Origin: Rhodopseudomonas sp.
GTDB taxonomy: Bacteria; Pseudomonadota; Alphaproteobacteria; Rhizobiales; Xanthobacteraceae
Direction of reading: 5' to 3'
Length of the DNA stretch: 64,000 nucleotides
Assembly (NCBI RefSeq): GCF_013377015.1
Contig: NZ_JACABA010000004.1
Coordinates: forward strand, 200,336-264,335
Shown: piece after piece, positions 1 to 64,000 of the stretch
Layout: each line of letters opens with the position of its first letter
How positions within the stretch are numbered: position 1 is the stretch's first letter
Translations under genes and position numbers: made by a program
The notes under the pieces: generated by a model
Told to the model about the DNA's origin: nothing
Databases searched by the model: none
The model's input: only the letters and a program-made list of their open reading frames with translations

Positions 1-1865
1 GCCAGCATCAGTTCGATGGCGTCGGTGGCCTCGGCGACCGAGCCGGTCGAGGTGTCGATCGTGAGCTCGTTGCCGACCGGCGGCTGATAGTCATTGCCGA
101 TGCCGGTAAAGCCCTTCAACGCGCCAGCGCGGGCCTTGGCGTAGTGGCCCTTGGGATCGCGGCTCTCGCACACCTCGGCGGGGGTCGCGACGTGGATTTC
201 GCGAAACAGCTCGGCGGCGATCCGCCGCGCCGCGGCGCGATCCTCCAGCGCTGGCGATACCGCCGCGACGATCGCGATGTGTCCATTCCTGGCCAGATGC
301 GTTGCAATCTCGGCGAGGCGACGGATGTTCTCGGCGCGATCTTCGGCCGAGAAGCCGAGATCGGCATTGAGCCCGGCGCGCAGCGTGTCGCCATCGAGCA
401 GGATCGGCGAACCGCCGCGCGAAAACAATCGACGCTCCAGCGCCAGCGCCAGCGTCGATTTGCCGGAGCCGGGCAGGCCGGTCAGCCACACCACCGCGCC
501 GCCATGGCGATAGCGCGCCAAGCGCTCGTCCGGTCGCAGCGCCGACTCCACCGGCACGATATCGACGGGAATTGCGCGTGCGCCGGCATCGACGCTGAGC
601 ACCAGCCCGCCGCCGGCGATCCGGCCGCCGACCTCGATCACCAGTCGTCCGGTGCGCGGATTGTCGCTTGCCGGGTCGGCTGCCACCGGCTGCGCCAGCG
701 CGATGTCGATCTCGCCGACATGATTGCGCGCGATCGCCTTGGCGGCGACGCTTTCGAGATCGCCGGGATCGACCGCTTTCTCGATCGCCACCACGGTGGC
801 GCGGGTTTCCCGCGTGCCGAGCCGCAGCAGGATCGAGGCGCCGGGCAGCAGCGGCTGATCATGCAGCCAGAAGATCCGCGCCCGCAGCCGTCGCGTGTCG
901 CGCGGCGCCGCGCCGACATGGGCAATGACGTCGCCGCGCTCGATGAACAATTCGCGATCCAGCGTGATGCCGACCGAGCGGCCGGCGCCTTGCGGTCCGC
1001 TCACCGGCGTCACCGGCCAGCTCTCGACCGATTTGATCCTCGCGATCTTGCCGGCCGGCATGATCACGATCTCGTCGCCGGTTTGCAGTTGGCCGGATTC
1101 AATGCGGCCGGCGACGATGCGGCGGTCGTCGAATTTGTAGATCGCCTGCACCGGCAGCCGGAGGGCCAATTGATCGAGTGGCCGCGCCGGGATCAGTGCG
1201 TCGAGCGCTTCCACCACGGTGGGGCCGTCGTACCAGGCGATATTCGCGGTGCGTTCGGCGACGCCGTCGCCGTCGCGCGCCGAGATCGGGATCACCGCGG
1301 CCGGCGTGACGCCGAGTTCGATCAGATGCGCCGAGATTTCGTCGCTGATTTCGCGGAATCGCGCTTCCGAGAAATCCACCCGATCCATCTTGTTGACCAC
1401 CACGGCGACCTGCTTGACCCCGAGCAGATGCAGCAGATAGCCGTGCCGCCTTGTCTGGTCGCGCACGCCTTCCAGCGCGTCGATGATCAGCACCGCGCCG
1501 TCGGCCTGCGAGGCGCCGGTGATCATGTTGCGCAGGAATTCGGCGTGGCCCGGCGCGTCGATCAGCACGATGTCGCGCGAGCCGGTACGGAACGAGATCT
1601 GTGTGGTGTCGATGGTGATGCCCTGGTCGCGCTCGGTCTGCAGCGCGTCGAGCAGGAACGACCATTCGAACGGCATGCCGCGCCGGGCGCTGACGGCTTT
1701 CAGCATTTCCAGCTTGCCATCCGGCAGCGAGCCGGTCTCGTGCAGCAGCCGGCCGACCAGCGTCGACTTGCCGTGATCGACATGGCCGACGATGACGATG
1801 CGGACCAGCGGACGGGTGGTGCCGTTCGGCGTGGCGAGGGAAGCGGGCGGGACGGCGATGGTCAT
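1..1865 (-). CDS. cysNC: CysNC, bifunctional sulfate adenylyltransferase large subunit / APS kinase (3' end outside window)
   Basis: The GTPase subunit of ATP sulfurylase (CysN) is fused to adenylylsulfate kinase (CysC), so the protein activates sulfate to APS and phosphorylates it to PAPS in the cytoplasm. In the minus-strand translation the GTPase motifs are GHVDHGKST (about residues 27-35), DAPGH (103-107) and NKMD (158-161), followed by EF-Tu-like beta-barrel domains. A second P-loop, GLPGSGKS (about 453-460), and LDGDTLR mark the CysC domain. About 621 codons are visible and the stop lies beyond position 1. The ATG at 1865 is chosen because the ATG at 1870 runs into a stop after two codons. 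It follows cysD by 23 bp, so the two are probably co-transcribed. The fusion and motifs are seen directly; function follows from the family. Confidence 0.96.
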   Translation of the reverse strand, partial: MTIAVPPASLATPNGTTRPLVRIVIVGHVDHGKSTLVGRLLHETGSLPDGKLEMLKAVSARRGMPFEWSFLLDALQTERDQGITIDTTQISFRTGSRDIVLIDAPGHAEFLRNMITGASQADGAVLIIDALEGVRDQTRRHGYLLHLLGVKQVAVVVNKMDRVDFSEARFREISDEISAHLIELGVTPAAVIPISARDGDGVAERTANIAWYDGPTVVEALDALIPARPLDQLALRLPVQAIYKFDDRRIVAGRIESGQLQTGDEIVIMPAGKIARIKSVESWPVTPVSGPQGAGRSVGITLDRELFIERGDVIAHVGAAPRDTRRLRARIFWLHDQPLLPGASILLRLGTRETRATVVAIEKAVDPGDLESVAAKAIARNHVGEIDIALAQPVAADPASDNPRTGRLVIEVGGRIAGGGLVLSVDAGARAIPVDIVPVESALRPDERLARYRHGGAVVWLTGLPGSGKSTLALALERRLFSRGGSPILLDGDTLRAGLNADLGFSAEDRAENIRRLAEIATHLARNGHIAIVAAVSPALEDRAAARRIAAELFREIHVATPAEVCESRDPKGHYAKARAGALKGFTGIGNDYQPPVGNELTIDTSTGSVAEATDAIELML

Positions 1866-1888
1866 GGCATCACTCACTTGAGGTCTCG

Positions 1889-2788
1889 TCACAGATAGCC
1901 GGCGACGCGAAGCCGCTCGAAGGCGTCCTCGGTCTCGTGGTCGAGCGCGCGGCCGGCGCGTTCCGGCACCTTGGTGCTGTCGAGTTCGGTCAGGATCTCG
2001 TCGATGTTGGAGGCATTCGACGCCACCGGATTGGTGATGTCGGCATCGCCCAGAGAGCGATAGCGCTTGCCGTTCTGTGCCAGGTACAACGGGATGATCG
2101 GGATGTTTTCGCGCTTGGTGTAGGCCCAGATGTCGGCCTCGGTCCAATGCAGGATCGGATGAATCCGCAAGTGAGCGCCGGGCGGCGGCGAGGCGTTGAA
2201 CTGGTCCCAGAATTCCGGCGGCTGGTCGCGGACGTCCCATCCGCCCTCGGTGCCGCGCGGCGAAAACACCCGCTCCTTGGCCCTTGTGGCTTCCTCGTCG
2301 CGGCGAATGCCGGCGATCAGCCCGTCGAAACCGTATTTGGCCAGCGCCAGCTTCAGCCCTTCGGTCTTGCGTGCGGCGGAGCGGGCGGCGGGCGGCAACG
2401 TCGGATCGATGCTCTCCAGCGGCGGGCAGTAATCGACCTTGAGATCGAGGTCCCATTCCTTGGCGTATTGATCGCGGAACGCATACATCTCCGGAAATTT
2501 CTTGCCGGTGTCGACATGCAGCGCCGGGAACGGCACCTTGCCGAAGAACGCCTTGCGCGCCAGCCAGATCATCACATTGGAATCTTTGCCGAGCGACCAC
2601 AGCAGCGCCAGCTTCTTCAGCCGCGCGAAACCTTCACGGAAAATGTAGATGCTCTGGGCTTCCAGTGCGTCGAGGTGATCCATCCCGGGCGCCGCCAAAA
2701 ATTCCTGACGCGGCGGCGCGGGCAGGCCCGGAACGCTGCCCTCGCGGTGCAACGGCTGGCCGCGATGATCGTTGCTGAGAAGGTTCAT
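1889..2788 (-). CDS. cysD: CysD, sulfate adenylyltransferase small subunit
   Basis: CysD is the ATP pyrophosphatase-type catalytic subunit of ATP sulfurylase; it pairs with CysN to make APS from sulfate and ATP. The 299-residue product carries the PP-loop SLGKDS at residues 65-70 and the typical MDHLDALEAQSIYI region before it. The C-terminus (HETEDAFERLRVAGYL) is family-typical. The ATG at 2788 has a GGAAG ribosome-binding sequence. An internal Met at residue 36, where many CysD proteins begin, is the alternative, so the first 35 residues may be an extension. It is the first gene of the leftward cysD-cysNC operon and diverges from cysG across a 144-bp regulatory region. Confidence 0.95.
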   Translation of the reverse strand: MNLLSNDHRGQPLHREGSVPGLPAPPRQEFLAAPGMDHLDALEAQSIYIFREGFARLKKLALLWSLGKDSNVMIWLARKAFFGKVPFPALHVDTGKKFPEMYAFRDQYAKEWDLDLKVDYCPPLESIDPTLPPAARSAARKTEGLKLALAKYGFDGLIAGIRRDEEATRAKERVFSPRGTEGGWDVRDQPPEFWDQFNASPPPGAHLRIHPILHWTEADIWAYTKRENIPIIPLYLAQNGKRYRSLGDADITNPVASNASNIDEILTELDSTKVPERAGRALDHETEDAFERLRVAGYL

Positions 2789-2932
2789 GTCTTCCGCTTG
2801 GCGTTTGAGGGTAAAAACTTCTACAGTTGCACTGCAATATAGAAGAAATAAATTTCTCTTTGCAGCGCTTGCAAGAGAGATATATAGAAAATAATTCTAG
2901 TCAACCCCAAGTTCGGGGGAGCGGAGCGGCGC
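2789..2932. promoter_or_regulatory. Divergent cysD/cysG control region with three dyad symmetries
   Basis: This 144-bp AT-rich stretch separates the two sulfate operons and must hold both promoters. Three inverted repeats are visible: TTGCA-C-TGCAA at 2827-2837; TCTCTTTGCA (2855-2864) against TGCAAGAGA (2870-2878), imperfect by one base; and TAGAA-N5-TTCTA near 2886-2900. A weak sigma70-like pair for cysG is TTGCAA (2869-2874) with TAATTC (2892-2897) at 17-bp spacing. The dyads are candidate operators for a sulfur-responsive regulator; which one is not known from this sequence. Confidence 0.55.
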
Positions 2933-4360
2933 ATGCGATATCTGCCGGTGTTTCTCGATCTACGGACCGGACCGATTCTATTGATCGGTGCGGGCGAGCT
3001 CGTGCGCGCCAAGCTGCGGCTGCTGCTGTCGGCCGGCGCGCGGATTCGCTGGTACGCGATTGACGGCGATCATGAGCTTGGCGGTGTTACGCGGGAGCAG
3101 GCCGCGCGGATCGAGCGCGGCGCCGGCGATCCGCTTGCGGCCGATTTGTCCGGCGTGATCGCGGTGCTGTGCGCGGGCGCCGGCGACCTGGGACCGGCGA
3201 TGGCGGCGCGCGCCCGCGCGGTCGGGCTGCCGGTCAATGTGATGGACGATCTGGTCCATTCCAGTTTCATCTTTCCGGCGATCGTCGATCGCGGCGACGT
3301 CGTGGTGGCGATCGGCACTGGTGGATCGTCGCCGGTGTTGGCGCGGCGTATCCGCGAACAGATCGAGGCGCTGCTGCCGGCGCGGATCGGCGATCTGGCG
3401 AATTTCATCGGCCGCTTTCGCAAGACCTTCAATACGCGGATCGCCCAGTTTCCGCTGCGCCGCCGGTTCTGGGAACGGGTCGTTGATGGGCCGATCGGCG
3501 CGTTGGTGCTGGCCGGCCGCGAGGCCGAGGCCGAATATGAACTCACAGGCATCGTCGATCCGTCGCGTTATGCCGGCGCGCAAGCGGCCGGCGCCGAGGG
3601 CCGCGTGACGCTGGTCGGCGCCGGACCGGGCGATCCGGATCTCTTGACCATCAAGGCGCTGCGCGCGCTGCAGGACGCCGACGTGGTGTTCTACGATGAA
3701 CTGGTGACGCCGGAAATTCTCGACCGCATTCGCCGCGATGCGTCGCTTGTGCCGGTCGGCCGTCGCGTCGGCAAACCCGGGATCGGGCAGGACGCCATCA
3801 ACACCTTGCTGATCGAAGCGGCGCAGGCCGGCCAGCGCGCGGTGCGGCTGAAGGGCGGCGATCCGTTCGTGTTCGGCCGCGGCGGTGAGGAAGTGCAGGC
3901 GCTGCGCGATGCCGGCGTCGCCTATTCGGTGATCCCGGGGATCAGCGCCGGGCTCGGCGCCGCCGCGCAATTCGAGGTGCCGCTGACCTATCGTCACGAG
4001 GCGCTGCGCATCACCTTCCTCACCGCTCATAAAGCGAAGGACGCCGACACCGTCGACTGGTCGACCCTCACCGACGTCAAGATGACGGTGGTGGTGTACA
4101 TGGGCATGACCGCGGCGCCCTCGGTGCTCGCCGGCTTGTTGAAGGCCGGGCGCTCGCCGCAGACGCCGGTCGGGGTGTTCGCCCGCGCGACGCGGCCCGA
4201 TGCCAAGGCCGCAGTCGGCACGCTGTCCGAACTGCCGGTGCTGGTCGAACAGGTCGATGGCGGGCCGGCGATCCTGATCATCGGCGACGTGGTCGCGCAT
4301 TCCGCGCCGTGGCGCGAAACCCAACTCCAACAACTCCTCATGCAGGTGGCTGCCGAATGA
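2933..4360 (+). CDS. cysG: CysG-type siroheme synthase (precorrin-2 dehydrogenase/ferrochelatase + uroporphyrinogen-III methyltransferase)
   Basis: This multifunctional enzyme makes siroheme, the prosthetic group of the CysI sulfite reductase encoded next door. The N-terminal part (about residues 1-210) starts with a Rossmann NAD-binding segment (VFLDLRTGPILLIGAGELVRAKL) typical of precorrin-2 dehydrogenase/ferrochelatase. The C-terminal part (from about residue 222) begins VTLVGAGPGDPDLLT, the signature of SUMT methyltransferases, and contains the KGGDPFVFGRGGEE loop. At 475 aa it has full CysG length. The ATG at 2933 has a purine-rich GGGGGAGCGGAG site upstream. The stop overlaps the next start as ATGA, implying translational coupling. 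Confidence 0.95.
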   Translation: MRYLPVFLDLRTGPILLIGAGELVRAKLRLLLSAGARIRWYAIDGDHELGGVTREQAARIERGAGDPLAADLSGVIAVLCAGAGDLGPAMAARARAVGLPVNVMDDLVHSSFIFPAIVDRGDVVVAIGTGGSSPVLARRIREQIEALLPARIGDLANFIGRFRKTFNTRIAQFPLRRRFWERVVDGPIGALVLAGREAEAEYELTGIVDPSRYAGAQAAGAEGRVTLVGAGPGDPDLLTIKALRALQDADVVFYDELVTPEILDRIRRDASLVPVGRRVGKPGIGQDAINTLLIEAAQAGQRAVRLKGGDPFVFGRGGEEVQALRDAGVAYSVIPGISAGLGAAAQFEVPLTYRHEALRITFLTAHKAKDADTVDWSTLTDVKMTVVVYMGMTAAPSVLAGLLKAGRSPQTPVGVFARATRPDAKAAVGTLSELPVLVEQVDGGPAILIIGDVVAHSAPWRETQLQQLLMQVAAE

Positions 4361-4671
4361 CCTCTCCGCTGCAACAGAAGATCAAGATCACCGGACCCTC
4401 GGTGGTGACCGCGAACCGCACCTGGGACGGCGTGGTGATCTGGCGCACCAATGCGAAGGACTGGTCGACCGATCTGGCCGACGCCGCGATCGTGCGCACC
4501 GCCGACGCTGCGCGCGCTTTGCTGGGTGAATCGGTGGCCGACGATCTCGGCGCGGTCGGCGCCTATATCGCGCCGGTCGAGGTCGATGAGTCCGGCGCGA
4601 TCAAGCCCGGCAATCTGCGCGAGCAGATCCGGGTCGACGGCGTCACCATCGAATTGCCGGCTCACGCGTAA
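4357..4671 (+). CDS. DUF2849 small protein of the sulfite reductase operon
   Basis: A 104-residue soluble protein of the DUF2849 family. It starts at an ATG that overlaps the cysG stop (ATGA, 4357-4360); a longer in-frame reading from 4309 exists but lies inside cysG. There are no membrane segments or cysteines. The sequence has the motif ANRTWDGVVIWRT near the N-terminus and a C-terminal half about polarity and charge rather than catalysis. The family is known from alphaproteobacterial cys operons between cysG and cysI, so a helper role in sulfite reductase assembly or regulation is the natural inference. No biochemical function is established. Confidence 0.88.
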   Translation: MTSPLQQKIKITGPSVVTANRTWDGVVIWRTNAKDWSTDLADAAIVRTADAARALLGESVADDLGAVGAYIAPVEVDESGAIKPGNLREQIRVDGVTIELPAHA

Positions 4672-4683
4672 GGCCTTTTGCAA

Positions 4684-6339
4684 ATGTATGCTTATGATGA
4701 AATCGACCGCACCCTGATCAACGAGCGGGTCAGCGAATTCCGCGACCAGGTCAAGCGCCGGCTCAGCGGCGAACTCTCGGAAGATGAGTTCAAGATGATC
4801 CGTCTGATGAACGGCGTCTATCTGCAGCTGCACGCCTATATGTTCCGGGTCGCGATCCCCTACGGCACGCTGTCGTCGGCGCAGCTGCGCAAGCTGGCGC
4901 ATGTCGCGCGCAAATACGACCGCGGCTACGGCCATTTCACCACGCGGCAGAACATCCAGTTCAACTGGATCAAGCTCGCCGACCTGCCGGACGCGCTGGC
5001 CGATCTCGCCGAGGTCGGCATCCACGCGATGCAGACCTCCGGCAACTGCACTCGTAACATCACCGCAGATCAATGGGCCGGCGTCGCGCCCGGCGAGGTC
5101 GAGGATCCGCGGATCTGGGCCGAACTGCTGCGGCAATATTCGACGCTGCATCCGGAATTCTCGTTCCTGCCGCGCAAGTTCAAGTTCGCCATCACCGCGT
5201 CGGCGCACGACCGCGCCGCGATCAAGGTCCACGACATCGGGCTGCGGCTGCATCGCAATGACAAGGGTGAAACCGGCTTCGAGGTACTGGTCGGCGGCGG
5301 GCTCGGCCGCACCCCGTTCATCGGCAAGACCATCCGGGAATTCGTGCCGGGCCGCGATCTGCTCAGCTATGTCGAGGCGATCCTGCGCGTCTACAACCAG
5401 TACGGCCGTCGCGATAATATCTACAAGGCGCGGATCAAGATCCTGGTGCACGAGCTCGGCATCGAGAAGTTCGCCGAGGAAGTCGAGACCGAGTGGCTGC
5501 AGATCCGCGATTCCACGCTGGCGCTGGACGCCGCCGTGGTCGAGGACATCCGCTCGCGCTTCAGCTATCCGGCCTATGAGAAACTCGCGCCGATGCCGGA
5601 CGAACTGAAGCAGGCCGCGGCTGATCCGCAGTTCGAGGCCTGGCGGACGAATTCGGTCGCGCCGCACAAGGTGCAAGGCTATGCGATCGTGACGCTGTCG
5701 CTGAAGCCGATCGGCGGGGCGCCGGGCGACGCCACCGCGGCTCAGATGGACGCTGTCGCCGACCTCGCCGACAAATATTCGTTCGGCGAAATCCGCGTCG
5801 GCCACGAGCAGAACCTGGCGTTCCCGCATGTCGCCAAGCGCGATTTGCCGGCGCTGTGGCGCGCGCTCGACAAGATCGGCGTCGCCACCCCGAACGTCAA
5901 TCTGGTCACCGACATCATTGCGTGCCCGGGACTGGACTACTGCTCGCTCGCCAATGCGCGCTCGATCCCGATCGCGCAGGAGCTGACGCGGCGCTTTGCC
6001 AATCACGACACCGCCAATCTGATCGGCCGGCTGCACGTCAATATCTCCGGCTGCATCAATGCCTGCGGCCATCACCATGTCGGCAACATCGGCATTCTCG
6101 GCGTCGAGAAGAACGGCGAGGAAGTCTATCAGATCACCATCGGCGGCCGCGCTGACGAGAACGCCGAACTCGGCAAGCTGATCGGGCCGGCGGTGCCTTA
6201 TGCCGAAGTCGCCGATGTGGTCGAAGACATCGTCGAGGCCTACCTCGCGCTGCGCGAACGGCCCGATGAGCTATTCATCGATGCCGTGAAGCGGCTGGGC
6301 GTCGAGCCATTCAGGGAGCGCGTCTATGCCACTCGTTAA
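4684..6339 (+). CDS. cysI: CysI-type siroheme/[4Fe-4S] sulfite (nitrite/sulfite) reductase
   Basis: This enzyme reduces sulfite to sulfide by six electrons using siroheme coupled to a [4Fe-4S] cluster. The 551-aa protein shows the duplicated ferredoxin-like halves of the family: TSGNCTRN in the first half, and the cluster ligands CPGLDYC (C-x5-C) and GCINACGHH (C-x3-C) in the second. An ATG at 4684 (MYAYDE) is preferred over a TTG two codons upstream. There is no flavoprotein subunit (CysJ) gene in the operon, so ferredoxin is the likely electron donor (inference). The gene overlaps the following DUF934 gene by 14 bp. Confidence 0.94.
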   Translation: MYAYDEIDRTLINERVSEFRDQVKRRLSGELSEDEFKMIRLMNGVYLQLHAYMFRVAIPYGTLSSAQLRKLAHVARKYDRGYGHFTTRQNIQFNWIKLADLPDALADLAEVGIHAMQTSGNCTRNITADQWAGVAPGEVEDPRIWAELLRQYSTLHPEFSFLPRKFKFAITASAHDRAAIKVHDIGLRLHRNDKGETGFEVLVGGGLGRTPFIGKTIREFVPGRDLLSYVEAILRVYNQYGRRDNIYKARIKILVHELGIEKFAEEVETEWLQIRDSTLALDAAVVEDIRSRFSYPAYEKLAPMPDELKQAAADPQFEAWRTNSVAPHKVQGYAIVTLSLKPIGGAPGDATAAQMDAVADLADKYSFGEIRVGHEQNLAFPHVAKRDLPALWRALDKIGVATPNVNLVTDIIACPGLDYCSLANARSIPIAQELTRRFANHDTANLIGRLHVNISGCINACGHHHVGNIGILGVEKNGEEVYQITIGGRADENAELGKLIGPAVPYAEVADVVEDIVEAYLALRERPDELFIDAVKRLGVEPFRERVYATR

Positions 6340-6841
6340 CAAGGGACAGATCGTCAGCGACGGCTTCGTGCATCTGGCCGACGACGCGAAACTGCCGTCC
6401 GACGGCGCCGTGCTGGTGTCGGCGACGCGATTTCTCGCCAATGCGGAATCGCTGTCGGCGCGCAACAGTCCGGTCGGAGTGATCTGGCCGAACAACCGTA
6501 GCGTCGACGAGCTGGCGCCGTGGCTGGACCGGCTGGCCGCGGTGGCGCTGGTGTTTCCGACCTTCCGCGACGGTCGCGCGCACAGCCAGGCCCGGCTGTT
6601 GCGCGAGCGTCACCATTATCGGGGAGAATTGCGCGCCACCGGGCAGGTGCTGCGCGACCAGTTCACCTTCCTGCTGCGCAACGGCTTCGACAGTTTTGAG
6701 GTGAAGAAGGACAGCGACGCTCACGCCTTCGCGGAGGCGACGCAGCGCTACACCGAGTTCTATCAGCCGACCGGCGACGGCCGGCAGACCGCCTTGGAGC
6801 GCCGGCTTCGCCAGCGCCATTCCGAAAGCGCCAATTCATGA
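6326..6841 (+). CDS. DUF934 protein, sulfite reductase-associated
   Basis: A 171-residue protein of the DUF934 family, regularly encoded between cysI and cysH in proteobacteria. Recognisable segments are GVIWPNNRSVDELAPWLDRL, the FPTFRDGRAHSQARLLRERH block and GQVLRDQFTFLLRNGFDSFE. There is no signal peptide, membrane helix or metal-binding cysteine. It overlaps cysI by 14 bp and cysH by 4 bp (ATGA), so it is translated with them. The conserved RDGR...RLRERHxYxGELRATG core suggests a compact alpha/beta fold. The biochemical role is unknown; a function in sulfite reduction is inferred from context only. Confidence 0.9.
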   Translation: MPLVNKGQIVSDGFVHLADDAKLPSDGAVLVSATRFLANAESLSARNSPVGVIWPNNRSVDELAPWLDRLAAVALVFPTFRDGRAHSQARLLRERHHYRGELRATGQVLRDQFTFLLRNGFDSFEVKKDSDAHAFAEATQRYTEFYQPTGDGRQTALERRLRQRHSESANS

Positions 6842-7575
6842 GCGAACTCGTGCAACCGCTGTCGCAACCGGCCGCACCGACGGCGCAAGAGCTGACCGCA
6901 CGCGAGCTCGATGCCGCGCTGCGCGCGGCGTCGCCTGCGGAGGTAATCGCGGCGGCGTTGCGCCATCTCGGTCGCGACAGGCTGGCGCTGGTGTCGTCGT
7001 TCGGCACCGAATCCGCCGCGCTGCTGAAAGTGATGGCCGATGTCGACCCTTCGATTCCCGTGATCTTTCTCGATACCGGCTGGCTGTTCGAGGAGACGCT
7101 GGCCTATCGCGACACCCTGATCGCCACGCTCGGCCTCACCGACGTCCGCTCGATCAAGCCGCTCGAGGAGAATCTAAACCGCGACGATCCGGAGCGGGAA
7201 TTATGGTTCTCCGATCCGGATAAATGCTGCGCGATCCGCAAGGTCGAGCCGTTGTCGCGCGCCCTTGCGCCGTTCAGCGGCTGGATCAACGGCCGCAAAC
7301 GGTTTCAGGGCGGGCTGCGTGCCGACATTCCGGTGGTCGAGGCCGACGGCGCGCGATTGAAATTCAATCCCTTCGCCAACGTCTCGCGCGAGGAGATCGC
7401 GGCGATCTACACGCTGGCGAAACTGCCGCCGCACCCGCTGGCGGCGTCCGGATTTCTCTCGGTCGGCTGCATGCCGTGCACCAGTCGCGCCGAGTCGAAT
7501 GAGGACGCGCGCGCCGGACGATGGCGCGGAAAGGCCAAGACGGAATGCGGCATCCACACCATGAAGATTTCGTAG
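6838..7575 (+). CDS. cysH: CysH, assimilatory adenylylsulfate (APS) reductase with Fe-S motif
   Basis: Thioredoxin-dependent reductase converting APS (or PAPS) to sulfite. The 245-aa protein has the PP-loop-like SSFGTESAALL, the DTGWLFEET motif, the KCC pair (about residue 130), GCMPC near the C-terminus and the catalytic ECGIH motif. The CC...CxxC set binds a [4Fe-4S] cluster in APS reductases and is absent from enterobacterial PAPS reductases, so APS is the likely substrate. The ATG overlaps the DUF934 stop by 4 bp. It is the last gene of the cysG-cysH block; 122 bp separate it from the transporter genes. Confidence 0.94.
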   Translation: MSELVQPLSQPAAPTAQELTARELDAALRAASPAEVIAAALRHLGRDRLALVSSFGTESAALLKVMADVDPSIPVIFLDTGWLFEETLAYRDTLIATLGLTDVRSIKPLEENLNRDDPERELWFSDPDKCCAIRKVEPLSRALAPFSGWINGRKRFQGGLRADIPVVEADGARLKFNPFANVSREEIAAIYTLAKLPPHPLAASGFLSVGCMPCTSRAESNEDARAGRWRGKAKTECGIHTMKIS

Positions 7576-7600
7576 CACAACGCTGTCGCAACTAACCGAA

Positions 7601-7621
7601 CAACGAAATGCCGTTTCGTTG
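7601..7621. repeat. Inverted repeat between cysH and sbp
   Basis: A perfect 8-bp dyad, CAACGAAA and TTTCGTTG with a 5-nt centre, lies 26 bp after the cysH stop and about 77 bp before sbp. There is no T-run after it, so it is not a standard terminator. It could be an operator for the transporter operon or an mRNA hairpin. Confidence 0.45.
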
Positions 7622-7697
7622 ACTAGCGCGCGCTTCTCCGGGAGTTTCGGCCCTTCGCCGTCGATGACATGGTGTCGTCCGGCCAATGGAGATTAAG

Positions 7698-8687
7698 ATG
7701 ATCCGTCGTCTTGTTCCCGTGCTTGCGGGACTGATCTGGGCAGGCTCGGCGTTCGCCGCGGACGTATCGCTGCTCAACGTGTCGTATGATCCGACCCGCG
7801 AACTCTATACCGATTTCAACAAGTCGTTCGCGGCGGCCTATCAGAAGGAATCCGGCAAGAGCGTCGAGATCAAGCAGTCGCATGGCGGCTCGGGCTCGCA
7901 GGCGCGCTCGGTGATCGACGGGTTGCAGGCCGACGTGGTGACGCTGGCGCTGGCCTATGACATCGACGCCATCGCCAACAAGGGCCTGCTGGCGAAGGAC
8001 TGGCAGAAGCGTCTGCCGCAGAACGCATCGCCTTACACTTCGACCATCGTGTTCCTGGTCCGCAAGGGCAACCCGAAGGGCATCAAGGACTGGGACGATC
8101 TGATCAAGTCCGGCGTCAGCGTGATCACGCCGAATCCGAAAACCTCGGGCGGCGCACGCTGGAACTATCTGGCGGCCTGGGGCTATGCGCTGAAGAAATC
8201 CGGCTCGCAGGAAGGCGCGCGGGACTTCGTCGCCAGTATTTACAAGAACGTGCCGGTGCTGGATACCGGCGCGCGCGGTTCGACCGTAACCTTCGTCGAG
8301 CGCGGCGTCGGCGACGTGCTGCTGGCCTGGGAAAACGAGGCGTTCCTCGCGGTCAAGGAATTCGGCAAGGACAAGTTCGAGATCGTGGCGCCTTCCGTCT
8401 CGATCCTGGCCGAGCCGCCGGTCGCGGTGGTCGACAAGGTGGTCGACACCAAGGGAACCCGGGCGGTCGCCGAGGCCTATCTGAAGCACTGGTACACCCA
8501 GGAAGGCCAGGAAATCGCCGCCCGCAATTTCTACCGCCCTCGGGATGCCGAAATTGCCAAGAAGTATACGAACGCATTCGCCAAGGTTGAGCTGTTCACC
8601 ATCGACGACGTGTTTGGCGGCTGGACCAAGGCGCAGACCGAGCACTTCGCCGAAGGCGGCGTGTTCGACAAGATCTACAAGAACTGA
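7698..8687 (+). CDS. sbp: Sulfate ABC transporter periplasmic substrate-binding protein
   Basis: Periplasmic receptor that delivers sulfate (or thiosulfate) to the CysTWA importer. The 329-aa precursor has a classical signal peptide ([20 protein letters not shown], cleavage before ADVSLL) and family blocks such as [45 protein letters not shown] and [17 protein letters not shown]. The ATG at 7698 is chosen over the upstream in-frame ATG at 7686 because GGAG at 7688-7691 fits as its ribosome-binding site and the signal peptide starts there. A strong hairpin follows the stop, as is common after binding-protein genes. Confidence 0.95.
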
Positions 8688-8707
8688 TCGCGAAATGAAG
8701 CGAGACG

Positions 8708-8731
8708 CCCAGGCCGGACCCCCGGCCTGGG
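8708..8731 (+). terminator. Stem-loop between sbp and cysT (likely transcript-stabilising or partial terminator)
   Basis: A perfect 10-bp GC-rich stem (CCCAGGCCGG / CCGGCCTGGG) with an ACCC loop lies 20 bp after the sbp stop and is not followed by a U-run. Such hairpins after binding-protein genes commonly protect the upstream mRNA or reduce read-through, which gives more SBP than permease. The structure is seen; the role is inferred. Confidence 0.6.
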
Positions 8732-8747
8732 AACTGAAGGGGCGAAT

Positions 8748-9584
8748 GTGAGCGCGGCATCCAGACGAAGTGCATTGCCGGGATTCGGGCTCACCATGGG
8801 CCTGACCCTGACCTGGCTGTCGCTGCTGATCCTGCTTCCGCTCGCCGGGCTGTTCGTCAAGACCGCCGAGCTGAGCCTGTCGCAGTTCATCGACATCGTC
8901 ACCAGCGCGCGGACCCTGCACGCGCTGAAGATTTCGTTCGGGCTGGCGTTCGCCGCGGCGCTGGTCAATCTGGTCGCCGGGCTGATCATCGTCTGGGCGC
9001 TGGTACGCTACCGGTTTCCCGGCCGTCGCATCTTCGACGCCATCGTCGACATTCCGTTCGCGCTGCCGACCGCGGTGGCCGGCATCGCGCTGACCACATT
9101 GTTCGCGCAGAAGGGCTGGCTCGGCGCGCCGCTGGCGGCGCTCGGCATCAAGGTGGCGTTCACCCCGCTTGGCATTTTCATCGCGATGATCTTCATCGGG
9201 ATTCCGTTCGTGGTGCGCACCGTGCAGCCGGTGCTGATCGATCTCGACGTCGACATCGAGGAGGCGGCGGAGTGCCTCGGCGCCAATCGCTGGCAGACCA
9301 TCACCAGGGTGATCTTGCCGAGTCTGACGCCGGCGATCCTGACCGGCTTTGCGCTGGCGTTCGCGCGTGCGGTCGGCGAATACGGCTCGGTGATCTTCAT
9401 CGCCGGCAACCTGCCAAACGTCTCGGAGATCGCGCCGCTGTTGATCGTGATCCGGCTGTCGGAGTTTCGCTACGCCGACGCCACCGCGATTGCGGTGGTG
9501 ATGCTGGTGGTGTCGTTTCTGATCATTTTTCTATTGAACCGGCTGCAGCGCTGGGCGCAGACCCGCGCTTTGGCCGTGAGTTGA
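8748..9584 (+). CDS. cysT: CysT (CysU), sulfate ABC transporter permease
   Basis: Inner-membrane permease subunit of the sulfate importer. The 278-aa protein has about six hydrophobic segments and the binding-protein-dependent transport loop ...EEAAECLGANRWQTITRVILPSLTPAI (EAA motif, around residues 168-196) that docks on CysA. The start is a GTG at 8748 with AAGGGG just upstream; no better ATG is available without losing the first transmembrane segment. It is followed 6 bp later by cysW. Confidence 0.95.
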   Translation: MSAASRRSALPGFGLTMGLTLTWLSLLILLPLAGLFVKTAELSLSQFIDIVTSARTLHALKISFGLAFAAALVNLVAGLIIVWALVRYRFPGRRIFDAIVDIPFALPTAVAGIALTTLFAQKGWLGAPLAALGIKVAFTPLGIFIAMIFIGIPFVVRTVQPVLIDLDVDIEEAAECLGANRWQTITRVILPSLTPAILTGFALAFARAVGEYGSVIFIAGNLPNVSEIAPLLIVIRLSEFRYADATAIAVVMLVVSFLIIFLLNRLQRWAQTRALAVS

Positions 9585-9590
9585 CGTGAC

Positions 9591-10514
9591 ATGACGATGG
9601 CGACGACATCCAGCGCGACCCCGGTCGCAACCACGGCGGCGGCGCAGCCCGTGACCGCCAACGCGATTCGGCTGGCGCAGCGCGATGCCCATACCGAACC
9701 GCGCCTGGTGCGCGGCATCGTGATCGGCCTCGCGCTCACCTTCCTGTCGATCTTCGTGGTGCTGCCGCTGCTGCTGGTGTTCGCCGAGGCGTTCTCCAAG
9801 GGCTTCGGATTCTATCTCTCGGCATTGAGTGACCCCGAGGCGCTGTCGGCGATCTGGCTGACGCTGGTCACCGCGGCGATCTCGGTCGGCCTCAATCTGG
9901 TGTTCGGGGTGGCGGCGGCCTGGGCGATCGCGAAATTCGAATTCCGCGGCAGGACCGTACTGATCACGCTGATCGATCTGCCGTTCTCGGTCAGTCCGGT
10001 GATCTCCGGCCTGGTGTTCGTGCTGCTGTTCGGCGCGCAGGGCTATTTCGGGCCGTGGCTGATGGCGCACGGCATCCATATCCTGTTCGCGGTGCCGGCG
10101 ATCGTGCTGGCGACCACCTTCGTGACGTTCCCCTTTGTGGCGCGCGAGCTGATTCCGCTGATGCAGGAGCAGGGCCAGCAGGAAGAGGAAGCCGCAATTT
10201 CGCTCGGCGCGCGCGGCTGGCAGACCTTTTTGAAGGTGACGCTGCCGAACATCAAATGGGGCCTGCTGTACGGTGTTCTGCTGTGTAATGCGCGCGCGAT
10301 GGGCGAGTTCGGCGCGGTCTCGGTGGTGTCTGGCCATATCCGCGGCGAGACCAACACTATGCCGCTGCTGGTCGAGATTCTCTATAATGAGTACCAGCTC
10401 GTCGCGTCGTTCGCGATCGCGTCGCTGCTGGCGTTTCTGGCTCTGGTCACGCTGATTGCGAAGACCGTGCTGGAAGGTCAGATCGAGGAAGGACGGCACG
10501 TCAGTGACGATTGA
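9591..10514 (+). CDS. cysW: CysW, sulfate ABC transporter permease
   Basis: Second permease subunit of the sulfate importer, forming a heterodimer with CysT. The 307-aa protein has a cytoplasmic N-terminal segment of about 45 residues rich in Thr/Ala, then six predicted membrane segments, and the EAA loop [27 protein letters not shown]. The C-terminal block [22 protein letters not shown] is typical of CysW. ATG at 9591 or the ATG two codons later could be the start. The 3' end overlaps cysA by 11 bp, indicating coupled translation. Confidence 0.94.
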
Positions 10515-11553
10515 AGTTCGCAACATCGTAAAGCGCTTCGGCTCTTTCACCGCGCTCGACAACGTCGATCTCAAGGTCGAGACCGGCGAGCTGGTGGCGC
10601 TGCTCGGCCCCTCCGGCTCCGGCAAGACTACGCTGCTGCGGATCATCGCCGGGCTCGACTGGCCGGATTCCGGCTCGGTGTCGTTCGACGGCGAGGATGC
10701 GCTGTCGCGCGGCGCCGGCGAGCGCCATGTTGGCTTCGTGTTTCAGCACTACGCGCTGTTCCGGCACATGAGCGTGTTTGAGAACGTCGCCTTCGGGTTG
10801 CGGGTGCAGCCCCGCGCTGTTCGTAAGTCGGAGTCGGAAATTCGGCGGCGCGTCAAGGAGCTGCTCGACCTGGTGCAGCTCGACTGGCTGGCGGACCGCT
10901 ATCCGAGCCAGCTTTCCGGCGGCCAGCGCCAGCGCATCGCACTGGCCCGCGCGCTGGCGATCGAGCCGCGAATCCTGCTGCTCGACGAGCCGTTCGGCGC
11001 GCTCGACGCCAAGGTGCGCAAGGAGCTGCGCAAATGGCTGCGCACGCTGCACGAGGAAATCCACGTCACCTCGATCTTCGTCACCCACGACCAGGAGGAG
11101 GCGCTGGAAGTCGCCAACCGCGTGGTGGTGATGGACAAGGGCCGGATCGAGCAGATCGGCACCCCCGGCGACGTCTATGACGAGCCCGCCACCGCCTTCG
11201 TGCACGGCTTCATCGGCGAGTCGATCATGCTGCCGGTCGACATTCGCGACGGCCGGATCCGGCTCGGCGACAAGGTGCTCGATCTGGAGTCGCAGAACGC
11301 CGCATCGGGTCCGTCAAAACTGTTCATCCGCCGCCACGACCTTGCGGTGGGGCCGGCCGGCAGCGGCGCGCTGCAAGGCGCGGTGAAGCACGTCCGCGCC
11401 TTCGGGCCGATGCATCGCGCCGATATTGTGCTCAATGCCCCCGGCCAGGACACGCTGGTCGAGATCGACGCGCCGCGCGACCGCGAGTTGAAGCCCGGCG
11501 ACCTCGTCGGCCTGCAACCCCGCCGCTACCGGATCTTTGCCGCACGGGAGTAG
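10504..11553 (+). CDS. cysA: CysA, sulfate ABC transporter ATP-binding protein
   Basis: Cytoplasmic ATPase that powers sulfate import. The 349-aa product has Walker [10 protein letters not shown], the Q-loop FQHYALF, the ABC signature LSGGQRQR, Walker B ILLLDEP and the H-loop VTHDQEEA, followed by a C-terminal TOBE-like regulatory domain (from about residue 235). The GTG at 10504 ([13 protein letters not shown]) matches family N-termini; an upstream in-frame ATG at 10456 lies inside cysW and would add a non-homologous tail. It is the last gene of the importer operon; a palindromic intergenic repeat follows 17 bp after the stop. Confidence 0.96.
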
Positions 11554-11569
11554 GTTGCGCCCTCACCAC

Positions 11570-11722
11570 GTCATGGCCGGGCTCGTCCCGGCCATCCACG
11601 AAATATCCGTCGATGCATTTCGATCCGGCCCTGCATGTCTCGGGTCGACTTCGGCAGTTTCGATCGGATCGCTGGTGCGATGCGTGCATCGCGAGGATGG
11701 CCGGGACGAGCCCGGCCATGAC
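11570..11722. repeat. Palindromic intergenic repeat element (copy 1, complete)
   Basis: Two perfectly complementary 28-bp arms, 11570-11597 and 11695-11722, flank a 97-bp centre. The arms carry the internally palindromic core ATGGCCGGGCTCGTCCCGGCCAT. This is a known high-copy non-coding element type in Bradyrhizobium and Rhodopseudomonas. It lies between cysA and glsA and could act as a bidirectional terminator or mRNA-end structure. Related copies are at 17471-17561 and, as a half element, at 39409-39440. Confidence 0.85.
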
Positions 11723-11780
11723 AGCGAGAGGCCGTGCCGGTATCGCGATGGTATGCATCGTGCATGCATGGCAAGCTGTC

Positions 11781-12716
11781 ATGATCACAGAAAATCTAGA
11801 AACCGTCGTCGCCGAGATAGCTGCCGAAATGGCGAAGCGGCCGGATCGCGGCGCGGTCGCGCATTACATTCCGGAATTGGCGCGGGTTGGCCCGCACGCG
11901 TTCGGCATCGCGGTGATCGACGCCGACGGCAATGTCTTCGCGGGCGGCGACGCCGACGTGCCGTTCTCGATCCAGAGCATCTCGAAAGTGTTCACGCTGA
12001 CGCTGGCGCTCGGCAAGATCGGCGACCGGTTGTGGCGCCGGGTCGGCCGCGAACCTTCCGGCAGTCCGTTCAATTCGATCGTGCAGCTCGAACGCGAATG
12101 CGGCGTGCCGCGCAATCCGTTCATCAATGCCGGGGCGATCGCGGTCACCGATGCGATCCTGTCCGGGCACCAGCCGCGCGAGGCGCTCGGCGAAATCCTC
12201 CGCTTCATGCAATTCCTCGCCGCCGATCCCACCATTGCAATCGACGAGGCGGTCGCGGCTTCGGAGCAGCGCACCGGGTTTCGCAACATCGCGCTGGCCA
12301 ACTACATGAAGTCGTTCGGCGTGCTGGAAAACCCGGTGGAGTTCACCCTCGGGGTTTATTTCCATCATTGCGCGATCGCGATGTCGTGCCGGCAATTAGC
12401 GATGGCGGGACGCTTTCTCGCGCATAGCGGCAGGAATCCCTCGACCGGGCATTCGGTGGTATCGCCGCAGCGGGCGCGGCGGATCAACGCGCTGATGCTG
12501 ACCTGCGGCCATTACGATGGCTCCGGCGAATTCGCCTATCGGGTCGGGCTGCCGGGCAAGAGCGGGGTCGGCGGCGGCGTGCTGGCGATCGCGCCTGGCA
12601 AGGCGTCGATCGCGGTGTGGTCGCCGGGGCTGGATCCTTCGGGAAATTCCCATCTCGGCCGGCTCGCGCTGGAGGGGCTGGCCAAGCGGATGGGCTGGTC
12701 GATCTTCGGCGTCTGA
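11781..12716 (+). CDS. glsA: GlsA, serine-type glutaminase
   Basis: Hydrolyses glutamine to glutamate and ammonia in the cytoplasm. The 311-aa length equals that of bacterial glutaminases (beta-lactamase-like fold). The catalytic S-x-x-K is S66-I-S-K69 within [11 protein letters not shown]. Other family blocks are [30 protein letters not shown] and GKSGVGGGV. The ATG at 11781 (MITENLE) is chosen; the longer in-frame reading from 11613 runs through the intergenic repeat and is not expected to be translated. It sits next to the gstI-glnII region, so glutamine breakdown and synthesis genes are neighbours. Confidence 0.95.
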
Positions 12717-12725
12717 CGCCGGCAT

Positions 12726-12770
12726 TTCAAGGCAAAGCCTCTCAAGGCGACGCCTCTCAAGGTGAAGCTT
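12726..12770. repeat. 15-bp tandem repeat, three imperfect copies
   Basis: Three adjacent 15-bp units, TTCAAGGCAAAGCCT, CTCAAGGCGACGCCT and CTCAAGGTGAAGCTT, start 9 bp after the glsA stop. The unit does not belong to a recognised gene. It sits just before the glsA terminator and might vary in copy number between strains. Confidence 0.75.
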
Positions 12771-12782
12771 CGATCAAAAGAA

Positions 12783-12815
12783 AAGGGCCGAAACGTTTGC
12801 ACGTCGGCCCTTATT
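12783..12815 (+). terminator. Rho-independent terminator of glsA
   Basis: The arms AAGGGCCGA (12783-12791) and TCGGCCCTT (12804-12812) form a 9-bp stem with a 12-nt loop, followed by ATTTAA. It lies 66 bp after glsA and 46 bp before the convergent DUF2735 stop, so it may serve both strands. Confidence 0.75.
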
Positions 12816-12861
12816 TAACTCGCGTCTTTTACGCCCCGCCTGGGCGTCGACCTGATCGTTG

Positions 12862-13059
12862 TCATTGCGGCTTGTCGGCCCCCTCTTCAAGCAAGGCTGC
12901 TTCGTGATACCAGCTCGAGCTGGAGACCGCCTTGGTGGTGCGAGCCGACGTCATTTCGGCGGGCTGAACCGCCGCATGATATCCCGGGAGTCCGGCGCGA
13001 CCGCCGACGGGGAATTGATAGATCCTTGCGGATTCCTGATTCAAGTTCGTAGTCACCAT
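12862..13059 (-). CDS. gstI: GstI-like small protein (DUF2735), putative inhibitor of glnII translation
   Basis: A 65-residue basic/polar protein with the DUF2735 hallmark SARIYQFPVGGRAGLPG and a C-terminal SSWYHEAAL segment. In Rhizobium leguminosarum the gene upstream of and divergent from glnII encodes GstI, a 63-aa protein that blocks translation of glnII mRNA; size, position and orientation all match here. The ATG at 13059 has an AGGAG site five bases upstream; a longer in-frame reading from 13128 lacks one. No helix-turn-helix or membrane segment is visible. Identity as GstI is inferred from context and family; the coding call is firm. Confidence 0.85.
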   Translation of the reverse strand: MVTTNLNQESARIYQFPVGGRAGLPGYHAAVQPAEMTSARTTKAVSSSSWYHEAALLEEGADKPQ

Positions 13060-13137
13060 GTTCTCCTCTGTGGTTCTCCTTGATACGCAGCGCTTCATTG
13101 CGCGGCGCTTCGACTCGCTCTCCACCATATCGGGATC

Positions 13138-13152
13138 GCACGCGCTTCGTGC
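13138..13152. promoter_or_regulatory. Candidate NtrC-binding site in the gstI-glnII intergenic region
   Basis: GCAC-N7-GTGC (GCACGCGCTTCGTGC) matches the half-sites and spacing of NtrC enhancer elements. It lies 79 bp upstream of the gstI start and about 345 bp upstream of the glnII sigma54 element, so it could serve both genes. The match is seen; function is inferred. Confidence 0.5.
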
Positions 13153-13494
13153 AACATGACCAAAGATAAATCATCATTTGGCGAACATTTGCGCATTTGC
13201 GGCCTTGCTTAGTAAGTAAACATCTGTGCAGCGCACCCGTTTGCGCCGCCGCCGGCCTGCGTCCATCCGCTGAAGCGCGGCTTCACCAATCGTGGGCCGA
13301 AGCTGTTAATGAAGTTTCTTGCTTGCGATACGGGCAGTCACGGGGGCGCTGCCTTGATTTTGACCGCAAACCAGGGCACCGCGCAGCTTCAGCAGGACAA
13401 ATGCGCGATCCAGGGTCTGGTTCCCGGTTGTTGGGCGGCGCGGCGCCCACCGCGGGTGATATGGAGGCGACCGTGAGGGCGTCGCGAGGCCAAT

Positions 13495-13510
13495 TGGCAT
13501 AGTCCATGCT
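13495..13510 (+). promoter_or_regulatory. Sigma54 (RpoN) promoter of glnII
   Basis: TGGCATAGTCCATGCT carries GG at 13496-13497 and GC at 13508-13509 with the obligatory 10-bp gap, close to the -24/-12 consensus TGGCAC-N5-TTGC. It lies about 91 bp upstream of the glnII start and predicts a transcript beginning near 13521 with an 80-nt leader, the region expected to be targeted by GstI. Confidence 0.75.
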
Positions 13511-13600
13511 TTATAAATGGCGGTTGCTGGCCGCCGGGTACGCGGTTCCAGCGGACTTTGGGACTCCCCACCTTCGCTTCGTCAACTCAGAGAGAACCGC

Positions 13601-14638
13601 ATGACAAAGTACAAGCTCGAGTATGTCTGGCTCGATGGCTACACCCCGGTGCCGAACCTGCGCGGCAAGACGCAGATCAAGGAATTCACCAATTTCCCGT
13701 CGCTGGACGAACTGCCGCTGTGGGGCTTTGACGGTTCTTCGACGATGCAGGCCGAAGGCAGCAATTCCGATTGCGTTTTGAAGCCGGTCCGCGTGTTCCC
13801 GGATGCCGCCCGCACCAATGGCGTGCTGGTGATGTGCGAAGTCATGATGCCGGACGGTGTGACCCCGCATCCGTCGAACAAGCGCGCCACCATCCTCGAT
13901 GACGAGGGCGCCTGGTTCGGCTTCGAGCAGGAATATTTCTTTTACAAGGACGGCCGTCCGCTCGGCTTTCCCGCCGCCGGCTATCCGGCGCCGCAGGGTC
14001 CGTATTACACCGGCGTCGGCTATTCCAAGGTCGGCTCGGTCGCCCGCAAGATCGTCGAGGAGCATCTCGACCTTTGCCTCGCCGCAGGCATCAACCATGA
14101 AGGCATCAACGCCGAAGTCGCCAAGGGCCAGTGGGAATTTCAGATCTTCGGCAAGGGCTCCAGGCGCGCCGCCGATGAAATGTGGATGGCCCGCTATCTG
14201 ATGGAGCGGCTGACCGAGAAGTACGAGATCGACATCGAATATCACTGCAAGCCGCTCGGCGACACCGACTGGAACGGCTCCGGCATGCACGCCAACTTCT
14301 CCACCACCTATCTGCGCGAGACCGGCGGCAAGGACTATTTCGAAGCGTTGATGAAGGCGTTCGCCGAGAACTGGGAATCCCACATCGCGGTGTACGGTCC
14401 GGACAATCATCTGCGCCTGACCGGAAAGCACGAAACCGCGCCCTGGAACAAGTTCAGCTATGGCGTCGCCGATCGCGGCGCGTCGATCCGGGTGCCGCAT
14501 TCCTTTGTCAACAACGGCTACAAGGGCTATCTGGAAGACCGTCGCCCGAACTCGCAGGGCGACCCCTACGCCATCGCCTCGCAGATCCTGCAGACCATCG
14601 CCTCGGTGCCGACCGCCAAGGCGTCCGCCGCGGCCTGA
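13601..14638 (+). CDS. glnII: GlnII, eukaryote-type glutamine synthetase II
   Basis: ATP-dependent synthesis of glutamine from glutamate and ammonia. The 345-aa length is that of the short GSII class shared with eukaryotes and rhizobia rather than the ~470-aa GlnA. Motifs include WGFDGSSTMQAEGSNSD, the FGFEQEYF catalytic segment, NGSGMHANFST and the C-terminal KHETAPWNKFSYGVADRGAS block. The ATG at 13601 has a GAGAG site; in-frame codons upstream to 13517 lie in the predicted leader. Control is expected to be dual: NtrC/sigma54 transcription and GstI-mediated translational inhibition. A strong terminator follows. Confidence 0.97.
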   Translation: MTKYKLEYVWLDGYTPVPNLRGKTQIKEFTNFPSLDELPLWGFDGSSTMQAEGSNSDCVLKPVRVFPDAARTNGVLVMCEVMMPDGVTPHPSNKRATILDDEGAWFGFEQEYFFYKDGRPLGFPAAGYPAPQGPYYTGVGYSKVGSVARKIVEEHLDLCLAAGINHEGINAEVAKGQWEFQIFGKGSRRAADEMWMARYLMERLTEKYEIDIEYHCKPLGDTDWNGSGMHANFSTTYLRETGGKDYFEALMKAFAENWESHIAVYGPDNHLRLTGKHETAPWNKFSYGVADRGASIRVPHSFVNNGYKGYLEDRRPNSQGDPYAIASQILQTIASVPTAKASAAA

Positions 14639-14663
14639 GGCTTCGGCCGGAACGATTGCATCG

Positions 14664-14695
14664 CGGCCCGGACGCAAGTCCGGGCCGTTTGTCTT
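14664..14695 (+). terminator. Rho-independent terminator of glnII
   Basis: A perfect 10-bp stem, CGGCCCGGAC (14664-14673) with GTCCGGGCCG (14678-14687), a GCAA tetraloop and a following TTTGTCTT tract. It lies 25 bp after the glnII stop. Confidence 0.88.
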
Positions 14696-14825
14696 GCGGG
14701 ATGCCGTTGCGTTCAGCCGGGCGAACAGCGTCCGTGCCCTGGACGCGTCGCCCGTCCAATTTCCCCGCCGTTCACCTTTCAGCCACGGTTGGTGTGCAAC
14801 AACGAGGCTGGTTTGGGGAACTGAC

Positions 14826-15335
14826 ATGAAGCGCGGGGCGGTGGCCGTTTTCGGCCTTTTGGTGCTGGCGGGATGCGCCGGCGAGGCGCCGGTGACCGAG
14901 CAACCGACGATGTATCTGAGCATGGCCAATGGCGGCGCCAAGCTCGATCCGGCCGCGGCGGCCTCGATGATTTCACTGTATCGGCAGAACAACGGCCTCG
15001 GTGGGGTCACGGTCGACCCCGCGCTGATGCAACTCGCCGAAGACCAGTCGATGGCGATGGCCAAGCGCAACAAGCTCGACCATGACGTCAAGGCACCGCT
15101 GGCGAAACGGCTGAATGCCTCGGGATATCCTGCCACGCTGGCGGTGGAGAACGTCTCCGCCGGCTACCATACGCTGGCCGAGGCGTTCTCCGGCTGGCGC
15201 GATTCGCCGCCGCACCGGGCCAATATGCTCAAGGCCGGCGTCACCAAGCTGGGCATTGCCGCCAGCTATGCGCCCAACACCAAATACAAGGTGTTCTGGA
15301 CCCTGATCCTGGCGTCCGCCGAAGCGCCGCGATAA
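14826..15335 (+). CDS. CAP/SCP-domain lipoprotein
   Basis: A 169-residue secreted lipoprotein. The N-terminus MKRGAVAVFGLLVLAGC ends in a lipobox with Cys17. The rest is a CAP (cysteine-rich secretory protein/SCP) domain: LYRQNNGLGGVTVDPALMQLAEDQSMAMA, LDHD, ENVSAGYHTLAEAFSGWRDSPPHRANML and the final KVFWTLILA strand. Bacterial CAP proteins of this type are envelope proteins of unknown enzymatic role. The ATG at 14826 gives the signal peptide; the in-frame reading from 14460 runs through glnII and its terminator and is rejected. Confidence 0.9.
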   Translation: MKRGAVAVFGLLVLAGCAGEAPVTEQPTMYLSMANGGAKLDPAAAASMISLYRQNNGLGGVTVDPALMQLAEDQSMAMAKRNKLDHDVKAPLAKRLNASGYPATLAVENVSAGYHTLAEAFSGWRDSPPHRANMLKAGVTKLGIAASYAPNTKYKVFWTLILASAEAPR

Positions 15336-15429
15336 CCCCGGCGTGATCGCAATGCACCATTTGCATGATTGACGCGGCGGCGTCGGAACGCCACGGTGCG
15401 CCGTCCGTTGTGACACGACACGATCGGAA

Positions 15430-16581
15430 ATGATGGATTCTTCCTCCGATAAACCGGCCGACTCGGCCGCCACCCCCGCGCAGGCGCGGCGGGTGCTGGT
15501 GCTGCAGGGCGGCGGCGCGCTCGGCTCCTATCAGGCCGGGGCCTATCAGGCGCTGTGCCATCACGATTTCGAGCCGCAATGGGTCGCCGGTATTTCTATC
15601 GGCGCGATCAATGCCGCGATCATCGCCGGCAACCCGCGCGAGAACCGCATCGCGAAGCTGAAGGAATTCTGGGAACTGGCGTCGTCGCCGGTGCCGTGGC
15701 AGCCGATGCTGCACAGCGACCGCGCGCATTCGATCTACAACGAGACCAGTGCCGCGGTGATCGCCGCATTCGGTGTGCCCGGCTTCTTCAGCCCGCGGTT
15801 TCCGCCGGCGCAGCTGTTTCCGTCGACCAATCTGGCGTCACTGAGCTATTACGACACCACGCCGCTGCGCGCGACGCTGGAGCGGCTGGTGGATTTCGAC
15901 CTGATCAACCACAACGGCATCCGGCTCAGCGTCGGCGCGGTCAATATCGTCACCGGCAATTTCACCTATTTCGACAATACCAAGCAGAAGATTGGTCCCG
16001 AGCACATCATGGCGTCGGCGGCGCTGCCGCCGGGGTTTCCGGCGATCGAGATCGACGGCGAGTTCTTCTGGGACGGCGGCATCGCCTCCAATACGCCGCT
16101 CGATTATGTGCTGGACTGCGAGCAGGTCGACGATCTGCTGATCTTCCAGGTCGATCTGTTCAGCGCCCGCGGCCGCTTGCCGGAAACCCTGCTGGAAGCC
16201 GCCGAGCGCGAAAAGGACATCCGCTTTTCCAGTCGCACCCGGCTCAACACCGACAAGAACAAGCAGATCCACAACACCCGCAACGCTCTGCGCGATCTGA
16301 TCGGCCGGCTGCCGGACGAGCTGCGCGACGATCCCGCCTACGCCATCCTGCACGAGGCGGCCAAGGAAAACACCGTCACGGTGGTGCATCTGATCTACCG
16401 TAAAAAGGATTACGAGGCGTCGTCGAAGGATTACGACTTCTCCCGCCTCAACATGATCGAGCACTGGAAGGCCGGCGAGCAGGACGTCTACGTCTCGATG
16501 CGGCATCCCGATTGGCTACAACAACCGCAGAACGGCGAGACCATGGTGACCTGGGATCTCACCGCCGACGCCTTCAAATAG
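15430..16581 (+). CDS. Patatin-like phospholipase with C-terminal DUF3734
   Basis: A serine acyl hydrolase with the patatin Ser-Asp dyad: oxyanion-hole GGGALG (residues 27-32), nucleophile motif G54-I-S56-I-G and DGG with Asp215. The C-terminal third, including REKDIRFSSRTRLNTDKNK and the VVHLIYRKKDYEASSKDYDFS block, is typical of the DUF3734-bearing bacterial patatins. There is no signal peptide, so it is predicted cytoplasmic. It is followed 67 bp later by 3-hydroxybutyrate dehydrogenase, a pairing seen in related genomes and consistent with polyhydroxybutyrate or lipid turnover; that role is inference. Confidence 0.92.
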   Translation: MMDSSSDKPADSAATPAQARRVLVLQGGGALGSYQAGAYQALCHHDFEPQWVAGISIGAINAAIIAGNPRENRIAKLKEFWELASSPVPWQPMLHSDRAHSIYNETSAAVIAAFGVPGFFSPRFPPAQLFPSTNLASLSYYDTTPLRATLERLVDFDLINHNGIRLSVGAVNIVTGNFTYFDNTKQKIGPEHIMASAALPPGFPAIEIDGEFFWDGGIASNTPLDYVLDCEQVDDLLIFQVDLFSARGRLPETLLEAAEREKDIRFSSRTRLNTDKNKQIHNTRNALRDLIGRLPDELRDDPAYAILHEAAKENTVTVVHLIYRKKDYEASSKDYDFSRLNMIEHWKAGEQDVYVSMRHPDWLQQPQNGETMVTWDLTADAFK

Positions 16582-16648
16582 CGTCCTTCAGAGAGCTTTC
16601 CCCCGCGCGTCGGGCGTTGTCGAAATCACATCAAACAGGAGCAAGCGA

Positions 16649-17437
16649 ATGGTTAGTCTGACAGGCAAGACCGCGGTGGTGACCGGCTCGACCAGCGGCA
16701 TCGGCTTGGCCTATGCGCGAACCTTCGCCAAGGCCGGAGCCAACATCGTCATCAACGGCATGGGCGAGCCCGCCGAGATCGAGAAGGAACGCAAGGCGAT
16801 CGAGACCGATTTCGGCGTCAAATGCGTGTATTCGCCGGCCGACATGATGAAGGCCGCCGAGATCGCCGGGATGATCGCGCTTGGCGAAACCACCTTCGGG
16901 TCGGTCGACATCCTGGTCAACAATGCCGGCATTCAGTTCGTATCGCCGATCGAGGATTTTCCGATCGAGAAATGGGACGCCATCATCGCCATCAATCTGT
17001 CGTCGGCGTTTCACGGCATCCGCGCCGCCATTCCCGGCATGAAGAAGCGCGGCTGGGGCCGCATCATCAACACCGCCTCGGCGCATTCGCTGGTCGCCTC
17101 GCCGTTCAAGTCGGCCTATGTGGCCGCCAAGCACGGCATCGCCGGTCTCACCAAGACCGCGGCGCTGGAGCTTGCGACCTTCAAGATCACCGTCAACTGC
17201 ATCTCGCCGGGTTACGTCTGGACGCCGCTGGTCGAGAAGCAGATTCCCGACACCATGAAGGCGCGCAATCTCACCAAGGAGCAGGTCATCAACGACGTGC
17301 TGCTGCTGGCGCAGCCGACCAAGCAGTTCGTCACCTCCGAACAGGTCGCAGCCCTGGCGCTGTATCTGTGCGGCGACGACGCCAGCCAGATCACCGGCGC
17401 CAATCTGTCGATGGACGGCGGCTGGACCGCGGCGTAG
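16649..17437 (+). CDS. bdhA: D-beta-hydroxybutyrate dehydrogenase (SDR family)
   Basis: NAD-dependent oxidation of 3-hydroxybutyrate to acetoacetate. The 262-aa protein has the SDR cofactor motif TGSTSGIG (12-19), NNAG, and the catalytic S...Y157-xxx-K161 (SAYVAAKHG). BDH-specific features are IQFVSPIEDFP, the SAHSLVASPFKSAY stretch and the substrate-lid segment PDTMKARNLTKEQVINDVLLLAQPTKQFVT. The start at 16649 has AGGAG upstream. It lies behind the patatin gene and probably forms an operon with it for mobilising stored polyhydroxybutyrate. Confidence 0.95.
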   Translation: MVSLTGKTAVVTGSTSGIGLAYARTFAKAGANIVINGMGEPAEIEKERKAIETDFGVKCVYSPADMMKAAEIAGMIALGETTFGSVDILVNNAGIQFVSPIEDFPIEKWDAIIAINLSSAFHGIRAAIPGMKKRGWGRIINTASAHSLVASPFKSAYVAAKHGIAGLTKTAALELATFKITVNCISPGYVWTPLVEKQIPDTMKARNLTKEQVINDVLLLAQPTKQFVTSEQVAALALYLCGDDASQITGANLSMDGGWTAA

Positions 17438-17470
17438 CGGCAGCTCCTCACAGGCATTCGGCATTCGTGT

Positions 17471-17561
17471 TCGTCGTGGCCGGGCTTGTCCCGGCCATCC
17501 ACGGGAACGTTGAATGCCTCGGCTGTGGTCGTAGATGCTCGCGACAAGCGCGGGCATGACG
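17471..17561. repeat. Palindromic intergenic repeat element (copy 2, degenerate)
   Basis: The left arm (17471-17503, containing GTGGCCGGGCTTGTCCCGGCCATCCACG) belongs to the same family as 11570-11722. The right arm (17531-17561) is decayed (ATGCTCGCGACAAGCGCGGGCATGACG). It lies 34 bp after bdhA. Confidence 0.75.
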
Positions 17562-17670
17562 TGGAAACGACGGTGCGCCGATCAAGCCTCCTTGCAGACG
17601 AGGCTGCACGGCTTTGCGCTACTCTGAAATGTACCGAATAAGGCGGCGAATTCAAACGCTTCGAGATGCC

Positions 17671-17684
17671 TTGATTCATCTCAA
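17671..17684 (+). promoter_or_regulatory. FixK/FNR-type box
   Basis: TTGATTCATCTCAA matches the FixK/FNR consensus TTGAT-N4-ATCAA at nine of ten defined positions. Its centre is about 83 bp upstream of the ATG at 17761, compatible with a class II activator position for a transcript starting near 17719. The match is seen; oxygen regulation is inferred. Confidence 0.5.
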
Positions 17685-17760
17685 ACGTGAACGAAGCGGC
17701 GATGGTAGGAATTAAATATAATGAACGTGTGCCCCAATGGCTTCAAACAGAGGCGTCGTC

Positions 17761-18036
17761 ATGTCGCACCATCAGAAGCTTTTTGGACGAGCAGCTTTCT
17801 ACCGTAGCCAAGCATCGGTTTCCAAAACCGATCGACACGCTGCGGAAATGTTGGAACTTGCCGATTTCTTTCTGCGAATGGCTCATGACGTACGTGCCTT
17901 CGAAACAGCCGAAAAGCCGTCGCCTTCTGATTCAGGTGCGCGGCGCATGTTGAGCCGATCAGCCAGATCATGGGCTGTCCCGCAACTGAGGCTGCCAAAG
18001 GTTCGTGACCTCTTGCTCCAGATGCCAAGGCTGTGA
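17761..18036 (+). CDS. Small uncharacterised protein behind a FixK-like box
   Basis: A 91-residue protein. Residues 1-45 form a coherent amphipathic helical segment (HQKLFGRAAFYRSQAS...ADFFLRMAHDVRAF) resembling small bradyrhizobial proteins that I recall but cannot name. The C-terminal half is Ser/Arg rich and may be an extension caused by a lost stop codon. The ATG at 17761 has AGAGGC upstream. A second overlapping frame (17687-17953) is open but has no family-like features. No function is recognised; low-oxygen expression is suggested by the upstream box. Confidence 0.5.
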   Translation: MSHHQKLFGRAAFYRSQASVSKTDRHAAEMLELADFFLRMAHDVRAFETAEKPSPSDSGARRMLSRSARSWAVPQLRLPKVRDLLLQMPRL

Positions 18037-18101
18037 CGGGCAGCGAACCGAACCCCTAAGGTTCGTGCAGAGGTTCTCGACCTCCGGTTGCCGCGAAGCG
18101 G

Positions 18102-19466
18102 CTAAGCGTCCTTCTTCCCGAACGCCAGCACGTGCAGCCCTAGCCGGCGACGCACGATCCAGAACAGCAGCACGGTTTCGAACACCAGCGCCGCCGAGGT
18201 CGACGCCGCGGCGCCGTGGCCGCCGTAGCGCGGCACCAGCACGAGGCACAGCGCGATGTTCATCGCGAACGCCAGCGCATAGGCCAGGGCGCAGATCCGC
18301 TGATGCCCGAGCATGTTGAGCAGCCGTTCCACCGGACCGATTGCGGCGCGGACTACCAGCCCGATCGCGGCGATGAACATGATGTCGTAACCGCCGACAA
18401 ATTGCGGCCCGAACAGCCAGAGCAGCGGCTTGCCCAGCGCCAGCAGCGCCACGGTCGCGGCCAGCGACGGCCAGAACGTCCACTTGATGGCATACGCGAC
18501 ATAGGCCGCCAGCCGGGCCTTGTCGCCGGAGGCGTGATATTCGGTGAAGCGGTGCGCGGTGGTCGCCGACATCGCGTAGTGAATGAACGACACCAGCGCC
18601 AGCGTCTTCACCACCGCGTAGTAGATTCCGACCTCCTCCGCCGAGCGGAACTGCTGCAGCACCAGGATGTCGCTGTAGGACAACAGCAGATAGAAGCCTT
18701 CGACCAGCAGGATCGGCAGCGACACCGCAAGCCAGCCGCGAAAATCGTAAGCCTTCGGACCGGCCTCGACGTGGCCGTCGAGCCGGCGGTTCAGCGCGAT
18801 CATCTGCCCGGTCATCGCGATCCACACCGCTGCGCAACTGGCGATCATCGCCACCACCGCGCCGAGATGGAAGCCGAGCGCAAAGGCGCCGGCGGTGAAG
18901 CCGATGATCATCGCCTGCCGGATGATGAATTGCGGCATCAGGCCGAGCCGCATCCAGTCGTGCGAGCGCGCGATGCCGTCCTGGGTATTGGCGACCACGA
19001 AGGCCGGCAGCGTCAGGCAGCCGATATAGAGCGGCAGCACGGTCGCGGCGTCGATCGACGACGACAGCGTCCAGACCAGACCAGCGAGCAGCAGCGACAC
19101 CGCGCTGGACGCCGCCAGTGTCGCCCAACGGCTGCCGGACAGAAAGCCGCGCAGCAGCGCTAGATCGCCGACCGCGCGATATTCCGGGATGATCTTTTGC
19201 GCCGAGGTCGCGAAGCCGAAATCCAGCATGCTGCCAAGCAGCAGCACCCAGGTCCAGACATAGACGTAGATGCCGTAGTCGGAGCCGCCCATCCAGCGCG
19301 CCAGCAGGATCTGCGCGAAATAGGCCATTGCGGCGCTGACGACGCGGATCAGGAAGATGGTGCCGGCGAGCCGGTTGGTGAGCGAGTTCTCATTGGAGCT
19401 GCCGAACATTGCGCGCAGCCGCGCCTTCAGGCCCGCGAGCGGCGTTGCTGCTGATTGAGCATCCAT
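18102..19466 (-). CDS. Polysaccharide biosynthesis flippase (MOP/Wzx-like)
   Basis: A 454-residue integral membrane protein with about 12-14 hydrophobic helices and the N-terminal block RLAGTIFLIRVVSAAMAYFAQILLARWMGGSDYGIYVYVWTW (about residues 34-75) characteristic of oligosaccharide flippases of the MOP exporter superfamily. It would move undecaprenyl-linked glycan precursors across the inner membrane. The ATG at 19466 is preferred over the upstream TTG. No glycosyltransferase genes are adjacent, so the glycan it handles cannot be told. The gene stands alone, convergent with the small gene at 17761-18036. Confidence 0.85.
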   Translation of the reverse strand: MDAQSAATPLAGLKARLRAMFGSSNENSLTNRLAGTIFLIRVVSAAMAYFAQILLARWMGGSDYGIYVYVWTWVLLLGSMLDFGFATSAQKIIPEYRAVGDLALLRGFLSGSRWATLAASSAVSLLLAGLVWTLSSSIDAATVLPLYIGCLTLPAFVVANTQDGIARSHDWMRLGLMPQFIIRQAMIIGFTAGAFALGFHLGAVVAMIASCAAVWIAMTGQMIALNRRLDGHVEAGPKAYDFRGWLAVSLPILLVEGFYLLLSYSDILVLQQFRSAEEVGIYYAVVKTLALVSFIHYAMSATTAHRFTEYHASGDKARLAAYVAYAIKWTFWPSLAATVALLALGKPLLWLFGPQFVGGYDIMFIAAIGLVVRAAIGPVERLLNMLGHQRICALAYALAFAMNIALCLVLVPRYGGHGAAASTSAALVFETVLLFWIVRRRLGLHVLAFGKKDA

Positions 19467-19884
19467 GAGAGCCAAAGCGCGAAACCCTGGAGATTGGCGT
19501 TGCGGCCGCAGGCAAAGCCCGCGGCGATCCGATCTAGCAAGGATTCGTTAAGATTCGGTTGGGCGAACCAGGCACCGTTGACCAATACGGGACAGGCGGG
19601 GTCTGCGGACAGCGGTTAGATTGCAAATTGAGAATCGGACTGAATATCAGCCGACGCGGGACAGCGGAGCGAATCGCAGTTTCGTGGGTATTTAGATAAG
19701 GTGATGGATCGCGTTCGGCGTTTGATCCCCCGATTTTCGACCGTGTTCTGTGGACCCGTGATGGAACCTCGGAATGTTGATCGGGTTTGCCACACGACAC
19801 ATGCTACAAGTTCTCAACACACGGTCAGCCAGATAGCCCGATACCTGGTTCGCGCTAAACTGATCTCCAGGCAGGATTTACTCG
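19467..19884. other. Intergenic stretch without a recognised gene
   Basis: This 418-bp region of lower GC separates the flippase from the small membrane protein. A plus-strand open frame (19701-20003) is present but lacks a ribosome-binding site and family-like sequence. The stretch probably carries the two divergent promoters; no clear motif was found. Confidence 0.5.
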
Positions 19885-20109
19885 ATGCCGAAAATTCCAA
19901 TGCCGAAACTATCCGTCCGGGTCGTCGGCCAACTCGTTGTGGCGGCGATTGTCGCCTTGGTTGCTGCAGCGGCCTTGGACTATATCGCGCACAGCCAGCT
20001 TGAACTGTCGCCCGATGCGGTCCGTGGTGGCGCTCTCAATGGCGCGAGTCTGGTGGTCGCATTTCTGCTTGTCGCCGGAATTGGCCGTAGCCAAAAAGAC
20101 AAACGGTAA
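19885..20109 (+). CDS. Small two-helix membrane protein
   Basis: A 74-residue protein with two hydrophobic segments, VVGQLVVAAIVALVAAAALDYIA (about 13-35) and GASLVVAFLLVAGIG (about 53-67), and a positively charged tail (RSQKDKR), suggesting an inner-membrane hairpin. The ATG at 19885 has AGGCAGGA upstream. It precedes the PAS-MCP pair but is separated from it by 215 bp with palindromic motifs, so it is probably a separate transcript. Function is not recognised. Confidence 0.55.
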   Translation: MPKIPMPKLSVRVVGQLVVAAIVALVAAAALDYIAHSQLELSPDAVRGGALNGASLVVAFLLVAGIGRSQKDKR

Positions 20110-20121
20110 TCGGCCGCCATC

Positions 20122-20138
20122 CAACTAACAGTTAGTTG
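20122..20138. promoter_or_regulatory. Palindrome CAACTAAC-A-GTTAGTTG
   Basis: A perfect 8-bp dyad with a one-base centre lies 13 bp after the small membrane protein gene. A half-similar site, AACTAACCGTTAA, recurs at 20211-20223, so this is a candidate operator pair for the PAS-MCP genes downstream. Confidence 0.5.
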
Positions 20139-20210
20139 TCGGGAAATTGCCTGACATGGCGAAAACGTTCGCGTTTATTTCGCGCGAGCGACCGGCTCGT
20201 TGCGCGGGCC

Positions 20211-20223
20211 AACTAACCGTTAA
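20211..20223. promoter_or_regulatory. Second AACTAAC-N-GTTA motif
   Basis: AACTAACCGTTAA repeats the core of the palindrome at 20122-20138. It lies 89 bp downstream of that site and about 100 bp upstream of the PAS gene start. The duplication of an unusual dyad in a short spacer argues for a DNA-binding protein. Confidence 0.4.
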
Positions 20224-20324
20224 GAATATCCTCGTAGCTGTACGAGGCCATCGGGTCGTTCGTCCGAACGACAGTGGCGCCAGTGACGACCCCAGTTGGA
20301 TTGTTGCCAGTGACCCACGCTATC

Positions 20325-20825
20325 ATGCCGACTTCTGTCGAAGTCTTCTTCGACGACATCATCGTTTCCAAAACCGACACCAAAGGTCGCATCACCTACG
20401 CCAACAGAGTGTTCGCTCAGGTGTGCGGTTACAGTGAGGCCGAACTGATCGGCAAGCCGCACAGTATCCTGCGACACCCCGATATGCCGCGCTGTGTGTT
20501 CAAACTGCTATGGGATACCATTCAGAACGGGCGTGAGATTTTCGCCTACGTCAAGAACATCACGCGGAACGGTGATTTCTACTGGGTGTTCGCCCATGTG
20601 ACGCCGTCGTTCGATTCCGAGCGCAACATCATCGGCTACCACTCCAATCGCCGCGTTCCCGAGCGTCGCGTCATCGGCGCTCTCGCGCCGCTCTATGCCG
20701 AGCTGCTGGCCGAGGAGGCCCGCCACCGCAATGGCAAGGAGGCGTTGGAAGCCGGATATCGCCGCCTGATCGCGTTCGTCAATTCAAAGAACATGTCCTA
20801 TGACCAGCTTGTCTTCGCTCTCTAA
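20325..20825 (+). CDS. Aer-like PAS-domain sensor protein
   Basis: A 166-residue soluble protein made mostly of one Aer-type PAS domain: [77 protein letters not shown] spans residues 5-80 or so, followed by a helical tail. PAS domains of this class bind FAD or another redox ligand and control energy taxis. The 3' end overlaps the MCP gene by 26 bp, so sensor and signalling module are made as two coupled proteins rather than one Aer. A GTG at 20274 is an alternative start; neither start has a good ribosome-binding site. Confidence 0.85.
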
Positions 20826-22128
20826 GGCCGTCGCCTGCCTCGCCGTCGCGGCTGCGGCGTTAATCGCCGCATCGATCGGCGCGGCGCTGGACTCGCCGTG
20901 GCTGCTGGCCGCCGGCCTGGCCGCGATCGCGCTGGCGCTGGGCGCAATCGGCGCGCTGCTGTTCAGGTTCGATCGTGCGGTGGCTCAGCTCGGAGAGGTC
21001 TGCGGCCGGATCGCCGACGGCGATTTCGAGGCCCGCGTGATGTATAGCCGCGAAGGCGGCCGTCTCGGCGAGCTGCAGCACGGCCTCAACGACATGATCG
21101 ACCGCTGCGATGCGTTCGTCCGCGAGGCCAGCGCCGCAATGGGGGCGATTCGCGACGACAAGTATTATCGTCGGATCCTGCCGCAGGGCCTGCGCGGCGC
21201 GCTGCTGATCGCCAGTCAGACCATCAACGACGCCATGCAGGCGATCGAACTCCGCGTCGCGGCCTTCAACGCCAACACCGCCGAATTCGAAAGCGCGATC
21301 GGCGCGGTAATCGGCACCGTTTCGGCGGCCTCGAACAATATGGGCGACACCGCCAGCAGCCTCGGCCGCGGCGTGGCGGCGACGCGGGAGCGGGCGCTTG
21401 CGGTGTCGGCGGCGTCCGAGCAGGCCGCCGCCAATATGGAGACCGTCGCGGCGGCGACCACCGAATTGACCGCGTCGGCCAACGAGATCTTCGGCAACGT
21501 CAACCGCTCGGCCGCGATCGCCAAGGCGGCGGTGTCGAACGCCGAAAGCGCCCGCGTCACCGTCGGCGGCTTGCGCAGCGCCACGGAACGGATCGGCACC
21601 ATCGTGCAGCTGATCGATGAAATCGCCGCCCAGACCAATCTGCTGGCGCTCAATGCGACGATCGAAGCGGCCCGCGCCGGCGAGGCGGGCAGGGGCTTCT
21701 CGGTGGTCGCCCAGGAGGTGAAATCGCTCGCGGCGCAGACCGCGAAGGCGACCCAGGATATCTCGGTGAGCATCGCCGAAGTGCAGGAAACCACCAAGGA
21801 GGCCGCGGACGCGATCGCGAACATCAGCCAAACCATCGGCGAGGTCGACGAGATCACCCATCACGTGGCGCGAGCGGTGGAGGCGCAGACCGCCGCCACC
21901 GGCGAAGTGGCCCGCAATATCGAGCAGGCTTTCGCCGGGATTCGCGATATTTCCGGCAATATTCAGGGCGTCAGCGTCAATGTCGGCGAGACCGAACAGC
22001 ACGCCGGCACCACGCTCAGCGCTTCGAGCTCGCTCGCCGAACAGGCGGCGACGCTCGGCGACACGGTCCGCAGTTTTCTGCAATCACTGCGCCGCGGCGA
22101 ACAGGAACGCCGCGCCCAGGCTGGTTGA
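20800..22128 (+). CDS. Methyl-accepting chemotaxis protein with two N-terminal membrane helices
   Basis: A 442-residue chemoreceptor. Two closely spaced hydrophobic segments (about 8-28 and 34-52) leave almost no periplasmic loop, so it cannot sense periplasmic ligands directly. A HAMP-like segment follows ([17 protein letters not shown]) and then a long coiled coil with the conserved hairpin [38 protein letters not shown] (about 268-305) that binds CheA/CheW. No CheR-binding pentapeptide is visible at the C-terminus. The start lies inside the upstream PAS gene. The pair probably forms a split aerotaxis-type receptor. Confidence 0.93.
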
Positions 22129-22292
22129 TCTGGTCGGTTCAACAAGGTCCGGCCGGCCAGGTGCGAACCGGCCGGCTCTTGTCCAACTGCAACCGGTCGG
22201 GCGCGAAGCCTTGGGGCCTCGATCCAGAGCGCGGTCGCTGCTACGCGATCAGCGCCATTTCTGCCGCTGTGGAAACTCCCGGCAAACAGCCC

Positions 22293-22838
22293 TTACGCAA
22301 CCTTGACGTCGATCTTTTTCGCGGGCTTTTTCGCGTCGGGCTTCTTCGGGAGCGTTACCGTCAGTATGCCCTTCTTGAAGCTGGCTTCGATCTTGTCGGC
22401 ATCGACGCCCTCCGGAATGGCAAAGTAGCGTTCGAATGAGCCGAAGCGGCGCTCCTGGAGATGATAGCCGTTTTGCTTCTCCTCCTTCTCCTCCTGCTTT
22501 TCGCCCTTGATGGTCAGCCCACCGTTGTCGAGCTTCACCTCAAAATTCTTCTCGTCCATTCCGGGCAGCTCGGCGGTGACCTTGTAGGCGCTGTCGTTCT
22601 CAACGATGTCGACGGCCGGAGTGGCGGTCAATTTCAGTCCACGCCCCCAGAGCGGCTCGATATCGAAGGGCGAACGGCGGAACGGCGACAGCCATGAACC
22701 TCGATCGAAATCCTCGAACAGTCGATCGACTTCCCGGCGCAGGCCTTCAAGCGGGCGCCATGCCTGCACCGCGGTGGCGGCTTGGTCGACTTTCTTTTCT
22801 TCGGTTTTCACCGGCAGCTTGGTTGCAGCTTCAGCCAT
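22293..22838 (-). CDS. Hsp20/alpha-crystallin family small heat-shock protein
   Basis: An ATP-independent holdase of 181 residues. The alpha-crystallin domain runs from about residue 70 (PAVDIVENDSAYKVTAELPGMDEKNFEVKLDNGGLTIKGEK) to the FKKGILTVTLPK strand, followed by a Lys-rich tail with IDVKVA. The EKQEEKEEKQNG insertion matches class A/B rhizobial Hsp20s. AGGAG lies upstream of the ATG. It heads a leftward-reading group of small stress-associated genes (DUF2934 and others). The 100-bp leader was inspected for a ROSE thermometer hairpin, but I could not make a convincing one. Confidence 0.95.
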   Translation of the reverse strand: MAEAATKLPVKTEEKKVDQAATAVQAWRPLEGLRREVDRLFEDFDRGSWLSPFRRSPFDIEPLWGRGLKLTATPAVDIVENDSAYKVTAELPGMDEKNFEVKLDNGGLTIKGEKQEEKEEKQNGYHLQERRFGSFERYFAIPEGVDADKIEASFKKGILTVTLPKKPDAKKPAKKIDVKVA

Positions 22839-22941
22839 AATGAAATTCTCCTATCAACTGAAAGGACGACACTTCCCCCGCTAAGGACTTCTCGCTTCCG
22901 CTCGATATCCCGACAGGTGAGACTTCAGACTCAACCGGCTG

Positions 22942-23127
22942 CTACGCGACCAGTGCCATTTCGGCCGGCTCGGGCCGGGCCTCGACCGATTCAGCAGGCT
23001 TCGCGGACGGCGCGATTTCCTGTTCGGCGATCAGCCAGAATTCGGTGTCGCGCCCGCTGGGTTGTCCTGCCGTTTCCCAGAGTTGATAGGCCCGGCAGTT
23101 GATGAGGTTTTGCGTTGCTTGATCCAT
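22942..23127 (-). CDS. DUF2934 small protein
   Basis: A 61-residue protein whose first half (INCRAYQLWETAGQPSGRDTEFWLIAEQEI) is a DUF2934 domain, a short helical module frequent next to Hsp20 and stress genes in rhizobia. The remaining tail is Ala/Glu/Pro rich. The ATG at 23127 has a strong AAGGAG site. It lies upstream of, and in the same orientation as, hsp20 (103 bp gap), so the two may share a transcript. Function is unknown. Confidence 0.88.
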   Translation of the reverse strand: MDQATQNLINCRAYQLWETAGQPSGRDTEFWLIAEQEIAPSAKPAESVEARPEPAEMALVA

Positions 23128-23248
23128 GGCGTCTGCTCCTTCTCACGGTCATCGGGTCGCGTCGCATCCGGACGATGGTCAGCCGATCCCAAGATTTAAA
23201 AAATCAATTCTCCAATTTCTGCGGCGAGGCGAAGCCGAACCGAAATCT

Positions 23249-23512
23249 CTAGCTGGCATCGAACTCATCCTCTCTGGATCGACACCCCCTGCACTCGGCA
23301 AGGCACGCGCGCATGGCTGCGAGTGCGGCTTTGCTCAGCCGCACCGGGTCGCCTTCTCCGGACGCGGCGAGGGCAAGAATCTTGTCCGCCAAACATGCCT
23401 GGATCGCCGGGAGGCGCTCGGTCTTCGTCAAGGCCCTGGTCGCATGAATTAAGGCGCTCTGCAGCAAATCGAACTGCCCTGGCAGAAATCGTCTCAACTG
23501 CAATTCGGTCAT
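23249..23512 (-). CDS. Hypothetical Cys-containing small protein
   Basis: An 87-residue predicted helical protein (LPGQFDLLQSALIHATRALTKTERLPAIQACLADKILALAASGEGD). It has cysteines in QACLA and in the cluster ACLAECRGC near the C-terminus. I recognise no family. The gene has the same orientation as its neighbours and a GC-biased codon pattern; the ribosome-binding site is weak. Coding status is probable, not certain. Confidence 0.55.
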   Translation of the reverse strand: MTELQLRRFLPGQFDLLQSALIHATRALTKTERLPAIQACLADKILALAASGEGDPVRLSKAALAAMRACLAECRGCRSREDEFDAS

Positions 23513-23594
23513 TTCAATTGCTCAAGGTTGATGAATTGACGGCGATCCCCCGGATCCGGTGGGGGCAAAGTCGTTCCGGGGAATCGCCATTCCA

Positions 23595-23807
23595 TCACCG
23601 TTCCCGGGAAGGGCATGCCGGCGATGAAAGTTGAGTTTCGGGTGTGGTTTCCGGCTTCATTTGCCTTGGTTGCGCCGCATGTGCGGCTTGCTGGACGACC
23701 AGAATCTGAAGCAGCGCCTTCAGCACCCTGCGCTGGTCGTGGTCTGAGCTTTCATTCAGCGCCCGGCGATAAAGCTTGAAGTTCTCATTGCGGATGAACT
23801 GCTGCAT
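23595..23807 (-). CDS. Hypothetical small helical protein
   Basis: A 70-residue protein. Residues 1-37 (FIRNENFKLYRRALNESSDHDQRRVLKALLQILV) resemble a recurrent small rhizobial protein type that begins with a FIRxENxxxF/YRRxL pattern; the tail is Pro/Gln rich. GGGAGA precedes the ATG at 23807. It is the most upstream member of the leftward small-gene group that ends with hsp20. Function is unknown. Confidence 0.68.
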   Translation of the reverse strand: MQQFIRNENFKLYRRALNESSDHDQRRVLKALLQILVVQQAAHAAQPRQMKPETTPETQLSSPACPSRER

Positions 23808-23942
23808 GGGCCGTCTCCCGGAGATGAGGCGAGAATGCGATCAGTCGCCTGAGCTGCCGACGGCAACAAGGTGATGATGAAGCCTATGCATCCCGCCAGG
23901 AGATGTCGGCACGGTATGCGACTCAAGCCTATTCCGGATCAC

Positions 23943-23959
23943 CACGTAAGAATTACGTG
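23943..23959. promoter_or_regulatory. Dyad CACGTAA-N3-TTACGTG upstream of the NarL/FixJ regulator
   Basis: A perfect 7-bp inverted repeat with a 3-nt spacer sits in the 351-bp divergent region 23808-24158, about 200 bp before the regulator start. Palindromes of this size suit dimeric LuxR/NarL-type regulators, so autoregulation or control of the leftward stress genes is possible. Confidence 0.5.
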
Positions 23960-23968
23960 CCGGCTATG

Positions 23969-23985
23969 GTCAGGTTAAGCCTGAC
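23969..23985. promoter_or_regulatory. Dyad GTCAGG-N5-CCTGAC
   Basis: A perfect 6-bp inverted repeat, centred 26 bp from the CACGTAA dyad in the same divergent spacer. The rest of 23808-24158 shows no gene. Confidence 0.4.
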
Positions 23986-24158
23986 GTACCGTCGTTTGCG
24001 TGCTACGATAGCTAACGTTGGCGAAATCTCCAGTCTCGATCTATGATCGCGTGACGTTTGCGCATCGGATTTGATAACGAAAAGTGAGTTCGCTATCTGT
24101 CGAACCGCGGTCTCAGGGACACCGTTTCTGATCGACGAAGTTTTGAGGACGTCACGCG

Positions 24159-24806
24159 GTGACTACCAAGTCTCGTATCTTTGTTGCCGACGATCATCCG
24201 CTCATTCTGGCCGGATTGCATAGGCTGATCGCGGCGGAGGCCGATTTCGAGGTCGTGGGCGAAGCCGAGACGGGACCGGCTGCGCTGGACGGGATTCGTA
24301 GATCGAAACCCGATGCAGCCATTGTCGATATCGCTTTGCCGGGAATGGACGGCATCATGCTGACACGCCACGTCGGCGCGGAGATGCCGAAGGTTCGCAT
24401 CCTGATTCTCTCGGTAAGTGAGGATCGAACCTATCTGACGCAGGCCATCGAGGCCGGCGCGCGAGGCTATCTGGTGGAGCGATCGGCCGCCGCGAATCTT
24501 GCCATCGCCATTCGGGTCGTTCTGGTGGGAGGCCTCTATATCGATCCGGCGGTCGCCTTTCGGACGCTGAATCGGCCCTCGATCTTCGGCGCCACTGAGA
24601 CCTCGGCGATCCGGGAATTATCGGAGCGAGAGACCCAGGTGCTGAAACTGTGTTCGCATGGGCTGACCAACAGGGAAATTTCAGCCCGCGTCGGCGTCAA
24701 GACGATCGAAACCTTCAAGGCCCGTGGGCTCAACAAGCTGGACATCAAGAGCCGCGCCGATCTGGTGCGTTATGCGTCGCGGATTGGCTGGCTGGCCGAC
24801 ATGTAA
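24159..24806 (+). CDS. NarL/FixJ (LuxR)-family response regulator
   Basis: A 215-residue regulator with an N-terminal receiver domain (acidic D11-D12, phosphoacceptor D57 in AAIVDIALPGMDG) and a C-terminal LuxR HTH (LSERETQVLKLCSHGLTNREISARVGVKTIETFKARGLNKL). The switch lysine that normally ends the beta5 strand (GYLLK) is replaced: the sequence reads GYLVER, so phosphorylation signalling may be altered. The start is a GTG at 24159. There is no adjacent histidine kinase. It is divergent from the hsp20/DUF2934 group, which it might control (inference). Confidence 0.92.
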   Translation: MTTKSRIFVADDHPLILAGLHRLIAAEADFEVVGEAETGPAALDGIRRSKPDAAIVDIALPGMDGIMLTRHVGAEMPKVRILILSVSEDRTYLTQAIEAGARGYLVERSAAANLAIAIRVVLVGGLYIDPAVAFRTLNRPSIFGATETSAIRELSERETQVLKLCSHGLTNREISARVGVKTIETFKARGLNKLDIKSRADLVRYASRIGWLADM

Positions 24807-24819
24807 CCGCTGCCCGGCC

Positions 24820-25287
24820 TCACGCCCGCGCTTCGCAGACATCGACCCATTCGGCATTGACGAGCTCGGCCATCCGCTGCGGTGCGATCCGCACCGCGCT
24901 GTGGATCGAGCCCGCGGCCGGCACCACGATGTCGAAGGCCCGCAGCGAAATGTCGCAATAGATCGGCAGCGGCGTCTTCAGCCCGAACGGGCAGACGCCG
25001 CCGACCTCGTGGCCGGTGATCTCGGCGACTTCGTGAACGCCGAGCATCTTCGGCTTGCCGCCGAACGCGGCCTTGGCCTTCTTGTTGTCGAGCCGGGCGG
25101 TGCCGCTGGTGACCACCAGCACCACGCGCGCGCCGATCCGCAGCGACAGCGTCTTGGCGATTTGCTCCGGCGGCACGCCATAGGCCTCGGCCGCCAGCGC
25201 CACGGTCGCCGAACTCATCGTCGATTCCAGCACCGCGATCTCGGGGGCATGGGCGGCGAAGAACGCGCGGACGGACTCAAGACTCAT
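24820..25287 (-). CDS. YbaK/EbsC-type aminoacyl-tRNA deacylase
   Basis: A 155-residue stand-alone editing-domain protein of the YbaK/ProXp superfamily, which hydrolyses mischarged tRNA. Family blocks are TMSSATVALAAEAYGVPPEQIAKTLSLR, the lysine of DNKKAKAAFGGK, GHEVGGVCPFGL (catalytic-pocket loop) and VPAAGSIHSAVRIAP. The convergent response regulator ends 13 bp away. The ATG at 25287 has no strong Shine-Dalgarno sequence but matches family N-termini (SLESVRAFFAAHAP). Which aminoacyl-tRNA it edits cannot be read from the sequence. Confidence 0.9.
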   Translation of the reverse strand: MSLESVRAFFAAHAPEIAVLESTMSSATVALAAEAYGVPPEQIAKTLSLRIGARVVLVVTSGTARLDNKKAKAAFGGKPKMLGVHEVAEITGHEVGGVCPFGLKTPLPIYCDISLRAFDIVVPAAGSIHSAVRIAPQRMAELVNAEWVDVCEARA

Positions 25288-25672
25288 GACTGCTGCCTTC
25301 GGTTCAAATCGACCGTCATGCCGTGCCTGCGCTGCAAGCGCAGCGCAGCCCGGACGGCGATCCTGAAACCGTGGCAGGAGGCGTCACCGCGCCGACACCA
25401 AGTGCGGCAGTTCCGATCGCGTGTGAATGCGTCGCGCTGCCACCCATTGTTGCGATCACGCTCGGCCTCGGTGATACCGCCCGACGCTAGCGCATCATCA
25501 GAGCCAATTGAAGTATCGCCGCACGGAAGCCAGCCATCTCTCGCCGCGTCCGAGCAGAGGTGATGAGCGCGTCGTCGATGCCCGAGAGAGCCGCTTAATT
25601 TCGCGCTAACTGAAACTCCTAACATCTTCTCCATTTGTGCCGTGTAATCATACCGTCAAGGGAGAACGTTAC
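25288..25672. other. Intergenic stretch without a recognised gene
   Basis: This 385-bp segment between the YbaK gene and the small ORF at 25673 has lower coding potential on both strands. Only short overlapping frames occur. It should hold the divergent promoters; I see no clear consensus elements. Confidence 0.5.
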
Positions 25673-25855
25673 GTGGGCATCTTTTCGGGCGGCGTCGACC
25701 GTGAGCAAGCGATGCGACATGCGCCGGCATCGTCGGCAACGATTCTAGAAGCTGTGCGGCCTTTTTCCCATCGCGTCGGCCAAGCCATGCTTGGTCAATC
25801 GTTCCCTGAGCACCTCGAGTCGACAAATGCCAACATTGTTTCCCGAGCAGGTTGA
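25673..25855 (+). CDS. Possible small upstream ORF overlapping the CZB-diguanylate cyclase start
   Basis: A 60-codon frame starting with GTG, eight bases after a good AAGGGAG site, and ending 29 bp inside the diguanylate cyclase gene. The peptide shows no family I recognise. The ribosome-binding site and the overlap suggest a translationally coupled leader gene, but it may be noise. Confidence 0.3.
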   Translation: MGIFSGGVDREQAMRHAPASSATILEAVRPFSHRVGQAMLGQSFPEHLESTNANIVSRAG

Positions 25856-26789
25856 AGAATTCATTTGTGAACTGGATGCGGCCGTCGAGGCGCATTTGGG
25901 CTGGACCCGCCGCATCTTGCGGTGTGCCGTGTTGCGAACGTCGCCCGGCAGGGACGTTCTTGCCCATGACGCCCATTGTCGCTGCCGGTTTGGCCAGTGG
26001 CTGGGTGCGCATCGTTCGCGTTTCAGCGAGATTGACGAGGCCGCCACCATCCGGTTGTCGCACCAGCACAAGCGCATGCACGGTGCGGTGCGCAAATTGT
26101 GTTCCGCGATACTCGACGACGGCGTCGGTCAATTGGCCGACCTTGAAGTCTTTGAGGCCAGCCAGGTCGCCTTCATCTCTGAACTGGCGCATTTCAAGAC
26201 GGGATTTCTCGCGCAAAGCGCGCGACTGGACACGCTCACCGGCCTGCCGCTGCGGTATGGGCTCGAGACCGAATTCGCACGCTTTCGATCAAGCGCGAAC
26301 CGTCTTGGCAAGAAGGTGGTGTTGATGATGATCGACATCGATCATTTCAAACTCGTCAACGACACCTACGGACACGGTATTGGTGATCAGGCCTTGAAGC
26401 ATGCCGCGAGCATCATGTCTGCGCAGGCACGCAAGGACGAGCCGATATTCCGATTCGGCGGCGAGGAGTTCTTGCAGATCATTCAGGTGAACGTCGCCGA
26501 AGACGCCGCTGTCGCGGCTGACCGGCTATTGCGGGCATTCAGGAATCATCCAATGAAATTGCCCGACAATCAGCCGCTGTATTTGCGTGTCAGCTCCGGC
26601 CTGGCCGAGGTCGAGCCGGGTGAGGAGATGGAGCGCGCAGTTGCGCGCGGCGACCAGGCGCTCTACGCAGCGAAAGCTGCCGGTCGCGACCGCTGGTGCT
26701 GGGCCGACGCGAGCGTGGCCCAACCTCGCAAGTCGGCTAACGCCGCGGAAATGCCAGTTGGCCAGCCGTCACTGGAGAGCGTCGCTTGA
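25827..26789 (+). CDS. Diguanylate cyclase with N-terminal zinc-binding CZB domain (DgcZ-like)
   Basis: A 320-residue soluble protein. The N-terminal ~140 residues form a CZB domain: a helix with H (ELDAAVEAHLGWTRRI), the CRCRFGQWL motif supplying Cys, and HQHKRMHGAV supplying the paired histidines. The C-terminal GGDEF domain reads FRFGGEEF, with DIDHFKLVNDTYGHGIGD metal/substrate residues, so cyclase activity is expected. The I-site position reads RKDE instead of RxxD, suggesting weak product inhibition. E. coli DgcZ, with the same architecture, is inhibited by zinc. ATG 25827 is chosen; upstream codons from 25791 start with TTG. Confidence 0.92.
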   Translation: MPTLFPEQVEEFICELDAAVEAHLGWTRRILRCAVLRTSPGRDVLAHDAHCRCRFGQWLGAHRSRFSEIDEAATIRLSHQHKRMHGAVRKLCSAILDDGVGQLADLEVFEASQVAFISELAHFKTGFLAQSARLDTLTGLPLRYGLETEFARFRSSANRLGKKVVLMMIDIDHFKLVNDTYGHGIGDQALKHAASIMSAQARKDEPIFRFGGEEFLQIIQVNVAEDAAVAADRLLRAFRNHPMKLPDNQPLYLRVSSGLAEVEPGEEMERAVARGDQALYAAKAAGRDRWCWADASVAQPRKSANAAEMPVGQPSLESVA

Positions 26790-26828
26790 CGGATCTTCAT
26801 TGCAGCGCCCGCTGGTGCGGAGGGTGCG

Positions 26829-27044
26829 CTAGGGGCGCATGAACATGAAGTCGGCATCGGGGTCGCAATTCTCGGCGACGAAGCGCAACTCCGACTGCAC
26901 GTCGGCGACATTCCTGGATTCGAGATATTTCGCGACGACGAGGCCGAGCAGCGAACGGCAGACGCCTTCGTGGCCCAGTCCCGCCGCTTCGGCCTGTTCG
27001 ACGGCCGCTGAAAAATGACGCTTCGCGATCTCGGTTGCGGTCAT
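26829..27044 (-). CDS. Small conserved protein, paralogue A
   Basis: A 71-residue protein with the pattern TATEIAKRHFSAAVEQAEAAG, then GVCRSLLGLVVAKYLESRNVADV and a C-terminus ENCDPDADFMFMRP. It differs from paralogue B (28850-29065) at a minority of positions, and codon third positions vary more than amino acids, so both copies look under selection. There is no signal peptide or membrane helix; it is probably a small helical cytoplasmic protein. AGGGAAAG precedes the ATG. It is downstream of the lyase gene in the same orientation. Function is not recognised. Confidence 0.8.
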   Translation of the reverse strand: MTATEIAKRHFSAAVEQAEAAGLGHEGVCRSLLGLVVAKYLESRNVADVQSELRFVAENCDPDADFMFMRP

Positions 27045-27080
27045 TTCGCTTTCCCTTGTTGATTTCTTGGCATATGGTCC

Positions 27081-27106
27081 CGCAATGCAATGGGTGTTGC
27101 ATTGCG
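27081..27106 (-). promoter_or_regulatory. 10-bp hairpin in the leader of small paralogue A
   Basis: CGCAATGCAA and TTGCATTGCG pair perfectly around a 6-nt centre, 37 bp upstream of the ATG at 27044. In copy B the equivalent stretch (about 29098-29118) is reduced to GTCCC...GGGAC. It could be an operator or a leader hairpin. Confidence 0.45.
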
Positions 27107-27241
27107 CGCTTCAATAACGACGTTGGCCCGGAAGGCGTACCAACTATCATTGGTCCCGTTCTCCGACGGTTCCGGCGGTTGGGCGCCGTCGACGAAGGCG
27201 TGCCCCGCGTCGCGCAATGTCGTTGCGCGGCTGGCCGATAT

Positions 27242-28762
27242 CTACTTGGCGGCGGGCAGCAGTTTGGCGAAGTCGCCGTCGAGCGAGGCCAGCGCGGCGT
27301 CGATCCGGCCGCGCCGTTCGTCGATCCAGCCGCTCTGCGCCGTCAGCGTCTGCTTGGCGGCGCTCAACATCCGGCCCATTTCGGCGGGCTGCGGTCCACC
27401 GGCGGTGGCGCGGTTGCGGACGATGGCGACGGGGTCCAGCGTCGCGCGGAATTCCGCCTCGCTGATCGGCAGCGCGCCGCCGTCCAGCTTCATCTCCGCC
27501 AGCGTCTTGGCGTAGATGCGCTGCGCCTCCGCATAGGGGAAATCGGTCGGCTTGATGTTGTTGGCCTTGGCGTAGTCGACGATCTCGGACGCGAAATGAT
27601 GGCCGGCGCGGAACGGCAGCCGATATTTGCGCATCAGCAGGTCGGCGAGCTCCTGCGAGGCGGTCCAGTCGCTGTTCAACTCCTCCAGCGCCCGCTCCGG
27701 GCTGATCACCAGCGCGTTCAGGATGCGATCCCAACTTTGTAGCATCCGCGTGGCGCCTGCGATCACCGCGACATTGTCCTTGACGCTCTTGGCGTCGGAC
27801 ATGCCGGGCGGAATATTGTGGGCTTCGATCGCACGCCCGATGCCGAGTGCGATCACCATCGAGGCCTGGGCGCGGGTGTCGTTCAACAGGCCGGGGTTGC
27901 GCTTCTGCGGCATCGCGCTGGAGACATAGGTGTTGCCGCCGCCCTCCTGCAGCAGGATCCAGGGTCGCGGCTGCGCGTATTGGGTCATGACGTCCTGGAC
28001 GAAGGCGCCGGTGTGGAGCGCAATGCTGGTGGCCAGCGCGCCGATCTCGACCGGCATCTCGGTGGCGAGGATTTGGGCTGCGTCATAGGCGTTGTCGACC
28101 GTGGCGGAGAAGCCGAGATAATTCGCCATGCGGTCGCGGTTCAGCGGCCAGCTGGTGCCGTTCAGCACCGTGGTGCCCATCGCCGAGCGGTCGAGCCTTG
28201 CATAGGCCTCGCGCAGCCGCTGCGCGTCGCGCTCCAGCCCCGCGACATGGCCGAGCAGATAATGGCCATAGCTGTTGGGCTGCGCGGCGACGCCGTTGGT
28301 GTAGTTCGGCACGATGGTGCCGACATTGGTCTCGGCCAGCCGGACCATCGAGGCGGTGGTGGCGTTGATTTGTGCTGCCAGCTTCAGCACCTCGTCGCGC
28401 ATGATCGCGGCGCGGACAGTGGCGAGCATGTCCTGACTGGAGCGGCCGGCGTGCAGCAGCGTCGCCTCGACGCCCGCGGCGGCGATCAAAAGCGGCTCGA
28501 AGGTGATGACCAAAGTGGGGCGGCTGGCGCCGGGCTGTGCGCCGGCCTTCAGCATGGTGTCGAGCCCGGCGGCGATCCGCGGCGCGATGGCGCGGTCCAG
28601 CAGGCCTTGCTCGGTGTTGATGACGGCGCTGGCCTTGTTGATCTCGCCGAGCCAGAAGAAGTCGTCGCGGCCCGGCGCGGCCGGCGCCGGCTGCTGGGCG
28701 AAGGCGGGAAGCGCGGCGACGGTCAGTACAACGGCTGCGACGCAGGTGTTGAACTTCGACAT
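27242..28762 (-). CDS. Periplasmic lyase of the argininosuccinate lyase/fumarase superfamily
   Basis: A 506-residue protein with a cleavable signal peptide (MSKFNTCVAAVVLTVAALPAFA, then QQPAPAAPG). The superfamily signature is SSAMPQKRNPGLLND (about residues 279-293), a variant of GSSxMPxKxN, with the catalytic-loop serine expected in this stretch; other conserved segments are LNGTSWPLNRDRMANYLGF and the multi-helix bundle. Characterised ASL, fumarase, adenylosuccinate lyase and CMLE enzymes are cytoplasmic, so an exported member is unusual. The substrate cannot be told; a C-N or C-O beta-elimination is expected. Copies of a small gene lie on both sides. Confidence 0.88.
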   Translation of the reverse strand: MSKFNTCVAAVVLTVAALPAFAQQPAPAAPGRDDFFWLGEINKASAVINTEQGLLDRAIAPRIAAGLDTMLKAGAQPGASRPTLVITFEPLLIAAAGVEATLLHAGRSSQDMLATVRAAIMRDEVLKLAAQINATTASMVRLAETNVGTIVPNYTNGVAAQPNSYGHYLLGHVAGLERDAQRLREAYARLDRSAMGTTVLNGTSWPLNRDRMANYLGFSATVDNAYDAAQILATEMPVEIGALATSIALHTGAFVQDVMTQYAQPRPWILLQEGGGNTYVSSAMPQKRNPGLLNDTRAQASMVIALGIGRAIEAHNIPPGMSDAKSVKDNVAVIAGATRMLQSWDRILNALVISPERALEELNSDWTASQELADLLMRKYRLPFRAGHHFASEIVDYAKANNIKPTDFPYAEAQRIYAKTLAEMKLDGGALPISEAEFRATLDPVAIVRNRATAGGPQPAEMGRMLSAAKQTLTAQSGWIDERRGRIDAALASLDGDFAKLLPAAK

Positions 28763-28849
28763 GATGGTCTCGACTCAGGCTCGGCGTTGGCGGGATAGGC
28801 GGTCAGCCCTGTCGGTCCGATGTGGTTGCGCGATGCTGACGCGTTTGTC

Positions 28850-29065
28850 CTAGGGGCGCATGAACATGAAATCGGACTCGGGATCGCAATTCTCGGCGAC
28901 AAAGCGAAGCTCGGCCTGGACGTCGGCGACGCTCCTGGATTCGAGATATCTGGCGACGACGAGGCCGAGCAGCGAGCGGCAGACGCCTTCATCGCCCAGC
29001 CCGGCCGCTTCTGCCTCATTGACGGCCGCGGAGAAATGCAGCTTCGCGATCTCGGTTGCGGACAT
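28850..29065 (-). CDS. Small conserved protein, paralogue B
   Basis: A 71-residue protein with the same length and frame as paralogue A: SATEIAKLHFSAAVNEAEAAG, GVCRSLLGLVVARYLESRSVADV and ENCDPESDFMFMRP. GGGAG lies seven bases upstream of the ATG at 29065; the longer reading from 29239 would include the conserved leader and is rejected. It is 87 bp upstream of the lyase and could be co-transcribed with it. Function is unknown. Confidence 0.8.
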   Translation of the reverse strand: MSATEIAKLHFSAAVNEAEAAGLGDEGVCRSLLGLVVARYLESRSVADVQAELRFVAENCDPESDFMFMRP

Positions 29066-29150
29066 GTCGACTCCCGTTTTTGATCTCTTGGCATGCGGTC
29101 CCGCGATACAGTGGGACCCCGCAGCCTTCAATAACGATGTTGGCCGGGAA
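28850..29150. repeat. Segmental duplication, copy B
   Basis: Second copy of the segment described at 26829-27133, in the same orientation, containing the small paralogue B gene and its leader. Similarity ends at about 29150 and does not extend into the lyase gene. Confidence 0.85.
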
Positions 29151-29389
29151 TTTGCAATTTGCTTCATCTCGATTGTGTTCAATTCTGAAGAAATGGCTTG
29201 CTTTCCCCTCCGCGCGATTGTCTTGAAGGCACCAAGCACCTAAAGAACTTGCTGATTCGGCCTGTGGCCGGGCAGATGCCGGTCCATGCGTTAGGGTGCA
29301 AGGCAGTTGCGGCGCAGGTCGCTGCCCGCTCGTAGATGTGGCGTCCGAAGAGCGTTAGACGCGCCCGGAATCAATCGAGCAGGCTGAGA
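29151..29389. other. Intergenic spacer before the NMT1-like binding protein
   Basis: This 239-bp spacer carries no supported gene. It holds divergent promoters for small paralogue B and the binding-protein gene; no clear operator was seen. Confidence 0.4.
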
Positions 29390-30424
29390 ATGAATAGAAT
29401 AGCAAGAACCAGCCTGTCGCGGCGTTCCCTGCTCGGCGGCATCATGTCGTCGACCGCCGCCAGCAGCTTCGCCATCGCGCAGGGGCGCGAGAAAGTCACG
29501 TTCGGCACCAGCTGGCTGGCCCAGGCCGAACATGGCGGCTACTACCAGGCGCTGGCCGACGGCACCTATGACCGCTTCGGTCTGGACGTGACCATCCTTC
29601 CGGGTGGCCCACAGAACAACAATCGCCGACTGCTGTCCGCAGGGCGGATCGACTTCTGCATGGGATCGAACCTGCTGCAGGCGTTTTCAGCCGTCGAGCA
29701 GAATATTCCCACGGTGGTCGTGGCCGCGATGTTCCAGAAGGATCCGCAGGTCCTGATTGCCCATCCCGGCCAGGGTATCGAACAGTTCTCCGACCTGCAG
29801 ACGCTGCCGACACTGTTCATCTCGAAAGAGGGCGCGATCTCCTATTTCCAGTGGCTGAAGAAGGACTATGGCTTCCGCGACGAGCAACTGAAGCTCTACA
29901 CGTTCAACCCGCAGCCGTTTATCGCCGACAAGCGCTCGGCCATGCAGGGCTACCTGACGTCGGAGCCGTTCAGCATCCAGCGGATGGCGGGATTCCAGCC
30001 GAAGGTGTTCCTGCTCGCCGATTACGGCTACGACACCTATGCCAGCACCATCGAGACCACCTCGCGGCTGGTGAAGGAGCGCCCTGCGACCTGCCAGAAA
30101 TTCATCGAGGCGTCGATCGCCGGCTGGTACAACTATCTCTACGCCGACAATTCCGCCGCCAATGCCCTGATCAAGAAGCACAACACGGAGATCAGCGACG
30201 ACGCTATCGCCTATGCGGTCGGCCAGATCAAGGCGCAGGGTATCGTCGATTCAAACCAAACGAATATTTCCGGCATCGGTGCCATGGACGAGGCCCGGGT
30301 GAAAAGCTTCTTCGACCGCATGGTTCGCGCCGGGGTCCAAACGCCCGCCATCGACTGGCGGCACGCGGTCGACACGCGCTTCGTCAACAAGGGGTTTGGA
30401 ATGGAGTTGCGCAGGCCGATCTGA
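29390..30424 (+). CDS. Orphan ABC-type substrate-binding protein (NMT1/THI5-like), Tat-exported
   Basis: A 344-residue periplasmic binding protein. The N-terminus carries a twin-arginine motif (SRRSLLGGI, about residues 10-18) and a signal sequence ending around SFAIAQG. The mature part has the SsuA/NMT1 fold pattern: KVTFGTSWLAQAEHGGYYQALADGTYDRFGLDVTILPGGPQNN, GRIDFCMG and LTSEPFSIQ. Such proteins bind sulfonates, nitrate, taurine or pyrimidine precursors. No permease or ATPase gene follows; it is instead near an FMN reductase and an ATP-grasp ligase. The ATG at 29390 has a GAG upstream; an earlier in-frame start (29336) would displace the Tat signal. Confidence 0.88.
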   Translation: MNRIARTSLSRRSLLGGIMSSTAASSFAIAQGREKVTFGTSWLAQAEHGGYYQALADGTYDRFGLDVTILPGGPQNNNRRLLSAGRIDFCMGSNLLQAFSAVEQNIPTVVVAAMFQKDPQVLIAHPGQGIEQFSDLQTLPTLFISKEGAISYFQWLKKDYGFRDEQLKLYTFNPQPFIADKRSAMQGYLTSEPFSIQRMAGFQPKVFLLADYGYDTYASTIETTSRLVKERPATCQKFIEASIAGWYNYLYADNSAANALIKKHNTEISDDAIAYAVGQIKAQGIVDSNQTNISGIGAMDEARVKSFFDRMVRAGVQTPAIDWRHAVDTRFVNKGFGMELRRPI

Positions 30425-30426
30425 CC

Positions 30427-30457
30427 GTCGGGATGTCACCGGCGCCAGCATCCCGAC
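30427..30457 (+). terminator. Stem-loop after the binding-protein gene
   Basis: Perfect 9-bp arms, GTCGGGATG and CATCCCGAC with a 13-nt loop, start 2 bp after the stop codon. There is no T-tract directly after. It may terminate transcription or stabilise the binding-protein mRNA. Confidence 0.55.
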
Positions 30458-30570
30458 CCGTCCCGTACTATTAAGGAATACTTTGTTAACCAAATCTTGT
30501 TCCCTGCGGCGTAGGACGGCAGGACAGCAACGTGTCGGCACCGTCCGACCTACCCGAACTGGAGATTCCA

Positions 30571-30753
30571 ATGGGAATGTCGATCGGCGCCAGCCGGGGC
30601 TTTTCGGCCCAGGTCTCGCGCCCGGTTTCGCAGCCCGCCCCGCCGCCGTCACCGCCGGCCGATTCGAAGGCATCCTCGGCCAGCGGCGACGCCTTGGTGG
30701 CAAGCCTCCTTGCCGACAGCGGCATCGGCTCGCAGGTCAACAAGACCGCCTGA
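30571..30753 (+). CDS. Micro-ORF: Pro/Ser-rich 60-residue peptide upstream of FMN reductase and ATP-grasp genes
   Basis: A 60-residue peptide starting MGMSIGASRGF with a GGAG site six bases before the ATG (30561-30564). A Pro-rich linker (PVSQPAPPPSPPADSK) divides a short N-terminal part from the C-terminal core GDALVASLLADSGIGSQVNKTA. There are no cysteines or membrane segments. The layout (leader, linker, short core, next to a ligase gene) resembles a peptide precursor or a small chaperone-like partner, but no family is recognised. A GTG at 30532 is an alternative start. Confidence 0.5.
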   Translation: MGMSIGASRGFSAQVSRPVSQPAPPPSPPADSKASSASGDALVASLLADSGIGSQVNKTA

Positions 30754-30763
30754 CGCCGGAGAC

Positions 30764-30796
30764 GGGCGAACGCGAGCAGGGTCGTTCCGCTCGCCC
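30764..30796 (+). terminator. Weak stem-loop after the micro-ORF
   Basis: GGGCGAACG and CGCTCGCCC pair with one mismatch, followed by TTCTG. It lies between the micro-ORF and the FMN reductase gene, so it is a possible partial terminator. Confidence 0.35.
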
Positions 30797-30832
30797 TTCT
30801 GCCGCACCCCGCCAGGGTGATTGACTTTAACC

Positions 30833-31471
30833 ATGCAAGATCAGGCGCCTGCCATTCCGGACCGTCGCGTCGACTCAGTTCCGCGCCTGTTGCTGTTTTC
30901 CGGCAGCCTGCGCCGCGAATCACACCAAAGCCGCTTGCTACGACATTTTGTATCGGTGCTCGGCTCCGCATGCGACATCGACATGCTGACACCGGCCGAC
31001 GTCGACCTGCCGCTGTTCGATCAGGATCTCGAGCAATCCGAACTCGTGCTGGCCAAGGTCATCGGCCTTCACCACCGCTTTGAATCTGCCGACGGGCTCA
31101 TCGTCGCATCGCCGGAATACAACGGTCACGTGTCGTCCTATCTCAAGAATACAGTCGACTGGGTCTCGCGACTGCCGCGGATCGACTCCCGCTACGCCGC
31201 GCGCAATGCGTTTCACGGTCGGCCGCTGCTGCTGGCGAGCGCATCGACGGGGTGGACAGGCGGAATTCTCGGCCTGCAGAATGCGCGGTCGATCTTTTCC
31301 TATCTTGGCTGCACCGTCGTCGCCGACCAGATCTGCGTGTCCGACGCAGAGCAATGCATCGTCGACGATCGCTTTCGTTTCCACGACGGTTTCGCCGAAC
31401 ACATCGAGAACGTGCTGAAGCGGTTCGTCACGGTCGTCGAGAGCCTGCGTTCCGCGCGCGCCGCGGCCTGA
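30833..31471 (+). CDS. NAD(P)H-dependent FMN reductase (flavodoxin-fold)
   Basis: A 212-residue flavoprotein of the NADPH-dependent FMN reductase family: phosphate-binding loop LLLFSGSLRRESHQSRLLRHF, the SPEYNGHVSSYLKNTVDWVSR block that contacts the flavin, and ASTGWTGGILGLQNARSIFSYLG. It would supply reduced FMN or reduce a quinone/azo/organic substrate. The ATG at 30833 is preferred over a TTG four codons earlier. It is followed 50 bp later by the ATP-grasp ligase gene; together with the binding protein this may be a small-molecule uptake and modification cluster (inference). Confidence 0.92.
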   Translation: MQDQAPAIPDRRVDSVPRLLLFSGSLRRESHQSRLLRHFVSVLGSACDIDMLTPADVDLPLFDQDLEQSELVLAKVIGLHHRFESADGLIVASPEYNGHVSSYLKNTVDWVSRLPRIDSRYAARNAFHGRPLLLASASTGWTGGILGLQNARSIFSYLGCTVVADQICVSDAEQCIVDDRFRFHDGFAEHIENVLKRFVTVVESLRSARAAA

Positions 31472-31521
31472 CGACGGAACGCCGCGGCAGCGATCCAAAT
31501 TCAGCCAACGGAGCCGCATGC

Positions 31522-32769
31522 ATGGCACATCTCCTGCTCCTTGAAGTTCCCGGCGGTAACGATTTCGCGTTGCTGGAGGATGCCGTCGCCGCGGGCCACG
31601 ACGTCACCTTCGTGACCGCCGACCTTGCCCACTATCGCTCGCAGGGCGAGGCGACCCTGGCCGCGCTGGCGCAGGCCCGCGAGGTCATCGAGGTCGCCCC
31701 CTTCACCTACCCACAGCTCGAGCAGGCCGCACTCGCGCTGCACGCGCGCCGGGCCGTCGACGCCATCCTCTGCCTGATCGACATTCGCCTGGTGGAGGCC
31801 AGCCTGCTGGCTGAGAAACTGGATCTGCGGTTCTTGAACCCCGCAACGACCAGGCTGATGCGCGACAAGGTCAGCGTGCGCCAGACCCTGGCGCGCAAGG
31901 GGATCCGGCAGCCGAAATTCGCTCTCGCCGAGAGCGCCGATCAGGTGCACGCCGCCGTGCTGCAAATCGGATTCCCGGTGCTGGTGAAGCCCGCCGACGG
32001 CTACGGATCGCAGAACGTCAATGTGGTCGAGTCGAAGGAAGAACTGGAGCGGCTGCTCGAATTGCTGGACGGGCTCACCGCGCATCCCATCGACTACGGC
32101 CTCGGCGTCCAGGCCAACAACCGCTATTCGGTCGAGCAATACATCCGCGGCAGCATGATCGGCTGCGACGTTTTTTCCAACACGCAGGAGCGAGTCCTGC
32201 TGGGGATCAACGACAAGCTGATGTTCCCGCCGCCGTCGTTTGCCATTCGCGGCAGCTGCTTTCCTTCGGCGCGATACGATACGACGGCCATCAAAGACTA
32301 TGCCTTCCAGATCCTCGACGCGGTGAATTTCGATTTCGGCGCCGCGCATATCGAGATGATCGTCGCCGACGACGGGCCGTATCTGGTCGAGGTCAATCCG
32401 CGGCTGGTCAGCGCCCAGATTCCCTATCAGATGGGCTATGCGCTGCAGCGTTCGATCAATCTGGATCTGATCGACCTGCATCTTGGCGCATCGCTCGCGG
32501 AATTGCGCGACATCCAGCCGCGTGCCTTTAGCGCCATCCGCTGGATGACCGCTGCGCGTGCGGGAACGCTGTCCTCCATCGACCTGCCGCAGCGGACCGG
32601 CGACGAGATCTGCAGGGTCGTGCTCTTCAAGAAGCCAGGCGATTTGGTGAAGCCGCCCCTGAGCAATGGTGACCGTATCGGATACGTGATCGCCACCGGC
32701 GCCACGCAGCTACTAGCGGAACAGGCTGCGGACCGATACGTTCACGACACCGATGTGGCGATCTTGTAG
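31522..32769 (+). CDS. ATP-grasp ligase (amino-acid/peptide ligase type)
   Basis: A 415-residue ATP-grasp enzyme. An N-terminal Rossmann-like pre-ATP domain is followed by the ATP-binding lid and loop (TTRLMRDKVSVRQTLARKGIRQPKFALAES; FPVLVKPADGYGSQNV, about 155-170) and the Mg-binding FGAAHIEMI...YLVEVNPRLVS segment. The C-terminal ~110 residues resemble those of L-amino acid ligases (BacD-type) and carnosine-synthase-like enzymes, which form acyl-phosphates for amide bond formation. Substrates are unknown. The start is ATG 31522 because the longer in-frame reading lies inside the FMN reductase gene. Confidence 0.9.
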   Translation: MAHLLLLEVPGGNDFALLEDAVAAGHDVTFVTADLAHYRSQGEATLAALAQAREVIEVAPFTYPQLEQAALALHARRAVDAILCLIDIRLVEASLLAEKLDLRFLNPATTRLMRDKVSVRQTLARKGIRQPKFALAESADQVHAAVLQIGFPVLVKPADGYGSQNVNVVESKEELERLLELLDGLTAHPIDYGLGVQANNRYSVEQYIRGSMIGCDVFSNTQERVLLGINDKLMFPPPSFAIRGSCFPSARYDTTAIKDYAFQILDAVNFDFGAAHIEMIVADDGPYLVEVNPRLVSAQIPYQMGYALQRSINLDLIDLHLGASLAELRDIQPRAFSAIRWMTAARAGTLSSIDLPQRTGDEICRVVLFKKPGDLVKPPLSNGDRIGYVIATGATQLLAEQAADRYVHDTDVAIL

Positions 32770-32773
32770 CGCG

Positions 32774-33658
32774 TCAGATCCCCAGCAGTTTGCGCGCGTT
32801 GTTTTTCAGCACCTTCGGCCGGATCTCGTCGCGGATCTCGAGCTTGGCGAAGTCCGCCATCCAGCGATCCGGGGTGATCACCGGCCAGTCCGAGCCGAAC
32901 AGCATCTTGTCCTGCAACATGGAGTTGATGTAGCGCACCAGGATCGGCGGGAAGTACTTCGGCGACCAGCCGGACAGGTCGATATAGACGTTCGGCTTGT
33001 GGGTCGCGACGCTCAGCGCCTCTTCCTGCCAGGGGAACGAGGGATGCGCGAGGATGATCTTTAGGTCGGGAAAATCCACCGCGACGTCGTCGATATGCAT
33101 CGGGTTGGAATATTTCAGCCGCATGCCGTTGCCGCCCGGCATGCCGGAGCCGACGCCGGTCTGCCCGGTGTGGAACAGCGCGATCGCGCCGCCTTCCTGG
33201 ATCGCCTCGTACAGCGGATAGGCCATCCGGTCGTTCGGATAGAATCCCTGCATGGTCGGATGGAACTTGAACCCCTTGATGCCGTAGTCGGCGATCAGCC
33301 GCCGCGCCTCGCGGACGCCGATCTTGCCCTTGTGCGGATCGATCGAGGCGAACGGAATCAGCACGTCGGCATTCTGCCGCGCAAGTTCGATCATCTCGTC
33401 GTTGTTGTAACGGCGAAAGCCGGTCTCGCGCTCGGCATCGACCGGGAAGATCACCGCGGCGATCTTCTTGGCGCGATAGTAAGCGGCGGTCTCCGGCACG
33501 GTCGGCGGATGCTTGTTCGGCGACTTGAAGTACTCGGCCATCTTGGCCTGGAAATCGTCATAGCCGTCGTCGCCATGGCAGCCGCACGGCTCCTCCGCAT
33601 GGGTGTGGATGTCGATCGCTACCAGGTCGTCGGGATTGAGCAGCGCGAGTTGGGTCAT
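32774..33658 (-). CDS. Amidohydrolase-2 family metal-dependent hydrolase
   Basis: A 294-residue TIM-barrel amidohydrolase of the ACMSD/amidohydrolase-2 group. The metal ligands HxH (IDIHTHAEEPCGCHG) open the sequence; later conserved positions are KGFKFHPTMQGFYPND, FHTGQTG, ILAHPSFPWQ and the catalytic aspartate in FGSDWPV. These enzymes catalyse decarboxylation or hydrolysis of small aromatic or carboxylic compounds. The start is the ATG at 33658 with upstream GTCAGGATG; a much longer in-frame reading to 34027 is non-coding. It is convergent with the ATP-grasp gene (4-bp gap), so no operon can be deduced. Confidence 0.92.
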   Translation of the reverse strand: MTQLALLNPDDLVAIDIHTHAEEPCGCHGDDGYDDFQAKMAEYFKSPNKHPPTVPETAAYYRAKKIAAVIFPVDAERETGFRRYNNDEMIELARQNADVLIPFASIDPHKGKIGVREARRLIADYGIKGFKFHPTMQGFYPNDRMAYPLYEAIQEGGAIALFHTGQTGVGSGMPGGNGMRLKYSNPMHIDDVAVDFPDLKIILAHPSFPWQEEALSVATHKPNVYIDLSGWSPKYFPPILVRYINSMLQDKMLFGSDWPVITPDRWMADFAKLEIRDEIRPKVLKNNARKLLGI

Positions 33659-33985
33659 GGGGGCATCCTGACGGGTGGGGAGGGGCGAAAACCCCTGCCA
33701 TGGAACTGACCCGGGTTTGCCGCAAGCTTGCCGCAGCGGATTACCAAGAAATTCGGGGCCGCGCCAACCGCCTTGCGCCCGGTTCCGGCCGGATCGCCGT
33801 CGCTGAAACCGGGGAGCGCGGTCCACCGGCAAAGCGCGGCCGGGCAGGCGGATCGATTGACATTCCACCGGCCGATGGCCTATGAACTGCGGGTCTTGGC
33901 GTGGCTCGGCCGCGCCGGGGACAAGCATTATTTTCCAACTTTCGGCCAGTCCCACACGGCCTTTCAAGAGCATCAGGATAGTCCC
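33659..33985. other. Spacer between the amidohydrolase and rpmJ
   Basis: This 327-bp region carries the divergent promoters of the amidohydrolase and rpmJ. Short frames on both strands are open because of GC skew but lack start signals. No clear dyad or promoter consensus was found. Confidence 0.45.
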
Positions 33986-34111
33986 ATGAAGGTCCGTAAC
34001 TCGCTGAAATCGCTGCGCTCCCGCCACCGCGACAACCGCCTCGTGCGGCGCAAGGGCCGGGTCTATGTGATCAACAAGGTGCAGCGCCGCTTCAAGGCCC
34101 GCCAGGGTTGA
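33986..34111 (+). CDS. rpmJ: Ribosomal protein L36 (bL36), zinc-independent form
   Basis: A 41-residue ribosomal protein of the 50S subunit: [20 protein letters not shown] then [21 protein letters not shown]. It has no cysteine, whereas the zinc-ribbon form of L36 has three Cys and one His, so this is the C-minus paralogue usual in alphaproteobacteria. The ATG at 33986 sits 95 bp upstream of the TPR protein gene start-region (34206). Identification is certain from the sequence. Confidence 0.96.
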
Positions 34112-34205
34112 TTCCGGCTTTCGAGCCCGCCTGACCAGTCCGCATCACGGCCCTTTGACGCAACCGCTGCTTTGCAGCGCGATCAGGCGCGTCTACACTT
34201 CATCG

Positions 34206-34859
34206 ATGGCCTCTGGATTCTCCGCGTTCCGCTATTCCACGCTGGCAGCGTTGTTCGCCGTCGCCGGTGCGCTGACGCCGCTTCCGGTGCAGGCCCAGAT
34301 TCCGGAAAAGATTCAACAGAAACAACAGCTAAAGCCGCCGGAGCCGCCGCCCAGATTGCCCCGGGTTAGTACCGATCGCGGCAAGGGACTGGATTTTCTG
34401 TTCGGTGCACTGAAAGCTGCGCCGGACGAAGCCAGCGCCAAACATGTCGAGGCGAAGATCTGGGCGCTGTGGACCCAGACCAGCAGCGATACCACCGCGC
34501 TGTTGATGTCGCGGGCGAAAACCGCGATCGCCGCCAAGCAGATGGATGTCGCGCTGAAATTGCTCGACGCCGTGGTCAAGCTGCGACCCGACTATGTCGA
34601 AGCCTGGAACCGCCGCGCGACGGTGTATTATTTGCAGAATGACTACAACCGCTCGCTCGGGGATATAGAGCAGGTGCTGCTTCGCGAGCCGCGCCATTTC
34701 GGCGCGCTGGCCGGGCTCGGCATGATCATGCAGGACCTCGGCGACGACAAACGCGCGCTCGATGCGTTCCGCCGGGCGCTGGCGATCAATCCACACCTGG
34801 AAAAGGTGCCGGAACTGGTCAAGACCCTGACCGAGAAGGTCGAAGGCCGCGATATCTGA
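34206..34859 (+). CDS. Exported tetratricopeptide-repeat protein
   Basis: A 217-residue protein with a signal peptide (MASGFSAFRYSTLAALFAVAGALTPLPVQAQ is about 31 residues, cleavage after QA). It is followed by a Pro/Gln-rich linker and at least three TPR-like repeats (MDVALKLLDAVVKLRPDYVEAWNRRA; NRSLGDIEQVLLREPRHFGALAGLG; KRALDAFRRALAINPHLEKV). It is a likely periplasmic protein-protein interaction adaptor. The ATG at 34206 gives the signal peptide; an upstream ACG-type extension from 34155 is unlikely. It lies in one direction with the next hydrolase gene (43-bp gap), a probable operon. Confidence 0.9.
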   Translation: MASGFSAFRYSTLAALFAVAGALTPLPVQAQIPEKIQQKQQLKPPEPPPRLPRVSTDRGKGLDFLFGALKAAPDEASAKHVEAKIWALWTQTSSDTTALLMSRAKTAIAAKQMDVALKLLDAVVKLRPDYVEAWNRRATVYYLQNDYNRSLGDIEQVLLREPRHFGALAGLGMIMQDLGDDKRALDAFRRALAINPHLEKVPELVKTLTEKVEGRDI

Positions 34860-34902
34860 TCGGGCACCCGAAACCTTCGCCACGGCGGAGCGTAACTTCT
34901 CG

Positions 34903-35892
34903 GTGCACAAATTCTACCGGACATTCTTGATGATGCTTGTAGGTGCCGCGGCTGCGCTGGCCGCTCTGGCGCTGGTCACGCAGGTCGGCATCGTCGCGCT
35001 GCGGTGGCAGTATCCGCCGCAAGGCAAACTCGTCGATGTCGCCGGCGGAACGATGCATGTCGTCGAACTCGGGCCGCGTGATGCGGCCGGACCGCCGATC
35101 GTGATGGTCCACGGCGCCAGTTCTAATCTCGGCGCGATGCGGCTGCCGCTCGGCGAGATGCTGGCGCGGACCCATCGCGTGATCCTGATCGATCGACCCG
35201 GGCACGGCTGGAGCACGCGTGACGATCTGGAACCCTCATCGCCCGCGACGCAGGCGAAGATGATCGATCAGGCGCTCGACAGCCTCGGCGTCCGCGGCGC
35301 CATCCTGGTGGTGCATTCGCTGGCCGGGGCGCTCGGTGCACTGATGGCGCTGGACTATCCGGCGCGGGTCGCGGGGCTGGTGATGCTGGCGCCGGTCACG
35401 CATCCCTGGCCCGGCGGCGTCGGCACCTACAACAAGATCGTGACGATGCCAGCGATCGGGCCGCTGTTGGCCGCCACGATCACGCTGCCGCTCGGATGGC
35501 TGCTGACCGGACCGAGCGTGCGCGCGGTTTTTCAGCCGCAGATCATGCCGGAAGGCTATGTCGAGACCACCGCCACGCCGCTATTGCTGCGGCCGCGGGA
35601 ATTCCTCGCCAACGCCTGGGATCTGGTGACGCTGAAACCCGCGGTGCGGGAACAGTCGTCGCGTTACGCCGATATCAAGGTGCCAACGGTGGTGATCCAT
35701 GGTGACGCCGACACGACGGTGTCGCTCAGGATCCATTCACGGCCATTTGCGGCGACGGTTCCCAATGCCAAACTGATCGTGCTGCAAAATGTCGGGCACA
35801 TGGTGCAGAATGCGGCGCCCGATCTGGTACAGCGCGAGATCGAGGCGATGATCGCGCCGTCTGACACAAAACCGATATCGGCGATGCGCTAA
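34903..35892 (+). CDS. Membrane-anchored alpha/beta hydrolase
   Basis: A 329-residue alpha/beta-hydrolase with an N-terminal membrane anchor (about residues 8-34, FLMMLVGAAAALAALALVTQVGIVALRW). Oxyanion region MVHGASSN; nucleophile elbow VVHSLAGALG (H replaces the first glycine of GxSxG); catalytic acid D in GDADTTVS; catalytic histidine in VGHMVQ. The GTG at 34903 is used because the hydrophobic anchor begins immediately after it. It follows the TPR gene and is 37 bp before osmC. Substrate is not predictable. Confidence 0.9.
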   Translation: MHKFYRTFLMMLVGAAAALAALALVTQVGIVALRWQYPPQGKLVDVAGGTMHVVELGPRDAAGPPIVMVHGASSNLGAMRLPLGEMLARTHRVILIDRPGHGWSTRDDLEPSSPATQAKMIDQALDSLGVRGAILVVHSLAGALGALMALDYPARVAGLVMLAPVTHPWPGGVGTYNKIVTMPAIGPLLAATITLPLGWLLTGPSVRAVFQPQIMPEGYVETTATPLLLRPREFLANAWDLVTLKPAVREQSSRYADIKVPTVVIHGDADTTVSLRIHSRPFAATVPNAKLIVLQNVGHMVQNAAPDLVQREIEAMIAPSDTKPISAMR

Positions 35893-35929
35893 CTTACAAA
35901 TTTCATCCAACCAATCTATGGAGTATCGC

Positions 35930-36358
35930 ATGACTACGACATCCGGATCGGCCAAGTGGCAGGGTGGTATCAAGGACGGCAAGGGCGCCATTTCGACCAA
36001 GAGCGGCGCGCTCAGTGATTATCCCTATGGCTTCGCCAGCCGCTTCGAGGGCAAGCCCGGCTCCAATCCGGAGGAACTGATCGGCGCCGCGCATGCCGCC
36101 TGCTTCACGATGGCGTTGTCGTTGATCCTCGGCGAGGCCAAGCTCACCGCCGACCACATGGAGACCAAGGCCGACGTAACGCTGGAGAAAGTGGGTGACG
36201 GCTTTGCGATCACCTCGGTGCATCTGACGCTGACCGCGAAGATCCCCGGCGCCGACAAGGCGAAATTCGAGGAATTGGCGGGCATGGCCAAGGCCGGCTG
36301 CCCGGTGTCGAAACTGCTGAATACCAAGATCACGCTGGACGCGACGCTAACGAGCTGA
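35930..36358 (+). CDS. OsmC family peroxiredoxin
   Basis: A 142-residue OsmC/Ohr-type thiol peroxidase. The two redox cysteines are in HAACFTMALS and AGCPVSKLLN; the N-terminal SAKWQGGIKDGKGAISTKSG matches OsmC. It reduces organic hydroperoxides using thioredoxin-fold or lipoyl partners. The ATG at 35930 has GGAG at 35919-35922. It ends 11 bp before the convergent pyruvate kinase gene. Confidence 0.93.
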   Translation: MTTTSGSAKWQGGIKDGKGAISTKSGALSDYPYGFASRFEGKPGSNPEELIGAAHAACFTMALSLILGEAKLTADHMETKADVTLEKVGDGFAITSVHLTLTAKIPGADKAKFEELAGMAKAGCPVSKLLNTKITLDATLTS

Positions 36359-36369
36359 GACGTCGCGCC

Positions 36370-37806
36370 TCACATATCCGCGTCGCCGTTCTTCCCGACA
36401 TAGGCGATGCGCACCATGTTGGTAGTGCCCGGGGTGCCGAGCGGAACGCCGGCGACAACGATGATGCGCTGGCCGGCGCGTGCGAAACCGTCGCGAAACG
36501 CGATGCGGCCGGCGCGTTCGATCATGTCGTCCTGATCCTGGGCGTCCTCGGCGACGACGCAGTGAACGCCCCAGACCACCGACAGCTTGCGGCCGGTGGC
36601 GAGGCTCGGCGTGATCGCAACCACCGGCGGCTTCGGCCGTTCGCGCGCCACCCGCAGCGCGGTCGATCCCGAACTGGTCCAGCAGATTACCGCCGACAGG
36701 TCGAGGGTTTCGGCGATCTGCCGCGCCGCGCTGGCGATGGCGTCGCCGGCGGTCGCTTCGGGATCGGGCCGCTGCGCCATCAGCACGGTCCGGTAGGTCG
36801 GATCGCGTTCCACCTCTTCGCCGATCCTGTTCATGGTCGAGACCGCCTCGACCGGAAACTTTCCGGCCGCCGATTCCGCCGACAGCATGATCGCGTCGGC
36901 GCCCTCATAGACCGCCGTTGCGACGTCCGACACTTCGGCGCGGGTCGGCACCGGGCTGGTGATCATCGATTCCAGCATCTGCGTCGCCACCACCACCGGC
37001 TTGCCGGCGCGGCGCGCCATGCGCGTCATCTGCTTCTGCAGGCTCGGCACCCGCTCCAGCGGCAGTTCGACGCCGAGATCGCCGCGCGCCACCATCAACG
37101 CGTCGGCCGCTTCCAGGATTTCCGGCAGCCGGTCGATCGCCTGCGGCTTCTCGATCTTCGCCATCACCGCGGCGCGGCCGCGGATCATGCGTTTGGCTTC
37201 GTGGACGTCCTCGGCGCGCTGCACGAATGACAGCGCCACCCAGTCGATCCCGGTCTCCAGCGCGGCTTCGAGGTCGGCGCGATCCTTCGGCGTCATCGCC
37301 GACACCGGCAGGTCGGTGTCCGGCAGGCTGACGCCCTTGCGGTCCGACATCTTGCCGCCGATCACCACGCGGGTGACCGCGAAGTCCGTCGAGGTCTCTT
37401 CGCAGATCAGCCGCACCTTGCCGTCGTCGAGCAGCAGCGCATCGCCGACCTTCAGCGCCGCAAGAATTTCCGGATGCGGCAGCTGGACACGGCTGGCGTC
37501 GCCCGGCTCCTTGTTGCAGTCGAGAATGAAACTGGCGCCGTTGTTGAGCTGGATCGAGCCGCCGGCGAACGAGCCGACGCGCAGCTTCGGTCCTTGCAGA
37601 TCGACCAGAATGCCGATCGGGCGGCCGTAGCTGCTCTCGACATTGCGGATGGTCTTCACCAGCTCGCGCATCTTGTCGTGTGAGGTGTGACTCATATTGA
37701 TCCGGAACACGTCGGCGCCGGCCTCGAACAGCTTGCGGATCATCGCGCTGTCGGATGAGGCGGGGCCAAGCGTGGCGAGAATCTTGATTCGTCGCAGCCG
37801 CCTCAT
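36370..37806 (-). CDS. pyk: Pyruvate kinase
   Basis: A 478-residue glycolytic enzyme converting PEP and ADP to pyruvate and ATP. Motifs: KILATLGPASSDSAMIRKLFEAGADVFRINMSH at the N-terminus, the active-site signature MAKIEKPQAID, MVARGDLGVELP, and VVVATQMLESM. The C-terminal domain (SAVICWTSSGSTALRVARERPKPPVVAITPS) is complete. Its ATG overlaps the stop of the upstream DUF1036 gene by 4 bp (ATGA), so the two are translated together. It is convergent with osmC. Confidence 0.97.
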   Translation of the reverse strand: MRRLRRIKILATLGPASSDSAMIRKLFEAGADVFRINMSHTSHDKMRELVKTIRNVESSYGRPIGILVDLQGPKLRVGSFAGGSIQLNNGASFILDCNKEPGDASRVQLPHPEILAALKVGDALLLDDGKVRLICEETSTDFAVTRVVIGGKMSDRKGVSLPDTDLPVSAMTPKDRADLEAALETGIDWVALSFVQRAEDVHEAKRMIRGRAAVMAKIEKPQAIDRLPEILEAADALMVARGDLGVELPLERVPSLQKQMTRMARRAGKPVVVATQMLESMITSPVPTRAEVSDVATAVYEGADAIMLSAESAAGKFPVEAVSTMNRIGEEVERDPTYRTVLMAQRPDPEATAGDAIASAARQIAETLDLSAVICWTSSGSTALRVARERPKPPVVAITPSLATGRKLSVVWGVHCVVAEDAQDQDDMIERAGRIAFRDGFARAGQRIIVVAGVPLGTPGTTNMVRIAYVGKNGDADM

Positions 37807-38390
37807 GGCTTGGTTCCGGGCGCATCCGGCGTCAGCCCGGGCGTGGCCGGTGCGGTACGCCCAGGCGTTCCGGACAAGCCGGGAACTGCGACCCCCGGTG
37901 CCCCGGGAATGCCCGGCAGGCGCTGGGTGTTACGTTCGTCGCTTTCGGTCAATTGCACGGTCCAGGCTCGCTGTTCGCCGGTATCGACCTCGAAAAAGCC
38001 GGTGCGGTCAAATCCCCGCGCCAGGCAATCCTCGGTGCCCTTGATGGTGAATTCCTTGTCGCGCGAGCACATGAAAGCCTGTCCTGACCATTCGCCGCCG
38101 CGGTCGTAATCGAGAGCGTAGATATAATAGAACCGTGCGACCAGCGTGCCGCGCAGCAAGGTCTCGCAGGCGCGCGACGAGACATTCCACCAGCCCTCTG
38201 TGGTCCAGCCGTCGACGTCCTTGTAGCCCAGCGCAATGCCAACCCGGCTGGAGGTGTTGTTGCAGAGCCGGAAATCTGCCGCCGCCGGCGCGCTCCAGAG
38301 CCAGAACGCGGCAAACGCCAGCACCGCCATCGGACCGGCGGGACGGCGACGCAACAATGACATGCGGTCAGGAGAATCGTCTGTGATCAT
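37803..38390 (-). CDS. DUF1036 exported protein coupled to pyruvate kinase
   Basis: A 195-residue exported protein with a hydrophobic signal segment (MAVLAFAAFWLWSAPAAA, about 21-38) and a DUF1036 domain: DFRLCNNTSSRVGIALGYKDVDGWTTEGWWNV, SRACETLLRGTLVARFYYIYALDYD, EFTIKGTEDC. The C-terminal 45 residues are Gly/Pro/Ala rich with collagen-like spacing (LPGIPGAPGVAVPGLSGTPGR). DUF1036 next to pyk is conserved in alphaproteobacteria, but the link to glycolysis is unknown. ATG at 38390 is used; M10 is an alternative start. Confidence 0.9.
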   Translation of the reverse strand: MITDDSPDRMSLLRRRPAGPMAVLAFAAFWLWSAPAAADFRLCNNTSSRVGIALGYKDVDGWTTEGWWNVSSRACETLLRGTLVARFYYIYALDYDRGGEWSGQAFMCSRDKEFTIKGTEDCLARGFDRTGFFEVDTGEQRAWTVQLTESDERNTQRLPGIPGAPGVAVPGLSGTPGRTAPATPGLTPDAPGTKP

Positions 38391-38607
38391 TCAGCCAAGC
38401 TATATCAATTCGTTGAGGATTTCGCGTGACGCGGCAGGCATGTCAACGGCGGCTCCGCGATTTTCCGGTGCTGCGGAACGGGATGGTTTCCGAGGGGCTT
38501 CCGGCGGCATCATCGAAGGCTCCCTTTAGCGCCAGGATGTGGCAGAATCTGAGACAACTCCTATTTGGGGTCAATGCCCCGCGGCACGACGGATCAAGGT
38601 GATGGCG

Positions 38608-38904
38608 ATGGACGACAAGACCAGGACGGAACTCGAGGCGGCGGCGTTCCGCCGGCTGGTCGCGCATCTGCGCACCCGGACCGATGTCCAGAACATCGAT
38701 CTGATGAATCTCGCGGGATTTTGCCGCAACTGCCTGTCGAACTGGCTGAAGGACGAAGCCGACGCCAAGGGCGTGGCGCTGAGCCGGGATGAGAGCCGCG
38801 AGGCGATCTACGGCATGCCTTACGAGACCTGGAAGGCGGCGCATCAGAGCCCCGCCAGTCCGGAGCAACTCGACGCCCTGAAGAAGAGCCACAGCGGGCA
38901 CTGA
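38608..38904 (+). CDS. DUF1244 protein
   Basis: A 98-residue protein of the DUF1244 family, recognised by LRTRTDVQNIDLMNLAGFCRNCLSNWL with the CRNC pair, a likely metal-binding or structural motif. Probably a soluble helical bundle. Either the ATG at 38602 or that at 38608 can start it; AAGG at 38596-38599 is better spaced for 38608. Family members accompany gapR (DUF2312) in many alphaproteobacteria, as here (190-bp gap). Function is unknown. Confidence 0.92.
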   Translation: MDDKTRTELEAAAFRRLVAHLRTRTDVQNIDLMNLAGFCRNCLSNWLKDEADAKGVALSRDESREAIYGMPYETWKAAHQSPASPEQLDALKKSHSGH

Positions 38905-39094
38905 CACGTCGGAATTTCGGCATCTTTCACCAGGCTGAATCCGGCCGCCGATTTCTTTTGTGCGGTCGCTGTGGATGAGCGCGATGCTGCCTTGACGCAA
39001 GCGGCCGCACTGATGAGTGTCGATGTCAGATGCGGTGCGTGGCGAAACGTCCGGTCCGCGAATCCCCAAATGTCAGTTGATCCAGGAGTACAGG

Positions 39095-39367
39095 ATGGCC
39101 ACCTCCGCCGCCGCCGTGAACGACGAACCCGCGACCAAATTCGCCAAAGACCAGCTCAAGGCCATCATCGAGCGCATCGAGCGGCTCGAAGAGGAAAAGA
39201 AGACGATTTCCGATGATATCCGCGACGTCTACGCCGAAGCCAAGGGCAACGGTTATGACGTCAAGGCGCTGCGCACCATCGTCCGGATGCGCAAGCAGGA
39301 CGCCAACGAGCGCGCCGAGCAGGAAACCATTCTCGAGACCTACATGCAGGCGCTCGGAATGCTGTGA
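39095..39367 (+). CDS. gapR: GapR-family (DUF2312) DNA-binding protein
   Basis: A 90-residue nucleoid-associated protein. GapR of Caulobacter encircles overtwisted DNA ahead of replication and transcription complexes and stimulates topoisomerases. Family core: [54 protein letters not shown] (about residues 20-72), followed by [14 protein letters not shown]. The ATG at 39095 has AGGAG four to eight bases upstream; in-frame codons back to 39017 are not family-like. It is downstream of DUF1244 and pyk-DUF1036, the usual alphaproteobacterial neighbourhood. Confidence 0.95.
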
Positions 39368-39408
39368 GGCGGCCGGCTGGTTCGCTCGAACCGGCAGCGA
39401 CCAAGGGC

Positions 39409-39440
39409 GTCATGCGCGGGCTTGCCCCGCGCATTCACAT
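39409..39440. repeat. Half copy of the palindromic intergenic repeat
   Basis: GTCATGCGCGGGCTTGCCCCGCGCATTCAC carries the internally palindromic core GCGCGGGCTTGCCCCGCGC and resembles one arm of the elements at 11570-11722 and 17471-17561. It lies 42 bp after gapR and can serve as a terminator-like structure. Confidence 0.6.
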
Positions 39441-39475
39441 TGATCGACGTTGAAGATTGAAATGCCGCACAGCGC

Positions 39476-41164
39476 TCAGCGCAGCGCGGCGGTCCGCACG
39501 GCGAACGGGGTGGTCGACAGCGTGGTCACCGCGGAGCCGGTGAACGTGTCGCAGAACAGGCCGGGCTGTGGGTCATCCGAGAAGTTCATCGCCACCGCAG
39601 TCTGCGGCTTGACGAAATACGAGCTCATCACCGTCAAGTCGGCATCACCCATCACCGTCGAGTGCATCGATGTGCTGGCGCTGGGCGCCAAGATCATCGC
39701 GCGCATCCAGACATCGCTGTCGCGGGATCCTGCGGCGGCGAGCCGGGTCGAGGTCGCGACCACGCTGGGCTTGCCCTTGGCGACCACGGTCGTGATGGTC
39801 GTCACCGCCATTGGATTGCGCGCAACCGAGGCCGGCCGGATGCCGCGCGGAATCGGAGCGCTGGCGGTTACCACCGGGGCGCGATCGACGGCGGGCTGGG
39901 CTGGCTCCGGCGCATAGGCCATGGCCTGGAATGTCGCCGACACCGACGCGGTCGATTGCGGATCGGCCGCCGCCAGCGCCTGTCGGGCGCCGAGTGCTGC
40001 GATCTGCGCCGGGGAGGCCTGTTTCGGCGTGAGCGGCATGTCGTCCCAGAAGCCGCGGGCGTTAATGATGTCAGCCGGCGTTTGCAGTTTCGGTTCGGAG
40101 GTCGCCGTCTTCCGTTTCGCGGCCGGCGTCGCCTGCTCGTCGGCGGAGGCCAGCTGGAACGTTGCCGCGGTGGCGGGTTTGGCTCGCGGCATCGGCACCG
40201 GATCCGAGGATTTCGCCTCGGCGGTCTGGGCATCGGCCAGTTTCGGATCGGTCGATTTGGCGACCGCGCTGCGGAGCGATGAGATCAGGCCAGCGGGCGT
40301 CGCTCGTTCAGCAAATGGAGCCGCGCCCTCTTCATCGTCTTCAGCGGATCGGCCCTTGAACAGCGACGCGAGCAGGCTGGGCTTGCCGGGGGACGAGACA
40401 TCGCCGCCATCGCCACGCTTTTGGATATCGGCGAGCGCGAGTTGATAGCCGGCAAGCGGACGGCCGTCGGTGGGAAGGTGAACGGTCCGCCCGTCGGGGA
40501 ACACGCGGGCGAGTTGGTCGCGGGTCATCCGGGGCCAGTGACGGATGCTGCCAGTATCCAGATGGACAAACGGGGATCCCGAGGTCGGGTAGAAGCCGAC
40601 GCCGCCCCGCTGCAGGCGAAGCCCGGCGAAGCGGATCTTCTCGAGCGGGACACCCGGAACGAAGAAATCCATGGCGTGCCCCAGCATGTGCTGGCTGTGG
40701 CGCGCGACGCCCGAGGAACGGCGCCGAAGCATGGCGTTGGTGGCGGGGGCGCGGTAGGCGGAAATGATCTGGATCGGCTGCGTGGCGTCGACGTCGCGGG
40801 TGACTTCCCAGAGAATGTCGAACAGATGGGGGTCCATCTTGGTCTGGTCCTGGCTGCGCCAGTCCCGAAGGAAGTGATTGAGCTTGCTCAGGGACTCGTC
40901 GTCATAACGGCCATTGCGCTTGAAGGTGACGGTCAGGTCTTCGTCGGAATGGGTGTGGTGGAACGACAGGGTGCGGGTCTCGCCCAGCGCCGTCGCATCG
41001 TGGACCGAACCCGCGCCAGCCAGCAGCAGAAGCGACGTCAGTCCGGCGCCATATCCGGCGCGCGGCAACGACAGCGATCTGAAACGGCGCGCGAAACCAG
41101 CCAGCACGAATATGAGCCCACCCAGAGGACGTTTCAGTCGAGCAATCCGATCTCGCGACCCCAT
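39476..41164 (-). CDS. DUF882 (M15-like) peptidoglycan peptidase, exported
   Basis: A 562-residue envelope protein. After a signal/anchor region (residues ~1-60, two hydrophobic stretches) comes the DUF882/YcbK-like domain: LSFHHTHSDEDLTVTFKRNG, IISAYRAPATNAMLRRRSSGVARHSQHMLGHAMDFFVPG (about 145-190; H..D metal ligands in the SxHxxG..D pattern) and GGVGFYPTSGSPFVHLDTG. Related proteins are zinc peptidases cutting murein cross-links. The long C-terminal half (about residues 260-562) is Ala/Pro rich and low complexity. It is encoded downstream of the L,D-transpeptidase in the same orientation. Confidence 0.88.
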   Translation of the reverse strand: MGSRDRIARLKRPLGGLIFVLAGFARRFRSLSLPRAGYGAGLTSLLLLAGAGSVHDATALGETRTLSFHHTHSDEDLTVTFKRNGRYDDESLSKLNHFLRDWRSQDQTKMDPHLFDILWEVTRDVDATQPIQIISAYRAPATNAMLRRRSSGVARHSQHMLGHAMDFFVPGVPLEKIRFAGLRLQRGGVGFYPTSGSPFVHLDTGSIRHWPRMTRDQLARVFPDGRTVHLPTDGRPLAGYQLALADIQKRGDGGDVSSPGKPSLLASLFKGRSAEDDEEGAAPFAERATPAGLISSLRSAVAKSTDPKLADAQTAEAKSSDPVPMPRAKPATAATFQLASADEQATPAAKRKTATSEPKLQTPADIINARGFWDDMPLTPKQASPAQIAALGARQALAAADPQSTASVSATFQAMAYAPEPAQPAVDRAPVVTASAPIPRGIRPASVARNPMAVTTITTVVAKGKPSVVATSTRLAAAGSRDSDVWMRAMILAPSASTSMHSTVMGDADLTVMSSYFVKPQTAVAMNFSDDPQPGLFCDTFTGSAVTTLSTTPFAVRTAALR

Positions 41165-41310
41165 GTTGCGAGAAAGGATGAAGGCAATCTTAACGAGAGA
41201 GGGTTAATCGAAATTTACCACTCGCTCCCCAAGTCGATCCGTCAACCTTAACCCAGAGTGTGGCGAAAACTAGCCCGGTGCCAAAATCGCGATGGACAAT
41301 GGTTAATGCG

Positions 41311-41337
41311 AAAGGCCCCGACGTGACCGGGGCCTTT
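41311..41337 (-). terminator. Terminator hairpin between the L,D-transpeptidase and DUF882 genes
   Basis: AAAGGCCCC and GGGGCCTTT pair perfectly over 9 bp with a 9-nt loop, 57 bp beyond the leftward L,D-transpeptidase stop. The DUF882 gene starts downstream of it, so its transcription is probably independent. Confidence 0.75.
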
Positions 41338-41393
41338 GAATTTGCTTTTGAATTTCCGCCAAACGCAGCCGGCCCCACGGTTCTCCCTGGGGT

Positions 41394-43448
41394 TTATCGG
41401 GTCACGGTCCGGCGCTGCTGGCGACGCGAAACGGGTGCCGGTGCCGGATTCGGTGCGCCGAACAGCCGTTCGAAGAACGACGGTCCGCCGCTGTTGAAGC
41501 CTCCGCCGGCGTCGTTGAACGCCACGCCCTGCGGAATGTCGGCGCGGGGCCGCGCGTAGCTCGGCTGCGAATGCGCCACGACGTTCTCGAGATTCTTGCC
41601 CTTGGCATTGCGCAACAACGCAAGCATCTGCGAGTCGCGGCCATAGATATCCTTGCGGATCTGCAGCTTGCCGGAATCGTCCACGAAGGCGGTCTGGTAG
41701 GTGATATTGACCGGAATCGGCGTCGGGAATTTCAGATCGATCTCGCTGTGACCATACATGCCGCGGATCTTTTCCGGGGTGTAATGCTCGTTCGGCATGG
41801 TGATATTGAGCAGCGTCGCGGCGTATTGATCCGGATTCTGCACTCGCATGCAGCCATGGCTGAACGCGCGCTCGTCCCTCGCGAACAGGTTCTTGTCCGG
41901 GGTGTCGTGCTGATAGACCAGGAACTTGTTCGGGAAATTGAAGCGGATGCGGCCCAGCGCGTTGGCTTCGCCCGGCGGCTGCGAGATGTGGATGCTGCCG
42001 TCGCGGGCGCGTTCAAGCCTCAGCCCCATCCGCGTCAGGACGTTGGGGTCCTGCTGCAGCGCCGGCAGATACTCATTGTAGATGATCGACGGCGGCACGT
42101 TCCAGGTCGGATTGACGGTGATGAACTTCATCGTCTCGGTTAGCAGCGGCGTCGCGTGAGTGCCGGGCTTGCCGGTCACCACCTTGGTGGTCCAGACTTG
42201 GGCGCCGTTCTGCATCACCTTCAGGGTGAAGTCGGGAATGTTGAGAATCACATAGGCGTCGCCGATCGATGCCGCGCCGAGCTGGCGCGGCAGCCAGCGC
42301 CAGCGCTCCATGTTGACGATCACGGTGTCGATGCTGCGATCCCGCTTCGGACTGTTGAGCGCCTTCACAGTACGGTCATCGAGCGCCCCCGTCGCCTTGA
42401 GATCAGCGTTGTTCTGGAACTTGCGTACCGCCTCGGCGACCTTGGCGTCGTAATGACTGTCGTCGGCGTTCTCGGTGACGCCGAGCTTAGCGCGCAATTG
42501 CGGCACTCGCGGATCTTCCATCACGACGGCGGGCTTCTTCTTGCTCGCCGGGACGTATTTCAAGGTCGGGCCCTCGGCGATCTCGACAACCGGGCCTTCG
42601 GCTTGGCCGCGCAGTTCGGCGAGCTTGGCGCGGAGCGCGCGATACAGCTTGTGCGGCGGATTGTAGCTGTCCAGCGCCGCCGAGGCGTCCTTGGCGGTGG
42701 TGACGTTGGCCAGCACTTCGGCCGGGTCGGTCGGGTGCTCGGGATACTGGATGTCGGCGCTGACCTGCGACCAGTGCATCCGGCCGCTCTGGGCCTGGCG
42801 CGCGTAATCCAGCACGCTCGCGGTCAGCTTCAATTCGGCTTCGGCCAGCGCATCGGGCGCGGTCGCGGCGGCGAAATCCGGCACCGGGTAATCGGCAGGA
42901 TCCAGACCTTCGGCGGCGGCGTCCTTGAGGCGCGCGATCACCGCCTTGGCGCTGGCGCTGGGCGTGCCGGCCTGGGTCCACACCGGCGCGTAGTCGCGCT
43001 CGGCGTAGAACTTCTCGACCACGGTCCGTTCGGCCTTGCGGTCGAAATAGCGCGACGATTTTCCGGTGAGCGCCTCACGCAGGCTGGCGGCGATCGGCTC
43101 GGCCGCTGTCGGCTGGCTTGCGACCTTGGGCGTCTCGCCGGCAGTCGGTGCTACGGCGGTCGCGGCTGGCACGGTGGCCGCGGGAGCCGATGAGGTGGCC
43201 TTGTCGGTCTGGCCGGTCGCGCTCGCCGGGGCGGCGACGGCGGTGTCGGCCTTGAAATCGCCAGCGGAAACCGGCGGCAGGGCGACCGGCTCGGGCACCG
43301 GAACGGCGGCGTCGATCGAGAGCTCCGCGGCAGATTTGGGAGCCGAGCCGGACTGAGCGAATGCCGAGCTTGCCGAAACTGTCAGGAACGTCGCCGCGAC
43401 GGCCATCAGTACCCGATCGAATCCGCTGCTCTTCGAGTAGTTTCGCAT
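41394..43448 (-). CDS. L,D-transpeptidase (YcbB/LdtD-like) with peptidoglycan-binding domain
   Basis: A 684-residue periplasmic enzyme that cross-links peptidoglycan through meso-DAP 3-3 bonds or attaches lipoproteins. Domain order: signal peptide (RVLMAVAATFLTVSASSAFAQ), Ala/Pro-rich linker, N-terminal scaffold (RYFDRKAERTVVEKFYAERDYAPVW), a peptidoglycan-binding helical domain (VPQLRAKLGVTENAD...AVRKFQNNADLKATGALDDRTVKALN) and the YkuD catalytic domain. The catalytic motif is SHGCMRVQ with Cys533. The ATG at 43448 has GGGGTGGAAG upstream and starts the signal peptide; the reading from 43481 adds a non-homologous tail. Confidence 0.95.
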   Translation of the reverse strand: MRNYSKSSGFDRVLMAVAATFLTVSASSAFAQSGSAPKSAAELSIDAAVPVPEPVALPPVSAGDFKADTAVAAPASATGQTDKATSSAPAATVPAATAVAPTAGETPKVASQPTAAEPIAASLREALTGKSSRYFDRKAERTVVEKFYAERDYAPVWTQAGTPSASAKAVIARLKDAAAEGLDPADYPVPDFAAATAPDALAEAELKLTASVLDYARQAQSGRMHWSQVSADIQYPEHPTDPAEVLANVTTAKDASAALDSYNPPHKLYRALRAKLAELRGQAEGPVVEIAEGPTLKYVPASKKKPAVVMEDPRVPQLRAKLGVTENADDSHYDAKVAEAVRKFQNNADLKATGALDDRTVKALNSPKRDRSIDTVIVNMERWRWLPRQLGAASIGDAYVILNIPDFTLKVMQNGAQVWTTKVVTGKPGTHATPLLTETMKFITVNPTWNVPPSIIYNEYLPALQQDPNVLTRMGLRLERARDGSIHISQPPGEANALGRIRFNFPNKFLVYQHDTPDKNLFARDERAFSHGCMRVQNPDQYAATLLNITMPNEHYTPEKIRGMYGHSEIDLKFPTPIPVNITYQTAFVDDSGKLQIRKDIYGRDSQMLALLRNAKGKNLENVVAHSQPSYARPRADIPQGVAFNDAGGGFNSGGPSFFERLFGAPNPAPAPVSRRQQRRTVTR

Positions 43449-43717
43449 TCTTCCACCCCTTGGATGAAACTGCGCCGCCATGGAGCAATTTCCGGCATCG
43501 TGCTTTAGGTTTGGCTCAGGCGATCAGCGTCGTCGGCCGCGTCCGCATGGTCTCGATTCACAGAAACGATACACGCGCCCGGTTGGTGCGACTAGCGCGC
43601 ACCGGGACATCTCACGACAAACTGACCTCAAGGACCGGAATTCAAATATGTTGCGCGCTTTTGCCACGTGGCACTGCGTTTGTCTGTCACCTGCCGGCAA
43701 CGGTTCAAATGTTCCGA
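43449..43717. other. Spacer without a gene between the L,D-transpeptidase and the sigma54 activator
   Basis: This 269-bp region should hold the L,D-transpeptidase promoter and the end of the activator transcript. I see no clear terminator or operator; open frames on both strands are shadows. Confidence 0.4.
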
Positions 43718-45247
43718 TCAGGCGCCGTCGTTTGACACATCGGCGCCACATTCCGGCACGGTCGCGCCTGAGTCCATGGCCACAGCCCTGCTGCTTTCGG
43801 CCTCGTCCAGCTTGCGGTACAGCGTCGAACGGCCGATCTTCAACCGGCGCGCCACCTCGGACATCTGGCCGCGATAATGCGAAATCGCGAACCGGATAAT
43901 TTCGCTCTCCATCTCTTCCAGCGGCCGAATTTCGCCGCTGTCGGTCAGCATCGCCAGGCTTCCGGCGGCAAAGGGCGCGATCGGGATATCGCTGGACGCC
44001 ACATATTGGGGGGGCGCCGCTGTCTCGATCAGCAGCGGCTCGCCGGGCTGATCCAAACCGGCCGGCGGCTGAGCCGAAGCCAGCGGAAAATCGGCCAGTC
44101 CGAGCTGCTCGCCCTCGCTCATCACCACCGCGCGATAGACCGCGTTTTCGAGCTGGCGGATGTTGCCCGGCCAGTCGAGCTGCGCCAGCCGCGACATGGC
44201 CTCGCCGCTGATCGAGGTAATCGGGCGGTTTTCCTCGGCGCAGAACCGCACCAGAAAGTGCCGCAGCAGCGCCGGAATGTCCTCGCGCCGCATCCGCAGC
44301 GGCGGAATCGTCAGCGGCAGCACGTGCAGGCGATAGAACAGGTCTTCCCGGAAGTGGCCGGCCTTGACCCGGTCGAGCAGCTTGCGGTTGGTTGCCGAGA
44401 TGATGCGGACGTCGACCTTGACCGGCTTGCGGCCGCCGACGGCCTCGACCGCGCCTTCCTGCAACGCGCGGAGCAGTTTGACCTGCGCGGCGAGCGGCAA
44501 TTCGCTGACCTCGTCGAGAAACAGGGTGCCGCCGGAGGCTTCGACGAATTTGCCCATGTGCCGTTCGGTGGCGCCGGTGAATGCGCCCTTTTCGTGCCCG
44601 AACAGGATCGACTCCACCAGATTGTCGGGGATCGCGCCGCAATTGACCGCGACGAACGGCTTCGCCTTGCGGTCGCTGCTGCCGTGGATGGCGCGCGCGA
44701 ACAACTCCTTGCCGACGCCGGATTCGCCCTCGATCAGCACCGGAATGCTCGAGCTTGCGGCCTTCTGTGCCATCCGCAACACGCTGCCCATCGCCTCGGA
44801 TCGGGTGATGACGTCGGCGAAGCTCAACCGGCCCTCGCGGCTGTGCTTGATCCGCTGCAATTCGCCCTTCAGCGCGCTGGCATTCAGAGCGTTGCGCAAG
44901 CTGACCTGCAGCCGCTCGATGCCGACCGGCTTGACGACGAAATCATGAGCGCCGGCGCGCATCGCCGATACCACATTGTCGATCCCACCATGCGCGGTCT
45001 GCACGATGACCGGGACGTTGAGGCCGGCGTCGCGGATCTTGGTCAGCACGCCCATGCCGTCGAGGCCGGGCATCACCAGGTCGAGCATCATGGCGTCGAT
45101 TGCGACGGCGTCGGGCGCGGTGAGCATGACGATGGCGGCATCGCCGCTGTCGACCACGATCGCCTCGTAGCCGCACTTTTGCACCATGTTCTCGACCAGC
45201 CTGCGCTGCACCGGATCGTCATCGGCAATCAAAATGGTCGCAGCCAT
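43718..45247 (-). CDS. NtrC-family sigma54-dependent response regulator (orphan)
   Basis: A 509-residue activator with three domains: receiver (D10-D11, phosphoacceptor D56 in MMLDLVMPGLDG), AAA+ ATPase with Walker A GESGVGKE, the sigma54-contact loop GAFTGA, and Walker B GGTLFLDEV, and a C-terminal Fis-type HTH (EIIRFAISHYRGQMSEVARRLKIGRSTLYRKL). It should activate RpoN promoters after phosphorylation. No histidine kinase gene is adjacent, so its partner and targets are unknown. Its RNA-polymerase-facing motif is intact, unlike degenerate activators. The gene is divergent from pepF (145 bp). Confidence 0.95.
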   Translation of the reverse strand: MAATILIADDDPVQRRLVENMVQKCGYEAIVVDSGDAAIVMLTAPDAVAIDAMMLDLVMPGLDGMGVLTKIRDAGLNVPVIVQTAHGGIDNVVSAMRAGAHDFVVKPVGIERLQVSLRNALNASALKGELQRIKHSREGRLSFADVITRSEAMGSVLRMAQKAASSSIPVLIEGESGVGKELFARAIHGSSDRKAKPFVAVNCGAIPDNLVESILFGHEKGAFTGATERHMGKFVEASGGTLFLDEVSELPLAAQVKLLRALQEGAVEAVGGRKPVKVDVRIISATNRKLLDRVKAGHFREDLFYRLHVLPLTIPPLRMRREDIPALLRHFLVRFCAEENRPITSISGEAMSRLAQLDWPGNIRQLENAVYRAVVMSEGEQLGLADFPLASAQPPAGLDQPGEPLLIETAAPPQYVASSDIPIAPFAAGSLAMLTDSGEIRPLEEMESEIIRFAISHYRGQMSEVARRLKIGRSTLYRKLDEAESSRAVAMDSGATVPECGADVSNDGA

Positions 45248-45391
45248 GGCATTCCCTGGTTTACTTATCTATCTGTCCCGAATCGGGGCACTGTCGCCGA
45301 TGCCGATTAATGCGCTCTTAAAGATTGGGCGGCCGACGCGGTCCGCTCCTCGCACCAGTCCAGGTTGAAACCCACAAGCAGGTTCGAATAA

Positions 45392-47266
45392 ATGGTCTCG
45401 CGCTCCCGAATTGCTCCCGCCAAATCGAGAAAGTCGCCCGCAGCCAAATCCAAGATTGGATCCAAGGCCGAAGCAAAGTCGGGATCCAAGGCTGGAAAAC
45501 TGCCGGAGTGGAATCTGGCGGACCTCTATGCGGGGATCGATGCCCCGGAGGTGGCGCGCGATCTCGACAAGATCGACGCCGAATGCGCCGCGTTCGAAGC
45601 CGACTTCAAGGGCAAACTGGCGCAAGAGACAGCGAAGCCGGGCGGCGGCGTCTGGCTCGCCGGCGCGGTGAAGCGCTACGAGGCGATCGACGATCTCGCC
45701 GGACGTCTGGCGTCGTTCGCGGGTCTCATTCATGCCGGCGACAGCGTCGATCCGGACATCTCCAAATTCTATGGCGACGTCTCCGAGCGGCTGACCGCGG
45801 CCTCGGTGCATCTGTTGTTCTTCGCGCTCGAGTTGAACCGGGTCGATGACGCGGTGATCGAGACCGCGATGCAGACTCCCGAACTCGGGCACTATCGGCC
45901 GTGGATCGAGGACAGCCGTAAGGACAAGCCGTACCAGCTGGAGGACCGTGTCGAGCAGCTGTTTCACGAGAAATCGCAGACCGGCTATGGCGCCTTCAAC
46001 CGGCTGTTCGACCAGACCATTGCCGGCCTGCGCTTCAAGCTAGGCGGCAAGGAACTGGCGATCGAGCCGACGCTGAATCTGCTGCAGGATCGCGATCCGA
46101 CCAAGCGCAAGGCGGCCGGCCAGGCGCTGGCGAAAACCTTCAAGGCCAACGAGCGCACCTTCGCGCTGATCACCAACACGCTGGCGAAGGACAAGGAGAT
46201 CTCCGACCGCTGGCGCGGCTTCCAGGACGTCGCGGATTCACGGCATCTGGCCAATCGCGTCGAGCGCGAGGTGGTGGACGCGCTGGTGGCGTCCGTGCGC
46301 GCCGCCTATCCGCGGCTGTCGCATCGCTACTACAAACTGAAAGCGCGCTGGTTCAAGAAGAGCAAGCTGGCGCATTGGGATCGCAACGCGCCGCTGCCGT
46401 TCGCCGCCACCGGCAGTATCGCCTGGCCCGACGCCAAGGACATGGTGCTGACCGCCTATCAGGCGTTCTCGCCCGAGATGGCGAGCATCGCCACGCGTTT
46501 CTTCACCGACCGCTGGATCGACGCGCCGGTGCGGCCGGGCAAAGCGCCGGGCGCGTTCTCGCATCCGACCACGCCCTCGGCGCACCCTTACGTGCTGATG
46601 AATTACCAGGGCAAGCCGCGCGACGTGATGACGCTGGCGCACGAACTCGGCCATGGTGTGCATCAGGTGTTGGCGGCGAAGAATGGTGCGCTGATGGCGC
46701 CGACGCCGCTGACGCTGGCCGAGACCGCCAGCGTGTTTGGCGAGATGCTGACCTTCAAGCGGCTATTGGCGCAGACCAAGAGCGCCAAGCAGCGCCAGGC
46801 GCTGCTCGCCGGCAAGGTCGAAGACATGATCAATACCGTGGTGCGGCAGATCGCATTCTATTCCTTCGAGCGCGCGATCCACACCGAGCGCCGCAACGGT
46901 GAGCTCACCGCCGAGCGGATCGGCCAGATCTGGCTCAGCGTGCAGGGCGAGAGCCTCGGGCCGGCGATCGACATCCGGCCCGGCTACGAGAACTTCTGGA
47001 TGTACATCCCGCACTTCATCCATTCGCCGTTCTACGTCTACGCCTACGCGTTCGGCGACTGCCTGGTGAACTCGCTCTACGCGGTCTACGAAAACGCCCA
47101 GGAGGGTTTCGCCGACCGCTATCTGGCGATGCTCAGCGCCGGCGGCACCAAGCATTATTCCGAACTCTTGAAGCCGTTCGGGCTCGACGCCAAGGACCCG
47201 AAATTCTGGGACGGCGGCCTGTCGGTGATCGCAGGTATGATCGACGAGCTGGAGGCGATGGGGTAG
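45392..47266 (+). CDS. pepF: M3-family oligoendopeptidase F
   Basis: A 624-residue cytoplasmic zinc metallopeptidase that degrades oligopeptides. The zinc motif HExxH is H417-E418-LG-H421 in LAHELGHGVH, with the downstream ETASVFGEM containing the third ligand. Typical blocks are PEWNLADLYAGIDAPEV near the N-terminus and the SPFYVYAYAFGDCLVNSLY region. The N-terminal ~35 residues are Lys/Ser/Ala rich with short repeats (AAKSKIGSKAEAKSGSKAG) and are not part of the fold. The ATG is at 45392. It is followed by the AbrB-Doc pair after a 72-bp gap. Confidence 0.95.
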   Translation: MVSRSRIAPAKSRKSPAAKSKIGSKAEAKSGSKAGKLPEWNLADLYAGIDAPEVARDLDKIDAECAAFEADFKGKLAQETAKPGGGVWLAGAVKRYEAIDDLAGRLASFAGLIHAGDSVDPDISKFYGDVSERLTAASVHLLFFALELNRVDDAVIETAMQTPELGHYRPWIEDSRKDKPYQLEDRVEQLFHEKSQTGYGAFNRLFDQTIAGLRFKLGGKELAIEPTLNLLQDRDPTKRKAAGQALAKTFKANERTFALITNTLAKDKEISDRWRGFQDVADSRHLANRVEREVVDALVASVRAAYPRLSHRYYKLKARWFKKSKLAHWDRNAPLPFAATGSIAWPDAKDMVLTAYQAFSPEMASIATRFFTDRWIDAPVRPGKAPGAFSHPTTPSAHPYVLMNYQGKPRDVMTLAHELGHGVHQVLAAKNGALMAPTPLTLAETASVFGEMLTFKRLLAQTKSAKQRQALLAGKVEDMINTVVRQIAFYSFERAIHTERRNGELTAERIGQIWLSVQGESLGPAIDIRPGYENFWMYIPHFIHSPFYVYAYAFGDCLVNSLYAVYENAQEGFADRYLAMLSAGGTKHYSELLKPFGLDAKDPKFWDGGLSVIAGMIDELEAMG

Positions 47267-47286
47267 GGCGCGACGTAAAACATTTG

Positions 47287-47331
47287 TTGAACGACCGCCC
47301 AATCTCCGTTATACATAATGTACAACGGAGA
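47287..47331 (+). promoter_or_regulatory. Promoter and 29-bp palindromic operator of the toxin-antitoxin operon
   Basis: A sigma70-like promoter, TTGAAC (47287-47292) and TATACA (47310-47315) with 17-bp spacing, overlaps a near-perfect palindrome at 47303-47331. Its arms are TCTCCGTT and AACGGAGA, with an inner TACAT-A-ATGTA and one mismatch. The right arm includes the GGAG ribosome-binding site of the antitoxin. Binding of the antitoxin or antitoxin-toxin complex here would block both initiation and translation. Confidence 0.8.
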
Positions 47332-47338
47332 GCCCGGC

Positions 47339-47599
47339 ATGAATGAAATTGCTCGTGATGTCGAAATCGAGAAAACCGCCCTGCAAATCCGCAAGATTGG
47401 CAATTCTGTCGGCGTTATCCTGCCGAAGGAACTGCTGGCGCGGCTCAATTTGAAGGAAGGCGACAAGTTCTATCCGGTTGAGCAGCCCGATGGCAGCTTG
47501 CGGTTGTCGCCTTTCAACCCGAAGCATGCCCGGACGATGGAAATCGCCCGCCAAGTGATGCACGACTATCGCGATACGTTCGCGGCGCTGGCAAAATGA
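47339..47599 (+). CDS. AbrB/MazE-type antitoxin
   Basis: An 86-residue protein with an N-terminal swapped-hairpin AbrB DNA-binding domain (TALQIRKIGNSVGVILPKELLARLNLKEGDKFYPVEQPDG) and a C-terminal segment (ARTMEIARQVMHDYRDTFAALAK) that probably wraps the toxin. The ATG at 47339 has GGAG upstream; a start at 47318 inside the operator is rejected. The stop overlaps the toxin start by 4 bp (ATGA). It probably represses its own operon through the palindrome at 47303-47331. Confidence 0.93.
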   Translation: MNEIARDVEIEKTALQIRKIGNSVGVILPKELLARLNLKEGDKFYPVEQPDGSLRLSPFNPKHARTMEIARQVMHDYRDTFAALAK

Positions 47600-47988
47600 G
47601 CGCGCCGGTCGAGCCGATCTGGCTCGATGTCGATGAAGTCATCGACATGCATGCCGAACAATTGGCGGTCTTCGGCGGGCCGGAAGGCGTCCGCGACCGT
47701 GGACTGCTGGAATCGGCGGTCCTGCGGCCGGTCAACCAATGGCACTACGGCGAGACAGACTTGGCGGCTCTTGCCGCGGCCTATGCATTCGGCCTCGCTC
47801 GCAACCACGCCTTCGTCGATGGCAACAAACGCATCGCCTTTCACGCGATGATGGTGTTCCTCCGCAGCAATGACGTCCCCTTTGCGCCGGATCCTGGCCA
47901 GGCCACGGAAATCATCCTCTCGCTCGCCGCCGGCGAGGTCAGCGAGGCGAGCCTGACGCGCTGGATCAGGGACAATTGGCCGGTCTGA
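47596..47988 (+). CDS. doc: Doc-type Fic toxin
   Basis: A 130-residue Fic/Doc toxin. The Fic core reads HAFVDGNKRIAF, matching the HxFx(D/N)(A/G)NKR motif with catalytic H, D, N, K and R intact, so it can phosphorylate EF-Tu (the characterised Doc activity) or another target. The N-terminal LDVDEVIDMHAEQLAVFGGPEGVRDRGLLESAV is typical of Doc. It is preceded by an AbrB-type antitoxin rather than the Phd antitoxin of P1, as in other AbrB/Doc systems of alphaproteobacteria. Followed by the oxidase subunit IV gene. Confidence 0.95.
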   Translation: MSAPVEPIWLDVDEVIDMHAEQLAVFGGPEGVRDRGLLESAVLRPVNQWHYGETDLAALAAAYAFGLARNHAFVDGNKRIAFHAMMVFLRSNDVPFAPDPGQATEIILSLAAGEVSEASLTRWIRDNWPV

Positions 47989-48088
47989 GACTTTTTGACG
48001 ACGCCCACTGCCGACGCTGTGCCGTTGCCCTTGCAATAAGATTACGCTAATTGCACATCCAATTCTCGAACATTGTCCGGAGAGACCG

Positions 48089-48241
48089 ATGGCTGAGCAC
48101 AACGAAGTCGCCTACACCACCGCTGACGGCAACGATTATGTCGCGCATGAGCAGACCTATGAGGGGTTCATCAAGCTGGTGAAGTACGGCAGCGTCGCCG
48201 TGATCACCATCGTCGCGCTGATGGCGATTTTCCTGACCTGA
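48089..48241 (+). CDS. aa3-type cytochrome c oxidase subunit IV (alphaproteobacterial small subunit)
   Basis: A 50-residue membrane protein, MAEHNEVAYTTADGNDYVAHEQ onward, with one C-terminal helix (KYGSVAVITIVALMAIFL, about 33-50). The N-terminal HEQTYEGFIKL segment identifies the small subunit IV of alphaproteobacterial aa3 oxidases. It has GGAG upstream of the ATG at 48089. The gene stands apart from other oxidase genes, just upstream of the transhydrogenase operon, a common alphaproteobacterial arrangement. Confidence 0.9.
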   Translation: MAEHNEVAYTTADGNDYVAHEQTYEGFIKLVKYGSVAVITIVALMAIFLT

Positions 48242-48320
48242 TCCGTTCCAGAGCGCATCGCTTGATCGGCGGTGCGCCATCGGCTCGCTCACGCGCGCGC
48301 CCAGCGCCGCCGGAGGACCT

Positions 48321-49451
48321 ATGAAGATTGCTATTGCCAAAGAACTCGATGCCTCCGAACCGCGGGTCGCGGCGACGCCCGACACGGTGAAGAAGTTCAA
48401 GTCGCTGGGTGCGGAGATCGCCATCGAGCCGGGCGCCGGGATCAAGTCCGGCCTGCCGGATTCCGAGTTCACCGCCGCCGGCGCCACCGTCAGCGCCGAC
48501 GCGCTGAAAGACGCCGACATCGTCATCAAGGTGAAGCGCCCCGAGGCTTCCGAGCTCGCGAACTACAAGCGCGGCGCGCTGGTGATCGCGATCATGGATC
48601 CCTATGGCAACGACGCCGCGCTGAAGGCGATGGCCGACGCCGGCGTCGCTTCGTTCGCGATGGAGCTGATGCCGCGCATCACCCGCGCGCAGTCGATGGA
48701 CGTGCTGTCGAGCCAGGCCAACCTCGCCGGCTACCGCGCGGTGATCGAGGGAGCCGAAGCCTTCGGCCGCGCCTTCCCGATGATGATGACGGCCGCAGGT
48801 ACCATCCCGGCGGCGAAAGTGTTCGTGATGGGCGTCGGCGTCGCCGGCCTGCAGGCGATCGCCACCGCGCGGCGTCTCGGCGCCGTGGTCACCGCGACCG
48901 ACGTGCGCCCGGCCACCAAAGAGCAGGTCGAAAGTCTCGGCGCCAAGTTCCTCGCCGTCGAGGACGAGGAATTCAAGAACGCGCAGACCGCCGGCGGCTA
49001 CGCCAAGGAAATGTCGAAGGAGTACCAGGCCAAGCAGGCGGCGCTGACCTCCGAGCATATCAAGAAGCAGGACATCGTCATCACCACCGCGCTGATCCCG
49101 GGCCGGCCCGCGCCGCGCCTGGTCTCCGCCGAGATGGTCGCTTCGATGAAGCCCGGTTCGGTGCTGGTCGATCTAGCGGTTGAACGCGGCGGCAACGTCG
49201 AAGGCGCCAAGCCCGGCGAAGTGGTCGATCTCGATGGCGTCAAGATCGTCGGCTTCACCAACGTCGCCGGCCGGGTCGCGGCCTCGGCGTCGAGCCTGTA
49301 TGCGCGCAATCTGTTCAACTTCATCGAGACGCTGGTCGACAAGGCGTCGAAGTCGCTCGCGGTGAAGTGGGACGACGAACTGGTCAAGGCCACCCTGCTG
49401 ACCAAGGACGGCGCCGTCATCCATCCGAATTTTCTGCCGAAAACCGCATAA
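48321..49451 (+). CDS. pntAA: NAD(P) transhydrogenase alpha subunit 1 (NAD-binding)
   Basis: A 376-residue soluble NAD(H)-binding domain I of proton-pumping transhydrogenase, which drives NADP reduction by NADH using the proton-motive force. Motifs: [31 protein letters not shown], the NAD-binding [35 protein letters not shown] and DLAVERGGN. In this lineage the alpha subunit is split into separate soluble (PntAA) and membrane (PntAB) proteins. GGAGG precedes the ATG at 48321. First gene of a three-gene operon. Confidence 0.96.
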
Positions 49452-49462
49452 GGACAACCGCC

Positions 49463-49780
49463 ATGGAGCATGTCGTGCAGGCCGTCGATCCGTTCGTGTT
49501 TCGGCTATCGATTTTCGTCCTCGCCGTCTTCGTCGGCTATTTCGTGGTGTGGTCGGTGACGCCCGCGCTGCATACGCCGCTGATGTCGGTGACTAATGCG
49601 ATCTCCTCGGTGATCGTGGTCGGCGCCTTGCTGGCGGTCGGCGTGGCGATGGTGGGCTCCGGCGGAGTCTGGGCGCGCGGCTTCGGCTTCGTCGCGCTGA
49701 TCTTCGCCTCGGTGAATATTTTCGGCGGTTTCCTTGTCACCCAGCGGATGCTGGCGATGTACAAGAAAAAGCAGAAGTGA
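49463..49780 (+). CDS. pntAB: NAD(P) transhydrogenase alpha subunit 2 (membrane)
   Basis: A 105-residue membrane subunit with three or four helices ([57 protein letters not shown]). It contributes to the proton channel of the transhydrogenase. The start at 49463 ([11 protein letters not shown]) is chosen over an upstream in-frame codon inside pntAA; AAGGACA precedes it. 11 bp separate it from pntAA and 13 bp from pntB. Confidence 0.95.
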
Positions 49781-49793
49781 GTAGGAAAAGTCG

Positions 49794-51194
49794 ATGAACG
49801 CCAATCTTTCCGCACTTCTGTATCTGATCGCCGGCGCGCTTTTCATTCTGTCGCTGCGCGGTCTGTCGTCGCCGGCCACCAGCCGGCAGGGCAACTTCTT
49901 AGGCATGACCGGCATGGGGATCGCGGTCCTAACCACGCTGGCAGGCCACCCGCCGGCCGACTTCATCGGCTGGATCCTGGTGATCCTCGGCATCGCCATC
50001 GGTGGCAGCATCGGCGCGGTGATCGCCCGCAAGGTGCCGATGACCTCGATGCCCGAACTGGTCGCCGCGTTCCACTCGCTGGTCGGCATGGCGGCGGTGC
50101 TGGTCGCGGCCGGCGCGTTCTACGCGCCCGAAGCCTTCGACATCGGCACCCCCGGCAACATCCACGGCGCCAGCCTGATCGAAATGTCGCTCGGCGTCGC
50201 GATCGGCGCCCTGACCTTCACCGGTTCGGTGATCGCCTTCGCCAAGCTGAGCGGCCGGATGAGCGGCGCGCCGATCATTCTGCCTGGGCGCCACGTCGTC
50301 AACATCCTGCTCGGCGTCGTGATGGTGGCGGCGATCGTCTATCTGGTGGCGACCGGCAACGAGATCGCGTTCTGGGTCATCACCGGCATCGCGCTGCTGC
50401 TCGGGGCATTGCTGATCATCCCGATCGGCGGCGCCGACATGCCGGTCGTGATCTCGATGCTGAACTCCTATTCGGGCTGGGCCGCGGCCGGCATCGGCTT
50501 CACCCTGGGCAATTCGGCGCTGATCATCACCGGCGCTCTGGTCGGCTCCTCGGGCGCGATCCTGTCCTACATCATGTGCCACGCGATGAACCGCTCCTTC
50601 ATCTCGGTGATCCTCGGCGGCTTCGGCGGCGAGACCGCCGCGGCCGGCGCCGGCGCCGGCGGCGAAGTCCGTCCGGTCAAGATCGGCTCCGCGGATGATG
50701 CGGCCTACATCATGAAGAACGCCCAGAAGGTCATCATCGTGCCCGGCTACGGCATGGCGGTGGCGCAGGCCCAGCACGCGCTGCGCGAAATGGCCGACAT
50801 TCTGAAGGAGGAGGGCGTGGAGGTGAAATACGCGATTCATCCGGTCGCCGGCCGTATGCCGGGCCACATGAACGTGCTGCTCGCCGAAGCCAACGTGCCC
50901 TATGACGAGGTGTTCGAACTCGAGGACATCAACTCGGAATTCGCCCAGGCCGACATTGCCTTCGTGATCGGCGCCAACGACGTCACCAACCCGGCCGCCG
51001 AGGACGACAAGACTTCGCCGATCTACGGCATGCCGGTGCTGCAGGTCTGGAAGGCCGGCACCGTGATGTTCATCAAGCGCTCGCTCGCCTCCGGCTATGC
51101 CGGCATCGACAATCCGCTATTCTATCGCGACAATACGATGATGCTGCTGGGCGACGCCAAGAAGATGACCGAGAACATCGTCAAGGCGCTGTAA
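49794..51194 (+). CDS. pntB: NAD(P) transhydrogenase beta subunit
   Basis: A 466-residue subunit with about nine membrane helices (residues 1-270) and a C-terminal NADP(H)-binding domain III beginning near residue 290. Key segments: GNSALIITGALVGSSGAILSYIMC, IVPGYGMAVAQAQHAL, HPVAGRMPGHMNVLLAEANVPYDEV and the final IDNPLFYRDNTMMLLGDAKKM. It completes the proton-translocating enzyme and ends 26 bp before a strong terminator. Confidence 0.96.
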   Translation: MNANLSALLYLIAGALFILSLRGLSSPATSRQGNFLGMTGMGIAVLTTLAGHPPADFIGWILVILGIAIGGSIGAVIARKVPMTSMPELVAAFHSLVGMAAVLVAAGAFYAPEAFDIGTPGNIHGASLIEMSLGVAIGALTFTGSVIAFAKLSGRMSGAPIILPGRHVVNILLGVVMVAAIVYLVATGNEIAFWVITGIALLLGALLIIPIGGADMPVVISMLNSYSGWAAAGIGFTLGNSALIITGALVGSSGAILSYIMCHAMNRSFISVILGGFGGETAAAGAGAGGEVRPVKIGSADDAAYIMKNAQKVIIVPGYGMAVAQAQHALREMADILKEEGVEVKYAIHPVAGRMPGHMNVLLAEANVPYDEVFELEDINSEFAQADIAFVIGANDVTNPAAEDDKTSPIYGMPVLQVWKAGTVMFIKRSLASGYAGIDNPLFYRDNTMMLLGDAKKMTENIVKAL

Positions 51195-51219
51195 CCCTTT
51201 CGCTGAAGGATTTGATGCA

Positions 51220-51249
51220 AACGCCCGGCCGCGAGGCCGGGCGTTTTTG
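51220..51249 (+). terminator. Rho-independent terminator of the pnt operon
   Basis: An 11-bp perfect stem, AACGCCCGGCC with GGCCGGGCGTT, a GCGA tetraloop and a TTTTT tract. It lies 25 bp after pntB and 9 bp before the convergent VOC gene, so it may act in both directions. Confidence 0.92.
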
Positions 51250-51258
51250 TCGGTGCGA

Positions 51259-51657
51259 TCAGGCTGATGCGGCAGCGTCCTTGGGCAGACGATGCATCGC
51301 GCAGAGCTTGTTGCCGTCGGGATCGCGCAGATAGGCGAGATAGAGCTTCACGCCGCCCATCTCGCGCACGCCCGGCGGATTCTCGCAGGGCGTCGCGCCA
51401 CTGGCGATGCCGGCGGCGTGCCAGGCGTCGGCTGCCTCGGTCGATGGGGCGACGAAGCCGATGGTGCCGCCATTGGCCGGCGTCGCGGGCTTGCCGTCGA
51501 TCGGCTTCGACACCGCGAAGGTGCCCGTCTTGGTACGATAGAAAATCCGGTGGCGATCAACCACGGCGGGTGCAATACCCAGCGTACCGAGCAGCTTGTC
51601 ATAAAATGACTTCGCCGCTTCGAGGTCGTTGGTGCCGATCATGACGTGTGAAAACAT
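51259..51657 (-). CDS. VOC (glyoxalase/bleomycin resistance) superfamily protein
   Basis: A 132-residue metal-dependent enzyme of the vicinal-oxygen-chelate fold: MFSHVMIGTNDLEAAKSFYDKLLG at the N-terminus, then FAVSKPIDGKPATPANGGTIGFVAPS and LAYLRDPDGNKLCAMH at the C-terminus. His, Glu and Gln/Asp positions of the betaalphabetabetabeta modules can supply metal ligands. The start ATG at 51657 has GGGAGAGG upstream; a longer reading to 52212 overlaps the cupin gene on the other strand and is rejected. The gene is divergent from the cupin gene (168 bp). The substrate is unknown. Confidence 0.92.
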   Translation of the reverse strand: MFSHVMIGTNDLEAAKSFYDKLLGTLGIAPAVVDRHRIFYRTKTGTFAVSKPIDGKPATPANGGTIGFVAPSTEAADAWHAAGIASGATPCENPPGVREMGGVKLYLAYLRDPDGNKLCAMHRLPKDAAASA

Positions 51658-51825
51658 CTCGCTTCCTCTCCCGATATCTTTCAAGCTCACCTGAGGGTGA
51701 TATCCGACTATACCCACCGCTGACGACTTGGCGAGCCGGCATGGCGCAGCCGCAGCAGCATCTGCAGGTGTTCGCGCGATTTCTGCTAAGGTGTGCGTGC
51801 CGTAACCGAACCAAGGACCGCCGAC

Positions 51826-52110
51826 ATGCTCGAAGCTAAATCCGACGTCCAGCAGGATACCCCGGAAGTTCGTGTCACCGAATGGCGGCTGGCGCCGGGC
51901 GCTTCGACCGGGCCCCATACCCACGGCATGGACTATGTGATCGTGCCGATGACCACCAGCGTCATGACCATCGTGGCACCGGACGGCACCCGCTCGCAGG
52001 CGCCGATCACCACCGGCAAATCCTATTTCCGCAAGGCCGGCGTTGAGCACGACGTATTCAACGAAACCGCCACCGAGATCGTGTTTCTCGAGGTCGAGCT
52101 GAAACCTTAA
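51826..52110 (+). CDS. Small cupin-domain protein
   Basis: A 94-residue single-domain cupin. The two cupin motifs are recognisable: GPHTHGMDYVIVPMTT (metal-binding His pair) and HDVFNETATEIVFLEVEL. AAGGA lies eight bases before the ATG at 51826. It is divergent from the VOC gene; the two small metalloenzymes could act in the same detoxification or catabolic step (speculation). No specific function is recognised. Confidence 0.9.
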   Translation: MLEAKSDVQQDTPEVRVTEWRLAPGASTGPHTHGMDYVIVPMTTSVMTIVAPDGTRSQAPITTGKSYFRKAGVEHDVFNETATEIVFLEVELKP

Positions 52111-52247
52111 GTTAAGATTGTATGAAGCCCGGCCGCAGCGTCCGCGCGGCGCGGTCGGGTTTCTTCCGCCTTGCCACCGATCTGTCGCAGTTGATCCCTC
52201 AATCAGCCTCAAACCTCACGCATCAAGCGGTGGGGAAGAGGCCGGCA

Positions 52248-53120
52248 ATGCAGAAATACGTCAAATACATTTCCAAGTTCATTTCCGACATTCTGCCGTC
52301 GGTGGTCGCGACCATCATCGGGGCGTATATCGTCAACCACTACATCGCCGCCAAGCCGGACGCGCCGGCTGCGAGCGCCGTCGTCGCCAAGGCGACCGAC
52401 GATGCCGCTGGCAAGGGGTTGAGGATCGAGGCAAAGCCGGGCGTTGCGCCGGCCGGGACCGCGAGCGCGCCTGACCCGGTCAAGGGCAAGGGCGCCATTG
52501 AGAAGAGCGTCGCGGAAAAACCGAGCGGCGAAAAGCCCACCGAGAAAGCTGCCGACAAGCTGACCGGAACGCATCAAACCACGATTCGTGACCGGGCGGT
52601 TGCCAAGGCCGCGGCGCCAGCTGCTGCGTCACCGGCCACAACGGGCTCGGTGCCGAGCGCGGCGCCGGCCGAGCCCGCCACGCAGGAAGAGCGCCGCGAC
52701 GCCAACGAGCTAGCCCGCGCGGCGATCGAGCGGCTGCGGCCTCCGACTGCCGCCGCGCGTCCTGCCGAGGCTTCTCCGCGCATGCAGGAAGCCGCACGCA
52801 TGCAGGAACCACCGCATGCCGTCGTGCCGCTGCAGCCGCTGCCGCCCCCGGTCGACGTGACGATGCCGGCGCCAGCCTCGGCCAGTACCTTTATTCCCGG
52901 CGTCAATGCCGCGCTGCCGCCGACCGCTAGCCCCCCCTATACCTATTCTGCTTCTGCCAACGGGCGTGACGACGATCCGCGGCGCCCGAGCCCGCCGGCG
53001 GAGATTCCGCCGCCGGCGTTCGTCCTTCAAGCCGATGCCGTCCCTCCCGCGCGCCGCACGGTCGCCGAGGATGTGTTGCTGGCGGCGAAGTCGGTGTTTC
53101 ATGCGGTGTTGCCGCGATAG
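52248..53120 (+). CDS. Membrane-anchored low-complexity protein
   Basis: A 290-residue protein with one N-terminal membrane helix (about 17-35, LPSVVATIIGAYIVNHYIA) and a long Ala/Pro/Lys-rich tail (SAEKPSGEKP, PAAASPATTGSVPSAAPAEPATQ, PPPAFVLQADAVPPARRTV). The final ~25 residues (TVAEDVLLAAKSVFHAVLPR) form an amphipathic helix. The ATG at 52248 has GGGGAAGAGG; an earlier in-frame ATG at 52122 adds a region without coding character. It may be a periplasm-spanning or cytoplasmic scaffold protein. No family is recognised. Confidence 0.75.
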   Translation: MQKYVKYISKFISDILPSVVATIIGAYIVNHYIAAKPDAPAASAVVAKATDDAAGKGLRIEAKPGVAPAGTASAPDPVKGKGAIEKSVAEKPSGEKPTEKAADKLTGTHQTTIRDRAVAKAAAPAAASPATTGSVPSAAPAEPATQEERRDANELARAAIERLRPPTAAARPAEASPRMQEAARMQEPPHAVVPLQPLPPPVDVTMPAPASASTFIPGVNAALPPTASPPYTYSASANGRDDDPRRPSPPAEIPPPAFVLQADAVPPARRTVAEDVLLAAKSVFHAVLPR

Positions 53121-53298
53121 CGGCGGGACGGAGCGCCGGACTCAGAACGTGTCGGAGGTCTGTCCGGCCTTGCCGCTGAGCTGCGCAAAGCCATCATGGC
53201 GGCGTATCTTTGGGACGACGATTGACGGCGCGGGCATAGCAGCCGGGCGCCTTGGCCTGGTCGATCTCGGGATCGAAATTGCGTCGGCCAAAACGACA
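53121..53298. other. Convergent spacer without a gene
   Basis: This 178-bp segment between the low-complexity protein and the rpsU terminator contains only short shadow frames. Confidence 0.4.
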
Positions 53299-53320
53299 AC
53301 GCGGGCGCAAGCGCCCGCGT
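53299..53320 (-). terminator. Rho-independent terminator of rpsU
   Basis: ACGCGGGCG and CGCCCGCGT form a perfect 9-bp stem with a four-base loop, 28 bp beyond the rpsU stop. Read leftward it is followed by TGTCGTTTTGG, a T-rich tract. Confidence 0.75.
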
Positions 53321-53348
53321 CATTCGAATCACCAAAAAATTGGGACGA

Positions 53349-53648
53349 TCAGCGCGGTCCGCGCGGACCCGCGCCGGGGCCGCCAGGACGACCGCCACGC
53401 TCGCCGCCAGCAGCCGCGCCGAACACCGGCTTCGGCTTCATCGGCAGCAGACCTTCGCGCTGCAGCTTCTTGCGGGCCAGCTTGCGCGCGCGGCGCACGG
53501 CTTCGGCCTTTTCGCGAGCCTTCTTCTCAGACGGCTTTTCATAGTGCCCGCGGAGCTTCATCTCGCGGAAAATGCCCTCGCGCTGCATCTTCTTCTTCAG
53601 CGCCTTGAGAGCTTGATCGACGTTATTATCGCGAACGAGAACCTGCAC
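53349..53648 (-). CDS. rpsU: Ribosomal protein S21 (bS21)
   Basis: A 99-residue 30S protein: [61 protein letters not shown] covers the conserved part, followed by a Gly/Pro/Arg-rich extension ([19 protein letters not shown]) typical of bradyrhizobial S21. The start is a GTG at 53648 with GAGG upstream; the longer reading to 53711 is not conserved. It lies downstream of purEK but has its own promoter region. Confidence 0.95.
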
Positions 53649-53864
53649 GCGGCATCCTCTTTCATTTATCGGATTGAAATTCTGAGAAAGCGAAGGGCCG
53701 ACTAAGGCCAAGCCCTTAACCTCAAGGGCGCGGATGTATCAGATCGGGTCGGCAATGTCCACCTCGCCAGGGAACAAGTTTGCAGCGATTGCCCGCCAAA
53801 AAACCGGGCTCGGCCCACCGTTGCTCGCAGGCCACAAAGCGGCGTGCGGCGGCCCCAAACTCAG

Positions 53865-54968
53865 TCATTTTCGCCGCGGGGCGGTCACCTCGGTGACATG
53901 CCCCATCTTGCGGCCGGCCTGGGCGTCACGCTTGCCGTACAGATGCACACTGGCGCCCGGGATGGTCAGCCAGCGCTCATAGTCGTTGATGTCGTCGCCG
54001 ATCAGATTGGTCATGGTGACGTCGCCATGGCGGACCGGATTCGCCAGCGGCCAGCCTGCGATCGCCCGGACGTGCTGCTCGAATTGCGAGATCGAGGCGC
54101 CGTCCAGGGTCCAGTGGCCGGAATTGTGTACCCGGGGCGCGATTTCGTTAACCAGCAGGGTCGGGCCGTCAGCGCCCGGCACCACGAACAGTTCGACCGC
54201 CAGCACCCCGATATAATCCAGCGCGCGGGCGATGGTCTCGGCGATGCCGCGCGCCTGCGCCGCCAGCGCGTCGGAAATCGCCGCCGGCGCCCGCGAGGTC
54301 TTCAGGATGTGATGGCGATGCTCGTTTTCGGTAACGTCGAAGCAAACCACCTGGCCGTCGGCGCCACGCGCGGCGATCACCGAGATTTCCCGCTCGAACG
54401 GCACGAACGCCTCCAGGATGGCGGCGCGGGTGGCCAAATCGTCCCACACCGCATCGAGATCGGCACCGTCGCGGATGATCGCCTGGCCCTTGCCGTCATA
54501 GCCGAACCGCCGCGTCTTCAGCACTGCCGGCAGCCCGATCGTCGCCACCGCCGCGCGCAGCCCCTGCGCCGAGGTGACGTCGGCATAGCGCGCGGTACCG
54601 ATCCCAAGCCGGGTGACGAAGTCCTTTTCGGCGAGGCGGTCCTGGGTGGTCTCCAGGATGCTGCGATCGGGCAGCACCGGCCGCCGCGCCGCCAGGATCA
54701 TCGCCGCCGAGGACGGCACGTTCTCGAACTCGTAGGTGATGACGTCGACGTCGGCGGCGAACAGCTCCAGCGCCTCGACGTCGGCATATTCGGCGCAGGT
54801 CGCATTTTGCACCACGTCGAACGCCGGCGAATCCGGATCCGGCGAAAACACATGGCATTTCAGGCCAAGGCGCGCCGCCGCCAGCGCCAGCATGCGGCCG
54901 AGCTGGCCGCCGCCGAGAATACCGATGGTGTCACCGGGCTTCAGCTTCAGTATCCTCGGATCCGTCAC
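53865..54968 (-). CDS. purK: PurK, N5-carboxyaminoimidazole ribonucleotide synthase
   Basis: A 367-residue ATP-grasp enzyme of purine biosynthesis converting AIR, bicarbonate and ATP into N5-CAIR, the substrate for PurE. Signature blocks: [24 protein letters not shown], the ATP-grasp [12 protein letters not shown], and [30 protein letters not shown]. Its ATG overlaps the purE stop by 4 bp (ATGA at 54965-54968), so purE-purK are translated together. Confidence 0.96.
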
Positions 54969-55453
54969 GCCGACCCCTCCGGGCGGGCGGCGACCGCGTC
55001 AGTCTGCTGCTTGCGCCACGTCGCAAGCCGGGCCGCGAGCGCTTCGTCGGTCAGCGCCAGCACGCCGGCCGCCAGCAGCGCGGCGTTGATCGCGCCGGGC
55101 TTGCCGATCGCCAGCGTTCCGACCGGAATCCCGGCCGGCATCTGTACGATCGAATACAGCGAATCCAGGCCGGACAGCGCCTTGGATTGGATCGGAACCC
55201 CGAACACCGGCAATTCGGTCAGCGCGGCGGCCATCCCCGGCAAATGCGCCGCGCCGCCGGCGCCGGCGATGATGATCCGGTAGCCTGCTGCTTTGGCGCC
55301 CTTGGCGAAGGCGTAGAGCCGATCCGGGGTACGGTGGGCAGAGACGATCTGCTGGTCATGCGGAATTCCGAGCACGCTCAGCGTCTCGGCGGTATGGCGC
55401 ATGGTGTCCCAGTCCGACTGGCTTCCCATGATGATCGCGACCGGGACTGTCAT
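54965..55453 (-). CDS. purE: PurE, N5-CAIR mutase
   Basis: A 162-residue class I PurE that isomerises N5-CAIR to CAIR. Motifs: [45 protein letters not shown] (AHRTP with catalytic His) and [16 protein letters not shown]. The C-terminus is GWRKQQT-type in related proteins; here [12 protein letters not shown]. It is the first gene of the leftward purEK operon. The start at 55453 has a GAAAGAA-type purine stretch upstream. Confidence 0.96.
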
Positions 55454-55579
55454 TCAAATAATTCTTTCGAGAATCCAGAAACATAGAGGGGAATTATAGG
55501 TCTGCCCGAGGCGCTGGCAAGGCGTCGCGAATGGACTATCCTTTCTTGGTGAAGACCGGCAAGTGTTGTGGCGATTCCC

Positions 55580-56254
55580 ATGAGAAAGAAATCCAAGGCA
55601 TTGGTCTCATCGAGACCGTCGCGATCGCGCAACACCGCCACCAAGCCGGCGGCGAAGCCGCTTGCCCGGCTACCCGCCGCCGCCCGGCTGGAAATCCGGC
55701 GGCTGAAGGCGCAACTCGCCGCTGCCCAGGCCATGGTCGACGAGCTTCGCGCCAGCGCCGACACCGATTTCCTGCTTGAGATTCTGAACCGCCGGGGATT
55801 TGTCCGCGAACTGAACCGTTCGATCGCCTACATTAAGCGGTATCAGGCGACCGGGGCATTGATCGTGCTGGATGTCGATCGCCTCAAGCCGGTGAACGAT
55901 ACGTTCGGCCATGCCGCGGGAGACGCTGTGCTGAAGGCGGTCGTGGCCGCGCTGTCGCGCCATGTCAGAGCGTCGGACCTGATCGGACGGCTCGGCGGCG
56001 ACGAGTTCGCGCTATTGCTATGGAATCTGAGCGAGCGAGACGCGCTGGCCAAGGCCGAGGCGCTGGAAGCCGCGGTCGATCATCTGCGGATCGACTTCGA
56101 GGGCCACACGATTGCGGTCGGCATCTCCGCCGGCGTCGCGATCCTCGGGCCGGACTCCGACGCCGCCGCGGCGCTGAAGCAGGCGGACCAGGCGATGTAT
56201 GCGCGCAAGGCCGAGCGCAAAAGCGAACGCGGCCTGGCGGCGATCAGGCGATGA
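55580..56254 (+). CDS. Cytoplasmic diguanylate cyclase (GGDEF)
   Basis: A 224-residue protein with a basic N-terminus and a helical linker (KAQLAAAQAMVDELRASADTDFL), followed by a GGDEF domain: LDVDRLKPVNDTFGHAAGD with the metal/base residues, then GRLGGDEFALLL. The I-site RxxD is present (VRASDLIGRLGG), so feedback inhibition by c-di-GMP is expected. There is no sensory domain beyond the coiled region. GTG at 55568 is an alternative start. It is divergent from purE and convergent with the DUF465 gene, which overlaps its 3' end by 11 bp. Confidence 0.92.
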   Translation: MRKKSKALVSSRPSRSRNTATKPAAKPLARLPAAARLEIRRLKAQLAAAQAMVDELRASADTDFLLEILNRRGFVRELNRSIAYIKRYQATGALIVLDVDRLKPVNDTFGHAAGDAVLKAVVAALSRHVRASDLIGRLGGDEFALLLWNLSERDALAKAEALEAAVDHLRIDFEGHTIAVGISAGVAILGPDSDAAAALKQADQAMYARKAERKSERGLAAIRR

Positions 56255-56450
56255 TATCCGGAGTGATCTGATCTTCGATAAAGGCGATGCGGTCGCGCAG
56301 ATTCAACTTGCGCTTCTTCAGCCGTTGCAGCCGGAGCAGGTCGGGGGCGGGCGAATGATGCAAGGCGTCGATCGCCGCATCGAGATCGCGGTGTTCCTGT
56401 TGCAGCCTTGCGAGCTCGGCATCGAGTTCGCGCTCGTCTTCGTCGGTCAT
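56244..56450 (-). CDS. DUF465 (YdcH-like) small coiled-coil protein, copy 1
   Basis: A 68-residue protein: TDEDERELDAELARLQQEHRDLDAAIDAL then RLQRLKKRKLNLRDRIAFIED, the typical LKKRKLxLKDxI pattern of DUF465. It is predicted as one helix hairpin. Function of the family is unknown. It ends inside the 3' end of the convergent GGDEF gene. Confidence 0.9.
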   Translation of the reverse strand: MTDEDERELDAELARLQQEHRDLDAAIDALHHSPAPDLLRLQRLKKRKLNLRDRIAFIEDQITPDIIA

Positions 56451-56813
56451 GACATGAGTTTGGTTGAATCGCGAACGGGTCGCGAAAGGATTCCGATTTG
56501 CTGCGCCGAACTATCGCTCGCGCCGGCCAAGGTAGCAAGCCGGAGGCTCCTGCATATTTCGGTTAGCGCCCGGCTCGGGGTGATTGTCGACGATCGGGCT
56601 GTCGACCAAGGCAGCGTCGGGATTGTTCCGGACGCCTCCCGGCGATCGGTGTCGGGATTCGTTCCCGGTACCGGGAATTGTGTCGGTCACTATTCGTTTC
56701 AGATGATTCTTGAATGTGACAATTGTGATTCGAAACCCATCGACAGTCTCTCCGAGACATGTACACTCCATTGTCCGGATCGAATCTGATCTCACTCACC
56801 GAGGAGGTTTCGT
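56451..56813. other. Divergent spacer between the two DUF465 genes
   Basis: This 363-bp AT-richer region holds the promoters of the two DUF465 genes. A central ACAATTGT palindrome is visible near 56719-56726, but no known regulator consensus. No gene is supported here. Confidence 0.45.
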
Positions 56814-56999
56814 ATGGCACTTCAGGCGCATCTCGTTGAACTGGAACGGAAACACAAGGTTCTCGAAACCGAACTGCACGACGCGCTCGTGCATCTTTCC
56901 ACGGACGATCTGCGAATAGTCGAGTTGAAGCGCCGTAAACTGATGGTCAGGGACGCGATCGAAAAGGTGAAACAGACCGTCGGAGAGACGCTGCACTAG
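56814..56999 (+). CDS. DUF465 (YdcH-like) small coiled-coil protein, copy 2
   Basis: A 61-residue protein: ALQAHLVELERKHKVLETELHDALVHLSTDDLRIVELKRRKLMVRDAIEKV shows the DUF465 pattern with LKRRKLMVRDAI. GGAGG is well placed before the ATG at 56814. It is divergent from the first DUF465 gene, so the region holds two paralogues in back-to-back layout. Confidence 0.92.
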   Translation: MALQAHLVELERKHKVLETELHDALVHLSTDDLRIVELKRRKLMVRDAIEKVKQTVGETLH

Positions 57000-57121
57000 C
57001 GTCATTGGGTCGCAGGATTACTCCACCACAAATGCCTTGATCCACCTTTACCGGCGTTCGTTCCGGCACCGGCTCAGGGTGCGACCAAGGCATCCCGTGG
57101 TGGACCCGACCGCTTACATGT

Positions 57122-58225
57122 CTAGACAGCAGCGAGAACGGCGACGTAGTCGGCAATAGCCAGCGACGCCGTAAGGCCGGGCGATTCAATCCCGAACAGA
57201 TTGATCAGCCCGGCTACGCCGTGATCGCGCGGTCCCTGAATGACGAAATCCTGCACTGCCACCGCCGGGGGGACGATCTTCGGACGGATTCCCGAATAGG
57301 CTGGCGCCAATGCGCCGTCGGGCAAGCCGGGCCAATAGCGGCGGATCGCCGGATAGAATCGCTCCGCCCGGGCAGGATCGACCGCGTAGTCGATCTTATC
57401 GACCCATTCGACGTCGGGCCCGAACCGGGCCTGTCCTGCCAGGTCGAGGGTCAGATGCACCCCGAGCCCGCCCGGCTCCGGCACCGGATAGATCAGGTGC
57501 GAGAACGGCGCGCGCGCGCTGCAACTGAAATAGTTGCCTTTGGCCAGATAGGCTGCCGGCACCAGTTCGGCCGGCATCGATGTGATACTCCGCGCCACCG
57601 CGGTCGCGGCCAGCCCCGCGGCGTTGACCAGCAGGCGGCATCCCAAGGCCATCGGCGCCTCGCCGCCGATCTCCAGCACAAAGCCGTCGGCGGTGGCGTT
57701 GGCCCTCAGCAGCGGCGCATGAAAGGCGCAGGCCGCGCCGGCATCCTCGGCGTCGCCGCGCAGCGCCAGCATGTAAGCGTGGCTGTCGATGATGCCGGTC
57801 GACGGCGACAGCAGCGCCGCTTCGCAATTCAGCGCCGGCTCCAGCGACCACGCCGCCGCGGCGTCGAGCGTCCGCAGATCGTCGACGCCGTTTGCTGCGG
57901 CATGGGCCTGGATCGATTTTAGCCTTTCCGATTCGGCCGGTGTGGTGGCAACGATCAGCTTGCCGCAATTGCGATGCGGGATGCCGTGATCCCCGCAGTA
58001 GTCGTACAGCGCGCGCTTGCCGGCGACGCATAGCCGGGCCATCAGGCTTCCGCCGCGATAATAGATGCCGGCGTGAATCACCTCGCTGTTGCGCGACGAG
58101 GTTGCGGTGCCGATCGTTTCCGCCGTCTCCAGGACAATCACCTCGAGTCCGGTTCGCGCCAGCCGCCGTGCCGTCGCAAGCCCGATCACGCCGGCGCCGA
58201 CGACGACGCATTCAACTCTTTCCAT
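57122..58225 (-). CDS. lhgO: FAD-dependent oxidase of the L-2-hydroxyglutarate oxidase (LhgO) type
   Basis: A 367-residue DAO-fold flavoenzyme. N-terminal FAD motif [63 protein letters not shown] is highly characteristic of LhgO; C-terminal [36 protein letters not shown] carries the second FAD contact. It oxidises L-2-hydroxyglutarate to 2-oxoglutarate, feeding electrons to the quinone pool. The ATG at 58225 ([10 protein letters not shown]) is preferred over a more distant in-frame start at 58306. Neighbours are unrelated. Confidence 0.9.
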
Positions 58226-58416
58226 TTCACACTCGAAACCTGAACCGATCTTCAGATCATTAAGACCGCGGCTGGAACTCCGCTTTGTTATCGCGACGTT
58301 AACCATGCGGGGTCAATTGGTGAAATTTAAGTCAAATTGTCCGACCCCGGACATGCTCGTTTACGCCATCCAAACTCGTCCAGCGAGAAAATGCACCAGG
58401 AAGTTCCGGGTGTTTC

Positions 58417-61107
58417 ATGGCTGGCAAGTTTCGGCAAGCAGGCGGCATAGCAGCGACAGCGATAGTGGGAGCGGCGTGGCTGGCAGGTCTCGGTGCGCAG
58501 CGCGCTGCCGCGGCCGCAGCGACCGACTTCGCGCCGTCGGGCTATATCGAATTGCTCGAGCCGGAAACCATGTGGGAGCTGCTGATTGGCGGTTTTGTCG
58601 TCGCGTCGTTCCTCGCCGCCGTCGCGCTGTGGACGATGTCGACCTTGCGCCGGCAGAGGCGATCGCATCATCGCAAGAACCTGTTGGTCAATTCCGTCCT
58701 GAACAATCTCAAGCAGGGGGTGGTGATCGTCGATGCCCGGAACAAGGTGGCGTTCTGCAACGACCGCTTTCTGGAGATTTATGGCCTGACCCGCAGCGAT
58801 GTTCCGCGCGGCATGACCGGCTTGGAATTGCTCGACCTGCGCCGTGCGCGCGGCACGCTGGATCTCAGCACGGAGGATTTCTACAAGAATGCCAGCTCCG
58901 CTCAGGGCCATATCGCCGAACTGCCCGACGGACGATCGGTGCTGGTGAGATTCTCGCAGTTGCCGAACGGCAGTTCGGTGGCAACTCACGATGATTGCAC
59001 GGAGCAGCGCGTGCTGTCCCAGCAATTGGCCAGGACCAAGCAATTTCTGGAATCGGTAGTCGACAATATCCCGGTCTGCGTCGCCGCCAAGAACCTCGAG
59101 GACGGCCGCTACATCCTCGTCAACCGCGCGTTCGAAGCCTTCATGCAACTAGGTCGCGACCAGATTCTCGACAAACGTCCCGAAGAAATTTTCTCTCCGC
59201 AATCGGCGGCGGCGATCAGGGAAGCCGACCAGCAGGCGCTGGCCGCGTCGGAACGCCCGCTGCAGATTGAAATGCTGATCGAGCGCGACGAGCGCATATG
59301 CATGCTGGCGACCAACCGCGTGGTCGCCCGCGACGACAAGAACCAGCCCGAATATCTGATCGCCTTGTTCGAGGATGTCACCGAACGCCGGGCGATGTCC
59401 AAGGAGTTCGCGAAGACCAAGAAATTCCTCGAACTCGTGGTCGACAATGTACCGGTGTCGCTCACGGTGCAGGACGCCGGCGACGGACGCTATTTGCTCG
59501 CTAACCGTGGTGCTGAAACCATCCTCAACCGCCGCCGCGAGGATGCCATCGGGCTGACCTGCAGCGACATCTTCAACGCCAAGGAAGCCAAGCTGATCGC
59601 CGATCGCGACGCGATCGCGATTGGAAAGAAGCAATTGCTCACCGAAGAGCACCCGATCAGCACCAAAGACGGATTGCGGCTGTTCCTGACCCGGCGCATG
59701 ACCGTGCTGGACGACATGGGCGAGCCGCAATATCTGATCAAGACCCATGAAGACGTCACCGATCGCCGCCAGACCGAATCCCGGATGGCGCATATGGCCT
59801 ATCACGACGGCCTGACCGACTTGCCGAACCGCCCCGCCTTCATCCAGGCGCTGTCGCAGATGATCGAGGCCAGCAGGACCGGCAAAGACGAGTTCGCGGT
59901 GCTGTCGGTCGATCTCGACGGCCTCAAGGAGATCAACGACGTGTTCGGCCACGCCATCGGCGACAAGCTGCTGATCGAGGTGTCGCGCCGGATCGAGACG
60001 GCGTCCCGCGGCGGCGTGGTGGCGCGGCTGAGCGGCGACGAGTTTGGCCTGATCATCGACGGCCCGCAGCCCGCGGCCGCGAGGGAACTCGCCGAGCAAG
60101 TGGCCAAGGCGCTGGCGACCGGTTTCGTGATCGACGGAAAATCGGTGCGGATCGGCGTCACCACCGGCATTTCGGTGTTCCCGAGCAACGGCATCGACGC
60201 GGCGTCGCTGCTCGCCAATGCCGGCGCGGCGCTGTTCCGCGCCAAGGCGAAATCGCGCGGTTCGGTGAGCGTGTTCGAGCCGGAGATGGATCTGCAGATC
60301 CGCGACCGGCGGGTGCTGCATCAGGATCTGTCCGGCGCGATCCGCAATGGCGAACTCTCGCTGCACTATCAGCCCCAGGCGAGCAGCCGCACCCGGATCG
60401 GCAATGGGGATATTATCGGCTTCGAAGCGTTGGCCCGCTGGCACCATCCGGTGCGCGGCCTGGTCCCTCCTGGCGAATTCATTCCGCTGGCGGAAGAGAG
60501 CGGCTTGATCGTCGAAATGGGCGAATGGATCCTGCGCGAGGCGTGCCGCGAGGCCGCATCTTGGCCGAAGCCGTTGCAGATCGCGGTCAACCTGTCGCCG
60601 GCGCAATTCCTCAACACCGATCTGGTCGGCTACGTGCACACGATCCTGCTCGAAACCGGGCTGAAGCCGGGCCGGCTGGAGCTGGAAATTACCGAGGGCG
60701 TGCTGATCGAGGATTTCGACCGCGGACTTGCTTTGCTGCGGCGGCTGACGGCGCTGGGCGTCCGGGTCTCGATGGACGATTTCGGCAGCGGCTACTCCTC
60801 GCTGACCTATCTGCAGGCGTTCCCGTTCGACAAGATCAAGATCGATCGCGCCTTCATCATGAACCTTGGCCGCAATCCGCAGTCTGCGGCGATCGTCCGC
60901 GCGGTGATCAACCTCGGTCATGGTCTCGGCGTCTCGATCGTCGCCGAAGGCGTCGAGACCCAGGAGCAGCTCGACTTCCTGGTCGCCGAGGAATGCGACG
61001 CGGTGCAGGGCTACTTCATCGGCAGGCCCGCTCCGATCCAGCAATATGCCGCGCTGGTCGGCGCCGCCGCGCCGGATGTCATGGAGTCCGAGCGCAGGAC
61101 CGGCTGA
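58417..61107 (+). CDS. PAS-GGDEF-EAL bifunctional c-di-GMP protein
   Basis: An 896-residue membrane protein. Two hydrophobic segments lie near residues 8-30 and 56-74, then three PAS-like modules (about 85-200, 205-320 and 330-445), a GGDEF domain with SGDEF at residues 539-543 (degenerate first Gly, no RxxD I-site) and an EAL domain with E670-A-L, EITEGVLIED and DDFGSGYSSLTYLQAFPFDKIKID. The EAL catalytic residues look complete, so phosphodiesterase activity is expected; the cyclase may be weak or regulatory. It starts at 58417 and is divergent from the LhgO gene. Confidence 0.93.
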   Translation: MAGKFRQAGGIAATAIVGAAWLAGLGAQRAAAAAATDFAPSGYIELLEPETMWELLIGGFVVASFLAAVALWTMSTLRRQRRSHHRKNLLVNSVLNNLKQGVVIVDARNKVAFCNDRFLEIYGLTRSDVPRGMTGLELLDLRRARGTLDLSTEDFYKNASSAQGHIAELPDGRSVLVRFSQLPNGSSVATHDDCTEQRVLSQQLARTKQFLESVVDNIPVCVAAKNLEDGRYILVNRAFEAFMQLGRDQILDKRPEEIFSPQSAAAIREADQQALAASERPLQIEMLIERDERICMLATNRVVARDDKNQPEYLIALFEDVTERRAMSKEFAKTKKFLELVVDNVPVSLTVQDAGDGRYLLANRGAETILNRRREDAIGLTCSDIFNAKEAKLIADRDAIAIGKKQLLTEEHPISTKDGLRLFLTRRMTVLDDMGEPQYLIKTHEDVTDRRQTESRMAHMAYHDGLTDLPNRPAFIQALSQMIEASRTGKDEFAVLSVDLDGLKEINDVFGHAIGDKLLIEVSRRIETASRGGVVARLSGDEFGLIIDGPQPAAARELAEQVAKALATGFVIDGKSVRIGVTTGISVFPSNGIDAASLLANAGAALFRAKAKSRGSVSVFEPEMDLQIRDRRVLHQDLSGAIRNGELSLHYQPQASSRTRIGNGDIIGFEALARWHHPVRGLVPPGEFIPLAEESGLIVEMGEWILREACREAASWPKPLQIAVNLSPAQFLNTDLVGYVHTILLETGLKPGRLELEITEGVLIEDFDRGLALLRRLTALGVRVSMDDFGSGYSSLTYLQAFPFDKIKIDRAFIMNLGRNPQSAAIVRAVINLGHGLGVSIVAEGVETQEQLDFLVAEECDAVQGYFIGRPAPIQQYAALVGAAAPDVMESERRTG

Positions 61108-61213
61108 CGTTCGATCGTTCGGTCGTTCGTCCCGGCGCTGCCGCCGATCAAGCTGGACACGTCCCTGAAGTCCGGCTCTTGTGCGGGTCCGGGACTGTTG
61201 CGGATCGTCGCGC

Positions 61214-62683
61214 ATGGCGGACTATGACGTTGCGATCATCGGCGGCGGGCTGAACGGCACCGCGATCGCGCGCGATGCCGCCGGGCGCGGCCTGCGGGTG
61301 ATCCTGTTCGAACAGGACGACCTCGGCAGCGCCGCCTCGTCGTCGTCGTCCCGGCTGATCCAAGGAGATCTGGCGCGACTGGAGCGTGGAGCGCTGCTGT
61401 CGGTGCGGACTGCATTGGCAGAGCGAAGCACGCTGTTGCGGACCGCGCCGCATCTCACACGGCCGATCCGCGTCGTGATCCCGGCGCATGCCGACGAGCG
61501 TCGGCCGTGGCAGCTGCGCGGCTTGCTGCTGATCCACGATGCGCTGGCGTCCGGCTCGGGATTACCGTCGGCCACGACGCTCGATGTCACCCATCACCCG
61601 GTCGGAGTCGCGCTGCAACGGCCCTTCGGCACCGCCTTCGCCTATTCGGGCTGCGCCATCGACGACTCCCGACTGGTAGTTCTCAACGCGGTCGATGCCG
61701 CCGAACGCGGCGCTGCGATCCGGACCGGGGCGCGCTGCGTTCGCGCCGACCGCGGCGACAGCTGGCGGCTGGCGGTGATCGATCGCGGCCAGCGTCGGGT
61801 GATCACGGCGAGGGCGCTGGTCAACGCCACCGGCGCCTGGACCGGGTCGGTATTCGACACGGTGTTGCGGCTTCCGGCGCCGCCGCTGCGGCTGCTGAAG
61901 GCGACCAGGATCGTGGTCGGGCGGCTGTTCGAGACCGACCATGTCTATCTGCTGCAGAACCATGACGGCCGTCTGATCTATGCGGCGCCCTATGGCCCCG
62001 ACTTCACGCTGGTCGGCTCGGTTGAGCGTGGTTTCGAGGGCGATCCCGCGATCGTGGCGGCGACCGCCAGCGAGATCGCCTATCTGTGCGACGCGGCCAA
62101 CCGGTATTTCCGCGCGCGGATCGAGCCGGCCGATGTCGTGCGCGGCGTGGCGGGCGCCAACGCCGTGGTCGACCGGCGGGCGCGGCGGCCGGTGCGCGAC
62201 GGATTTCTGCAACTGGAGCATCGGACCAACGAAGCGCCATTGCTGACGATATCGGCCGGCGACATCACTACGTCGCGCAAGCGGGCGGAGCAGGCGGTGT
62301 CGCTGCTGACGCCGTTCTATCCGATGTCGCGACGCTGGACTGCGACCGCACCGCTGCCGGGCGGCGACTTCGCCTGGGCGCGGTTCGACGATCAGGTCGA
62401 AAAGGTGCGGGAGAGCTGGGGCTTCCTGGGCGAGGCCGAGGCGCGCCGTCTGGTAGCAGCCTACGGCACACGGGTGGAGCGGGTGCTTGGCACGGCGCAA
62501 AGCCGCGACGAGCTTGGACCGACGTTCGGGCCGGACCTGACCGGCGCCGAGGTCCGCTATCTGATGCGCGATGAATGGGCGCGGTTTCCCGAAGACGTTC
62601 TGTGGCGGCGCTCCAAGCTCGGCCTGACCATGCCGGTGCAGGATCGCGAACGACTTGCGGCGTTCATGGCCGAGGCCGGATGA
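61214..62683 (+). CDS. glpD: Glycerol-3-phosphate dehydrogenase
   Basis: A 489-residue membrane-associated FAD enzyme oxidising glycerol-3-phosphate to dihydroxyacetone phosphate with quinone as acceptor. FAD motif MADYDVAIIGGGLNGTAIARDAAGRGLRVILFEQDDLGSAASSSSSRLIQGDL is typical of GlpD; ALVNATGAWTG, YGPDFTLVGSVER and GDITTSRKRAEQAV follow. ATG 61214 is chosen over a codon 11 residues upstream. It is followed 91 bp later by an ABC ATPase, so the importer may serve glycerol-phosphate or polyols (inference). Confidence 0.93.
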   Translation: MADYDVAIIGGGLNGTAIARDAAGRGLRVILFEQDDLGSAASSSSSRLIQGDLARLERGALLSVRTALAERSTLLRTAPHLTRPIRVVIPAHADERRPWQLRGLLLIHDALASGSGLPSATTLDVTHHPVGVALQRPFGTAFAYSGCAIDDSRLVVLNAVDAAERGAAIRTGARCVRADRGDSWRLAVIDRGQRRVITARALVNATGAWTGSVFDTVLRLPAPPLRLLKATRIVVGRLFETDHVYLLQNHDGRLIYAAPYGPDFTLVGSVERGFEGDPAIVAATASEIAYLCDAANRYFRARIEPADVVRGVAGANAVVDRRARRPVRDGFLQLEHRTNEAPLLTISAGDITTSRKRAEQAVSLLTPFYPMSRRWTATAPLPGGDFAWARFDDQVEKVRESWGFLGEAEARRLVAAYGTRVERVLGTAQSRDELGPTFGPDLTGAEVRYLMRDEWARFPEDVLWRRSKLGLTMPVQDRERLAAFMAEAG

Positions 62684-62774
62684 TTACTGATCTTGATGCC
62701 GCCGTGTGCGGGGCGAGCTTGAGCTGGTCATGATCCGCCGTTAGCGTGCGGTTGGAAGACGAGGTCGACGGTTG

Positions 62775-63944
62775 ATGGCTGAGGATATTGCAAACTCCGG
62801 GACGCTGCCGGACTCCGTCGATACAAGGTTGCCGCCCAAGGATGCGCCATTGTTGCGGATCGACGCGGTCGAGAAGCGCTTCGGCGGATTCGTCGCGGTG
62901 GACGAATTGTCGCTCGAGATCAGGACCGGCGAATTCTTCGCGCTGCTCGGGCCGAGCGGCTGCGGCAAGACCACGCTGCTGCGGATGCTGGCCGGGTTCG
63001 AGAGCCCGGACCGCGGTCGGATCCTGCTCAACGGGCAGGATATCGCGGCCGTGCTGCCGCACCAGCGTCCGGTCAACATGATGTTCCAGAACTACGCGCT
63101 GTTTCCGCATCTTTCGGTGGCAGGCAACATCGCCTTCGGCCTGAAACGCGCCGGCCTGCCGGGCGCCGAGATCGCCGACCGGGTGGCGGAGATGGTGGCG
63201 CTGGTCAAGCTCGAGGGGCTGGAGAAGCGGCGGCCGGATCAACTGTCGGGCGGCCAGCAGCAGCGCGTCGCGCTGGCGCGGGCGCTGGCGCGGCGGCCGC
63301 AATTGCTGCTGCTCGACGAGCCGCTGGCTGCCCTCGACAAGAAATTGCGCGAGAGCACCCAGCTCGAATTGATGGCGCTGCAGCGTCGGCTCGGCACCAC
63401 CTTCGTGATCGTCACCCACGATCAGGAAGAGGCGATGACGATGGCCGACCGGATCGGCGTGATGGAGTCCGGCCGGCTCGAACAGGTGGCGACGCCGCGC
63501 CAGCTTTATGAGGCGCCGGTGTCGCGCTGGGTCGCGGAATTCGTCGGCGACATCAATATTTTCGAGGGCACTGTTGAGGCGCGCGACGGCGGTCGGCTGA
63601 CGATCGCGACCCGTGACGCCGGCGCCATCGTCGCCGCCGCGCCGCGGCAGCCGGGCGAGACGACCAGGATTTGCGTCGCGATCAGGCCGGAGAAGGTCAG
63701 GCTATCGCGCCGCGGTCCGGTGGCCGACGCGGTCGAGATCGGCGCGATCAACCGGCTCGAGGGTGTGGTGACCGACGTCAGCTACCTCGGCGGCCTGACC
63801 GGCTACACGGTCAAGCTTGACGACGGCGCATTGGTGCGGGCGTCGATGGCTAACATCGCACGGCTCGATATCGATTCCTATGCGGCGGGCCAGCGCGTGG
63901 TGGCGTGGTTCTCGCCCGACGATTGCGTGGTGCTTGAGCGATGA
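62775..63944 (+). CDS. ABC transporter ATP-binding protein (PotA/UgpC-like)
   Basis: A 389-residue ATPase of the polyamine/sugar importer class. Walker A GPSGCGKTT, Q-loop FQNYALFPHLS, ABC signature LSGGQQQR, Walker B LLLLDEPLAALD, H-loop VTHDQEEA, then a C-terminal TOBE domain. A Ser/Asp-rich N-terminal extension of about 25 residues precedes the domain. Start ATG at 62775; the preceding TTG codon is an alternative. The next gene begins within 25 bp, implying a larger importer operon continuing outside the window. Substrate is undecided; glpD upstream hints at a glycerol-related solute. Confidence 0.92.
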   Translation: MAEDIANSGTLPDSVDTRLPPKDAPLLRIDAVEKRFGGFVAVDELSLEIRTGEFFALLGPSGCGKTTLLRMLAGFESPDRGRILLNGQDIAAVLPHQRPVNMMFQNYALFPHLSVAGNIAFGLKRAGLPGAEIADRVAEMVALVKLEGLEKRRPDQLSGGQQQRVALARALARRPQLLLLDEPLAALDKKLRESTQLELMALQRRLGTTFVIVTHDQEEAMTMADRIGVMESGRLEQVATPRQLYEAPVSRWVAEFVGDINIFEGTVEARDGGRLTIATRDAGAIVAAAPRQPGETTRICVAIRPEKVRLSRRGPVADAVEIGAINRLEGVVTDVSYLGGLTGYTVKLDDGALVRASMANIARLDIDSYAAGQRVVAWFSPDDCVVLER

Positions 63945-63980
63945 GGGCAAGCCGATGAGTACAAGTCGATGAGTGCCAGA
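63939..63980. repeat. 14-bp tandem repeat, three copies, over the ATPase stop and next start
   Basis: CGATGAGGGCAAGC, CGATGAGTACAAGT and CGATGAGTGCCAGA follow each other exactly. Each contains an ATG; the first overlaps the ATPase stop, the first two are closed by in-frame stops within six codons, and the third opens the downstream frame. Confidence 0.7.
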
Positions 63981-64000
63981 CGCATCTTCACCCGGCCGGC
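63969..64000 (+). CDS. Start of the next gene of the ABC importer operon (partial)
   Basis: An ATG at 63969 opens a frame (MSARRIFTRP) that runs to the window end. By position it is expected to be a permease or binding protein of the importer, but only ten residues are visible. Confidence 0.5.
   Translation, partial: MSARRIFTRP

Follow-up and report, generated by a model that had tools for sequence, protein, structure and literature searches.

Comparison of the window (the whole 64,000-nucleotide stretch of Rhodopseudomonas sp. DNA that was analysed) with related genomes indicates that a 60-codon micro-ORF within it is a real, conserved gene, and that the ATP-grasp ligase encoded downstream most likely joins something to its product, which would serve as a carrier or substrate. 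We propose, with moderate confidence, that the micropeptide, an FMN reductase and this ligase form one small biosynthetic operon, in which the ligase would make an amide bond involving the peptide as carrier or precursor. The literature searched contained no description of such a peptide-reductase-ligase system, which is rare; genome contigs were scanned for six exact 8-residue patterns, a procedure that detects close relatives only.

Four co-directional genes on the forward strand were confirmed as open reading frames, as described in the sequence-only reading of this DNA. The first one (29390..30424, 344 aa) encodes an NMT1/THI5-like binding protein with the sequence SRRSLL close to its start, followed after 146 nt by the gene for the proposed carrier or precursor peptide (30571..30753, 60 aa), after a further 79 nt by that of an NADPH-dependent FMN reductase family protein (30833..31471, 212 aa), and after 50 nt by that of the ATP-grasp ligase with a LAL_C2 domain (31522..32769, 415 aa). 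The micro-ORF does have its own Shine-Dalgarno-like site, a GGAG sequence (30561..30564, forward strand) located 6 nt upstream of its ATG. Promoter and terminator scans gave results near chance.

Three related loci (L009, L010 and L011), picked solely for encoding the ligase, were searched with the window peptide, yielding full-length matches with E values of 8e-12 for L009 and L011 and of 5e-7 for L010. A profile made from the four peptides then recovered a fifth copy in genome G342 (locus L049, E 4.4e-22), the only positive one of the nine genomes or records searched. Because the matches span the full length in loci chosen for the ligase, and because of this fifth copy found by profile, we consider them more than chance. 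The homologues of these four other genomes are 55–61 residues long, and all five genes are preceded by a Shine-Dalgarno-like site. Alignment of the five copies revealed an invariant MGM start and a common C-terminal pattern G-x-x-V-N-x-x-A, the conservation covering the whole N-terminus and the C-terminus up to the last residue, with a variable Pro-rich middle. Between the two closest copies, those of L009 and L049, dN was 0.033 and dS 0.26 (dN/dS ~0.13), a codon pattern suggestive of purifying selection, in a test that amounts to a single comparison because these two are near relatives. Both properties for which the earlier reading had proposed a check, conservation and purifying selection, are thus supported, and a conserved short ORF beside a modifying enzyme, as expected for RiPP or carrier-peptide systems, is found in five genomes. 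No Pfam family scored above its cut-off for the micro-ORF, and a search of plasmids with the peptide gave no match.

The operons of L009, L010 and L011 present the same order: peptide, ToxC-like WD40 protein, FMN reductase, ToxD-like protein and ATP-grasp ligase. In G342, one contig carries the peptide, ToxC and the first part of the reductase, matching the five-gene order up to the contig end, and the C-terminal part of the ligase opens another contig. The trio of the window, proposed to be a three-gene form of the five-gene operon, has its genes in the corresponding order but lacks ToxC and ToxD. Co-occurrence of the whole four-gene set, for which a search had been proposed earlier, holds only in part, as the micro-ORF is linked to the reductase and the ligase elsewhere but the binding protein is not found beside them. 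The conservation of the peptide and its linkage to both enzymes in other genomes strengthen the idea of a peptide acting together with a ligase.

ToxC and ToxD belong to the toxoflavin system, in which a role in forming the N-N bond of this compound has been proposed for them. The ToxD-like protein matched the PDB entry 7spq ("ToxD") with 393.8 bits, and the ToxC-like one was 46–54% identical to proteins in nine plasmid records, both types occurring together in eight plasmid records. The L009, L010 and L011 operons resemble toxoflavin and pseudoiodinine clusters (ToxC and ToxD; PsdE and PsdC) in having this pair, with ToxC being present also in L049 and neither of the two in the window, and FMN_red proteins are encoded in two of seven toxoflavin-type loci. 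In contrast to such clusters, the peptide-type loci include the micropeptide and the ATP-grasp ligase. A ToxB-like GTP cyclohydrolase II was present in all seven toxoflavin-type loci and a RibD-like protein (ToxE) in four of them; no match to either was found in the window, L009 to L013, L047 or L049. How a ToxC/ToxD-type pair makes an N-N bond is called unclear in PMC9911603.

Regarding the enzymes, the ligase scored above the Pfam cut-offs for LAL_C2 (57.2 bits, cut-off 29.4) and ATP-grasp_4 (55.5 bits, cut-off 27), as expected for an L-amino-acid-ligase-type protein, and the reductase did so for FMN_red (107.1 bits). Orthologues in L009 to L013 showed 51–65% identity for the ligase, with conserved ATP-grasp residues, and 47–58% for the reductase. 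Among the 20 plasmid records listed of 34, relatives of the ligase reached at most 32.6% identity, and its profile found no relative in viral contigs. The ligase and reductase trees had poor resolution and a very long outgroup row, with a sole starred branch in each, joining L012 with L013; they did not resolve the peptide carriers as one group, a point against the proposed operon, with a one-branch split in 11% and 10% of the bootstrap trees. Separately, a fumarase/argininosuccinate-lyase-like gene on the reverse strand (27245–28762) was considered because an argininosuccinate lyase subfamily gave the top NCBIfam match of the ligase (at 154.6 bits, well under the cut-off of 625); it was discarded, with no homologue at E ≤ 0.01 in ten related loci.

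The predicted structure of the ligase suggests that its fold is closest to those of L-amino-acid ligases, which are amide-forming enzymes, in agreement with the BacD-like assignment made from the sequence. The nearest structures were YwfE/BacD and BL00235 (E 1e-23 to 1e-22, TM 0.76–0.81 by query length), although with just 16–19% identity and with a phosphoribosylglycinamide synthetase entry in rank 2. As these nearest enzymes are dipeptide ligases, the ligase could join free small molecules as BacD does, the peptide being an accessory (activating, docking or scaffold) subunit, which we regard as possible but clearly less probable than a carrier or precursor role. In favour of an accessory peptide, its whole N-terminus is conserved besides the C-terminus. 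Moreover, L012 and L013 encode reductase and ligase with no peptide recognisable by profile search, so both enzymes may function in its absence. In these two loci, a 41-codon ORF located upstream of the reductase gene (6860–6985, within a region, 5800–7898, where they are identical) slightly resembles the peptide at its C-terminal end; it was not among the best 14 of 794 small ORFs for either profile, and its alignment score of 27 was tied with other ORFs there, the best of 469 null ORFs reaching 28. However, conservation up to the last residue, together with a middle part that is variable and Pro-rich, is at least equally consistent with the layout of a carrier or precursor, and the ligase here differs from BacD/YwfE and BL00235 in being linked to a conserved micropeptide.

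A classical RiPP precursor is an unlikely role for the peptide; in that case, the ligase would make a cross-link or end cap within a modified C-terminal core retained in the product. A short precursor-like ORF does head the operon in five genomes, and graspetides are made by ATP-grasp enzymes, but few conserved side chains are available for cross-links, the window peptide has no cysteine, and the closest resemblance of the ligase is to amino-acid ligases, although RimK also matches weakly over residues 114–181 only (34.9 bits against 57.2 for LAL_C2 in the search with Pfam models). We consider equally doubtful that the window trio is a remnant of the five-gene operon whose product is no longer made after loss of the ToxC/ToxD core. 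This core is missing from the window, and searches of its genome, run without positive control for ToxC, gave no close homologue; however, none of the three ORFs is disrupted, their third-position GC is high, as in neighbouring genes, and no gene remnant was detected in the 79- and 50-nt spacers.

The binding protein (Pfam NMT1, 78.1 bits, above cut-off) is probably a neighbour and not part of the unit. It indeed lacks permease or ATPase partners of an ABC importer among the 10 ORFs scanned at 24–41 kb of the window, as had been noticed. The uptake function also attributed to the cluster, that is, import of the pathway substrate by this protein, is very improbable, although its gene precedes the micro-ORF by 146 nt on the same strand, since homologues of the protein are widespread in the family (in 199 of 248 genomes, the window's own included, versus one of 296 for the ligase, in overlapping samples with only part of the first-look candidates scored in the larger ones), and were not found beside other clusters: neither peptide, reductase nor ligase was in any of 19 fetched neighbourhoods (~1.5 kb either side), and L009 to L013 gave no match at E ≤ 1 in flanks of up to 8 kb, some shorter.

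Returning to the carrier or precursor peptide, the ligase would activate a carboxylate as acyl phosphate and form an amide bond, most likely at the conserved VNxxA C-terminus, and on the peptide an amino acid or a precursor of a heterocycle would be attached and built up. The reductase would supply reduced flavin or reduce an intermediate, and the ToxC/ToxD pair, where present, would carry out an oxidative step, perhaps N-N-forming, a simpler product being expected from the window. Against this proposal, a scan of the operon genes with general domain models revealed neither a protease nor a transporter nor an RRE. In its favour, there is precedent for extending the C-terminal end of a small peptide with amino acids (PMC9303977), in pearlins (3-thiaglutamate, 3-thiahomoleucine, ammosamide), similar only in the way of working, with a short ribosomal peptide beside a possibly C-terminus-extending enzyme, and likewise in LysW-type amino-group carrier proteins, small carriers in which the last residue is activated for coupling to an amine. 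LysW-type carriers end in Glu, whereas the peptide here ends in VNxxA; pearlins involve a PEARL instead of an ATP-grasp ligase, and no PEARL domain was found in the trio or the ToxC/ToxD-like proteins, farther genes being partly scanned. ATP-grasp ligases need no tRNA. Tentatively, such a tRNA-free ligase could load a building block on the ribosomal micropeptide, with ToxC/ToxD then creating an N-N bond, either in the tethered substrate or at the conserved Asn or Gly of the peptide itself, and the window lineage having kept loading and reduction only.

In conclusion, these results add a micropeptide family. As its genes are accompanied by those of a ligase and a reductase and, in relatives, of ToxC/ToxD-like proteins, the peptide may provide the tether or the starting material for a natural-product pathway not yet described, possibly as a counterpart to the carrier peptides of pearlins that needs no tRNA. 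The co-occurrence of ToxC/ToxD-like proteins, an encoded small peptide and a ligase, in loci without pyrimidine-making genes, would provide a testable N-N system, in which the substrate for N-N bond formation may be a peptide, accessible to expression and mass measurement.

Reading of the window sequence bore out the positions of the four ORFs proposed by the sequence-only reading: an NMT1-like binding protein gene (29390-30424), a 60-aa micro-ORF (30571-30753), an FMN reductase gene (30833-31471) and an ATP-grasp ligase gene (31522-32769). Its domain calls were backed by Pfam matches above cut-off, with NMT1 (78.1 bits) in the binding protein, FMN_red (107.1 bits) in the reductase, and LAL_C2 (57.2 bits) and ATP-grasp_4 (55.5 bits) in the ligase. 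No Pfam domain was found above cut-off in the micro-ORF, and none among the NCBIfam matches listed attained the cut-off (25 of 61 families listed for the ligase). The GGAG site of the micro-ORF was also confirmed, 6 nt ahead of its ATG. Upstream, on the minus strand (27245-28762), lies a gene for a fumarase/argininosuccinate-lyase-like protein, the N-terminus of which resembles a signal peptide by eye, unusual for that enzyme family.

The binding protein probably does not belong with the other three genes. Homologues of this protein were detected in 199 of 248 genomes of the family, its own included, with up to 64% identity elsewhere, and the peptide, reductase and ligase genes were beside them in 0 of 19 neighbourhoods (all those fetched except the window's own).

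The micro-ORF itself, for which conservation and purifying selection had been suggested as a check, behaved as a real gene. Ligase relatives fetched from a one-genome-per-species collection gave seven loci, five close (L009 to L013, 51-66% identity) and two distant. Used as a lone tblastn query on eight loci, the window peptide gave full-length matches in L009 and L011 (E 8e-12) and L010 (E 5e-7), corresponding to homologues of 56, 55 and 61 residues, all starting with MGM, carrying VNxxA at the end and preceded by Shine-Dalgarno-like sites. A profile of these four peptides, which recovers its own members by construction, was searched on nine further genomes or records and gave, with E 0.01 as the limit, just one match, a 55-residue copy (E 4.4e-22) on contig L049 of G342, a genome selected earlier because it carries a piece of the ligase. 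Comparison of the L009 and L049 peptide genes, the closest pair, along 55 codons revealed 9 synonymous and 4 non-synonymous changes (dS 0.26, dN 0.033; one-sided Fisher test on rounded change counts, p 0.0006) as well as an in-frame 3-nt indel, the adjoining ToxC-like genes showing similar values (dS 0.28, dN 0.040). As nucleotide identity in the peptide gene (0.923) was not above that just upstream (0.945) or downstream (0.934), the evidence lies in the codon pattern and not in overall identity.

In L009, L010 and L011 the peptide gene opens a five-gene operon, followed by genes for a WD40 (ToxC-like) protein of ~560 aa, the FMN reductase, a 340-aa protein and the ligase. On L049 the peptide and WD40 protein genes are followed by the first part of the reductase gene, where the contig ends, and L047, from the same genome, opens with the C-terminal part of a ligase. 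The 340-aa protein is an FGE-sulfatase by Pfam, and its profile matched PDB entry 7spq, named ToxD, at 393.8 bits vs 103.2 for the next entry. The WD40 protein matched nine plasmid records at 46-54% identity over 99% of its length, eight of them among the 10 records with a ToxD-like protein. Searches of the open-licence literature on toxoflavin, RiPP and precursor-peptide topics found no description of a combination of peptide, ATP-grasp, WD40 and SUMF/sulfatase-modifying-factor proteins.

Annotated regions showed a ToxC/ToxD pair, or ToxD plus a propeller protein, near varying combinations of GTP cyclohydrolase II, RibD, methyltransferase, VOC and LuxI/R-type genes, resembling the toxoflavin and pseudoiodinine clusters described in PMC5851621 and PMC9911603. 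The latter proposes that a WD40 and/or SUMF-like protein forms the N-N bond of 1,6-didesmethyltoxoflavin, a step called unclear there, and PMC12154649, citing Song et al. 2023, gives ToxC as a proposed N-N-forming oxidase. In contrast to toxoflavin-type loci, where ToxB-like proteins were found in 7/7 and RibD-like ones in 4/7, neither was found in the window, L009 to L013, L047 or L049. Conversely, the peptide profile had no match at E up to 0.01 in G448, G964 or the three plasmid records of toxoflavin type. Of the seven toxoflavin-type loci, at least L036 and L045 also encode an FMN_red protein. ToxC/ToxD may thus be accompanied repeatedly by a flavin reductase, although these two share only 25-33% identity with the window reductase, over part of the length. 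L036 (NZ_CP026119.1, 1-8957) is a toxoflavin-type locus on a plasmid of the Gram-positive Halobacillus. Besides the FMN reductase, this locus encodes a second WD40 protein, a DUF692 protein and two further enzymes, one PLP-dependent and one an aldo/keto reductase. In L045 (12155-14042), the FMN_red ORF adjoins the cluster, and an opposite-strand ORF fuses a GerE (LuxR-type) domain with an FMN_red-like domain. In L033 (9000-9690), the ToxB-like match is split in two pieces, with no gene listed there.

The window keeps the order peptide, reductase, ligase of the related operons; the genes are separated by 79 and 50 nt, and these spacers contain no ToxC/ToxD remnant. Elsewhere in this genome, which comprises 34 contigs and is 99.98% complete, a search run without positive control gave no ToxC-like protein, and ToxD searches gave SUMF-type matches only (up to 68.6 bits). 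L012 and L013 contain the reductase and ligase and no recognisable peptide, the best genome-wide profile matches having E 0.0138 and 0.106, respectively, none at 0.01. Upstream of their reductase, a 41-codon ORF (6860-6985) has a faintly peptide-like end, the likeness not being significant. These two differently named MAG contigs are base-for-base identical along 5800-7898 and differ from 7899 on, reflecting either recent transfer or an assembly problem.

The AlphaFold2 model of the ligase (mean pLDDT 77.5, pTM 0.80, as against 54-60 in the remaining four models) appeared nearest to the L-amino-acid ligases YwfE/BacD and BL00235, with a phosphoribosylglycinamide synthetase entry as the rank 2 structure match. 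Residues K116, K156, E278, E290, N292 and R294, invariant in six aligned sequences, are presumably those of ATP-grasp catalysis. In the peptide, M1, G2, M3, G6, A13, S16, P24, P26, P29, A41, L46, G53, V56, N57 and A60 were invariant in 5/5 copies. Because conservation reaches the last residue and the gene is linked to a carboxylate-activating ligase, we suggest that the C-terminal carboxylate of the peptide would be activated by the ligase and then joined to an amine. PEARLs and amino-group carrier systems, as described in PMC9303977, would be analogous, activating a C-terminus and joining it to an amine by other means. The N-terminal MGM is likewise invariant, and Met removal would expose a Gly there; the reaction may also run the other way, with the peptide N-terminus as the nucleophile. 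The product may either retain the peptide or be released from it by cleavage.

Within the phylum, ToxD-like proteins were detected in two of 398 genomes. Among 61 genomes, the ligase was matched in the window's own and, at 29% identity, in one other. It was found in the window's own genome only among 296 of the family and 385 of the class, in three of 98 around G322, this one included, and in G321 alone among the 149 around it. In conclusion, the peptide/ligase system looks rare and scattered, a pattern that a mobile biosynthetic cluster would fit.
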